Assembly: GCA_016936595.1 (NCBI GenBank)
Contig: JAFGXO010000104.1
Location: 1 to 36,008, forward strand
DNA length: 36,008 nucleotides
Direction: 5' to 3'
From: Bacteroidales bacterium
GTDB taxonomy: Bacteria > Bacteroidota > Bacteroidia > Bacteroidales > JAFGUD01
Of this stretch, positions 1 through 36,008 are shown piece after piece. Both the position numbers and the translations under genes were made by a program. The notes under the pieces are model-generated. The model was not told where the DNA came from, searched no databases, and saw nothing but the letters and a program-made list of their open reading frames with translations. Numbering within the stretch: position 1 is the first letter of the stretch; every line of letters starts with the position of its first letter.

Positions 1-938
1 GTTGAAGTAAAAAGACCACTCATCATAATAAAAACGAGCATAAAAAACCACGCTACAAACATTGCTTGTTGTTGGGTGTTTGATATTGTGGATATTAAAA
101 GCCCAAAGCCTAAAATTACAAACAGATAAACAATAGCGGCAATAAAAACCACTCCAAGATTGCCAATAATTGGAACATTAAAAATAATTTTTCCCAGCGT
201 TAAACCAAAAGCAAGCTCAAAAATAGCAATTATTAAAAAAGGTATCATTTTACCAATAATAAATTGATGTTTTTTAATTGGCGTTACATTTATTTGCTCG
301 ATTGTACCAATTTCTTTTTCTTTGACAAGATTCATTGCCGATAAAAACAACCCAATAATTGTAATCAGAACAACTAAAATTCCCGGCACCATAAAAACTT
401 TATAATTAAGCTCAGGATTATACCAAAATTGATGATCAATATTTATTGATTTTGTGTTTTTTAAAGCAGCAAGAGATTTAAAATCGGCATAAGTAGCAAT
501 TATTTGTTTATTATAACTCAAAATAATTTGTTTACAATACGAATTACCTATAGAGCCTGTAGTTTGATCGATTGAATTAACCAAAATCTGTATTTCTGCA
601 TTTTTTTCTCTTATCAAATCACGTTCAAAGTTCTGCGGAATAATTACAATAATATCAGCTTTATCCCTTTCCATTAACACCTGAGCTTGTTCAATAGAAA
701 ATGTTTTTCCTGAGATATTAAAAAAAGGAGATGCTTCAAATTTTTGTGTGATTCCTCTTGAAGAAGACGATAAATCATTATCTACAATACTTAAGTCAAT
801 ATTTTTAATTTCAAAAGTTGTAGCGTAAACCAAAAGAAGCAATTGCACAATAGGAACAACAAAAATTATTGGCAATAGAGTTTTATCTCTCTTAATCTGC
901 AAAAATTCCTTTTGAATTATGAATAAAATAGTTTTCAT
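1..938 (-). CDS. ABC-2 type transporter permease (3' end cut by window edge)
   Basis: I translated this reading frame by hand from an ATG at 938; it stays open to base 1, so about 312 residues are visible and the C-terminus is missing. The protein starts MKTILFIIQKEFLQIKRDK, followed by a first membrane helix (about 23-42), a soluble periplasmic domain with a DNDLSS stretch (about 50-190), and then several hydrophobic helices from about residue 195. The motif LVKEKEIGTIEQINVTPI between helices is typical of the YhhJ/YbhR-type ABC-2 permeases (family knowledge). It is the last visible gene of an efflux operon and follows the ATPase gene by about 40 bases. It presumably forms the inner-membrane channel paired with the ATPase and HlyD-like adaptor. 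The substrate cannot be read from sequence. A second permease gene may lie beyond the window, as is common in this family. Confidence 0.88.
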   Translation of the reverse strand, partial: MKTILFIIQKEFLQIKRDKTLLPIIFVVPIVQLLLLVYATTFEIKNIDLSIVDNDLSSSSRGITQKFEASPFFNISGKTFSIEQAQVLMERDKADIIVIIPQNFERDLIREKNAEIQILVNSIDQTTGSIGNSYCKQIILSYNKQIIATYADFKSLAALKNTKSINIDHQFWYNPELNYKVFMVPGILVVLITIIGLFLSAMNLVKEKEIGTIEQINVTPIKKHQFIIGKMIPFLIIAIFELAFGLTLGKIIFNVPIIGNLGVVFIAAIVYLFVILGFGLLISTISNTQQQAMFVAWFFMLVFIMMSGLFTS

Positions 939-978
939 GAAGTAATATGTAAATCAGTAAATATTTTTAATAATTATT

Positions 979-1881
979 TTAACTTTTCATCAAATCCATA
1001 AAACAATCTTCTATATTTGGTTCGATAACTTTTATTACAACATTTGAATTATTTTTATTTTTCAAAAAAACAGTAATTTCCTGTATATCAATACTTTTTC
1101 GTTTATCAGTGTAATGAATACTATCACCAAAAGCATACACAGAATTTGAATATTCAAAAGCTCTTAAATCATCTATCAATTTTTGTTTATTTTGTGATTT
1201 AATTGAAAATAATTCGTGCTTAAATTTAGAGATAATACCCTTTGGAGTATTAATATCCATAATACTACCATGCTGAATAAGAGCAACTTGATCGCAAAGC
1301 GACGCTTCGTCCATATAAGGCGTAGAAACAAGAATAGTAATACCTTTATTCTTAAGTTGTTGAAGCATTTCCCAAAATTCTTTTCTCGAAACCGCATCAA
1401 CGCCTGTTGTAGGTTCGTCTAATATCAAAACTTTAGGTTTATGAATTAAAGCACATGAAAGAGCAAGTTTTTGTTTCATTCCACCGGATAATTTTCCGGC
1501 TAACCGTTTTTTTAAAGGAGCTATTTGATCAAAAATATCTTTTATCAGCTCATAATTTTTATTAACTGTAACACCAAAAACTGTAGCAAAAAAATTAAGG
1601 TTTTCTTCAACCGTTAAATCTTGATACAATGAAAATCTACCTGGCATATAACCTGTTATTTTTCTAATTTTCTTATAATCAGCAACAACATTAAGACCAT
1701 TCACAAATGCCTCTCCACTATCGGGAAAAAGCAAACTAGTAAGAATTCTAAAAATAGTAGTTTTTCCGGCACCATCAGGACCAATAAGTCCAAATAATTC
1801 GCCTTTTTCAACCTCAAACGAAATATTATTAACAGCTTGAACTTTCCCGTAATTTTTTCTGATATTTTTTATTGTAACCAT
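979..1881 (-). CDS. ABC transporter ATP-binding protein (YbhF-like efflux ATPase)
   Basis: This is the nucleotide-binding subunit that powers the neighbouring permease. I chose the ATG at 1881 (MVTIKNIRKNYGKVQAV); a longer version from a TTG at 1896 adds only five residues. Numbered from the TTG, Walker A is GPDGAGKTT (39-47), the signature is LSGGMKQK (136-143) and Walker B is VLILDEPT (156-163). The switch position that usually carries His reads STPYMDEA, so the H-loop histidine is Pro193. My recollection is that some ABC-2 export ATPases of the YbhF group deviate here, so this is not proof of inactivity. The C-terminal region (about 220-305) is the short regulatory extension common to DrrA/YbhF-type ATPases. 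It lies 23 bases after the HlyD-like gene and is clearly co-transcribed with it. Confidence 0.93.
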   Translation of the reverse strand: MVTIKNIRKNYGKVQAVNNISFEVEKGELFGLIGPDGAGKTTIFRILTSLLFPDSGEAFVNGLNVVADYKKIRKITGYMPGRFSLYQDLTVEENLNFFATVFGVTVNKNYELIKDIFDQIAPLKKRLAGKLSGGMKQKLALSCALIHKPKVLILDEPTTGVDAVSRKEFWEMLQQLKNKGITILVSTPYMDEASLCDQVALIQHGSIMDINTPKGIISKFKHELFSIKSQNKQKLIDDLRAFEYSNSVYAFGDSIHYTDKRKSIDIQEITVFLKNKNNSNVVIKVIEPNIEDCFMDLMKS

Positions 1882-1904
1882 ATAATTCACAAACAATTAA
1901 AATA

Positions 1905-2783
1905 TTATTTCACAAAATTAACTTCCGCCGGCATTCCAATTTTAAGACTACCATCATTCTCAACATCAAGTTTTACAGCATAAACCAAATTTACACGTTC
2001 TTTTTTTGTTTGAATAATTTTTGGAGTAAACTCAGCCGTATTTGAAATCCAAGAAATTGTACCTGTAGGCTCCCAATTTTGAGGATTATCAATTATTATA
2101 TTTGCCTGCTGACCAATTTTTATACTTGCCAATTGATCTTCGGATACATAAACAGTTAATTCCATGTTTTTCAAATCAGCTAATTTCAGCATAGGTTTTC
2201 CTGTTGCAGCTAATTCATAACAATTTAAGTATGTTTCAAGAATAATTCCGTCAATAGGAGAAATAATATAACATCTATTAATTTGTTCTTCAATCAATTT
2301 TATACCGGAATCTATAGCATCTAATTCGGCAAAAATTGAGGCATTTCCGGATTTCGCAGCAATTATTTGTTGGTCGATAACAGCAATTTGCCCCACAACA
2401 TTATCATATTTTTGTTGACTAATTGCACTATCTTTAAGCAAATTTTCAAGTCTTTGTCGTTCAATTTCTAATACTTCTTTTTGTTCCTCTAAAACATTAA
2501 CTTGGGCTAAAATTCCACTAAATTTTGTTGAAATGGCTTTTTTATGTGCCAATAATTGATCTTTTTGCAAAACCAACAGTTCTGAATCAATAATTGCAAT
2601 TGTGTCTCCCTGATTTATTTCATCACCCTCATAAAAATTTAACGATAAAATTTTGCCGGTGCTTTCGCTTGAAATAATTATTTCGTTAGCAGAAAAATTA
2701 CCGTAAGCATCAGATTTTTCATTTCTATCACATGATACAAAAATAATTATAATCAAAAATAACATTGTAAATATTTTTCTCAT
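1905..2783 (-). CDS. HlyD-family periplasmic adaptor lipoprotein
   Basis: 292 residues. The N-terminus is a lipoprotein signal with Cys18 as the likely lipidation site (IIIFVSC). It is followed by a biotinyl/lipoyl-like beta-barrel half (EGDEINQGDTIAIIDSELL, about 54-72), a long alpha-helical coiled-coil hairpin (about 75-170, with repeated Glu/Gln/Leu heptads), the second lipoyl half (ISPIDGIILETYL) and a C-terminal beta-barrel domain ending at residue 292. This is the domain order of membrane fusion proteins such as YhiI/YbhG (family knowledge). It should bridge the ABC-2 permease in the inner membrane to the TolC-like channel encoded just upstream. The gene sits between that channel and the ATPase gene in one operon. 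Confidence 0.92.
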   Translation of the reverse strand: MRKIFTMLFLIIIIFVSCDRNEKSDAYGNFSANEIIISSESTGKILSLNFYEGDEINQGDTIAIIDSELLVLQKDQLLAHKKAISTKFSGILAQVNVLEEQKEVLEIERQRLENLLKDSAISQQKYDNVVGQIAVIDQQIIAAKSGNASIFAELDAIDSGIKLIEEQINRCYIISPIDGIILETYLNCYELAATGKPMLKLADLKNMELTVYVSEDQLASIKIGQQANIIIDNPQNWEPTGTISWISNTAEFTPKIIQTKKERVNLVYAVKLDVENDGSLKIGMPAEVNFVK

Positions 2784-2858
2784 AATTTACGAATTTTTAA
2801 ATTGAGTTTACTTAATTAATTATATGTTCAAATTTGCAGATTTCAAGCACCTTTACAA

Positions 2859-4115
2859 CTAATAAACATTATTATATTCAAATTTTAATTGTTCATATTG
2901 AATTTTATGAAGTTCAAGAGTAAGTTGAGTTTGCGAAAGTTTATTAACCTCAACAACATATTCGGCCGAAGTAATAATTCCATTTTTTAATTGAGATTTA
3001 TAAGTATTTAGAATTTTCTCCTGAAGTTCAATAATTTGTTCATCTTTATGTATAGTTTGTTGAAGCGAATTTAATTGAGCAAGAATATTTTCTTTCTGAA
3101 TGTTTATAGCAACCTGTATATTATGCCTATCAATTGAAAGCTGGTCATTTTTAATTGCATTAATCTGACGATTTCTATTTGCGTTATTCCAATCAAAAAC
3201 CCGCCATGAACAAGTAACTCCAGCAATAAAGTAAGGCGAAAATTCATCACTTAACATATTTAAACCCGGACGTCCGTAGCCACCTTGTGCAAAGGCATAA
3301 ACATTGGGTTTTCGAGAAGCTGATATTTGATTATCTATTAAGTTTAATTTTTGCGATTGAATATCCACAAGTTGCATACGAGGACTAATTGAAGTATCAA
3401 ACGAATTTATTGACAGATATGGAAAAAGCAATTCGGATTCAGAGCCTAAATCTTGTCCGGTATATTGTTTTAAAACATTTAAAGTAGAAGTTTTTAAAAT
3501 GATTGTTTCTTCTAATCTTTGTTCAATTTTAAGAATTTCGGAGAGCAAAATATCTCTATTTACAGGAGTTAAAACAGCACCATTTATTGAAGCTTCAACA
3601 ACATTAAGTTGCTCATTTAATGTTTTCAACTGATTATTAATAACATCAATCTGTTTATCTAACAAAAGTGCAAGAAAAAATATTTTGGCAATATTATTTT
3701 CTATTTGTTTTTGCTGAATTGTTGATTTAGTTAAATTTTCGGTAGCAGAAAGATTTAAAATATTTGCATAAGACTTTGTAAGACCTCCGTCATAAATAAG
3801 CTGATTTATTTCAAGATAGGCTTTATACTGGTCAAGAGGAACAGTTGGCATTTCAACTCCCGGAATCGGAAGATTTATTTCAATTGTTGATGACTGAAAA
3901 GTTGCCTGACCATTCAATTTAATAACCGGATAATAATTAGTTTTTAAATTATTCTGTTGTAAATCAACGGTTTGATTACTGTAATCAAGAGATTGTTGAA
4001 GCCCATAATTATCAATACCGGCAAAAATACATTGCCAAAGACTTATTGTATCCGATGTTTGTGAAAGCAAATTAAAACTACCAAACAAAAATAACAGTAT
4101 AATATTTTTTCTCAT
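2859..4115 (-). CDS. TolC-like outer membrane efflux protein
   Basis: 418 residues with a signal peptide ending near residue 19 (LLSQTSDTISLW). The rest is dominated by long amphipathic helices rich in Gln, Asn, Leu and Ile, with two repeats of the TolC (OEP) type: the N-terminal half has LDYSNQTVDLQQNNLKTNYY and the C-terminal half has LNTYKSQLKNGIITSAEYV, the typical closing motif of these channels (family knowledge). It would form the trimeric outer-membrane exit duct for the downstream HlyD adaptor and ABC exporter. It lies 103 bases after the TetR gene and 75 bases before the adaptor gene, all on the same strand. Confidence 0.92.
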   Translation of the reverse strand: MRKNIILLFLFGSFNLLSQTSDTISLWQCIFAGIDNYGLQQSLDYSNQTVDLQQNNLKTNYYPVIKLNGQATFQSSTIEINLPIPGVEMPTVPLDQYKAYLEINQLIYDGGLTKSYANILNLSATENLTKSTIQQKQIENNIAKIFFLALLLDKQIDVINNQLKTLNEQLNVVEASINGAVLTPVNRDILLSEILKIEQRLEETIILKTSTLNVLKQYTGQDLGSESELLFPYLSINSFDTSISPRMQLVDIQSQKLNLIDNQISASRKPNVYAFAQGGYGRPGLNMLSDEFSPYFIAGVTCSWRVFDWNNANRNRQINAIKNDQLSIDRHNIQVAINIQKENILAQLNSLQQTIHKDEQIIELQEKILNTYKSQLKNGIITSAEYVVEVNKLSQTQLTLELHKIQYEQLKFEYNNVY

Positions 4116-4218
4116 AAGTAAATATATTTTACAAAATTGACATTTAAAACAAAATTTATTATCGTCAAATAATTAAATTATTACATCATAAATAAGCCAG
4201 TATAATTACACAAATCTC

Positions 4219-4848
4219 TTAGTTCTTAACTTTAATAGAATGTATTACAAAATCGGCAACTTCGATTTTACGTTTATCTGCAAAATTTTTATATTGATTT
4301 TTATTATCTCCAAAAAATAATTTCATTAAAATTGGTTTTGCTGCAAAGGGGAAAATACAAAGCGACATTATATTTACAATTAATTGATCAAATTCTATTG
4401 GTCTAATTATTCCATTTTGTATTTCTTTTTCAATTTGAAATTTAAGTATTTCAAATTGATTTTGTTTTAAATTATCAAAAAAACCGGAAAAAGTATCAGT
4501 TATTTTTATAGGTTTTTGGCTTAATTCATGCAAAACAAACATAGGTAGAAAAGGATTTTTTTCTAAAAGAGTAATATATTCGAGAGTAAAAGTTTCAATT
4601 TTTTCAAAAAGAGATTTTTCACTGTCAAAAATTTTAACTGTATCGGGCAAAAAGGTTTTAATCACTTTTTGAAAAACCTCCGAAAAAAGTTTATCTTTTG
4701 ATCGATAATAATAATGCAATAATGATTTATTTATTTTAGCTTCATCAGCAATTTCTTGCATTCTGGCACCATCTAAGCCTTTTTCAACAAAAACTTTATT
4801 TGCAGCTTCGAGTATTTTAGCCTCTGTAGATTTATCTTTTTGTTTCAT
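4219..4848 (-). CDS. TetR/AcrR-family transcriptional regulator
   Basis: 209 residues. The N-terminal helix-turn-helix spans about residues 10-58: ILEAANKVFVEKGLDGARMQ, then EIADEAKINKSLLHYYYRSK, which is textbook TetR layout including the Tyr-rich recognition end. The C-terminal ligand-binding domain (about 70-209) is helical and not similar enough to a known subgroup for me to name a ligand. It is the first gene of the efflux operon, so it is probably an autoregulator of the tolC-hlyD-ABC genes behind it (inference from position). A Bacteroidota -7 promoter match lies 36 bases upstream of the start codon, and a strong terminator-like hairpin separates it from the gldN paralog upstream. Confidence 0.92.
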   Translation of the reverse strand: MKQKDKSTEAKILEAANKVFVEKGLDGARMQEIADEAKINKSLLHYYYRSKDKLFSEVFQKVIKTFLPDTVKIFDSEKSLFEKIETFTLEYITLLEKNPFLPMFVLHELSQKPIKITDTFSGFFDNLKQNQFEILKFQIEKEIQNGIIRPIEFDQLIVNIMSLCIFPFAAKPILMKLFFGDNKNQYKNFADKRKIEVADFVIHSIKVKN

Positions 4849-4883
4849 CTTTTTGGTTTAATTATTTGGTTTAACTATCTGGT

Positions 4884-4891
4884 CAAAAATA
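4884..4891 (-). promoter_or_regulatory. Candidate -7 promoter element for the TetR efflux operon
   Basis: Read on the minus strand this is TATTTTTG, an exact fit to the Bacteroidota primary-sigma -7 consensus TAnnTTTG. It lies 36 bases upstream of the TetR start codon. I did not find a TTTG -33 element at the expected distance of about 19-21 bases, and such 8-mers are common in AT-rich DNA, so it is a candidate only. Confidence 0.35.
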
Positions 4892-4923
4892 AATTGTTTT
4901 TATTAAATAAAAAAAAATTTCAC

Positions 4924-4960
4924 AAAAAAACTTTATCAGTTTAAAAAAGCACCGATAAAG
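4924..4960 (-). terminator. Intrinsic terminator after the second gldN copy
   Basis: On the minus strand a 10-bp stem (CTTTATCGGT pairing with ACTGATAAAG, one G-U wobble) with a loop of about 10 bases is followed directly by seven T. It begins 29 bases after the stop codon of the gldN paralog and isolates the T9SS genes from the TetR operon. Confidence 0.75.
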
Positions 4961-4988
4961 TTATAGCATACAACAAATTAAAAAAAAA

Positions 4989-5861
4989 TTAATATTCCCA
5001 AAGATCTTGTTCAAAATTAAAAATTTCATTTTTAATTCTATCAGATTCTAACAAAACTTCTAAACCAGTTTCATATTCAAGAATTGCTCGTTGATAAGGA
5101 TTTGATTCCATAAAAATATAGCTTGAAAAAAATCTTTTTTGGAAAACATCGTCAAACGAAATATTAGTTACATCAGTATAAGGACTATATATTTGGCTAC
5201 GAGCAAGTAAAGGGCGAGCTTCGGGATAATAAATCCAAAAAACTTTTTTATACAAAGGACTAGTTTGATCAATATCATCAGCACGATAATATTTTCTAAT
5301 TGGGCAAAACCCAATAATACGCACATCCATAACAGAACGTTGTTTGTCAAAAAACCATAATTCTTTAACTAAATAAGAGCTAATAGATGAAGAATTATAA
5401 GGTATATCAACAGAAACTGTATCAAACCCTTCGATAGTTTCCACTACTTGCACATCTTGCCCGGCGCCCATTTCAACGTGAATTTCGTCTTCAGTCATAA
5501 TAACGTCAAATTCATTTCCGGCATCAGAAGCACGAACTCTATAAGCCGTTAAACCCTGAGTATGCACACCATCTAAAATAATATCAATTAAACTTTTAGT
5601 TCCTCTTGTTGGAGTTGCAGGAAGAGCAAGAACATGATTCATCTTTTCGGATAATTCAATTCTACGCCATATTATACGAGACCACATTACATCGGCTTCG
5701 CGAACATACTGGTAAGGCATTGGCACATCATTAGCAATATGCACCTCACGATAAGGTAAGGGTTGAACGTGTGTACCGGTTCCTTGTGCTACTAACTCAA
5801 TGCTACAAACAGAACTTAATAATAAAAATAAGACAAATGTATTAAATATTTTTTTCATCAT
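4989..5861 (-). CDS. GldN/PorN-family T9SS protein, second copy (GldO-like paralog)
   Basis: 290 residues with a signal peptide (about 1-25, ending LVAQG). From residue 25 on it is nearly identical to the adjacent upstream GldN: the same AQGTGTHVQPLPYREVHIAN start, DRIK.EIFNFEQDLWEY end and equal length. The signal peptides differ completely, and most substitutions in the mature part fall in residues 132-161. GldN/PorN proteins form the periplasmic ring with GldK/PorK that couples the type IX motor to the outer-membrane machinery (established family knowledge). Flavobacterium johnsoniae also has a GldN paralog, GldO, next to gldN, so this copy may play a similar partly redundant role. It is bracketed by terminator-like hairpins on both sides, so it may be expressed separately or by read-through. 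Confidence 0.9.
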   Translation of the reverse strand: MMKKIFNTFVLFLLLSSVCSIELVAQGTGTHVQPLPYREVHIANDVPMPYQYVREADVMWSRIIWRRIELSEKMNHVLALPATPTRGTKSLIDIILDGVHTQGLTAYRVRASDAGNEFDVIMTEDEIHVEMGAGQDVQVVETIEGFDTVSVDIPYNSSSISSYLVKELWFFDKQRSVMDVRIIGFCPIRKYYRADDIDQTSPLYKKVFWIYYPEARPLLARSQIYSPYTDVTNISFDDVFQKRFFSSYIFMESNPYQRAILEYETGLEVLLESDRIKNEIFNFEQDLWEY

Positions 5862-5930
5862 ATATAAATTTACGAATCAGTTATCTTTAAAATAAAACTT
5901 AAAAAAAGAACAAATTATTGCAAAAAAAAC

Positions 5931-5966
5931 AAATAAAAAAAGCTGACAATATCATGAGTCAGCTTT
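5931..5966 (-). terminator. Intrinsic terminator between the two gldN copies
   Basis: Minus-strand reading gives a perfect 9-bp stem (AAAGCTGAC / GTCAGCTTT) with a 10-base loop, followed by a T-rich tail (TTTT A TTT). It lies just after the stop codon of the first gldN and well before the start of the second, so it should reduce expression of the downstream copy unless that copy has its own promoter. Confidence 0.75.
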
Positions 5967-5988
5967 ATTAATATTTTAAAAACAGTTT

Positions 5989-6861
5989 CTAATATTCCCA
6001 AAGATCTTGTTCAAAATTAAAAATTTCAGTTTTAATTCTGTCGGATTCTAAAAGAACTTCTAAGCCTGTTTCATATTCAAGAATTGCTCTTTGATAAGGA
6101 TTAGATTCCATAAAAATATAACTTGAGAAGAATCTTTTTTGGAAAATATCATCAAAAGAAATATTGGTAACATCAGTATAAGGGCTATATATTTGGCTAC
6201 GGGCAAGCAAAGGGCGTGCTTCGGGGTAATGTACCCAAAAAACTTTTTTATACAATGGACTAGTTTGATCAAAATCATCAGGACGATAATATTTTCTAAT
6301 AGGACAAACACCAATAATTCTTACATCCATTACCGAACGTTGTTTATCAAAAAACCATAATTCTTTTACAAGATAAGAGTTTATTGAAGCAGAATTATAA
6401 GGAGTAGTAACAGTAACTGTATCATAAACACCCGGTTCTACCTCAACAACCTGTTGATCGGAGGCAGCCCCCATTTCAACATGAATTTCGTCTTCAGTCA
6501 TAATAACGTCAAATTCATTACCGGCATCGGAAGCACGAGCACGATAAGCAGTTAAACCTTGAGTATGAATTCCGTCAAGAATCACATCAATTAAACTTTT
6601 GGTTCCTCTCGTTGGAGTAGCAGGAAGAGCAAGAACATGATTCATCTTTTCAGACAATTCAATTCTTCTCCAAATAATTCTTGACCACATAACATCGGCC
6701 TCGCGAACGTATTGATATGGCATTGGAACATCGTTAGCAATATGAACCTCTCGATAAGGTAAAGGTTGCACGTGTGTTCCGGTTCCCTGAGCCATTAAAT
6801 CGGCAAAGGCAAAAAACAACATAAGGGGTAATAATGCCCAGAATTTGAATGATTTTCTCAT
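5989..6861 (-). CDS. gldN: Gliding motility / T9SS protein GldN (PorN)
   Basis: 290 residues with a signal peptide (about 1-24, FAFADLMAQG). The mature protein carries the family hallmarks READVMWSRIIWRRIELSEK (about 53-72), KELWFFDKQRSVMDVRIIG and the C-terminal NPYQRAILEYETGL region (family knowledge). GldN/PorN is a periplasmic component that binds the GldK/PorK lipoprotein to form the outer-membrane-associated ring of the type IX secretion system. The gene follows gldM in the conserved K-L-M-N order but is separated from it by a strong terminator-like hairpin. A near-identical paralog lies immediately downstream. Confidence 0.94.
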   Translation of the reverse strand: MRKSFKFWALLPLMLFFAFADLMAQGTGTHVQPLPYREVHIANDVPMPYQYVREADVMWSRIIWRRIELSEKMNHVLALPATPTRGTKSLIDVILDGIHTQGLTAYRARASDAGNEFDVIMTEDEIHVEMGAASDQQVVEVEPGVYDTVTVTTPYNSASINSYLVKELWFFDKQRSVMDVRIIGVCPIRKYYRPDDFDQTSPLYKKVFWVHYPEARPLLARSQIYSPYTDVTNISFDDIFQKRFFSSYIFMESNPYQRAILEYETGLEVLLESDRIKTEIFNFEQDLWEY

Positions 6862-6905
6862 GGTTATTGATATAATTTTAATTTGACAAATATTTTTTCA
6901 AAGAT

Positions 6906-6953
6906 AAAAAAAAGAAGTTTTAACAAAAACTCTTTTTTATTAAAACTTCTTTT
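6906..6953 (-). terminator. Intrinsic terminator after gldM
   Basis: A perfect 13-bp inverted repeat (AAAAGAAGTTTTA / TAAAACTTCTTTT, arms at 6910-6922 and 6941-6953) with an 18-base loop, followed on the minus strand by further T residues. It sits between the gldM stop codon and the gldN start codon. The stem is AT-rich, but long and flawless. Confidence 0.7.
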
Positions 6954-6983
6954 AAGTAAGAATATTGTATGTAATCAGTAAAA

Positions 6984-8513
6984 TTATTGCAATTTAAAGC
7001 TAATTGAACCAAGACTACGAATACTTCCATCGGGAGCACGTGCTTTTATATTTTCAAAATAAACTTTTTGACCTCTATTTAACTGACGTATAATACCTTG
7101 TTGTTGAGCAGTAATAGTTGCTCCGGAAGTTGACTGTTCTTCAGTAAAACCTTGAATTGTTGCAGACACAGAAAATCCTGTAACAGGAAAAGCTAAATCG
7201 AACACAAAGTTATCAAGTTGAGCTTTTACAATTCTTTGGCTCAAAAGAACTTGTTGCGAAATAACACCACCTTTCATCCCTCCAACAGTTGCGTAAGGGT
7301 CAGGTACAGGCAAACATCTAAATTGCATAGAACCAGCGGTATTACCATCAGCAATCACACTAATTGTAGCAGTACCAGTTGAAGTAACTTTAGCGTTATA
7401 TTTACCGGCACCTCCGTTAGAAGTTAAACGACCTCCAGAACCGGAAATAGTAGCAGAAATATCACGACCGGTAGCAGTTACTTGAATAGGATTATCAACT
7501 CCAATATAAAGAACATTCATTTTTGTAGGAGAAATAGCCCAAGTAGGAGCAACAACTTGATATTGGTGTTCAAATGGGAATCTTGCAGTATCACCGGTAG
7601 CAGGATCTTTAAGAAGGATTTCCCCTCCCCAAGTAAAAGTACCAGGAGAACCAGTTCCGGGGTTATAAACACCTTTACCATTTTGAACATCTAATTTAGT
7701 ACCATTATCGAGAACAATAATAGGATCTTTTGTAGAGTCATACGCAGCAATAAAAACTTCAGCAGTAAAATCTTCACCAACCTTAACATAACTATTTGGA
7801 GCATTAACAATTGCTTCAATTGTATTAAATTTAAAATCACTTTTACCAATTTGTCCAAGCAAATAAGTTAACATATCAGATTCTACATTTCTGATATCAT
7901 TTTGCATTTTAGACATCATTGCTATAACAGCAATCAAAGGCAAGTGTTCAAAGTTTGCATTAGCCCATGGCAAATAAGTTCCGGGTTCGTTAGCAGACTC
8001 AATATCGGCAGTACTAAGAATATCTTTAACGTTATGAGCTAATACAGTAGTGGTATCAGAAATTAAACTTAGAACAAAATCTCTGTAAGCGTCAATTTCA
8101 TCTTTAAGAGCTTCACCACGACCTTCAAGTATCATAACCTGTCCGCCCACATTGTTATCGTCTTTTTTGTTAATATGATCAACATCACCCTCGGGTCCAT
8201 CGGCCACAACAACTAAGTCATATTTATCTTGTTTAATTAAAGAGTCTAATTCATTAGTTTTTAACTTAAGTTGTTGAGCATAATCATAGTATATTCCAAC
8301 TTTAGTAGGATTTTCTTTAAATGCTTTTTCAAATTCGCCGTATGCATCAATATTTTTAGTTTTAACGTTATCGGTAGCTTCTATAATACTTTTGTTAATA
8401 AGCACAAAGGCATTAAGAATTTCGGCAGAAACGTTTAGAGCCAACATTGCCGTAAGAAACAGATACATCAAGTTGATCATTTGCTGCCTTGGGGATAAAC
8501 CTTTTTCAGACAT
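6984..8513 (-). CDS. gldM: T9SS/gliding motor protein GldM (PorM)
   Basis: 509 residues. A short cytoplasmic N-terminus (MSEKGLSPRQQMINLMYLF) leads into one transmembrane helix at about 15-38 that contains Glu31, the intramembrane acidic residue conserved in GldM (family knowledge). The remainder is a large periplasmic region with several beta-rich domains, including GGRLTSNGGAGKYNAKVTST and the end MKGGVISQQVLLSQRIVKAQ onward. GldM dimers with a GldL pentamer form the proton-driven rotary motor of the type IX system; the periplasmic shaft contacts the GldK/GldN ring. The gene begins 22 bases after gldL without a hairpin between them, so gldL-gldM appear to be one transcript, ended by the hairpin at 6906-6953. 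Confidence 0.96.
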   Translation of the reverse strand: MSEKGLSPRQQMINLMYLFLTAMLALNVSAEILNAFVLINKSIIEATDNVKTKNIDAYGEFEKAFKENPTKVGIYYDYAQQLKLKTNELDSLIKQDKYDLVVVADGPEGDVDHINKKDDNNVGGQVMILEGRGEALKDEIDAYRDFVLSLISDTTTVLAHNVKDILSTADIESANEPGTYLPWANANFEHLPLIAVIAMMSKMQNDIRNVESDMLTYLLGQIGKSDFKFNTIEAIVNAPNSYVKVGEDFTAEVFIAAYDSTKDPIIVLDNGTKLDVQNGKGVYNPGTGSPGTFTWGGEILLKDPATGDTARFPFEHQYQVVAPTWAISPTKMNVLYIGVDNPIQVTATGRDISATISGSGGRLTSNGGAGKYNAKVTSTGTATISVIADGNTAGSMQFRCLPVPDPYATVGGMKGGVISQQVLLSQRIVKAQLDNFVFDLAFPVTGFSVSATIQGFTEEQSTSGATITAQQQGIIRQLNRGQKVYFENIKARAPDGSIRSLGSISFKLQ

Positions 8514-8535
8514 ATTAAATTTTTTTTAAAGTTAA

Positions 8536-9465
8536 TTAATCAGCTTGAACATTCATAGCAGAAAGCATTTTTCCATAAACACCATTAAGAGCGCCTAAAT
8601 TTTTGCTAAGTTTAGTAATTTCTTCAGAGTATTTTTTGGCATAAACTGCAGATTCTTGAACATCTTTAACCATATCTTCAAGGTTAGCTTCGCCAAGCTG
8701 CATTTCAAAAATAGCATTGATTGCAGTAAGATTTTTATTTAAACCTGAAATTTTATCGTTATATTCACTATTACCTTCGGCAAGAGTTGAAAAGTCTAAA
8801 TCCATAGAAGCAACTAAAGTTTGATAAGCATTAGTTAAACTATCTTTATTAGAATTAACGGTTTCTTGAGTTTTATTAAAAGCATCACTTAAACCATCAA
8901 TAGAATAAGTAATATTTTGAGAAGCATTAGACAGCTCATCAGCTGATTTTTTGTAAGTGTCAGAAAGCTGGCTAACATTGTTAGAAGCTTTTTTAACATT
9001 ATCAGAGAATTCAGTTGTAGCTACAGTAGCATCAGTAATATCATTCATTTTAAGAACATTATCACTTAATTTGGTTAAACCAGTATTTAATTTTTCAAAT
9101 AGACCGTCATCACCTGCTTTTGCTAACATTTCATCAAATTTAGCGAACGAATCCATAGCAGGAACAGCTACTTGAGCACCTTTTGTGCCTTTATTAGAAC
9201 CTGAAGATAAAATTTCGTCTTCTAATTCGTCAGATACTTTTAATTCGGGATAAACCAAAGTCCAGTCAATTTCTTCGTGAGGAGGCTCAACACCAGACAA
9301 GAAGAAAATAAAGGCTTCAACAAGTAAACCTACAGTAAGCATAACGGTTGCACCGGGCCAGTGAGTAATTTTAAACAACGCACCTACCAATACAACAGAA
9401 GCACCCCAGCTTTGCACTTTGTGCATAAGGTTTTTCCACCAAAATTTTTGCATAAAATCAGCCAT
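8536..9465 (-). CDS. gldL: T9SS/gliding motor protein GldL (PorL)
   Basis: 309 residues, longer than flavobacterial GldL and close to what I recall for Porphyromonas PorL. Two transmembrane helices lie at about 18-34 and 38-57 (WGASVVLVGALFKITHWPGA, then VMLTVGLLVEAFIFFLSGVE). They carry charged residues Lys32, Glu50 and Glu60 that correspond to those implicated in proton conduction in F. johnsoniae GldL (family knowledge, alignment by eye). The C-terminal two-thirds (about 110-309) is a cytoplasmic helical region with repeated Asn/Ser/Leu-rich coiled-coil heptads. With GldM it makes the inner-membrane motor. The gene is preceded by a 308-base non-coding gap that includes the gldK terminator, so it needs its own promoter or read-through. 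Confidence 0.96.
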   Translation of the reverse strand: MADFMQKFWWKNLMHKVQSWGASVVLVGALFKITHWPGATVMLTVGLLVEAFIFFLSGVEPPHEEIDWTLVYPELKVSDELEDEILSSGSNKGTKGAQVAVPAMDSFAKFDEMLAKAGDDGLFEKLNTGLTKLSDNVLKMNDITDATVATTEFSDNVKKASNNVSQLSDTYKKSADELSNASQNITYSIDGLSDAFNKTQETVNSNKDSLTNAYQTLVASMDLDFSTLAEGNSEYNDKISGLNKNLTAINAIFEMQLGEANLEDMVKDVQESAVYAKKYSEEITKLSKNLGALNGVYGKMLSAMNVQAD

Positions 9466-9732
9466 AGTAATTATTTTTAGAATTTAAATTTGTTTTTAAA
9501 AATCGAGTAAAAGTATAAAGTTTTTTTTTTATTACAAATTTTTTTTGATTAAATAAAAACAGTATTACAAATAATATTCCAAAAAAAGCCTTTGTAAAGC
9601 AAGGTTTACAGAGAAAAATTATTTGAGCAAAAAATGTTATTTTATGATTGTAAAATGTAAAGTAATCAATTTACAATTTAATAAATCGATTGTAAAGAAA
9701 ATAAAAAAAACACAGAAAAAAAAATGGTTGGT
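9466..9732. other. AT-rich leader/intergenic region between gldK and gldL
   Basis: With the adjoining terminator, 308 bases without a gene separate gldK and gldL. The sequence is very AT-rich with long A and T runs and short repeats of ACAAAT and TGTAAA type. I found no open reading frame worth calling and no exact TAnnTTTG promoter on the minus strand; the nearest imperfect match is TATTATTTG (complement of 9569-9577). It probably holds the gldL promoter and an untranslated leader. Confidence 0.4.
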
Positions 9733-9766
9733 AAAAAAATAAAAAAAAGGGCTAATTAAAGCCCTT
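9733..9766 (-). terminator. Intrinsic terminator after gldK
   Basis: Minus-strand AAGGGCT - TTAATT - AGCCCTT, a 7-bp stem with a GC core rare in this DNA, followed by eight T, one A and seven more T. It begins just 7 bases after the gldK stop codon and is the most convincing terminator in the window. Confidence 0.85.
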
Positions 9767-9773
9767 AAATTTT

Positions 9774-11249
9774 CTAATAGCCGTCCCAAGATTGGACGTC
9801 TTTTCCTAAGTAAGTTCTTGCATTTCTAAAGCCAATATAAGATTTGGCAGTATCTTGATATTCATAAGTACGAACACCATTTTGCAAATAATAAGCAATA
9901 TCTTTCCAAGAACCACCACGAACAACTTTACGTTTTAATACGATAGGATCATCAATAGCAGCGTTTCGCTGATCAATTGGATTTAAGTCATGTGTCATAT
10001 TTGAAGTAGCATCGTCAAAATTACCCGAAGTCCATTCTGCAACATTACCGGACATATCGTATAATCCGTAATCATTAGGCAAATAAGAAGCAACGCTAAT
10101 TGTTCTGTTTGCTCCATCAAGGGCGTACATTCCACGCATAGGTTTAAAGTTTGCAAGTAAACAACCTTCGTTATTTCGAGCATAAGGACCTCCCCAAGGG
10201 TAAAGAGTTAAATCTCTTCCACCTCTTGCAGCATATTCCCATTCAGCTTCAGTAGGTAGTCTGTAATTTTCAACATCAGAAACACCTTGAGAGCTATTAA
10301 AAGAATTATTTATTTGAGTTCTCCAGTGAGAAAAAGCATTAGCTTGATGCCAATTTACACCAACGAGAGGATAATCGTCAAAAGCAGGGTGAGCAAAATA
10401 CATTCGAGTATAAGGTTCATTGTAAGAATAAGTATAATCGGCAATCCAAACAAGAGTATCAGGATAAATAGCTACTTTTTGATGTTGAACCAAAGCAGAA
10501 CGAGTATTAAAAGGTTCATCTTGTCCATAGTTGTCATAATCATAACTAATAATTCTTGCTGTTTTTTGATCATCAGGAGTAGTAGGCTCATCATAAGGAC
10601 CGTAGTGACCTTGTGGTAATTGACCGGTACCACCTAAATCATCATAAACATATCTGTTATTTTTCTTGGCAGCTTGTTTTAAATCTGTGTACCAATATTC
10701 ATAAACGAATTTTCGTGTGTCAAATTCTTTTCGACCATATAATGCGTCTTGCTGGCTATAATACATATCTTGAACAGCGTCATTAATTTCAGGACTTTCG
10801 CCTTTCCAAATAAGTTTTCTATTTCTCCAATTCAAATGGACCTGATTGGGGTCAGAAGGATCATAGAATTGAGTATTGATATTTGGGTCATCATTTTCAA
10901 TTTGAAAATCAGTTATTCCATTTTGAACACAAAGTCTCATTGCAATAGAATCTCTAACCCAAGCAACGAACTGACGATATTCGTTATTAGTAATTTCAGT
11001 ATAATCCAACCAAAAAGCGTCTATAGAAACAGTTTTAGGTTGTGCAGTCATTGCAAAAGGCACATCTTGGTCGTTTGGTCCCATGTTAAAATCACCTTGA
11101 GGGATAAAAGCCATTCCGGTTGGTTGAGTTTCAAACCAAGAAGGACGGTTTTGCACACCAAAAACCTCTCCGTTGTTTCCGGACTTACAACCCATAAAAA
11201 CTAAAGATACAAGGGCTCCAAGCAACAGAATTTTATTCATTTTTTTCAT
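9774..11249 (-). CDS. gldK: T9SS/gliding lipoprotein GldK (PorK)
   Basis: 491 residues. The N-terminus is a lipoprotein signal (MKKMNKILLLGALVSLVFMG then Cys21). The rest is a formylglycine-generating-enzyme (FGE-sulfatase) fold: FIPQGDFNMGPNDQDVPF, DAFWLDYTEITNNEYRQFV, YRLPTEAEWEYAARGG, YDMSGNVAEWTSG and the closing RGGSWKD..YYLQ..R are all visible. GldK keeps this fold but acts structurally, forming with GldN a ring under the outer membrane (established knowledge). The start could instead be the ATG at 11240; I kept 11249 because it gives a lysine-rich signal n-region. It follows the porP-like gene by 37 bases, a probable shared transcript ended by the terminator at 9733-9766. Confidence 0.96.
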   Translation of the reverse strand: MKKMNKILLLGALVSLVFMGCKSGNNGEVFGVQNRPSWFETQPTGMAFIPQGDFNMGPNDQDVPFAMTAQPKTVSIDAFWLDYTEITNNEYRQFVAWVRDSIAMRLCVQNGITDFQIENDDPNINTQFYDPSDPNQVHLNWRNRKLIWKGESPEINDAVQDMYYSQQDALYGRKEFDTRKFVYEYWYTDLKQAAKKNNRYVYDDLGGTGQLPQGHYGPYDEPTTPDDQKTARIISYDYDNYGQDEPFNTRSALVQHQKVAIYPDTLVWIADYTYSYNEPYTRMYFAHPAFDDYPLVGVNWHQANAFSHWRTQINNSFNSSQGVSDVENYRLPTEAEWEYAARGGRDLTLYPWGGPYARNNEGCLLANFKPMRGMYALDGANRTISVASYLPNDYGLYDMSGNVAEWTSGNFDDATSNMTHDLNPIDQRNAAIDDPIVLKRKVVRGGSWKDIAYYLQNGVRTYEYQDTAKSYIGFRNARTYLGKDVQSWDGY

Positions 11250-11286
11250 AATAGTAAGAAATTTTGTTCAAGTTTATATTGAAGAA

Positions 11287-12222
11287 TTAAAGAGTTTTAA
11301 CATTTCTGTATTTCATAGGGTTTCCCCCGTTTAAAAAAGAGAAACAATAACCAACGTAAGCTTCAAAAGTTCCGGAGGAAACTCTATTTAAATAAGTTAA
11401 CGACAAATCATAAGATAAACCAAGTTTTAAATTATTAAAATAAGAAGTTCCAACCATAAAAGCTAATGCTGCCTTGTTTCTATAAGTAACGCTTGCCCAG
11501 AATTTTTTATTGTACAGGGCAAAAATATTAATGTCAAATTGCATATCATTTCCTATAGATTTTACGAATATCGAAGGAGTTAAGTCGATAGCTGAATTAG
11601 CTACTTTAATGTTGTATCCTCCAATAAAATAAAAATGATTTACCAAAAAAATTGAGCTGTTAGTGCCACCTTCGGTTTCGGATACAAAATAAAAATTGGG
11701 TCTTAACAAATGAGAAGAAGATAAGCCTACAAACAATTCATTCCAAATATAAAATGCACCAACGCCTAAATCAAAAATTGTTGCATTAGAATTTGCCTCA
11801 AGAATTGGTTCGTTTTGGTCGGGAAATTTCCAAGAGGGATCGAATTTTTTATTAAATATGCCGGGACTTACTCCGAAACTAATTTTACCTAAACCCAAAT
11901 CTTTTTGAAAAGACAAATTAAATCGAGCTTTAAAGTCATGAACAAAGCCATATCTGTCGTCAACAAAAACTACTCCCCCCCCCCATTTTTGATTTAACAG
12001 GTTAAAAGGAGCATCAACAGAAAGAATTGTTGTTAAAGGAGCGTTTTCGAATTTTCGCCATTGCTGATGCGAGAGTAAATTTACACAAACCTCTCCTTCT
12101 AAACCAGCGTAAGCAGGATTAAACGTGGTTTTCATAAAATTATAGTGCGTAATCAAGGGGTCTTGCTGCGCATATAAAAACGACGTAAAAAATAAAAATA
12201 TTAGTAAAAAATATTGTCTCAT
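11287..12222 (-). CDS. porP: PorP/SprF-family type IX secretion outer membrane protein
   Basis: 311 residues from the ATG at 12222, which gives a clean signal peptide (MRQYFLLIFLFFTSFLYAQQ); the frame is open 20 codons further upstream. Family hallmarks are DPLITHYNFMKTTFNPAYAG (residues 21-40), LLSHQQWRKFENAPLTT, and a series of amphipathic beta-strands ending in a barrel-type C-terminus (AYVGYCFSFL). PorP/SprF proteins assist the type IX system at the outer membrane, and some bind the cell-surface adhesin partners (family knowledge). It heads the porP-gldK unit. Residues W80-G83 are encoded by a run of ten G, remarkable in this AT-rich DNA. The symbol is by family; the specific paralog (porP or a sprF) cannot be fixed without alignment. 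Confidence 0.9.
   Translation of the reverse strand: MRQYFLLIFLFFTSFLYAQQDPLITHYNFMKTTFNPAYAGLEGEVCVNLLSHQQWRKFENAPLTTILSVDAPFNLLNQKWGGGVVFVDDRYGFVHDFKARFNLSFQKDLGLGKISFGVSPGIFNKKFDPSWKFPDQNEPILEANSNATIFDLGVGAFYIWNELFVGLSSSHLLRPNFYFVSETEGGTNSSIFLVNHFYFIGGYNIKVANSAIDLTPSIFVKSIGNDMQFDINIFALYNKKFWASVTYRNKAALAFMVGTSYFNNLKLGLSYDLSLTYLNRVSSGTFEAYVGYCFSFLNGGNPMKYRNVKTL
11975..11984 (-). repeat. Homopolymeric (G)10 tract inside porP
   Basis: Ten consecutive C on the plus strand (G on the coding strand) encode part of Trp80-Gly81-Gly82-Gly83. This is the only long G/C homopolymer I saw in the window. In the given sequence it keeps porP in frame; gain or loss of one base would truncate the protein after about 80 residues. 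Confidence 0.9.
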
Positions 12223-12267
12223 TTTTAATAAAATTGAAGCAAAATAAAAATAATTTTTGGTTAATAA

Positions 12268-12275
12268 CAAATTTA
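12268..12275 (-). promoter_or_regulatory. Candidate -7 promoter element for porP-gldK
   Basis: The minus strand reads TAAATTTG, an exact TAnnTTTG match, 45 bases upstream of the chosen porP start codon. No TTTG element stands at the canonical distance upstream. The position would place a transcription start at about 12260, and would leave the 12283-12397 AT-rich gap untranscribed by this promoter. Confidence 0.35.
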
Positions 12276-12397
12276 AGAACAAATATTAAATTTTGGTTGT
12301 TTTAAGAGCTATAATATGTTGCCTATTTTGAGATTAAAAAATTAATTTTAGCATAAAAATCAAAGGTTTTTTTTTTAATAAAAAAATCAACAAAAAT

Positions 12398-13498
12398 TTA
12401 GTGATTTAAAAAAAGGGATATCCTTTTTGTTAAATTACCCGATTTTGCCAAAGAATAATCTTTAAAACTGCAAGGCAACATTTTTTCTGTTAAATTTTCT
12501 ATTTTTACAGCCCACCATCTATCTGTTTTTTCACAATGTTTAAATTTCAAATCATTATTATTATCCACTTTAAGATAAAAAGTAGAATATTTTAAAGTTT
12601 TCAAGTTATTCAATTCTTTTTTTCTTGAAAAAGCATCTAAAAAATGCCAAAAAGCCTGAGCAATCAGTTTTGCTCCAACAAAATGAATATCATTATTGAT
12701 TGTGTAATCGTAGAAACCAAAAAAATTAAGTTCGTCACTTAAACCTGCATAATTTGACAATTTGCATATTTCAAAAGAACTAAAACCATTAGGCTGAGGA
12801 TTTTGTCCTCCGGGAACTTCTAAAAACTTTGCACTTGATGAATTAAGGGCAACAATATTTGCGTTTCTAAATTCCGGTTCAAAATCTAAAAAATCAGCTT
12901 GCACTTCGCTTAATCTAAATGATTGATTTACAGAATTTTTAAATTTTGCAAGCACATTACCACTAACCAGGTAATTTTGCAATCCTATAACGTTATTTTT
13001 AGTAATATATTTTGAAAATAAATTAAAGTAATTTAAAAAATTGTTAGAATTATAACTTAGAGAATTAAATTCATCATAAGGCAAAAAGGGAGAAACAATC
13101 AAATTTGAAAAATTCTGCTTAAAATTCTCAAAAAAATTATAAAACAGAATATTGGAATTTCCATTTTCGGCAATATAAATTATTTTAATGTCAACATCAG
13201 TTAAAGTTTTCAAAAGGAGATTAACTTCAGATATAAGTTGCTCATTGTCAATATTATAATTTAGGTTTCCAAGGTCAAAAATTTTCAAATTTTGAAAAGA
13301 ATACAAATCATAAAATTGTTGTCTGATAACATCTACAGATTTGAAATCGTTATTATTAGATAATCCAATAATTACAATATCGTATTTAACCCAATCAACA
13401 TATTCATTATCGTGAATTTTATCAATAAAACCGATCTTTTCAGTTAAACGATGAATATCATCTAAATTAACATCAGGTTTTTTCAAAAATCTTATCAT
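12398..13498 (-). CDS. Degenerate arginase/formimidoylglutamase-family protein (probable pseudoenzyme)
   Basis: 366 residues. The fold is recognisable by eye as ureohydrolase (arginase/agmatinase/formiminoglutamase): LKIFDLGNL (71-79), IIYIAENGNSNILFYNFF (106-123, where functional members have a GGSQD or GGDHS-like motif), VIGLQNYLVSG (170-180), NIVALNSSSAKF (214-225, where enzymes have a FDIDAIR-like metal-binding motif) and PNGFSSFEICKLSNYAGLSD (236-255, a well-preserved family signature). The Asp and His residues that bind the two manganese ions are replaced by Asn and Ser, so catalysis is unlikely. From memory, arginase-like genes of this kind also sit near gldK clusters in other Bacteroidota, suggesting a structural or regulatory role tied to type IX secretion (inference). 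No signal peptide, so probably cytoplasmic. It lies between ubiX and porP on the same strand. Confidence 0.78.
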   Translation of the reverse strand: MIRFLKKPDVNLDDIHRLTEKIGFIDKIHDNEYVDWVKYDIVIIGLSNNNDFKSVDVIRQQFYDLYSFQNLKIFDLGNLNYNIDNEQLISEVNLLLKTLTDVDIKIIYIAENGNSNILFYNFFENFKQNFSNLIVSPFLPYDEFNSLSYNSNNFLNYFNLFSKYITKNNVIGLQNYLVSGNVLAKFKNSVNQSFRLSEVQADFLDFEPEFRNANIVALNSSSAKFLEVPGGQNPQPNGFSSFEICKLSNYAGLSDELNFFGFYDYTINNDIHFVGAKLIAQAFWHFLDAFSRKKELNNLKTLKYSTFYLKVDNNNDLKFKHCEKTDRWWAVKIENLTEKMLPCSFKDYSLAKSGNLTKRISLFLNH

Positions 13499-13587
13499 AA
13501 CAAACCATTATTTTTTTTTATTTGTTTAAATATTTTTTAAATTATCTCCTTAAATGGAGAAGTTTTTTTGCATTAACTGCAATAAAT

Positions 13588-14148
13588 CTAAGAAAATTTC
13601 ATCCATTCAAAAAATTTCAGGTCAACTTTTAAAAGCTGAAATATTTTCTGAACAACGGTATCAACAACTTGTTGAATAGAAGTTGGTTTAGAGTAAAAAG
13701 AAGGAGAAGCAGGGCAAATTTTTGCACCGGCAAGCACAAGCTTTTTCATATTACTAATATGTATCAAATTTACAGGAGTTTCACGTGGCACGATAATTAA
13801 ATTCCGACTTTCTTTGAGCATCACATCGGCTGCACGAGTAAGCAGATTATCGGCAATTGAATTTGCAATTTTAGCCATTGTTCCCATTGAACATGGGCAA
13901 ACCACCATTGCATCATAATTAGCCGAACCAGAAGCAAAAGGGACAAAATAATTATCGTTTTTAAAAATTTCAAATGGAATATTTTCTATTTTTAAATCGT
14001 CAATTTCGTGTTGCCAAACTTTAATTGCAGTATCAGTAAAAACAATAGCCAAATTTTCAACCAATTGAGGGTATTGTTTTACAATTTCGATAATTCTTTT
14101 TGCGTAAATAGAACCACTTGCACCTGTTATTCCTAAAATTAATTTCAT
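13588..14148 (-). CDS. ubiX: UbiX-family flavin prenyltransferase
   Basis: 186 residues, the usual family size. It begins MKLILGITGASGSIYAKRII, the FMN-binding start of UbiX/Pad1 proteins, followed by DAMVVCPCSMGTMAKIANSI (about 79-98), ADNLLTRAADVMLKESRNLI and the PRETPVNLIHISNMKKLVLA segment that binds the prenyl phosphate and FMN (family knowledge). The reaction joins dimethylallyl (mono)phosphate to FMN, making prenylated FMN, the cofactor of UbiD-type decarboxylases. No ubiD partner is in the window; it may be elsewhere. The last about 15 residues (DLKFFEWMKFS) are lineage-specific. The gene lies 25 bases from the upstream outer-membrane protein gene, probably in one operon with it and ldcA. 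Confidence 0.93.
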   Translation of the reverse strand: MKLILGITGASGSIYAKRIIEIVKQYPQLVENLAIVFTDTAIKVWQHEIDDLKIENIPFEIFKNDNYFVPFASGSANYDAMVVCPCSMGTMAKIANSIADNLLTRAADVMLKESRNLIIVPRETPVNLIHISNMKKLVLAGAKICPASPSFYSKPTSIQQVVDTVVQKIFQLLKVDLKFFEWMKFS

Positions 14149-14173
14149 TTTAAAGTCTGTAAAGTTAAAAGAA

Positions 14174-14806
14174 TTATTCTTTCCAAAAAATCAGATATTG
14201 AGCAGTTAAACGCAAAGAGTTATTCCACCAGCAAATTGAAGTACTTGGACCAATAAATAAACTAAAAAAAGCATGATTGCTTAAACAATTTCCCGATGAA
14301 GGTTTAGTAACAGGTATCAAGTTATAATCATTAGCAAAATTAATTGTTAATCTATCACTTATTTTGTAGTTAACAGCAGTATAATAGCTTAAATCATACC
14401 ATCTGAGATTTAAATCATCTTCATCAAAAACACCAAAAGTTTGTTCATTTTCGCCTTTAAATAAATAACCAAAAGTTAAACCACCGGAAAAAGAGAGTTT
14501 GTCAAAAGGCATATAAGTAAAAAACACCGGAACTTCAACATAATTTAACCTTGTTACAAAAAAGGTTGTTTTAGTAGCCGATCTTGCACCTTTTTGAACA
14601 ATAGAAACTCCGGATATTAGATTTAATTCGTTTCTTAAATTTAATTGAGCGTAAGTTGTAACCGAAAATCCTAATTTATGATAGCCTCCAAAATCGTCGC
14701 CATCAACTTGCGAAGCAGTAAGTCCGCCAATAATACCACCTTCAAATAATTGAGCATTAACAAAAAATGGTAAAATTAAAAACAGTAAAATGAATATTTT
14801 TTTCAT
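14174..14806 (-). CDS. Outer membrane beta-barrel protein (PorT-like family)
   Basis: 210 residues with a signal peptide (MKKIFILLFLILPFFVNAQ). The mature part starts LFEGGIIGGLTASQVDGDD and alternates hydrophobic strands such as GFSVTTYAQLNLRNELNLIS and RLNYVEVPVFFTYMPFDKLS, the pattern of the eight-stranded outer-membrane barrels of the PorT/OMP_b-brl_2 type in Bacteroidota (family knowledge). YVEVPVF and the GGLTASQ..GD opening are characteristic. It overlaps the ldcA stop codon by 4 bases (ATGA), so the two are translationally coupled. Whether it is the true T9SS factor PorT/SprT or one of the many related barrels cannot be decided by eye. Confidence 0.82.
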   Translation of the reverse strand: MKKIFILLFLILPFFVNAQLFEGGIIGGLTASQVDGDDFGGYHKLGFSVTTYAQLNLRNELNLISGVSIVQKGARSATKTTFFVTRLNYVEVPVFFTYMPFDKLSFSGGLTFGYLFKGENEQTFGVFDEDDLNLRWYDLSYYTAVNYKISDRLTINFANDYNLIPVTKPSSGNCLSNHAFFSLFIGPSTSICWWNNSLRLTAQYLIFWKE

Positions 14807-15723
14807 AATGTAGCAGATTCTAAAAGTGTAATTTTTTGATTTAAAGTATCAAGTTGAGCATTAATTCCAATAGGGAAAATTAAAGCATCTTTTATATGTC
14901 CAAAATTAAGATCGTAAACAACAGGTATTTGTAAGAAAGAGAAATCTCTTTGTATAATTTGTTCAATAGAAAAGCTATCGTATAAAGTCATATCAAAATC
15001 TTGGGGTTCACATTTATTAAATTTCCCAAAAACAATTGCCGCTGCTTTTTTTAAATCGGTTGCCATTAGCAGATGATTTAACATTCTGTCTATTTTATAT
15101 GGAGGTTCAGCAATTTCCTCGATAAAAACAATATTGTTTTCAAATTTATAAAGATATTCAGTTCCAATTAAAGAAGTTAGCAAAGATAGATTTCCGCCAA
15201 CAATTCGACCTTGAGTTTTTCCATGTTTTAAAGTGTTAAAGCTTTTATGTGGAAGTATATAATTATCGGAAGATTGAAACATTAACGATTTAATTTGCTC
15301 AATTACATATTCTGTAAATTCTGAAGCTCCAACAATTCCGTGAAATGAAACCAATCCTGTTTTTACAAAAAAAGCTGATTGAAGGGCAGTAATATCGCTA
15401 AATCCGACAAAAATTTTAGGATTGTTTTTAATTATTTTGTAATTGATATTGTTTAGTAATCTTGTTGCTCCAGAACCACCTCTGATACAGAATATTGCAT
15501 CAATTTGCTCATTTGTCCAAAATCTGTGAACATCATTTAAACGTTGATTGTCAGTTCCTGCAAAATGACCAAAAATCTTTTCTTGAATTTCATCATCAAA
15601 AGAAGACAATCCAATTGAATGGATATTTTGTAATGTTTTGTCGATTTTTGCCTGCCGTACAATACCTGATGGAGCAATAAGCCCAACTTTTTTATTTTGA
15701 ATATGTTTAGATTTTAGGATCAT
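14803..15723 (-). CDS. ldcA: LD-carboxypeptidase, peptidase family S66 (muramoyltetrapeptide carboxypeptidase)
   Basis: 306 residues from the ATG at 15723; a TTG at 15750 would add nine residues and overlap the upstream gene, so I prefer the ATG. The N-terminal KVGLIAPSG, FCIRGGSGATRLL (78-90) and FVGFSDITAL (105-114, Ser109 the likely nucleophile) are S66 hallmarks, with IEEIAEPPYKIDRML (Glu202 or 203) and NFGHIKDALIFPIG (His276) supplying the rest of the triad (family knowledge). It cleaves the terminal D-Ala from L,D-linked murein tetrapeptides during peptidoglycan recycling, usually in the cytoplasm; no signal peptide is visible. It sits 10 bases after the ACP/PPTase gene and overlaps the outer-membrane barrel gene, so it is transcribed with both. 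Confidence 0.93.
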   Translation of the reverse strand: MILKSKHIQNKKVGLIAPSGIVRQAKIDKTLQNIHSIGLSSFDDEIQEKIFGHFAGTDNQRLNDVHRFWTNEQIDAIFCIRGGSGATRLLNNINYKIIKNNPKIFVGFSDITALQSAFFVKTGLVSFHGIVGASEFTEYVIEQIKSLMFQSSDNYILPHKSFNTLKHGKTQGRIVGGNLSLLTSLIGTEYLYKFENNIVFIEEIAEPPYKIDRMLNHLLMATDLKKAAAIVFGKFNKCEPQDFDMTLYDSFSIEQIIQRDFSFLQIPVVYDLNFGHIKDALIFPIGINAQLDTLNQKITLLESATL

Positions 15724-15733
15724 TCTGAGAAAA

Positions 15734-16477
15734 CTAATTTTTAAACTCAACTAACATATAAACTGCAAGACTTAATGAAACTAAAAAAGAAATAATTGAC
15801 AATATTTTCCAAAACATATTTATGTCTTTTACTACTGTTTCTGTTTTGGTTTCTATTTTAGGATCAATATTTTTTTTATCTCTAAAAGCAATTGCGATTG
15901 CAAATTCATCAACATGACTAATTGAAATAATAAAGCCTTGAAAAAATGGTTTTCCAAAATTATCATAATAAATTTCAAACGAGTTAAAAGGTTTATTTTT
16001 CAATAAATTATTTGCTTTAACAAGAGCTTCTTTAACAGCAAAAACACCGGCAAAACTCTGTATTGGAGATGGTTGTAAAATACAATGAGCAATTTCAGAA
16101 TCAGTGAAATTTTGTTTATAAAACTCATCTTCTCGAAAATCAGCAACTTCTTTAAAATTCGCAATTTTCTCAATATCAATTCCAACAGAAAGATCAGAAT
16201 CATCAATTTCAGTATTAATTGGTTCTGAATTATTTAACGAATTGTATTCAATATTCTGTTTTAAATTTATTTTTTCTATTAATTGTCCAAAAGTTTTTAT
16301 ATCGGTGTAATTTTCAACATCATAACCTAATTCTGCAAATTCAGCATACATTCGGTGTATCAATATCGAGCCTTGAACAACTGTTTTATCAATAACTGTA
16401 TCATTATTTATTTCAGCTACATTTTTTTTTATAAAATTAGCTAAAACATTCCTTAACTCTAAATAATTTGAATCCAT
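15734..16477 (-). CDS. Fusion: acyl-carrier-like domain + AcpS-type phosphopantetheinyl transferase + membrane anchor
   Basis: 247 residues from the ATG at 16477 (a longer start at 16531 would overlap E2 by 47 bases). Residues 1-72 resemble an acyl carrier protein: helix one, then VVQGSILIHRMYAEFAELGY (33-52) with Ser37 at the position of the ACP phosphopantetheine serine, and TFGQLIEKI matching the final ACP helix. The usual DSL is GSI here. After a linker, residues 97-199 carry all AcpS motifs: VGIDIEKI (98-105), FTDSEIAHC, FAGVFAVKEALVKA (142-155), FGKP and ISISHVDEFAIAIAF, so the transferase looks active (moves phosphopantetheine from CoA to a carrier serine). A single hydrophobic helix at about 223-243 near the C-terminus probably anchors it in the inner membrane. 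It follows the E2 gene by 7 bases. I recognise the PPTase domain firmly; the ACP domain is a by-eye call. Confidence 0.78.
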   Translation of the reverse strand: MDSNYLELRNVLANFIKKNVAEINNDTVIDKTVVQGSILIHRMYAEFAELGYDVENYTDIKTFGQLIEKINLKQNIEYNSLNNSEPINTEIDDSDLSVGIDIEKIANFKEVADFREDEFYKQNFTDSEIAHCILQPSPIQSFAGVFAVKEALVKANNLLKNKPFNSFEIYYDNFGKPFFQGFIISISHVDEFAIAIAFRDKKNIDPKIETKTETVVKDINMFWKILSIISFLVSLSLAVYMLVEFKN

Positions 16478-16484
16478 ATTTTTA

Positions 16485-17747
16485 TTAAAATCCGGTGAAA
16501 CAAGTTTGACAAATATATTTTTCTTGTCCATTTTTTACAACTACTTTTAAAAATCCTACGTCATTAAAATCATCATTTAAAGATTTAAAGCATTTATAAC
16601 ACTTTATAGATTTATCAATTTCATTAGATTCTCTTTGAGCGTAACTTTCTATTCTGTTTTTAAGTTCACGAAGAAAAATCGTTGCTTTTTTTCCGGCTGT
16701 TACTCTATGATCAAAAGCAAGAGAAATTGTTGTTCTGTCTAATTTTTCGTCGTTGGCAGAAACGCCAATAATTGCTGAATTATTTTTATTTATCAGCGGA
16801 ACAAACGAAGAAGCACCCTCAGAAGACAAGTCGGTTATAGTAAATGTAATATCAGATAAATCATCAACCGAAAGCTTATTATCTATGTATTTATTTGACA
16901 ATTCAAAAACTTCTTTTTCAATCTGTTGAATAGATTTTGAAACAGTGTCCGAAATTTTGACTGTTTTTAATCCGTTATCCATATCAATTGCAAATCCAAC
17001 ATTAATATCCTTAAAAATAGCAATCTGATTATCAACAAAGTAAGCATTAAACTCAGGATATTTTTTTAATAATTTTGAAGTTTCGAAAATAATTACCGGC
17101 AACAAAGAATTTTTTAAATATTTCAGATGAGGATTAATTTTTAAAAATAAACCTTTTGTATCAATATTAATATTGACAAGACTATTTAAATTTGCATATT
17201 GAACCGCTTTTAAATAATCAATCTCTCTTTTTTTGTTTTTTGAAATATCTTCTAACAAAACTTTAGTTTCATCAACATTAATTTGAATTGTCTTTTGAGT
17301 TTTTTCTTCATTTTTTGAAGAATTTTTCAATCCAAGAATCAAAAAAACATCGTCTAAATTAACAAAATCAAAATTTTTAAACTTAGAATTATCAATATTA
17401 TTTTGTTCAATATATAATAGTGCTTTTTTAGAAAAAATAGTATTTTCAATTTTTTCTTCAAATAAAAGATGTGTTTTTTTTACCTCTACTAACTGATTTT
17501 CAACAATTTGATCAAAAATTTGAATAATAATTTCGCCAACACTAACATCTTGTTCTTCTTTACAAAAATATTTAATGTATCCATCAACTTGGCTTTCAAT
17601 AGCAAAAATAGTTTTTGAAGATTCCAATTCAATCAAAACGTCACCAATTTCAACAAATTCATTATTTTCAAAAAACATTTGAACAACAGAAACATATTCG
17701 TCATTAACAGATTCTTGCGGGATTTTAATTTCTTGTAAAACTTTCAT
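16485..17747 (-). CDS. 2-oxoacid dehydrogenase E2-like acyltransferase with lipoyl domain and C-terminal zinc ribbon
   Basis: 420 residues. Residues 1-80 form a lipoyl domain with the expected modified lysine Lys45 (ELESSKTIFAIESQVDGYI). A short peripheral-subunit-binding-like segment follows (about 104-140, FSKKALLYIEQNNID...LDDV), degenerate. Residues about 172-370 are the catalytic acyltransferase domain: KYPEFNAYFVDNQIAIFKDI, NVGFAIDMDNGLKTVKI, FTITDLSSEGASSFVPLINK, and the active-site AFDHRVTAGKKA (344-355), where the His347 base is present but the Asp common in DHRxxDG is Ala351. The last about 40 residues add a Cys4 zinc ribbon (Cys383/Cys386 and Cys413/Cys416), which I do not know from ordinary E2 proteins. 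Such enzymes accept an acyl group from E1 via the lipoyl arm and pass it to CoA or a pantetheine thiol. It overlaps the E1 stop codon by one base. Confidence 0.88.
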   Translation of the reverse strand: MKVLQEIKIPQESVNDEYVSVVQMFFENNEFVEIGDVLIELESSKTIFAIESQVDGYIKYFCKEEQDVSVGEIIIQIFDQIVENQLVEVKKTHLLFEEKIENTIFSKKALLYIEQNNIDNSKFKNFDFVNLDDVFLILGLKNSSKNEEKTQKTIQINVDETKVLLEDISKNKKREIDYLKAVQYANLNSLVNINIDTKGLFLKINPHLKYLKNSLLPVIIFETSKLLKKYPEFNAYFVDNQIAIFKDINVGFAIDMDNGLKTVKISDTVSKSIQQIEKEVFELSNKYIDNKLSVDDLSDITFTITDLSSEGASSFVPLINKNNSAIIGVSANDEKLDRTTISLAFDHRVTAGKKATIFLRELKNRIESYAQRESNEIDKSIKCYKCFKSLNDDFNDVGFLKVVVKNGQEKYICQTCFTGF

Positions 17748-19675
17748 TATTTATTCAATGATTTTATAATTTGATTAAAAACATTTTGTTCTAATGTTAA
17801 AACTTCATTTTCTAAAGATTTAACAGAAGGAATAGGTACAGGCAAAGAAGCAATACGCTTAGTAAATAATTTATCGTCAATATTTTCACTAATATTAGCA
17901 ATTATTTCACTGCCAAAACCTCCCATTGCACTACCCTCTTCGACCACAAATAACATTTTTGTTTTTTGCACACTATCTATAATAACATTTATATCAACAG
18001 GACTAATTTTTGATATAACTAAAAGTTCAAATTTAAGCTCAGTTTCAACAAAAAGTTTTTCAAGTAAATTTAAAACAACATTTGTTGTACCTCCATAAGT
18101 TACAATTGTAGCGTTAGGATCAGATTTAACAGGACATATTTTAGCTATTGGATATTTATGAGATGATTTTTCAAACTTATAATTTTTTACAAAATTTTTG
18201 TTGATTTTTTTCCCATAATCAAGTTTATTTTCAATTACAATAACAGGGTGTTGTTCTGTTAAAACTTCAGTATATATTTCTTTTGGATTTATTAAAGTAT
18301 TAAGAGCCAATACTGTAACATTGTCAATACCGATTAAGAATTTTTCGAGCGACTGTGAATGAGTTGGTCCGTATCCACGACCACCGCCCATTGGAGTTCG
18401 TATAACAACCGGACAAGTAATTTGTTTGTTATACATGTGATAAAACTTAGAAGCGTGATTAATGATTTGGTCGAAAGCAAGAGTTATAAAGTCTCCAAAC
18501 ATTATTTCAAGAAATGGTTTCATTCCTGCTAAAGCCAAACCATTAGAAATTCCGGTAATGGCAGCCTCGCTAATTGGTGTAGAAAAAACATTTTCAGGAA
18601 ATTTTTCAGATAAATCCTTTGCAACTTTAAAAGCACCACCATAAGGACTTAATACATCTTCTCCGATAAAAACAACTTTGTCATCTAAAGCCATTTTTTC
18701 TTTAAAAAATTCATTTATTAGTTGAACTTGTCGAACATTTTCAGAATTAAGGTCTGTCCATGAATATTCATTAAAAATAGAATTGTTTTCAAAATATTCA
18801 GCCAAGCTCAATTCAGGAACACTTTCTAAATCAGTGACAATTTTATTAATTTGATTTGAAATTTCATTATAATACTCTTCGTACAATTTTTTATTATCAA
18901 CAGAAAAAACATTCAAAGGATCTTTATCGTAAAAACTTTTTACTTCATCTTCATTTCTGTTATCATCACCTTTAGAATGTGCATTAAGTCGGTATGTATC
19001 AACCAAATGAAAAGCAGGTTTCTGATTATTTCTCACATAATCAATTGATTTTTCAGCTTCATCAATTATCTTTTCAACATTCCAAGTATTACTTTTAAAA
19101 GTTTTAACATCAAAAGCATCAGCCCGCTTAAGTATATCTCCCGCCAAGTTAACTTTTTGTTGAGTTGATTGGGCATAAGAATTATTTTCACATACAATAA
19201 GCAAAGGAATTTCCCATTTAGAAATAATATTTAAAGTTTCATACAGAACACCTTCTCCTAAAGTTCCATCGCCAATAAAAACGATACCTATATTCTTGTT
19301 TTTTTTCAACTTATTAGCCAAAGCAAAACCAGCTGCAACAGGTATTATCCCTCCTTGGATACCATTAGAGAAAAAATTACCTTTACATAAATGCTGACTA
19401 CTACCTACTCCACCGCAAGTACCATTTTTTTTGCCCATAAGTTCGGCAATAAGTCCAACTTTATCGCCTGTAAAAGCAATATAATGTCCATGACAACGAT
19501 GATTTGAAAAAATAAAATCAGTTTGTTGAAGCTGACCGGCAAAAGCAATAGCCGAAAATTCCTGTCCAACCGAAGTATGAACGGTTCCATTAAGTTTTCC
19601 TTCAGAAAAAAGCTCAAGAAATTTATTTTCTATTACTCTAATTTCTAATGCATTATAATAAGAACTTTTATTCAT
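17747..19675 (-). CDS. Fused thiamine-diphosphate 2-oxoacid dehydrogenase E1 (alpha-beta)
   Basis: 642 residues, the sum of an E1 alpha and E1 beta chain. The alpha half (1 to about 300) has HTSVGQEFSA, FSNHRCHGHYIAFTGD and the thiamine-diphosphate motif starting GDGTLGEG (135-142) and ending ENNSYA (163-168). The beta half (about 315-642) has FIGEDVLSPYGGAFKVAKDL, TPISEAAITGISNGLALAG with the catalytic Glu370, FDQIINHASKF (His407), GGGRGYGPTHSQSLEKFL, and the C-terminal transketolase-C region EEGSAMGGFGSEI. It should decarboxylate a 2-oxoacid and acylate the lipoyl arm of the adjacent E2. Which 2-oxoacid cannot be read by eye. No E3 gene is nearby. Start and stop overlap the flanking genes by 4 and 1 bases, showing translational coupling within the glycosyltransferase cluster. 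Confidence 0.9.
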   Translation of the reverse strand: MNKSSYYNALEIRVIENKFLELFSEGKLNGTVHTSVGQEFSAIAFAGQLQQTDFIFSNHRCHGHYIAFTGDKVGLIAELMGKKNGTCGGVGSSQHLCKGNFFSNGIQGGIIPVAAGFALANKLKKNKNIGIVFIGDGTLGEGVLYETLNIISKWEIPLLIVCENNSYAQSTQQKVNLAGDILKRADAFDVKTFKSNTWNVEKIIDEAEKSIDYVRNNQKPAFHLVDTYRLNAHSKGDDNRNEDEVKSFYDKDPLNVFSVDNKKLYEEYYNEISNQINKIVTDLESVPELSLAEYFENNSIFNEYSWTDLNSENVRQVQLINEFFKEKMALDDKVVFIGEDVLSPYGGAFKVAKDLSEKFPENVFSTPISEAAITGISNGLALAGMKPFLEIMFGDFITLAFDQIINHASKFYHMYNKQITCPVVIRTPMGGGRGYGPTHSQSLEKFLIGIDNVTVLALNTLINPKEIYTEVLTEQHPVIVIENKLDYGKKINKNFVKNYKFEKSSHKYPIAKICPVKSDPNATIVTYGGTTNVVLNLLEKLFVETELKFELLVISKISPVDINVIIDSVQKTKMLFVVEEGSAMGGFGSEIIANISENIDDKLFTKRIASLPVPIPSVKSLENEVLTLEQNVFNQIIKSLNK

Positions 19676-20226
19676 AATTTAATCTCTCTTTTAGAAATTT
19701 TCACAGCAGGATTACCATGATAAATAAAATAAGAATCCAAATTTTTAGTAGCGACAGAATTAACCCCCAATATTGAATGCGATTTACAAATAATATTAGG
19801 ATATACAACACTTTTTGCTCCTATCCAAACTCCATCTTCAAGTACAATTTTGCCAATTATTACGTCAAAACTTACTTTTGTATAATCGTGGCTTCCGGTT
19901 AATAACATTGCTCCTTGTGAAATACAAACATTATCGCCAATTTCAACATCATCAAGATTATCAATCCAAACATTTTCCCCTATCCAAACATAATTACCGA
20001 TTTTTAATCGCCATGGATATTTTATGTTAACCGAAGGTTTAATAACAACACCCTTACCAACTTTAGCTCCATATAATTTAAGCAAAAAAGTTTTAGTAAA
20101 ATTAAGAGTATTAAAAGGATTTTTGAAAAACAATAGATTTGTATAGTACCAAAATAATCTAATTAAAGAGTTTTTGCCTGGTTTATAAGAATCATTATTA
20201 TATTTAGAAAGGTCTGTTTTATTCAT
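19672..20226 (-). CDS. WcaF-like hexapeptide-repeat acyltransferase
   Basis: 184 residues from the ATG at 20226 (the frame is open 12 codons further upstream, inside the glycosyltransferase gene). The N-terminal part is LIRLFWYYTNLLFFKNPFNT; then left-handed beta-helix repeats occupy about 45-160: GAKVGKGVVIKPSVNIKYPW, IGNYVWIGENVWIDNLDDVE, IGDNVCISQGAMLLTGSHDY and VWIGAKSVVYPNIICKSHSI. The TGSHDY motif with its catalytic-region His and the overall size are those of WcaF/putative colanic-acid O-acetyltransferases (family knowledge). It probably O-acetylates a sugar on an undecaprenyl-linked glycan. The start overlaps the upstream glycosyltransferase and the stop overlaps the E1 gene (ATGA), so it is coupled to both. 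Confidence 0.9.
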   Translation of the reverse strand: MNKTDLSKYNNDSYKPGKNSLIRLFWYYTNLLFFKNPFNTLNFTKTFLLKLYGAKVGKGVVIKPSVNIKYPWRLKIGNYVWIGENVWIDNLDDVEIGDNVCISQGAMLLTGSHDYTKVSFDVIIGKIVLEDGVWIGAKSVVYPNIICKSHSILGVNSVATKNLDSYFIYHGNPAVKISKREIKL

Positions 20227-21370
20227 TGTTAAACATTTTAATGTATTTTTCCACAAAAACATTGTTATCTATAACCGATTTAGCAAAATTAAAAGTATTT
20301 TTGGTAAAATTATCGTATTGAACTTGATTTTGTTCAATCAAGTTATTTAAAACATCAACAAACTTATTTTTGTTACTTAAATCAATATCCCAACCTGCTT
20401 GTAGTTTTTCAAGATTTTGCCAAGGAGTATTTTTACTTGTTATTATTGGAGTTGATGCAATCATACTTTCGAGTAAACTATGTCCAAAATTTTCTCCTAA
20501 AGACGGCATAAATGAAAAATGATAATTACTAAAAGTATCAATTACATTTTTTGTATTTATTGTTCCTTTATAATTAACAATAACATTAGAAGGCATTTTA
20601 GAGATTATTTGCAAACATTCATTCCAATAATTTTCATCATTTATACTTCCATAAATATCAAAAACAATAGAACCTTGTGTGATTTGCAACAATATTTCAA
20701 GTGCAAATTTTGTATTTTTTTCTTGAGAGATTCTTGCTATTGATACTAATCTAACATCGCCGGCACTTTTAGAGATAGTTGTATAAAAAATATTTTTAAT
20801 TTTTCGGGGCAAATTTGGAATAACAACAACAACTTTTTTTCCAATAACTCTTAAAATATCCTGTTTTTCATTATCATTAGTTGCATGAAATTCAACATTA
20901 TTATACAAGCTCCTAATTTTCATTAAAGTCAAAAATAACTTCTTTTTTAAACTTTTCCTTGAAAAAGCGTGTTCCGACAACATTCCTCTTGCACTTACAA
21001 TTACTCTTTTATTCATTGATTTTACAACTAAGAGAGGCAAAATTGAAAAGAAGTAAGAATATATTCCATTAATATATGCTACATCAAAGCCCGTATTTTT
21101 AATCAACTTGCGAATAAAATTTCTATTTAAATTATCATCTGAGATATAAAAAACCTTTACATTTAGAGAAAAATCAACCCACTTATTAGAAATTATATTA
21201 TCGTAAGGTTTAGTTTCCTGATAATCGGTATCAGAGGTTATAATAAAAAACTCAAATTCATTATTCAAATGATTTATTAAATTTGATATTGAAGTAATAG
21301 GTCCACCGGCTTTATAACAAGGTAAAAACCAATCGATAAAAACAAGTATTTTCTGTTTATTTTTCTGCAT
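20219..21370 (-). CDS. Glycosyltransferase, GT4-like
   Basis: 383 residues, GT-B fold. The N-terminal domain opens with the glycine-rich acceptor-side loop WFLPCYKAGGPITSISNLIN (14-33), seen in many GT4 enzymes. The C-terminal donor domain has VRLVSIARISQEKNTKFALE and the EX7E motif in GENFGHSLLESMIASTPIIT (about 304-323), which contacts the nucleotide-sugar donor (family knowledge). It acts on the cytoplasmic face of the inner membrane, adding a sugar to a lipid-linked glycan. The donor sugar is unknown. It overlaps the second glycosyltransferase gene by 14 bases and the WcaF-like gene by 8, so it belongs to the same transcript. Confidence 0.93.
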   Translation of the reverse strand: MQKNKQKILVFIDWFLPCYKAGGPITSISNLINHLNNEFEFFIITSDTDYQETKPYDNIISNKWVDFSLNVKVFYISDDNLNRNFIRKLIKNTGFDVAYINGIYSYFFSILPLLVVKSMNKRVIVSARGMLSEHAFSRKSLKKKLFLTLMKIRSLYNNVEFHATNDNEKQDILRVIGKKVVVVIPNLPRKIKNIFYTTISKSAGDVRLVSIARISQEKNTKFALEILLQITQGSIVFDIYGSINDENYWNECLQIISKMPSNVIVNYKGTINTKNVIDTFSNYHFSFMPSLGENFGHSLLESMIASTPIITSKNTPWQNLEKLQAGWDIDLSNKNKFVDVLNNLIEQNQVQYDNFTKNTFNFAKSVIDNNVFVEKYIKMFNNE

Positions 21371-22361
21371 TTTTAATAACTTCTAAATAAAGGTTGTAAT
21401 ACATTTTAGCAATTTCTTTGCACCTATATTTTTTAACATTTTCAAAACCAATTTCAACTATTTTGTTGCGATAATTTTCATCATCAATTATTTTCACAAG
21501 CCCATTTTTAATATCCTCAACATTAAAAGGGTTCAGAAGCAAAGCACCATCACCAGCAACTTGGTTCATTGGTTGCAAATCGGAGGTAATAACCGGCACT
21601 CCTGTTGCTTGAGCTTCTAAAATTGGAATTCCAAAGCCTTCGTAAATTGTAGGAAAAAGCAAAATATCGGCTTGTTGATACATTTTTACAACATCTTCAA
21701 AATGAAGATTATAATGATTAGAATAATTTATATTAAAATCCTCAAGTTTTTTCTTTTGAGAATCTTTTAATTTACCAACGATAGAAACCTTACAATTTAC
21801 CCCACTTAGAGCCTGAATAGAACGCGATAAATTTTTATTTTCTTTTGTTCCAACAATAAGTATGTTAGGCTTTTTTGAATTAAATTTTTTTTCAACTTTT
21901 ATAAATTTATCGGACACACAATTTGGTATAACAACAAGCTTTCGAGGGTTAACTTTAAAAGTTTTTAAAATTTCGTTTTTAGAAAATTCTGATATAACAG
22001 TTATTTTAGCCACATTTTTAATTGGCAATTTGAACCATATTATTTTTATCAAAAAGTTTTTAAAACCTTTTCCAACAAGCGATGAACCGATATCATGAAT
22101 TGTAAGAATTGTGTTTTTTTTAGGCAAACCTAAAGCAACGTAATTAATATCACCGGTAATATGATTTATTTGTGATTTGTTTTTTTTAACGTAAAGAACA
22201 TTTTTTAACCGTCCAACTATTCCATTATGATAAGTCATAAAAACATTCTCATAATCTGCTTGTTCAGATAAATAATTCTGAAAATTTGCAAACAATTCTT
22301 CAATACTATGAAAAACATCTGAAGGTTTTCTAAAAAAAAATGTAAGTTTAATTTTTTCCAT
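21357..22361 (-). CDS. Glycosyltransferase, GT4 family
   Basis: 334 residues from the ATG at 22361 (MEKIKLTFFFRKPSDVFHSI); an ATG at 22370 is also possible but would sit against the T-run of the upstream terminator. Diagnostic features are ILTIHDIGSSLVGKGFKNFL, AKITVISEFSKNEILKTFKV, VVIPNCVSDKFIKVEKKF, ILIVGTKENKNLSRSIQAL and the donor-binding EX7E in YEGFGIPILEAQATGVPVIT (family knowledge). It is the first gene of the glycan/E1-E2/ACP cluster. Its start codon is only about 11 bases from the end of the atpG terminator, so either transcription reads through or a promoter is hidden in the atpG end. Confidence 0.93.
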   Translation of the reverse strand: MEKIKLTFFFRKPSDVFHSIEELFANFQNYLSEQADYENVFMTYHNGIVGRLKNVLYVKKNKSQINHITGDINYVALGLPKKNTILTIHDIGSSLVGKGFKNFLIKIIWFKLPIKNVAKITVISEFSKNEILKTFKVNPRKLVVIPNCVSDKFIKVEKKFNSKKPNILIVGTKENKNLSRSIQALSGVNCKVSIVGKLKDSQKKKLEDFNINYSNHYNLHFEDVVKMYQQADILLFPTIYEGFGIPILEAQATGVPVITSDLQPMNQVAGDGALLLNPFNVEDIKNGLVKIIDDENYRNKIVEIGFENVKKYRCKEIAKMYYNLYLEVIKNAEK

Positions 22362-22372
22362 TAATAGCATTT

Positions 22373-22399
22373 AAAAAAAATGGCTGTATAAAACAGCCA
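22373..22399 (-). terminator. Intrinsic terminator after atpG
   Basis: The minus strand reads TGGCTGT - TTTAT - ACAGCCA, a perfect 7-bp stem with a 5-base loop, followed by eight T. It ends the ATP synthase transcript about 37 bases after the atpG stop codon, and its T-run ends just upstream of the first glycosyltransferase start. Confidence 0.85.
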
Positions 22400-22435
22400 A
22401 AGATATTTATAAAAAAAGAAAATATAAAATTTAGA

Positions 22436-23308
22436 TTAACCTTTTAGAGCTTCGGCACCACCCACAATTTCAAGAATTTCGGTAGTAATAGCAGCCTGAC
22501 GAGCTTTATTATAGCTAAGAGTTAAATCGTTAATTAAATCGGTAGCATTATCGGTTGCTTTGTGCATAGCAGTCATTCTGGCACCATGTTCGGCAGCATA
22601 AGAATCTAAAAGAGCTTTGTAAATTAACATTGTTAAAGATTCCGGCACAAGCTTATCAAGTACAGTATCAAAATCAGGTTCATAAAGATAGTTGCCTTTA
22701 ATAACACTATTCTCAGGAATTTGAACAGGAAGAAATTGTTCTTTTGTTAAAATCTGAGTAGCAGCATTTTTAAAACTGTTATAAACAATTTCAATTTTAT
22801 CGTAAGTGCCTTTAGAAAATTCTTCCATCAGTTTTAAAGTTATTTCTAAGGCATAATCATAAGTTAATTTATCAAAAATATCAAAATCACTAACAACTAC
22901 GTTAAAATTATTACGCTTTAGAGCCTTATCACCAACTTTACCAAAACTGTATAAATGTATATTATTAGCATCAATACCTTGTTTTTTGTAATCATTGATT
23001 GTATCAAGAGTTATTTTTTCAACATTAGAGTTAAACGCACCACAAAGACCTCTGTTAGAAGTAATTACAATCAACAACACTTTCTTAGTATTACGAGCTG
23101 CAAAAAAAGAATTATCAATATCACCTCTGGAAGCAACAAGTAAATCACCTGTTATTTGATGAATTTTTTCGGCATAAGGTTTCAATTGAGTGATTGCATT
23201 TTGAGCCTTACGTAATTTAGCGGCAGCAACCATTTTCATAGCACTGGTCATCTGCCGAGTTGTTTTAACCGAGGATATCCTGGTTCGTATTTCTTTTAAA
23301 TTTGCCAT
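22436..23308 (-). CDS. atpG: ATP synthase F1 gamma subunit
   Basis: 290 residues from the ATG at 23308 (MANLKEIRTRISSVKTTRQM). The open frame continues 20 codons upstream, but the extra residues do not resemble the family. The N-terminal helix (TRQMTSAMKMVAAAKLRKAQ) and the C-terminal helix (GARMTAMHKATDNATDLIND, then ITTEILEIVGGAEAL) that make the rotating coiled coil are both present (family knowledge). It forms the central shaft coupling the c-ring to the catalytic hexamer. It is the last gene of the visible atp operon and is followed by a strong terminator. Confidence 0.97.
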   Translation of the reverse strand: MANLKEIRTRISSVKTTRQMTSAMKMVAAAKLRKAQNAITQLKPYAEKIHQITGDLLVASRGDIDNSFFAARNTKKVLLIVITSNRGLCGAFNSNVEKITLDTINDYKKQGIDANNIHLYSFGKVGDKALKRNNFNVVVSDFDIFDKLTYDYALEITLKLMEEFSKGTYDKIEIVYNSFKNAATQILTKEQFLPVQIPENSVIKGNYLYEPDFDTVLDKLVPESLTMLIYKALLDSYAAEHGARMTAMHKATDNATDLINDLTLSYNKARQAAITTEILEIVGGAEALKG

Positions 23309-23398
23309 TCGTAAGAATTTAAAGTTTAAAGTAGCAAAATGCACGAGCAAAATCACACTCGAACACATCTAATTGTTAACAATTAATAATTTGCAATT

Positions 23399-24982
23399 TT
23401 ACAAAGCATATTTATCAGCAACTTGAGCAGCTACATCTGTTAAAATATTGCTAATTTCATCATTTATCACTCCTTTAGCCAAAACATCTAAAACATTTTC
23501 GCGGTATTTAGCTTCCAATAAATCTATATATTGATTTTGAAAATCTTTAATTTTATCAATTGGGACTAGCTTAAGTAAATTTTTAGTTCCGGCAAAAATA
23601 ATAGCAATTTGATGTTCAACTTTGAATGGGCTATTTTGTGGTTGCTTTAAAATTTCAACATTTCTTCTACCTTTACCAATAACCGACATAGTAGCAGCAT
23701 CTAAATCAGAACCAAATTTTGCAAAAGCTTCTAATTCACGAAACTGAGCTTGATCAAGTTTTAATGTTCCGGCAACTTTTTTCATTGCTTTAATTTGAGC
23801 ACTACCACCAACTCGAGACACAGAGATACCAACATTTACAGCTGGACGAATACCGGCATTAAACAAGTCAGGTTCCAGATAAATTTGGCCATCAGTAATA
23901 GAAATTACATTTGTAGGAATATAAGCAGAAACGTCGCCGGCTTGAGTTTCGATAATAGGAAGAGCTGTTAATGTGCCTCCACCTTTAATCATTCCTTTTA
24001 AACTTTCCGGAACGTCATTCATGTTTACAGCAACAGAGTCATCATCGATAACTTTAGCAGCACGTTCCAATAAACGAGAGTGAAGATAAAAAACATCTCC
24101 CGGATATGCTTCGCGTCCGGGTGGACGACGAAGTAATAACGAAACTTCACGATACGAAACAGCTTGTTTAGATAAATCATCATAAACAATAAGAGCATGA
24201 CGACCGGTGTCTCTAAAAAATTCGCCAATAGCAGCTCCGGCATAGGGAGCATAGAATTGAAGAGCAGCCGGATCAGATGCATTAGCAGAAACTATAACAG
24301 TATAATCAAGAGCTCCATGATTTTCTAAGGTTTTAGCAATATTTGCAACAGTTGAACCTTTTTGTCCTATAGCAACATAAATACAAAATACAGGCTCTCC
24401 TTTGTCAAAAAATTCTTTTTGGTTAATAATGGTATCAACAGCAATAGTTGTTTTTCCGGTTTGACGGTCACCAATAATAAGTTCACGTTGTCCTCGCCCA
24501 ATAGGAATCATTGTATCAATTGCCATAATACCTGTTTGAAGCGGTTGTTTTACAGGCTGACGATAAATGACACTAGGAGCTTTTCTTTCAAAAGGCATTT
24601 CGTAACGAGTTCCGGCAATAGGTCCTTTACCGTCAATTGGAACGCCAATAGTGTTAATTACGCGTCCAAGAAGACCGTCACCAACATCAATAGAAGCAAT
24701 TTTACGTAATCGTTTTACTTTATCGCCCTCTCTAATACCTTCAGTTGTTCCAAGAAGCACAGCACCAACGTTATCTTCTTCAAGATTTAACACTATTCCC
24801 TTTACACCGTTTTCAAATTCTATCATTTCGTTAGACTCAACATTTGTAAGTCCGTAAATTCTGGCAATTCCATCGCCAACTTGCAAAACAACCCCAACTT
24901 CGTCGAGATGAGTTTCAGATTGTACGCCTGCAATTTGCTTTTTTAATATTTCGGATACTTCTGATGGTTTTATTCCGGCCAT
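23399..24982 (-). CDS. atpA: ATP synthase F1 alpha subunit
   Basis: 527 residues, normal length. The nucleotide-binding P-loop is GDRQTGKTT (171-179). Further hallmarks are [11 protein letters not shown] (35-45), [20 protein letters not shown] with [12 protein letters not shown] after it, and [20 protein letters not shown] in the catalytic interface (family knowledge). It builds the non-catalytic alternating positions of the alpha3-beta3 hexamer. It starts 34 bases after atpH. The partner beta subunit gene (atpD) is absent from the window, so it must be encoded elsewhere, which is known for several Bacteroidota. Confidence 0.98.
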
Positions 24983-25015
24983 TATATTAAAATTTAAAAA
25001 GTTTAACCTAATTTT

Positions 25016-25561
25016 TTACAACAAAACTGATTTTTTCAATTCTTTTCTGTAATTTTTTAATTGAGTTTTAACACTTGCATCAAATTGTTTATCATCAATA
25101 CGAAGTACAAAGCCCCCAATAATATCAGTTTTTATATTATTTTTTATTTCCACTTTGCCTTTTAGTAAATTAGACAAAAGTTCAATTATTTCTATTTTGT
25201 TTTGCTCACTGATTTGAACAGCAGTAGTTAGTTCAGCTTCAATAATACCGTTATAATCACGATAATGCTTTAAAAAATCAAGAGTAATCATTTTCAAATA
25301 AGCTTCTCTTCTATTTTTAGCCATTAAAATTAAAAAATCCATAACATAACCATGTACATTTCCTTTAAAAATACCTTCAAACACAGCAATTTTTTTTGAT
25401 ATTGGGATTATCGGACTATTTAAAAAATCATTAAAATGGAGCAGCTTACAAGATTCATTTAGTAACACAACATCGTTTTTAATTGTATCTAAGATGTTTT
25501 TTTCAATTGCTAAATTAAATAGAGCTTTTGCGTATCTAACAGATATTTTGCTATCGTTCAT
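25016..25561 (-). CDS. atpH: ATP synthase F1 delta subunit (OSCP)
   Basis: 181 residues, typical size. The N-terminal helical domain begins with ISVRYAKALFNLAIEKN (the conserved RYAKAL motif), and the C-terminal part contains IKTDIIGGFVLRIDDKQFDA followed by SVKTQLKNYRKEL, both classical for the delta/OSCP family (family knowledge). It links the peripheral stalk (b subunits) to the top of the alpha3-beta3 hexamer. It is placed between atpF and atpA, as in other atp operons. Confidence 0.96.
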   Translation of the reverse strand: MNDSKISVRYAKALFNLAIEKNILDTIKNDVVLLNESCKLLHFNDFLNSPIIPISKKIAVFEGIFKGNVHGYVMDFLILMAKNRREAYLKMITLDFLKHYRDYNGIIEAELTTAVQISEQNKIEIIELLSNLLKGKVEIKNNIKTDIIGGFVLRIDDKQFDASVKTQLKNYRKELKKSVLL

Positions 25562-25623
25562 CGTTATAATTTGAAAAGTTTTTAAAGTCTAAAAAAAGAG
25601 AATAAACAAGTAAAATTCTAAGA

Positions 25624-26118
25624 TTAATTTAATTTAACTTCGTTAACTAAATTATTGATGTATTCTTTTTGAGTTTCATGATTCTGAAGTTCTTTACGAA
25701 GTATTTTTTCTGAAATATCAATAGTTAAATCAGCAATATTAGATTTTAGTTCAAACAAAGCTTTTTGTTTTTCGCTTTCAATTTGCAATCTGGCATCTTC
25801 AATAATTTTTTCGGCTTTTTCTTTAGCCTCTTGTTCAGCTTTTCTGATAAGTTTATCTTTTATTTCTTTAGCTTCTTGCAATAATGTATCTCTTTCAGAA
25901 CGAGCTTCAACAATTATTTTCTTGTTATCTTGCTGTAAACGTTCCATTTCAATTTTAGCCTCTTTTGCTGCTGTAAGCGAAGTTTCAATAGTATGTTCTC
26001 TATTTTTTAAAGATTTCATAATTGGTTTCCACGCAAATTTAGCTAAGATGTAAAAAGCAATAGAAAAACTAATAAGCATCCAAATTAAAAGTCCGGTATC
26101 AGGAATTACAAGTCCCAT
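25624..26118 (-). CDS. atpF: ATP synthase F0 b subunit
   Basis: 164 residues. A single N-terminal membrane helix (about 5-28, IPDTGLLIWMLISFSIAFYI) is followed by a long charged helix rich in Glu, Lys and Ala (about 40-140), such as EQEAKEKAEKIIEDARLQIE, which forms the dimeric peripheral stalk (family knowledge). The motif FAWKPIMKSLKNRE after the membrane helix is diagnostic. The gene is separated from atpE by 129 bases that contain a large stem-loop. Confidence 0.96.
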   Translation of the reverse strand: MGLVIPDTGLLIWMLISFSIAFYILAKFAWKPIMKSLKNREHTIETSLTAAKEAKIEMERLQQDNKKIIVEARSERDTLLQEAKEIKDKLIRKAEQEAKEKAEKIIEDARLQIESEKQKALFELKSNIADLTIDISEKILRKELQNHETQKEYINNLVNEVKLN

Positions 26119-26156
26119 AGTATATAAAGTTATAAAATTTAATAAGTAGTAAGTTT

Positions 26157-26194
26157 AAAATAATGGCTGAAGAGAAAAAAATCTCTTCGAGCCA
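26157..26194 (-). terminator. Stem-loop between atpE and atpF (attenuator or processing hairpin)
   Basis: Minus strand: TGGCTCGAAGAGA, a 6-base T loop, then TCTCTTCAGCCA, a stem of about 12 bp with one bulged G, followed by TTATTTTAAA. The downstream T-tract is imperfect, so it is a partial terminator or an mRNA-stabilising hairpin rather than a full stop, which fits the need for many more c than b subunits. Confidence 0.5.
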
Positions 26195-26247
26195 AAAAAA
26201 TTCTTTTAATAAAAAGAACAGATGACCAATCGTCAGCCGTAAAAATA

Positions 26248-26541
<294 letters not shown>

Positions 26542-26645
26542 TTAGTTATTTAGTTTTACCGGTTATCGAGTTTTTCAAGTTTCCGGTCATTATTTTTTTG
26601 ATTTATAAATTTTTTTAAGAATGTAAAACATTATTTTTAAGTAAT

Positions 26646-27722
26646 TTAGTGATCACTTTCTAAAGCCAGCCCAAAGTAAATAGCTGATAACAAAGTAAAT
26701 ACATAAGCTTGTATAAAAGCAACCAATAATTCTAAAAATGTAATAATTATTGTGAAAGGAACAGTTGCTAAAACGCCTATTCCAAGTCCTGCATATAAGT
26801 TTATAGCACCAAAGATAAAAATCATTGAAAAGAATGCAAGCATAACAATATGACCGCCGAGAATATTAGCGAAAAGACGAATCATTAAAACAAAAGGCTT
26901 TGTAAACATTCCAAGAATTTCAACAATAGGCATCAAAGGTATTGGAAATTTTAACCACCAAGGCACAACCGGCGACCAAAATATATGATGCCAATACTGT
27001 TTTGTTCCGCTAATTGAAGTAATAACAAACGTAAACAAAGCAAGAACCATTGTTACAGCAATGTTTCCGGTAAGATTATATCCTCCGGGAAAAATTGGAA
27101 CTAAGCCCATTACATTATTCAGAAAAATAAAAAAGAAAGCAGTTAATAGAAAAGGCAAATATTTTTCGTATTTATTTCCAATAGATGCTTTTGCAATATC
27201 ATCTCTAATAAATATAATTAAAGGTTCAAGCATGGATTGCAGTCCTTTAGGAGCTGAATCAGGATTGTTTTTATATCTATTTGCGGTTGAAACAAAAAGC
27301 CAGATTAAAAAACTAAGCACCATAAATAGAGCTAAAACATTTTTTGTTATTGAAATATCAAGTGGTCTTATAGTTGTTCCGTCAGGTAACTGTTCCATGA
27401 TTTTCCCATGATAAACATCGTCTTCGTGACTAATAAAAAATTGTTTATAACTGTTATTTTCATGAAATTTACTCGACATAAAAATATTTAGTCCGTTTAC
27501 TTTACTAAAAACAATAACCGGTAAAGGAATAGAAATATGAGTATGACCAATTGTTGTAATGTGCCAATCGTATGCATCAGAGATATGTTCTATAATAAAT
27601 TCGCCAACATTTAATTCGGTTTTTGTAGAATCAACATTATCGTCATGTCCGCCATGATCTTGAGCAAAAGCGGAAGTTGCGATTATCACAAAAAAAGCAA
27701 TTATTAGTAGTCTTAACTTCAT
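26646..27722 (-). CDS. atpB: ATP synthase F0 a subunit
   Basis: 358 residues from the ATG at 27722, where a signal-like segment starts (MKLRLLIIAFFVIIATSAFA then QDHGGHDD). The frame is open 14 codons upstream, but that start is less likely. The N-terminal about 120 residues are an extension with a His/Asp-rich start that is typical of Bacteroidota AtpB. Five or so membrane helices follow, including the key MIRLFANILGGHIVMLAFF segment with the essential arginine and the C-terminal LLVAFIQAYVFTLLSAIYFG (family knowledge). It forms the two proton half-channels against the c-ring. It is the first gene of the operon here; no atpI/atpZ gene lies upstream. Confidence 0.96.
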   Translation of the reverse strand: MKLRLLIIAFFVIIATSAFAQDHGGHDDNVDSTKTELNVGEFIIEHISDAYDWHITTIGHTHISIPLPVIVFSKVNGLNIFMSSKFHENNSYKQFFISHEDDVYHGKIMEQLPDGTTIRPLDISITKNVLALFMVLSFLIWLFVSTANRYKNNPDSAPKGLQSMLEPLIIFIRDDIAKASIGNKYEKYLPFLLTAFFFIFLNNVMGLVPIFPGGYNLTGNIAVTMVLALFTFVITSISGTKQYWHHIFWSPVVPWWLKFPIPLMPIVEILGMFTKPFVLMIRLFANILGGHIVMLAFFSMIFIFGAINLYAGLGIGVLATVPFTIIITFLELLVAFIQAYVFTLLSAIYFGLALESDH

Positions 27723-27785
27723 AATCAAAAAATATTTTGTTGCAAAGAAAATTATTTTGCTCAAATTTTAAAAAAAAAGTTTCAA

Positions 27786-27809
27786 AAAAAAGATTATTAA
27801 GTCTTTTTT
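27786..27809 (-). terminator. Weak terminator-like hairpin after the class A PBP gene
   Basis: Minus strand AAAAAAGA / TCTTTTTT (8 bp, loop of 8), ending in a T-run of eight that partly overlaps the stem. It is located between the penicillin-binding protein stop codon and atpB, where an operon boundary would be expected, but an A/T-only stem of this kind also arises by chance here. Confidence 0.3.
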
Positions 27810-27838
27810 ATTCAAAATAAAATATTTTGAGAACCAAC

Positions 27839-30247
27839 TTAAAAGTTAATGTCATAAGGCACAATATTATTATCATCGATGTAATCATTACAATCTGTTT
27901 CAACCCCGTCATCAACTAAGGGCTTTTTGAATCTGTCATCAGTTTTATAAGGTAAATTAGGATCTGCATAAACTTGTTGCATAAAATACGCCCAAATTGG
28001 CAGAGCCATACTTGCACCTTGTCCATAAGCAGTTGAAGAAAATCTAATACTACGTTCTTCGCCACCTACCCAAGCTCCGGCAACAATATTTGGAGTATAA
28101 CCAATAAACCATCCATCAGAATTATCGTTTGTTGTACCGGTTTTTCCTGCAATATCGCTTGTAAGATGGTATTTATAATTTAATCGTTTTGCTGTACCCA
28201 ATTGAACAACCCCTCTCATCAATTCAATCACACGATATGCAGTATTTGCGTCCATAGCTTGATTTTTTTGAGAAGTAAATGAGGCTAAAACATTTCCATA
28301 TTTATCTTCAATTTTTGAAACCATAACCGGAGAAACATGCACCCCTCCATTGGGATAAGTACAATAAGCACTTACCATTTCAATCAGTTTAACTTCGCCG
28401 GCACCAACAGCAAGCGAATATACAGGGTCTAAGGGACTTGTTATTCCCATTTGACGAACCAAATCAACAACAGATTCAGGGCCGTATTGTTCAATAACCC
28501 AAGCAGAAATTTGATTTAAAGACAAAGCTAAACCCAATTTTAGGGAAATCATCTGATCATCAAATTGAGAACTTGAAAACTGCGGGGTCCAAGCTTCTTT
28601 ACGTCCATTATGCCAAACATCAATAGTATAAGGTATATTTTGGACTTTAAAACAAGGAGAATAACCGCCGGGCATCATAGCTAAAGTGTACACAAAAGGT
28701 TTAAAAGTAGAGCCAACTTGTCTGCGAGAAACCATTACAGCATCGTATTTGAAAAAATTATAATCAGTACCTCCAACATAAGCTTTTATATGTCCGTTTG
28801 AAGGTTCAATAGCAACAAAACCGGCACGCAAGTATTTTTTGTAGTACATTATAGAATCAAAAGGAGTCATAACTGTATCAATGTAGCCATTCCAAGAAAA
28901 AACGGTCATTTCGGTTGAGTTATAAAATGTTTCTTTAACCTCATCATCAGACATTCCTGTTTTTTTAAGAGAATGCCAGCGATCACTTCTTCTCATAGAA
29001 GTTTCCATAATTTGCTCAATCTGATCATCAGAAACTCTCCAGTCGAAAGGAGGGTGCGACCAGGATTTCATTTGGTCTTCAAAAATTTCTTGCAAAGGTT
29101 CGTCGCCAGTTCCAAGATGCTTAGCAACAGCATTTTCTGCATATTGTTGCATGTTATTATTTATCGTAGAATAAATTTTTAAGCCATCTTCATAAATATT
29201 ATAGGGTTCACCATTGGGCTTTAAGTTTTTATTACACCACCCGTATAAATCATCAGTTTCCCAAAGAGTAGAATCATCAAAAAATTGTTGCTTATTCCAT
29301 GAAGAGTAATTATTCCAATCGGGTTTTGTAGCTGTTATATAAATTCTCAGATATTCTCTAAAATAAGTTGCAATCCCCTCATTATGAGTTTGTTTATGAT
29401 AAGAAACATTTAAAGGTTGGGCATTTAAAGAATCAAAATAAGCATCGGGTTGTATTACCCAGCCTGTAGTTTTATTTAATTCTTTTTGATATTTTTTAAT
29501 TTGAGCAAAAACAGTAGTCCGTCTATTTAAAGCATTATCGGGGTTTAAAATAGGACTATATTTTGAAGGAGCTTTTAATAATCCAACAATGATAGCAGAT
29601 TCATTGATAGACAAAGAATCAGGCGTTTTACCAAAAAAAGTATAGGCGGCAGATTTTATACCAAAAGCATTGTGTCCGAAAGTTACTGTATTAAGATACA
29701 TAACCATAATTTCATCTTTAGTATAATTTCGTTCAAGCCGAGTAGCAGTAACCCATTCTTGAAACTTTGTTAGAGCGCTTTCCCATAAATGAGCAATTTT
29801 GCCATCTTTTTTAACAATATCAACATCTCTCATTCGGTACAAATTTTTAGCTAATTGTTGCGAAAGAGTACTACCTCCTCCGGCAGATTGACCAAGAAAA
29901 ATAGATTTAACAATTACACGAGCCAAAGCTCTATAGTCGATACCGGAATGTTCATAAAATCTAACATCTTCGGTTGCAAGAAGAGCGTTAACTAAATTTG
30001 GCGATAAATCTTCAAATTGTACAATGGTACGATTTTCGTAATAATATTTACCGAGAAGCACACCATCGGAAGAATAAAGCTCTGTAGCTAAATTAGTTTG
30101 AGGGTTCTCAAGATCATCAAAGGAAGGAATATATCCAATTTTTTCTTTTGAAATCAGAGTAAAAATAAGAATAATAGAAGTTACTCCAATTAAGAATCCG
30201 ATCCAAATAACCCACAAAGTTATTTTTGTAAATTTATTTGTAGCCAT
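27839..30247 (-). CDS. Class A penicillin-binding protein (bifunctional transglycosylase/transpeptidase, PBP1A type)
   Basis: 802 residues. One N-terminal membrane anchor (about 10-32) is followed by a GT51 glycosyltransferase domain with the catalytic Glu93 in ATEDVRFYEHSGID, GGSTLSQQLAKNLY (124-137) and RNYTKDEIMVMYLNTVTFGH. The transpeptidase domain (about 470-760) has the SxxK motif STFK with nucleophile Ser513, a SxN motif SLN (576-578) and KTGTT (702-706) (family knowledge). It polymerises and cross-links peptidoglycan in the periplasm. The insertion between the two domains (about 265-465) is larger than a minimal linker and rich in Trp, Asp and Tyr. The gene is divergent from topA, with which it shares a 471-base intergenic region. 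Confidence 0.96.
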   Translation of the reverse strand: MATNKFTKITLWVIWIGFLIGVTSIILIFTLISKEKIGYIPSFDDLENPQTNLATELYSSDGVLLGKYYYENRTIVQFEDLSPNLVNALLATEDVRFYEHSGIDYRALARVIVKSIFLGQSAGGGSTLSQQLAKNLYRMRDVDIVKKDGKIAHLWESALTKFQEWVTATRLERNYTKDEIMVMYLNTVTFGHNAFGIKSAAYTFFGKTPDSLSINESAIIVGLLKAPSKYSPILNPDNALNRRTTVFAQIKKYQKELNKTTGWVIQPDAYFDSLNAQPLNVSYHKQTHNEGIATYFREYLRIYITATKPDWNNYSSWNKQQFFDDSTLWETDDLYGWCNKNLKPNGEPYNIYEDGLKIYSTINNNMQQYAENAVAKHLGTGDEPLQEIFEDQMKSWSHPPFDWRVSDDQIEQIMETSMRRSDRWHSLKKTGMSDDEVKETFYNSTEMTVFSWNGYIDTVMTPFDSIMYYKKYLRAGFVAIEPSNGHIKAYVGGTDYNFFKYDAVMVSRRQVGSTFKPFVYTLAMMPGGYSPCFKVQNIPYTIDVWHNGRKEAWTPQFSSSQFDDQMISLKLGLALSLNQISAWVIEQYGPESVVDLVRQMGITSPLDPVYSLAVGAGEVKLIEMVSAYCTYPNGGVHVSPVMVSKIEDKYGNVLASFTSQKNQAMDANTAYRVIELMRGVVQLGTAKRLNYKYHLTSDIAGKTGTTNDNSDGWFIGYTPNIVAGAWVGGEERSIRFSSTAYGQGASMALPIWAYFMQQVYADPNLPYKTDDRFKKPLVDDGVETDCNDYIDDNNIVPYDINF

Positions 30248-30333
30248 AAAATTATTTTTTGATTAAGACATCAATTAATTAAAAATCAGCGACATAAAAG
30301 ACAATAATAAGTAAAAAAGTAAAATGCAATTTG

Positions 30334-30341
30334 CAAAATTA
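30334..30341 (-). promoter_or_regulatory. Candidate -7 promoter element for the PBP gene
   Basis: The minus strand reads TAATTTTG, an exact TAnnTTTG match, about 87 bases upstream of the PBP start codon. No clear TTTG at -33 is present, so support is limited. Confidence 0.3.
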
Positions 30342-30660
30342 AGCAAATTTTTGAGTGTTGAAAATATTTTTTCAAAATATCACTTAGTCAATCAACAACT
30401 AAATAATAATTAACAATAATACATTTTATTTTAAACTACAATTTATCAAATTTAAAAAAAAAGACGAATAAATATTCAGTTGAATAAAATAAATTTTACG
30501 TATTATTATTTTACAATATTAAACAAATATTCAAAATGAACAAAGAACAGAAATCAAAAAAAAACACGTTTAATAGCATTTAATTACTTGATACAAAAAC
30601 ATTTACAAACTCATAAAAACAAAAAAAAAATACGCTAAAAAGAAAATAAAACTAAAAAAA

Positions 30661-30692
30661 TTTGAACAATACATTTGTATTTAGTTAATTTG
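30661..30692 (+). promoter_or_regulatory. Candidate promoter for topA
   Basis: TTTG at 30661-30664, a 20-base spacer and TTAATTTG at 30685-30692 resemble the Bacteroidota -33/-7 arrangement (TTTG ... TAnnTTTG), with one mismatch in the -7 element. It would place the start of transcription near 30699, about 20 bases before the topA start codon. An exact -7 match, TACATTTG at 30670-30677, lies within the same stretch but lacks a -33 partner. Confidence 0.45.
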
Positions 30693-30718
30693 CAATCGAA
30701 TTTTTATAATATGAACAC

Positions 30719-33187
30719 ATGGCTAAAAATCTTGTAATAGTTGAGTCCCCCGCAAAAGCGAAGACAATAAAGAAATACCTTGGTGCTGATTTTGAAGTAA
30801 AGTCTAGTTTTGGACATATCAGAGATTTGTCAAAAAAGCAACTTGGAGTGGACATTGAAAAAAACTATTCACCCAAATATATCGTTGATACAGACAAAAA
30901 AAAGATTGTAAAGGAATTAACCGATGCCGCAAAGAAAGCAGAAACTGTTTGGTTAGCATCCGATGAGGATAGAGAGGGAGAAGCTATTGCTTGGCACTTA
31001 GCCGAAGTATTAAAATTGAAAGAATCAAACTCAAAAAGAATTGTTTTTAACGAGATAACAAAAACAGCAATTCAAAAGGCCGTTGAAAATCCACGTTGGA
31101 TTGACTACAATTTAGTTAACGCACAACAAGCTCGCCGAATACTTGACAGGCTAGTAGGATTTGAACTATCTGAACTTTTATGGAAAAAGGTTAAAGGAGC
31201 AATGTCGGCAGGAAGAGTACAATCAGTTGCCGTAAAGCTAATTGTTGACAAAGACACAGAAATAAAAGACTTTAAATCGGAGTCATATTTTAAAATTTCT
31301 GCAAATTTTGAATTTATCTCTGATAAAGGAGAAAAAATAAACCTTAACGCCGAGCTTTCAACCAAAATTAAAAGCAAAAAAGAAGCTCTAAACATCTTGG
31401 AAAAATTTAAAGTATCTACTTTTAAAATATCAGACATAAAAAAACGAGAAACTACCCGAAAACCTTCTGCTCCTTTTACAACCTCAACACTACAACAAGA
31501 AGCCAGCAGAAAATTAGGTTATTCTGTATCTCGCACAATGCTACTTGCTCAAAGACTATACGAATCAGGTAAAATAACTTATATGCGTACCGATTCAACA
31601 AATCTTTCAAACGATGCAATCGAAAAATGCAAAACTTTTATCACCAAAAACTTTGGCGAAGAATATCTTAAAATTAGGAATTACAAAACAAAAACCAAAG
31701 GAGCACAAGAAGCTCACGAGGCAATTCGCCCCACTGAAATGAAAGTTAATGCCAGCACCGATAGCAGCGAGCAAAGATTGTACGAACTAATTTTTAACAG
31801 AACTCTTTCATCTCAAATGGAAGACGCAAAATTTAACAAAACAACAGTTGCCATAGCTGCTTCTGAATACGATAAAACATTAACTGCAACTGCCGAGGTA
31901 TTAAAATTTGACGGCTTTTTAAAAACATATAACTATTTAGATTTAGAAAATGAAAAAGAAGAAACTCAGATAATTCCGGCATTAGTTTTGAATCAGAAAT
32001 TAGATTTAATAAGCTCTACAGCATCTGAAAAAAATTCAAACCCTCCAACACGATACAACGAGGCTTCTTTAGTGAAGAAATTAGAAGAACTAGGAATTGG
32101 ACGACCATCAACCTATGCTCCTATTATTTCAACTATTATTAAACGAAACTATGTAATAAAATCAGATATTGAAGGAGACGAAACCAAAGTTGCAGAATTG
32201 ACTTTAAAAGACAATAAAATTACAGAAAAAGAAAAAACTGATTTTATTGGAAAAGAAAAAAACAAGTTTGTTCCAACTGATATAGGGAACATTGTAACAG
32301 GCTTTTTATCAGAACATTTCACAAACATTGTTGACTATAATTTTACAGCAACTGTAGAAAAAGATTTTGATAGCATTGCAGAAGGCAATGCAGATTGGAC
32401 AAAGATCATCGACAAATTTTATAAAAATTTCCATTCAAATATTAAAGAAACAATGGAAAAAGCCGAAAAAGTTACCGGCGAACGACTTTTGGGCGTAGAT
32501 AAAAAATCCGGCAAAAATGTATATGTTAAGCTTGCCAAATACGGACCAGTGATTCAAATTGGCGAAAAAGATGACGAAGATAAACCTAAATTTGCAAGTT
32601 TAGATGCAAAACATTCTATAGAAACAATTAACCTTGAAGAAGCTCTTGAGATCTATTATTCAGACCGAAATGGACGTTTGTTAGGAAAACACCCTGTTTC
32701 AGATAAACCAATTTATGCACGAATTGCTAAATTTGGTCCAATTATCCAAGTTGGAACTTATGAAGACAAAGATAAACCCCAATTTGCAAATCTGTTAAAA
32801 GGACAACTAATTGAAAAAATAACACTCGAAGAAGCCTTAAAACTTTTAGCTCTACCAAAAGAACTTGGCCAATATGAAGAAAAAATTGTGAAAGTAGGCG
32901 TGGGCAGATTTGGCCCTTATGTTGCACATAACAGCAAATTTGTTTCATTAAAAAAGACAGATCACCCATTAGAAATAACTTTAGATAGAGCAATTGAACT
33001 TATTGAAGAAAAGCGTGAAAGCGATAGAAAAAAATTATTAAAAGAATTTAATGACGATCTTAAAATAATTAAAGACAGATGGGGACGTCCGTGCATTTAT
33101 CACAAGAAAAAATACTTTAAATTACCTAAAGATACTGACTACGAAAAATTAACAGAACAAGATTGCATGAAAATTATAGAGAGTTAA
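30719..33187 (+). CDS. topA: DNA topoisomerase I (type IA)
   Basis: 822 residues. The Toprim domain opens MAKNLVIVESPAKAKTIKKY (Glu9) and has the metal-binding SDEDREGEAIAWHL (81-94). The catalytic tyrosine is Tyr288 in SGKITYMRTDSTNLS. EAHEAIRPT and the GIGRPSTYAPIISTI stretch are further type IA hallmarks (family knowledge). The C-terminal part (from about 590) lacks Cys4 zinc ribbons and instead has repeated GLLGKHPVSDKPIYARIAKFGP-like modules (near 600, 655 and 715), the zinc-free topoisomerase C-terminal repeats found in Bacteroidota. It relaxes negative supercoils. Transcribed on the plus strand, divergent from the PBP gene; the deoxynucleoside kinase follows 133 bases later. Confidence 0.97.
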   Translation: MAKNLVIVESPAKAKTIKKYLGADFEVKSSFGHIRDLSKKQLGVDIEKNYSPKYIVDTDKKKIVKELTDAAKKAETVWLASDEDREGEAIAWHLAEVLKLKESNSKRIVFNEITKTAIQKAVENPRWIDYNLVNAQQARRILDRLVGFELSELLWKKVKGAMSAGRVQSVAVKLIVDKDTEIKDFKSESYFKISANFEFISDKGEKINLNAELSTKIKSKKEALNILEKFKVSTFKISDIKKRETTRKPSAPFTTSTLQQEASRKLGYSVSRTMLLAQRLYESGKITYMRTDSTNLSNDAIEKCKTFITKNFGEEYLKIRNYKTKTKGAQEAHEAIRPTEMKVNASTDSSEQRLYELIFNRTLSSQMEDAKFNKTTVAIAASEYDKTLTATAEVLKFDGFLKTYNYLDLENEKEETQIIPALVLNQKLDLISSTASEKNSNPPTRYNEASLVKKLEELGIGRPSTYAPIISTIIKRNYVIKSDIEGDETKVAELTLKDNKITEKEKTDFIGKEKNKFVPTDIGNIVTGFLSEHFTNIVDYNFTATVEKDFDSIAEGNADWTKIIDKFYKNFHSNIKETMEKAEKVTGERLLGVDKKSGKNVYVKLAKYGPVIQIGEKDDEDKPKFASLDAKHSIETINLEEALEIYYSDRNGRLLGKHPVSDKPIYARIAKFGPIIQVGTYEDKDKPQFANLLKGQLIEKITLEEALKLLALPKELGQYEEKIVKVGVGRFGPYVAHNSKFVSLKKTDHPLEITLDRAIELIEEKRESDRKKLLKEFNDDLKIIKDRWGRPCIYHKKKYFKLPKDTDYEKLTEQDCMKIIES

Positions 33188-33320
33188 TAACTAAAAAATA
33201 TAACCCTCAATTTAAAAGGAATAAAAAAGTATTTTAACACAATATAGAGTTATTAAACATCATGTAAGAACTCTGTAACATTACAAACTATACTTAATTT
33301 ATAACAAATAAATTAACAAA

Positions 33321-33956
33321 ATGACTAAAGACAAAAAAAGCCGTCACATTGGTATTGCCGGAAATATAGGTTCCGGAAAAACAACTTTAACAACCTTGTT
33401 AGCAAAACATTACAAATGGAATCCATACTACGAATCTGTTGATGAAAACCCGTATTTAAACGATTTTTATCAAGACATGAAACGTTGGTCATTTAATTTA
33501 CAAGTGTATTTTTTAAACAGCAGATTCAGACAAGTGCTTGAAATTCACAACTCAGGGAAAGCTATTGTTCAAGACAGAACAATTTACGAAGATGCGTATA
33601 TTTTTGCCCCCAATTTACACGACATGGGTTTAATGGCATCGCGTGATTTTAAAAACTATGTTGATTTATTCAAACTAATGACCTCGTTAGTAGAACCACC
33701 TGATTTGATGATATATCTAAAAGCATCGGTTCCAACACTTGTTAGCCAAATCCAAAAACGAGGACGCGATTACGAAACTACCATTAGTATTGATTATTTA
33801 TCAAATCTAAACGAAAGATATAACAATTGGATTGACAATTACAACTTAGGAGAGCTATTAGTTATTGATGCAGACAAAGTTGATTTTATTGAACGTCCGC
33901 AAGATTTAAGTGGAGTTGTTGATAAAATTGACGCAAAATTATTCGGACTGTTTTAA
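33321..33956 (+). CDS. Deoxynucleoside kinase (dNK/dGK family)
   Basis: 211 residues, usual family size. The P-loop is GNIGSGKTT (14-22), the substrate-site motif is DRTIYEDAYIFA (85-96) and the LID region has KRGRDYE (about 147-153), all characteristic of the deoxyadenosine/deoxyguanosine kinase family (family knowledge). It phosphorylates deoxynucleosides to monophosphates using ATP, for nucleotide salvage in the cytoplasm. Substrate preference cannot be read by eye. A weak 6-bp inverted repeat (33246-33274) lies in front of it without a T-run. Its 3' end overlaps the convergent WxcM-like gene by 18 bases. Confidence 0.93.
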   Translation: MTKDKKSRHIGIAGNIGSGKTTLTTLLAKHYKWNPYYESVDENPYLNDFYQDMKRWSFNLQVYFLNSRFRQVLEIHNSGKAIVQDRTIYEDAYIFAPNLHDMGLMASRDFKNYVDLFKLMTSLVEPPDLMIYLKASVPTLVSQIQKRGRDYETTISIDYLSNLNERYNNWIDNYNLGELLVIDADKVDFIERPQDLSGVVDKIDAKLFGLF

Positions 33957-34367
33957 GGCAATAGCCAAAAACTGATTATAATCACGTATATATTCATTTT
34001 CGTTATAAAAATCTGACGCAAGCACCAATAAAATACAATCTTCAGAAAATTTAGTCATTACATTCCACACATAAGTTCCAAGATAAAGCCCCACGTTGGG
34101 CTTTTCTAATTTCACAGTTTCTTTGTAAAGTCCATCGTCAAGTAACAATTCTAAACTTCCTTTAATACAGAATATTACTTGTTCTACATTTTTATGAGCA
34201 TGTTTACCTCTAACTGCATTATTATCATGCAAATCATAAATATAAAAAACTCGTTTAATATCAAAAGAGATGTTTTTTTGCTGTTCGGCTACACACAATA
34301 TACCATCACGACCATCTTTTATTTTGGGAAGTTCTATAAATCGTGAATTTCTAATATTTAAACTCAT
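33939..34367 (-). CDS. WxcM/FdtA-type cupin (dTDP-sugar 3,4-ketoisomerase family)
   Basis: 142 residues, a single cupin. Family markers are GILCVAEQQKNISFDIKRVF (22-41), RGKHAHKNVEQVIFCIKGSL (53-72) with the His residues expected in the active site, YLGTYVWNVMTKFSEDCILL (95-114) and VLASDFYNENEYIRDYNQFL (family knowledge: FdtA/QdtA isomerise dTDP-4-keto-6-deoxyglucose). It probably acts in making an amino-deoxy sugar of a surface polysaccharide, but the usual aminotransferase and acyltransferase partners are not inside the window. It follows the methyltransferase gene on the same strand by 45 bases and overlaps the dNK 3' end. Confidence 0.88.
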   Translation of the reverse strand: MSLNIRNSRFIELPKIKDGRDGILCVAEQQKNISFDIKRVFYIYDLHDNNAVRGKHAHKNVEQVIFCIKGSLELLLDDGLYKETVKLEKPNVGLYLGTYVWNVMTKFSEDCILLVLASDFYNENEYIRDYNQFLAIALKQSE

Positions 34368-34412
34368 CTTAATAATTTTTCAGTAAACAAAGATAAAAAA
34401 ACAGACAAGAAC

Positions 34413-35135
34413 TTAATTTTTTTTTTGTGCAACACAAAAAACAGAACTTCCAAAAAGTTTGCGAATGTTTAATCGAAATAATAGATTTTCAATTCTATTG
34501 ATCAACAAAAAAAAACAATTAATAAAATTTGGGAGTTTATTCAGGTCAGATTTTGCATTATTATTTTTGGATAATTTTTGAAATATTTTTTCAAACCAAA
34601 TAATAATGAATAAAAACGGTAATCGGTAGGTTATAAAATCAATTTTAAAACCTGCATTTAGCAAGTCTTTTTTTAATTCTTTTCGTGTAAAACGTTTTCC
34701 AACAAATACTGCTTTATCATGATTTCTGTGTAGTGCTTCAAAAGCCGGTAAATTAAGAATTAAAATTCCGTTTTGATTTAATGCTTTGTAAAAATTTTTG
34801 ATAATACTTTTGTAATCTTCAATTCCTGTGGAACAAATTACGTCAGCACTAATAATTACATCGTATTTAGGTTCTGATTGCCAAGTATTTATATCTTGTA
34901 ACCAAATATTGTTTAATCCTTTTGATTTGCAAAATTCTAATGCTTCTTCTGAAAAATCGAATCCTTCGGTTTGGTGTTTTGACAAAAGTTCTAATAATCT
35001 TCCTGTTCCACAACCGGCATCTAAAATTTTTTGTTTTTTTTTATCAATTTTTGCAAGTATTAACTCATGCAATGCGACATACCACCAGTATGTGGTTTCA
35101 AAATTGTGCATTATTTTGTATTCTGAAGGGAGCAA
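34413..35135 (-). CDS. Class I SAM-dependent methyltransferase
   Basis: 240 residues from a TTG at 35135; the first ATG is eight codons later (35111). I keep the TTG because the residues it adds (LPSEYKIMHNFETTYWWYVA) fit the EY..M...E..YWW start common in this family. Motif I is ILDAGCGTGRLLELL (about 37-51), followed by FDFSEEALEFCKSKGL and YDVIISADVICSTG. The C-terminal part has two basic or hydrophobic stretches (RLPFLFIIIWFEKIF, about 167-181), suggesting membrane association. Its position between a polymerase-like gene and WxcM points to a role in surface-polysaccharide or lipid-linked glycan synthesis (inference); the acceptor is unknown. Confidence 0.85.
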   Translation of the reverse strand: MLPSEYKIMHNFETTYWWYVALHELILAKIDKKKQKILDAGCGTGRLLELLSKHQTEGFDFSEEALEFCKSKGLNNIWLQDINTWQSEPKYDVIISADVICSTGIEDYKSIIKNFYKALNQNGILILNLPAFEALHRNHDKAVFVGKRFTRKELKKDLLNAGFKIDFITYRLPFLFIIIWFEKIFQKLSKNNNAKSDLNKLPNFINCFFLLINRIENLLFRLNIRKLFGSSVFCVAQKKN

Positions 35136-35137
35136 GA

Positions 35138-36008
35138 TTATATTTTTATGTTTAAGAATTTACGGAGGCCGAAGAAAATAGCCCAAACTACAACAGTTGC
35201 TTTAATTAGATGATTTAGGATTACAGAAAAATCTGTTTCAGCCTTAACAACCTGAAGAAATAAAAGAGGAATAAAAAAAATTAAAGAAGAATGTTTTTGT
35301 GCTATTTTATAGATTTTATGCACAAAAAAATTATAAAACAAGCCAATCATGAGCATAAAAAAAACGCCACCCTGAACCCCATAATTAGCATAAGCCTCTC
35401 CCAACAATCCTAATCCCATAGCAGTAGTTTCCAAAAGTTTTTTTCCTGTAAAACGCTCAAAATAAGTCCTTCCTCCTGCTTCTAATTTATCAGGAAATAA
35501 AAAACGCGGCATAATTGAAGACTCTATTGCTATCTTGATTGTTTCACCATTTGCATAAGGCTCTCGTAATGGCGTCCAACTCATAATACGCGCGATAATC
35601 CACCCTTGATTTATTCTAACAACCATTGCAGAAAGATTTTCCTCTGAAGTTACTTGATTATCTGAAATTACTCTTTCTCCAATTAAATGAACAAAAGTAG
35701 ATAATTTTGAGCTCCCATTACTATTTGAAATTGCTTCTCTAAAACTATATTTAACTGTTTGAATAACAATGGCAAGTACTAAAACACTTATTAAATAAAC
35801 AACTTTGTTTTTAAACGATGGTTTTTGAACAAATGCAGCAATTAAAATAAAAAAACCCAACCAAAGCAATAAATCATGAAACAATGATTCTTGTATAGAA
35901 ATAAAAAACAACCATGCAATAATACCAACAATAAATACTCGTTTATATTTTCTTTCAGATAATAATAAAAAATATAAACCAATAAACCTTAAACCCGAAA
36001 ATAAAAAA
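35138..36008 (-). CDS. O-antigen-polymerase-like multi-spanning membrane protein (5' end cut by window edge)
   Basis: The reading frame is open to the window end, so the gene's start is missing; about 290 residues are visible. It is highly hydrophobic, with several membrane helices (for example WLGFFILIAAFV, VVYLISVLVLAIVIQTV and, near the end, FFMLMIGLFYNFFVHKI and IFFIPLLFLQVVKA). A large soluble loop includes RINQGWIIARIMSWTPLREP, and the segment LLGEAYANYGVQGGVF is typical of Wzy/oligosaccharide-repeat-unit polymerases (family knowledge). This together with the next genes suggests a surface-polysaccharide locus continuing beyond the window. The family call is by pattern and could equally be a related flippase-type or EpsG-like protein. 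Confidence 0.72.
   Translation of the reverse strand, partial: FLFSGLRFIGLYFLLLSERKYKRVFIVGIIAWLFFISIQESLFHDLLLWLGFFILIAAFVQKPSFKNKVVYLISVLVLAIVIQTVKYSFREAISNSNGSSKLSTFVHLIGERVISDNQVTSEENLSAMVVRINQGWIIARIMSWTPLREPYANGETIKIAIESSIMPRFLFPDKLEAGGRTYFERFTGKKLLETTAMGLGLLGEAYANYGVQGGVFFMLMIGLFYNFFVHKIYKIAQKHSSLIFFIPLLFLQVVKAETDFSVILNHLIKATVVVWAIFFGLRKFLNIKI

Follow-up and report, generated by a model that had tools for sequence, protein, structure and literature searches.

In the 36,008-nucleotide stretch of a Bacteroidales genome that was analysed here (the window), a minus-strand gene at positions 15734 to 16477 encodes a 247-residue protein joining, in a single chain, a divergent acyl-carrier (ACP) domain, an AcpS-type phosphopantetheinyl transferase (PPTase) and a C-terminal membrane helix. 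The open reading frame is backed by ten independent homologues of the same architecture, and dedicated E1 and lipoyl-E2 genes adjoin it. We consider the protein a probable self-priming acyl carrier with a tail anchor, which would accept acyl groups from this dedicated E1-E2 pair and donate them to a surface-polysaccharide acyltransferase. The initial annotation, which had the correct coordinates and gave no strand, had already described the three-part architecture and read it as a self-activating, membrane-bound carrier. Both survived every test that we ran, including those on which it had staked the idea: the N-terminus has a predicted ACP fold, and Ser37 and the hydrophobic helix are present at all ten loci. 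Two arguments built around this core did not stand, however, and the invariant E1 and E2 partners, which suggest the mechanism, had been overlooked.

A carrier gene conserved in two Bacteroidota classes

The carrier gene is the last of a closely packed trio, in the order E1 (19675 to 17747), E2 (17747 to 16485) and carrier, with a one-base overlap between E1 and E2 and a gap of seven bases between E2 and the carrier. Its reading frame runs from an ATG at 16477 to a stop at 15734. A longer alternative frame begins at 16531; we took 16477 as the start because the homologues align from there and the longer version overlaps the end of E2.

We compared ten independent loci: the window, G002 (same genus), G174, G156, G321, L062, L064, L066, L067 and L116, the last (genome G831) coming from another class of the same phylum. 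L065, a near copy of L064, was left out of the ten. The ACP domain, Ser37, the AcpS catalytic residues and the transmembrane helix are kept at all ten loci, and thus in two Bacteroidota classes. The fused carrier is nevertheless rare, being found in 5 of 393 genomes of the order and in 2 of the 396 genomes of a phylum-wide sample, the window's own included; a class-level sample of 395 genomes held no fused carrier except the window's own. The AcpS matches recovered at class level were ruled out as fused carriers, being ordinary stand-alone AcpS proteins, and G844/L117 was likewise rejected as a candidate E1-E2-carrier triad since its gene is a stand-alone AcpS. A scan of contigs with a single sequence returned no homologue, whereas an alignment-based scan did find homologues; no plasmid match was found.

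The N-terminal domain is predicted to be a divergent acyl carrier

The N-terminal domain (residues 1-76, minus strand, 16250 to 16477) was assigned from its predicted structure. An AlphaFold2 model of residues 1-75 (mean pLDDT 82) has helices at residues 3-16, 37-49 and 63-74, and a model of the whole protein has the same helices, the last spanning 63-76 at most. All three long helices of an ACP are thus present, while the short third ACP helix is not called by DSSP. In the AlphaFold2 model Ser37 is the first residue of helix II; its codon (minus strand, 16367 to 16369, within a QGSI motif) marks the predicted phosphopantetheine site. When the N-domain model was searched against the PDB with Foldseek, the top 25 and the great majority of the 50 matches listed were ACPs or ACP chains in complexes. 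Among these 50, the ACP matches had probabilities of about 0.9-1.0 and TM scores of about 0.6-0.75, with E-values of only 0.05-0.4, which we attribute to the domain being small and divergent.

In an hhalign comparison of profiles, Ser37 was matched to the phosphopantetheine serine of ACP and PCP sequences; this alignment is weak, with a probability of about 12%, and its score exceeded those of 150 out of 150 column shuffles. Both Gly36 and Ser37 are invariant across the ten loci. Pfam gave no PF00550 (carrier) match in the N-domain of any of nine members, a search of PDB sequences with an N-domain profile found no ACP, and hhalign against a set of near-identical AcpP sequences gave no useful match. 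As neither Pfam nor the PDB-sequence profile search returned an ACP, the identity of the carrier rests on structure: by its predicted fold the N-domain is a divergent carrier, not a member of the Pfam PP-binding family. The missing Pfam match and the low hhalign probability would also fit an unrelated three-helix domain, in which case the protein would be just a membrane-anchored AcpS. We regard this as highly improbable, given that the fold search returned almost exclusively ACPs and that the serine is both correctly placed and invariant. The ACP-like N-terminus proposed at the outset (residues 1-72, with Ser37) is therefore borne out by structure prediction, the Foldseek matches and the conservation of Ser37, for which sequence alone would have been insufficient.

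The fused AcpS-type transferase

Residues 97-199 (minus strand, 15881 to 16189) form an AcpS-type PPTase domain, in agreement with the AcpS motifs first noted there. PF01648 matches residues 97-180 with an E-value of 2.4e-13, above the Pfam cut-off, and D101, K149, E150, K154 and H188 are invariant at all ten loci. The domain carries the group I PPTase signature, namely the Asp of GxDI, the Glu and Lys of KEAxxK and a C-terminal SxSH motif; judged by these residues, it is catalytically intact. Although it shares PF01648 and every catalytic residue with stand-alone AcpS proteins, it differs from them in lying between an ACP and a transmembrane helix and in forming a clan of its own. Against the NCBIfam AcpS equivalog models it scores below the curated cut-offs. 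Among solved structures it is closest by profile to the PPT domain of fungal fatty acid synthase (FAS; E-value 2.8e-16, compared with 8e-11 for the best bacterial AcpS), and the fold search concurs. In an unrooted tree, whose bootstrap values were not fully settled, the ten fused PPTase domains form a single clan (support 98/94) apart from 43 stand-alone Bacteroidota AcpS sequences, and hence the fusion seems to have arisen once, long ago. The stand-alone AcpS proteins branching nearest to the fused domains (L046:1462-1857 and L055:1483-1845) do so on a long branch; they sit in ketosynthase/reductase clusters of a flexirubin or aryl-polyene-like kind, and neither gene is fused to an ACP.

The fusion of a carrier to its own priming enzyme had initially been considered unfamiliar, yet there are precedents. 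Fungal type I FAS has its ACP and PPT domain in one chain (PMC8105331), as do the enediyne polyketide synthases CalE8 and SgcE (PMC3107222). The alpha subunit of fungal FAS resembles our protein in combining a carrier with an AcpS-type PPTase and supplies the closest solved PPTase; by contrast, the present protein has no synthase domains, possesses a membrane helix and lies in a gene context that is not shared. Enediyne synthases are multidomain enzymes with neither E1-E2 partners nor an anchor; like the carrier, they have an ACP whose motif is unusual. Since the enediyne ACP, which has HMSSI and is without the usual signature, can still be primed by Sfp (PMC3107222), the earlier suggestion that GSI in place of DSL explains the need for a dedicated transferase is unsupported.

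Might the AcpS domain instead mainly prime other carriers in trans, such as the housekeeping AcpP, in place of an absent stand-alone AcpS, with the N-domain being only an ACP-like module for docking or regulation? In favour of such a role, our search of the window's genome turned up no stand-alone AcpS, although that assembly is about 85% complete. However, each of the nine carrier genomes examined has at least one other PPTase-family match, and in most relatives, where the fused gene is absent, AcpP must be primed by other means. Moreover, the invariance of Ser37, and the fact that the fused gene travels with E1 and E2 and not with fatty acid genes, make priming in trans distinctly unlikely as the main function, and we prefer a carrier that primes itself.

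The C-terminal membrane helix

The hydrophobic helix, initially placed at about residues 223-243, was found at residues 225-243 (minus strand, 15749 to 15805), with a mean hydropathy of 2.48. At all ten loci a helix lies at the extreme C-terminus, within the last 27 residues, with a mean hydropathy ranging from 2.13 to 3.07 and a sequence that varies. Basic residues precede the helix and almost nothing follows it; on a simple reading, it would be a tail anchor that leaves both the carrier and the AcpS domain in the cytoplasm.

Dedicated E1 and E2 partners

An E2 gene lies directly upstream of the carrier at all ten loci, and an E1 gene lies upstream of E2 at all nine where the contig reaches that far. 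In the window, the dedicated E2 (minus strand, 16485 to 17747) consists of a lipoyl domain with Lys45 as the lipoyl lysine, a PSBD-like segment and an acyltransferase core, as assigned by PF00364, PF00198 and alignment with the housekeeping E2; the PSBD-like segment was read by eye, not by profile. The dedicated E1 (minus strand, 17747 to 19675; PF00676, PF02779 and PF02780) is a thiamine diphosphate-dependent enzyme with alpha and beta parts fused, and is PDH-like by its best matches. The window's genome encodes a second, complete E1alpha/E1beta/E2/E3 set on another contig, together with an ordinary AcpP-FabF pair and an Sfp-type PPTase. Given these separate systems, the triad is an additional set with a dedicated role.

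Both the lipoyl lysine and the catalytic His are retained in the dedicated E2s, which nevertheless depart from the housekeeping enzyme in two respects. The Asp of the HxxxDG motif, present in the genome's housekeeping E2, is replaced by Ala, Glu or Thr (Hxxx[A/E/T]G) in all ten. In addition, a zinc-ribbon-like CxxC...CxxC element at the E2 C-terminus (minus strand, 16500 to 16601), absent from the housekeeping E2, has its four Cys conserved in all ten. The dedicated set also differs from a housekeeping 2-oxo acid dehydrogenase in having no E3 in its operon: none of the genes that we read around the triads encodes one, whereas E3 adjoins the housekeeping complex.

One alternative is that E1 and E2 make ordinary acyl-CoA for polysaccharide acetyltransferases, with the carrier being a separate device of the same operon, loaded by another enzyme. 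The E2 does keep its overall acyltransferase core along with the catalytic His, and WcaF-like and MBOAT enzymes, both of which are considered below, are usually thought to use acetyl-CoA. On the other hand, a second source of acetyl-CoA would duplicate the housekeeping complex, and the strict adjacency of E2 and carrier at all ten loci and the loss of the HxxxDG Asp from every dedicated E2 also count against it. We therefore judge this alternative unlikely, and favour transfer from E2 to the carrier itself.

Gene neighbourhood of the triad

Upstream of E1 in the window lies a gene for a WcaF-like hexapeptide acyltransferase (minus strand, 19672 to 20262; PF00132), which overlaps E1, belongs to the same operon and is a candidate user of the acyl group. 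It is preceded in the same gene run by two overlapping genes for family 4 glycosyltransferases (minus strand, 21357 to 22370 and 20219 to 21370; both PF00534), while an LD-carboxypeptidase gene follows the carrier. Hexapeptide genes are found near all seven loci with enough flanking sequence (the window, G174, L062, L064, L067, G321 and L116), immediately upstream of E1 in three of them, and glycosyltransferases surround most of the seven. The hexapeptide genes at different loci are of different types. MBOAT matches were obtained in eight of nine carrier genomes, G777 having none. Genomes of this kind often encode hexapeptide and MBOAT enzymes, so that finding them carries little weight. An MBOAT as the general partner or main acceptor was not adopted, since MBOATs lie beside the triad only at G321; there, two of them (L037:3400-4812 and 10383-11828), each with a putative partner gene, were seen in the polysaccharide cluster that holds the triad.

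Instead of polysaccharide synthesis, the carrier might serve a pathway to a small secondary metabolite or a modified lipid. The Nap, Qnc and Scl systems, which offer precedents for such a cassette, feed peptide-type secondary metabolites (PMC6335953, PMC7570522), and in the most distant homologue (G831) a phosphatidylserine decarboxylase gene (L116:8644-9450) directly follows the carrier. Yet no NRPS or PKS genes occur near any locus that we read, and the usual neighbours of the triad are glycosyltransferases, flippase-like genes and sugar-nucleotide genes. A metabolite or lipid pathway is thus unlikely, and a role in surface-polysaccharide synthesis fits these neighbours better.

A proposed acyl route to the membrane

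The closest counterparts by parts list are actinobacterial. QncN/QncL/QncM and, by homology, SclQ1-4 are described as loading an ACP with a glycolyl (C2) unit made from a ketose phosphate, and the scl block includes an adjacent PPTase gene, SclP (PMC6335953); NapB/NapC/NapD form a further C2-unit cassette, of which PMC7570522 treats homologues. As described, these systems share with the triad a dedicated PDH/transketolase-like E1, a lipoyl-E2 and an ACP. They differ in that their ACP and PPTase are separate proteins, not fused and tail-anchored as here, in that E1 alpha and beta are not in one chain, and in that the unit enters peptide-type secondary metabolites, whereas the triad is mostly found at surface-glycan loci. 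By analogy with this set of E1, lipoyl-E2, ACP and PPTase, E1 and E2 would load the carrier, and the acyl group would most likely be acetyl or glycolyl.

With the parts, their conservation and adjacency, their predicted folds and the separate housekeeping E1/E2/E3 set as the observed framework, we infer a route in which each chemical step, the acyl group and its acceptor are conditional. The AcpS domain would transfer 4'-phosphopantetheine from CoA to Ser37, either in the same chain or in an adjacent chain of an AcpS trimer. The fused E1 would use thiamine diphosphate to obtain either a small acyl group, with pyruvate or another 2-oxo acid as its source, or a C2 unit, with a ketose phosphate as its source. 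It would then reductively acylate the lipoyl-Lys45 of E2, whose core would hand the acyl group to the phosphopantetheine thiol of the carrier and not to free CoA; the housekeeping E3 may then reoxidise the lipoyl group. Held by the C-terminal helix, the acylated carrier would stay on the cytoplasmic side of the inner membrane, and a hexapeptide or membrane acyltransferase there could pass the acyl group to a lipid-linked sugar in surface-polysaccharide synthesis. The membrane anchor suggests that the acyl user is at the membrane, and the nearby hexapeptide acyltransferases and glycosyltransferases make acylation of a lipid-linked glycan our best guess. More tentatively, we put forward as a possible general scheme that PDH-like E1-E2 pairs of Bacteroidota bypass CoA and charge a self-priming, tail-anchored ACP, which acts as the membrane donor for acylating lipid-linked glycans.

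Delivery of carrier-bound acyl groups to the cell surface is known from the Dlt system, where AcpS primes DltC, the carrier-bound acyl group is used by the MBOAT DltB to decorate a surface polymer, and DltX is a single-helix protein (PMC9338922). There, an adenylating enzyme loads D-alanine, and three distinct proteins provide the carrier, AcpS and the helix; here all three are parts of one chain, for which we propose loading by E1-E2, and no Dlt-type adenylating ligase (DltA) was found in the carrier operon. Carrier-PPTase fusions, E1-E2-loaded ACPs and carrier-fed surface acylation are therefore each known separately, whereas their combination was not found described: our search of the literature, with most subscription papers outside its reach, returned neither an ACP-AcpS-TM chain nor an E1-E2-carrier set at a glycan locus.

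If the proposed route holds, 2-oxo acids or ketose phosphates would feed the decoration of surface polysaccharides without acetyl-CoA, and the E1-E2-to-ACP logic of actinobacterial secondary metabolism would have been carried into cell-envelope chemistry, which bears on the source of acyl groups for the membrane acyltransferases of glycan pathways. The protein would also be a natural minimal self-priming carrier of about 200 soluble residues, easily studied and possibly of use as a labelling tag.

Two further observations concern the loci themselves. The contigs of L064, labelled 'uncultured Bacteroidetes', and L065, labelled 'Mucilaginibacter', are near-identical and come from two metagenome-assembled genomes, which casts doubt on the label or bin of at least one of them. 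Directly downstream of the triad, the window carries gld/por-type gliding and type IX secretion genes (4989-12282), which by eye are GldK/L/M/N-like and PorP/SprF-like, and the same order is seen in G002 (L004).

Follow-up and report, generated by a model that had tools for sequence, protein, structure and literature searches.

A fused E1, an E2 and an ACP-like/PPTase protein in a glycosyltransferase operon of a Bacteroidales bacterium: a likely acyl-loading cassette for surface glycans

Organization of the operon

Analysis of a stretch of 36,008 nt from a Bacteroidales bacterium (JAFGXO010000104.1; hereafter the window) revealed a minus-strand operon (22370->15734) with genes for two glycosyltransferases, a WcaF-like acyltransferase, a fused E1, an E2, and an ACP-like/PPTase protein, in that order. 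Its 5' limit is set by a hairpin that ends the ATP synthase operon upstream. The following features were identified:

22382..22398, minus strand: terminator-like hairpin with T-run, from the sequence
21357..22370, minus strand: GT4-type glycosyltransferase, first gene of the operon (Glycos_transf_1, 88.6 bits)
20219..21370, minus strand: GT4-type glycosyltransferase (Glycos_transf_1, 48.7 bits), overlapping the preceding glycosyltransferase gene by 14 nt
19672..20226, minus strand: WcaF-like left-handed beta-helix acyltransferase, candidate final transferase (NF007797, 220 bits, cut-off 192)
17747..19675, minus strand: fused E1alpha-E1beta, thiamine-diphosphate enzyme (Pfam E1_dh, Transket_pyr, and Transketolase_C, all above cut-off)
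18962..18982, minus strand: E1 motif AHSKGDD, common to the ACP-linked group (canonical GHSKSD)
16485..17747, minus strand: E2 (Pfam Biotin_lipoyl and 2-oxoacid_dh above cut-off, alignment, and a predicted fold matching E2 cores)
17613..17615, minus strand: E2 Lys45, predicted lipoylation site, ESSK (canonical ETDK), from alignment
16692..16712, minus strand: E2 DHRVTAG, catalytic His retained, Ala instead of Asp in HxxxDG
16500..16601, minus strand: E2 C-terminal CxxC...CxxC tail, present in every cassette E2 but in no other E2 compared, RenI and canonical E2s included
15734..16477, minus strand: ACP-like domain, AcpS-type PPTase, and C-terminal membrane helix (ACPS above cut-off, predicted fold, Foldseek)
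16367..16369, minus strand: Ser37, predicted phosphopantetheine site in the motif QGSILIHRMY, invariant in 10 homologues
15881..16189, minus strand: AcpS-type PPTase domain (PF01648, ACPS, above cut-off; fold)
15740..15817, minus strand: C-terminal hydrophobic helix, probable membrane anchor (model helix 221-246)

The last four genes are open reading frames on the minus strand at 15734-20226, and the three that encode E1, E2, and the ACP-like/PPTase protein are referred to here as the cassette. A preliminary description of this DNA had the four as consecutive genes that overlap or nearly touch, and the junctions agree with this: WcaF and E1 overlap by 4 nt and E1 and E2 by 1 nt, while 7 nt separate E2 from the ACP-like/PPTase gene. 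As also described there, no gene for an E3 was found in the window. Neither was a KS, NRPS, or ligase gene found in the operon; NRPS/PKS neighbours able to take an acyl-ACP are absent, and glycosyltransferases are present instead.

E1 and E2 are related to pairs that serve carrier proteins

The E1 is a complete fusion of E1alpha and E1beta in which the thiamine site GDG...N is present. Its best public match outside Bacteroidota was RenH from the renieramycin cluster, with 48.6% identity over 98% of the length, and it is 35-36% identical to E1s encoded beside an ACP and an E2 in NRPS/PKS clusters of Streptomyces and Paenibacillus, compared with 25.8% identity to the canonical E1 of its own genome. 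Phylogenetic analysis separated the E1s of cassettes, of the lipoyl-NeuD clusters described below, and of NRPS/PKS clusters from eight canonical E1s with a support of 100/100, so that the cassette E1 does not fall with E1s of the PDH, acetoin, or BCKDH type. The ACP-linked clade of this tree comprised RenH and the E1s of Streptomyces, S. cattleyicolor, and P. polymyxa, and the branching order within the group was mostly without resolution. Its members have the motifs [A/P/S]HSKGDD and SNHRxHGH in common, with SHSKSDD as a variant at locus L099.

The E2 consists of a lipoyl domain, a degenerate subunit-binding domain, an acyltransferase core, and a zinc-ribbon-like tail. RenI was the best match outside Bacteroidota (32.5% identity). 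Instead of the canonical HxxxDG and the DK of the lipoyl site, the cassette E2 displays HRVTAG and ESSK; loss of this Asp together with SK for DK was observed in all 14 ACP-type E2s, while each of the seven canonical controls retained HRxxDG. Thus, the cassette E2 shares the unusual motifs of the ACP-type group, namely TSK at the lipoyl site and HRxx[A/E/T]G at the catalytic site. Loss of the Asp was rejected as proof of a changed acceptor, since the E2p of A. vinelandii has a natural Asn at this position. Altogether, two features of an E1/E2/ACP loader were found, an E1 within the ACP-linked clade and a lipoyl-bearing E2 with the motif changes of that group. The analogy to NapB/NapD drawn in the preliminary description is thereby strengthened to homology, as E1 and E2 fall with pairs serving an ACP and not with PDH.

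The ACP-like/PPTase protein

A version of 265 aa starting at 16531 is probably too long, judged by the homologous sequences, which begin at the equivalent of 16477. In the central domain, the motifs GIDIE and KEAxxK are invariant or nearly so among homologues, and Foldseek placed the fold closest to fungal FAS PPT and AcpS. Since its score lies below the AcpS equivalog cut-off, the domain is not a housekeeping AcpS. The tail is marked as membrane-spanning by a hydropathy (19-aa) of 2.1-3.1 in all eight homologues tested.

For the N-terminal region, no Pfam match was obtained even at E<=10, and searches with PDB profiles and phmmer gave no match. The predicted model revealed helices at 3-16, 37-49, and 63-74 and a short intervening turn, an ACP-like arrangement that puts Ser37 at the start of helix II (37-49). 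Alignment against five ACPs with hhalign ran end to end and placed the Ser on that of AcpP, a weak result with P=0.019 that was equalled by 2 of 100 column shuffles. Mainly on the basis of the predicted fold, the domain is a probable ACP. Elsewhere in the genome, which is 85% complete in 241 contigs, one clear ACP (contig C121) and another PPTase (C19) are encoded.

Distribution of the cassette

A profile of the ACP-PPTase protein was scanned against 84,980 species genomes and revealed nine loci, all in MAGs of Bacteroidota, of which eight proved to be real cassettes. The ninth, in Flavobacterium davisii, was discarded, as its PPTase gene lies beside a thioesterase-like gene without E1 and E2. 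Two further cassette loci (G364 and G657) bring the total in Bacteroidota to about ten. At one of the loci (L050), no E1 was found just upstream of E2, where the contig begins. Among 295 genomes of the order, four contained an E1 by strict criteria, and full-length ACP-PPTase was detected in exactly these four (p ~3e-9). The search for co-occurrence that had been suggested for the gene families turned out positive to a degree far beyond chance, with E1 and ACP-PPTase paired and the unit kept in about ten loci. A genome of the same genus (G171) lacks the E1, so the cassette is patchy in its distribution, as is common among surface-glycan genes.

Most cassettes with a readable context are located in glycan clusters, with glycosyltransferases, flippase-like and polymerase-like genes, and hexapeptide acyltransferases as neighbours, as well as PseB and PseC in L051. 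Non-glycan genes adjoin on one side in L040/L047 and L050, and the cassette of L083 lies alongside a B12 radical-SAM gene and an ATP-grasp gene.

Sister clusters with a lipoyl-NeuD fusion

In three genomes (G497, G306, and G601), a single protein encoded after a relative of the E1 (42-45%) takes the place of E2 and ACP; its N-terminal part is a lipoyl domain and its C-terminal part a NeuD/PglD acyltransferase. In G497, this fusion has as neighbours PseB and PseC, which both score above cut-off, together with a cytidylyltransferase and a NeuB/PseI-like synthase. In G306 and G601, it lies between a TviB-like UDP-GlcNAc 6-dehydrogenase, an L-2-hydroxyglutarate oxidase that scores above cut-off, an aminotransferase, and a Gfo/Idh dehydrogenase; amidotransferase-like genes come next in this operon, which is of WbpA/B/E type. 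We take this operon to resemble the Wbp pathway, the slot of the N-acetyltransferase WbpD being filled by E1 and lipoyl-NeuD.

Known WbpD, NeuD, and PglD enzymes are sugar N-acetyltransferases that use acetyl-CoA. The same NeuD/PglD fold stands at the acyltransfer step in the sister clusters, which differ in the lipoyl domain fused on and in the E1 as neighbour. The fusions thus tie the acyl group of the E1 to sugars, and their gene clusters provide the strongest evidence that such E1s acylate sugars. Lipoyl-NeuD would represent a second architecture, which seems to be unreported.

Comparison with known acyl-loading systems

Among characterized clusters, RenH/RenI of Candidatus Endohaliclona renieramycinifaciens resembles the cassette in its fused E1, in the same motif signatures of E1 and E2, and in the lack of an E3 among the annotated genes of the renieramycin cluster, but belongs to an NRPS-type cluster, has no zinc-ribbon tail on RenI, and lacks a fusion of ACP, PPTase, and membrane helix. 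For scleric acid, priming of an ACP by E1/E2 without a local E3 was shown or proposed for SclQ1-4 together with the PPTase SclP (PMC6335953). By description, SclQ1-4/SclP and QncN/L/M likewise comprise E1alpha, E1beta, a lipoyl-acyltransferase, and an ACP but no E3, with a PPTase in scl; they differ from the cassette in how the parts are divided and in the acceptor of the acyl group, which is a peptide or small metabolite (PMC6335953). NapB/NapC/NapD and DinS/T/U, from naphthyridinomycin and dnacin biosynthesis, bring a two-carbon unit from a ketose phosphate onto an ACP and, again by description, differ in their NRPS context and a KASIII gene (PMC7570522). In the pepteridine system, an E1 and an E2-T-C fusion prime a carrier protein, with an E3 thought to be supplied by the host, while 2-oxo acids serve as donors and a pterin as acceptor (PMC5384830). 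Generally, the published members and look-alikes load glycolyl or short acyl groups on carriers, and their described gene sets are without E3 (PMC6335953, PMC7570522, PMC5384830).

In the open-access literature, we found no such module in glycan clusters, in line with the earlier statement that none had been described for surface glycans. We consider it likely that the cassette is an E1/E2/ACP acyl loader of the NRPS/PKS kind wired into a surface-glycan operon. Alternatively, the acyl-ACP could start or extend a short secondary metabolite or a lipid tail, with the glycan genes beside it by chance. NRPS/PKS clusters are indeed the closest characterized setting, and the radical-SAM and ATP-grasp genes at L083 would fit such a product; however, the operon of the window has no gene for a KS, NRPS, or ligase, the glycan context recurs, and sister systems carry lipoyl-NeuD fusions, so that we regard this explanation as unlikely.

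Canonical complex and E3

The genome also harbours a canonical E1a/E1b/E2/E3 operon on contig C159, and the cassette was therefore rejected as the main dehydrogenase of the cell. Together with the clear ACP and the other PPTase, this operon indicates that the cassette adds to housekeeping functions and replaces none. We still considered that E1 and E2 form an accessory pyruvate or branched-chain dehydrogenase making acyl-CoA, placed among glycan genes by chance and with the ACP-PPTase gene as an unrelated neighbour. Pfam and NCBIfam assign both proteins to the 2-oxoacid dehydrogenase superfamily, and the catalytic His of E2 is retained. Against this stand the constant company of ACP-PPTase in the four genomes with the E1, the position of the E1 in the clade of ACP-linked E1s, the separate complex on C159, and the lack of an E3 in all loci but one, which together make this explanation rather improbable.

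The preliminary description had named two findings that would speak against a special role, namely E1-E2 homologues as the only 2-oxoacid dehydrogenase of the cell, or homologous clusters that regularly include an E3 but no ACP/PPTase. The complex on C159 argues against the former; in regard to the latter, every full cassette has the ACP/PPTase, and an E3-like gene was found in L098 only. There, a CxxxxC disulphide oxidoreductase gene overlaps the ACP-PPTase gene, as a requirement for E3 predicts, and NeuA/NeuB-like genes adjoin. The L098 contig has 51% GC, its E1 groups with RenH, and the genome to which it belongs shows 7% contamination.

Two lipoamide-dehydrogenase-like proteins are encoded in the genome of the window, one in the C159 operon and the second on C48. 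Of the two routes proposed earlier for the lipoyl arm, reoxidation by a shared E3 can thus be kept, whereas the idea that a ketol donor would dispense with reoxidation was wrong, since the lipoyl disulphide becomes reduced during reductive acylation with any donor.

Proposed mechanism and significance

The role as a dedicated acyl-ACP donor in glycan synthesis, as first suggested for this locus, is supported by the homology of E1 and E2, the conservation of the cassette, and the lipoyl-NeuD sisters, and we hold it to be quite likely. On its thiamine diphosphate, E1 would generate an acyl carbanion, starting from a ketose phosphate (yielding glycolyl, favoured) or a 2-oxo acid (yielding acetyl or propionyl), and would reductively acylate the lipoyl arm. 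The core of E2 would then load the acyl group onto the ACP phosphopantetheine, not onto CoA, with the fused AcpS-type PPTase arming the ACP and the C-terminal helix keeping it at the membrane. Finally, a sugar or glycan would receive the acyl group from a beta-helix acyltransferase, here probably the WcaF-like protein, and an E3 acting in trans would reoxidize the lipoyl arm. Direct acylation of a sugar transferase by the lipoyl arm, with ACP-PPTase as a mere membrane dock, would match the sister systems that dispense with an ACP, but is very improbable, as the active-looking PPTase and the invariant Ser would be pointless and E2 retains a complete transferase core.

Since the documented Nap, Qnc, and Scl systems use a ketose phosphate, this is the favoured donor, and by this analogy the chances that the acyl group is glycolyl specifically are about even; donor specificity is not readable from the sequence, and pepteridine is made with 2-oxo acids (PMC5384830).

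Acyl-CoAs are usually regarded as the donors for sugar acylation in bacterial glycans, while LpxA and LpxD use acyl-ACP. Tentatively, E1 and lipoyl proteins might constitute a CoA-independent acylation route for bacterial surface sugars, in two architectures, E1-E2 with a membrane ACP and E1 with a lipoyl domain fused to a NeuD/PglD sugar acyltransferase, and with a two-carbon unit from central metabolism, possibly glycolyl originating from ketose phosphates. If so, this would be a new donor chemistry, in which a thiamine/lipoyl machine feeds acyl groups derived from ketoses or 2-oxo acids to glycans; it would account for the presence of unusual short acyl groups on surface sugars and link natural-product with glycan enzymology. 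AHSKGDD in E1, HRxx[AET]G and the CxxC tail in E2, the ACP-AcpS-TM arrangement, and lipoyl-NeuD can serve as markers for genome mining.

The WcaF-like acyltransferase

The WcaF-like protein is the natural candidate in the window for handing the acyl group over to a glycan, as proposed in the preliminary description, but its link to the cassette is circumstantial, with close relatives encoded where no cassette exists. With 129 against 326, it lies under the equivalog cut-off for WcaF of colanic acid synthesis. Relatives at 67-68% were detected in cassette-free genomes of the order, and WcaF was consequently rejected as cassette-specific; another donor is thus possible for it, and it may simply use acetyl-CoA. 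Its role as final transferase is therefore plausible, if slightly doubtful. WcaF was present in all four cassette genomes tested versus 6 of 76 genomes without cassette (p ~1e-4). In G174, an orthologue with 81% lies upstream of E1 and is separated from it by one gene, and another ends directly upstream of E1 in L046.

Conserved tail and gene neighbourhoods

Among the E2 proteins of the cassette, a C-terminal CxxC...CxxC tail (window 16500-16601) was strictly conserved. Genes surrounding the cassettes and E1 relatives were as follows:

L083:13574-16222, two genes, one for a B12-binding radical SAM protein and one for an ATP-grasp protein (genome G364)
L085:15006-15998, another ATP-grasp gene, within the G174 cluster
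L098:5285-7045, disulphide oxidoreductase (586 aa, CxxxxC motif)
L099:11567-12670, lipoyl-NeuD/PglD fusion gene
L100:10668-11822, lipoyl-NeuD/PglD fusion gene
L101:10312-11466, lipoyl-NeuD/PglD fusion gene
Window 4989-12282, type IX secretion/gliding gene block, downstream of the cassette

The three fusion genes, each adjoining an E1 gene within nonulosonic-acid or Wbp-type operons, encode a lipoyl domain, a subunit-binding-like segment and a NeuD/PglD sugar acyltransferase. Both L083 genes are located immediately upstream of the cassette. The L098 oxidoreductase, whose gene overlaps that of ACP-PPTase, resembles lipoamide dehydrogenase only partially, and the host of this contig is uncertain because of its GC content of 51% and its contaminated bin.

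The secretion/gliding block comprises PorP/SprF, a GldK-like protein with an FGE-sulfatase domain, GldL, GldM and a tandem pair of GldN genes, and its gene order is matched in genome G066 up to the first GldN.
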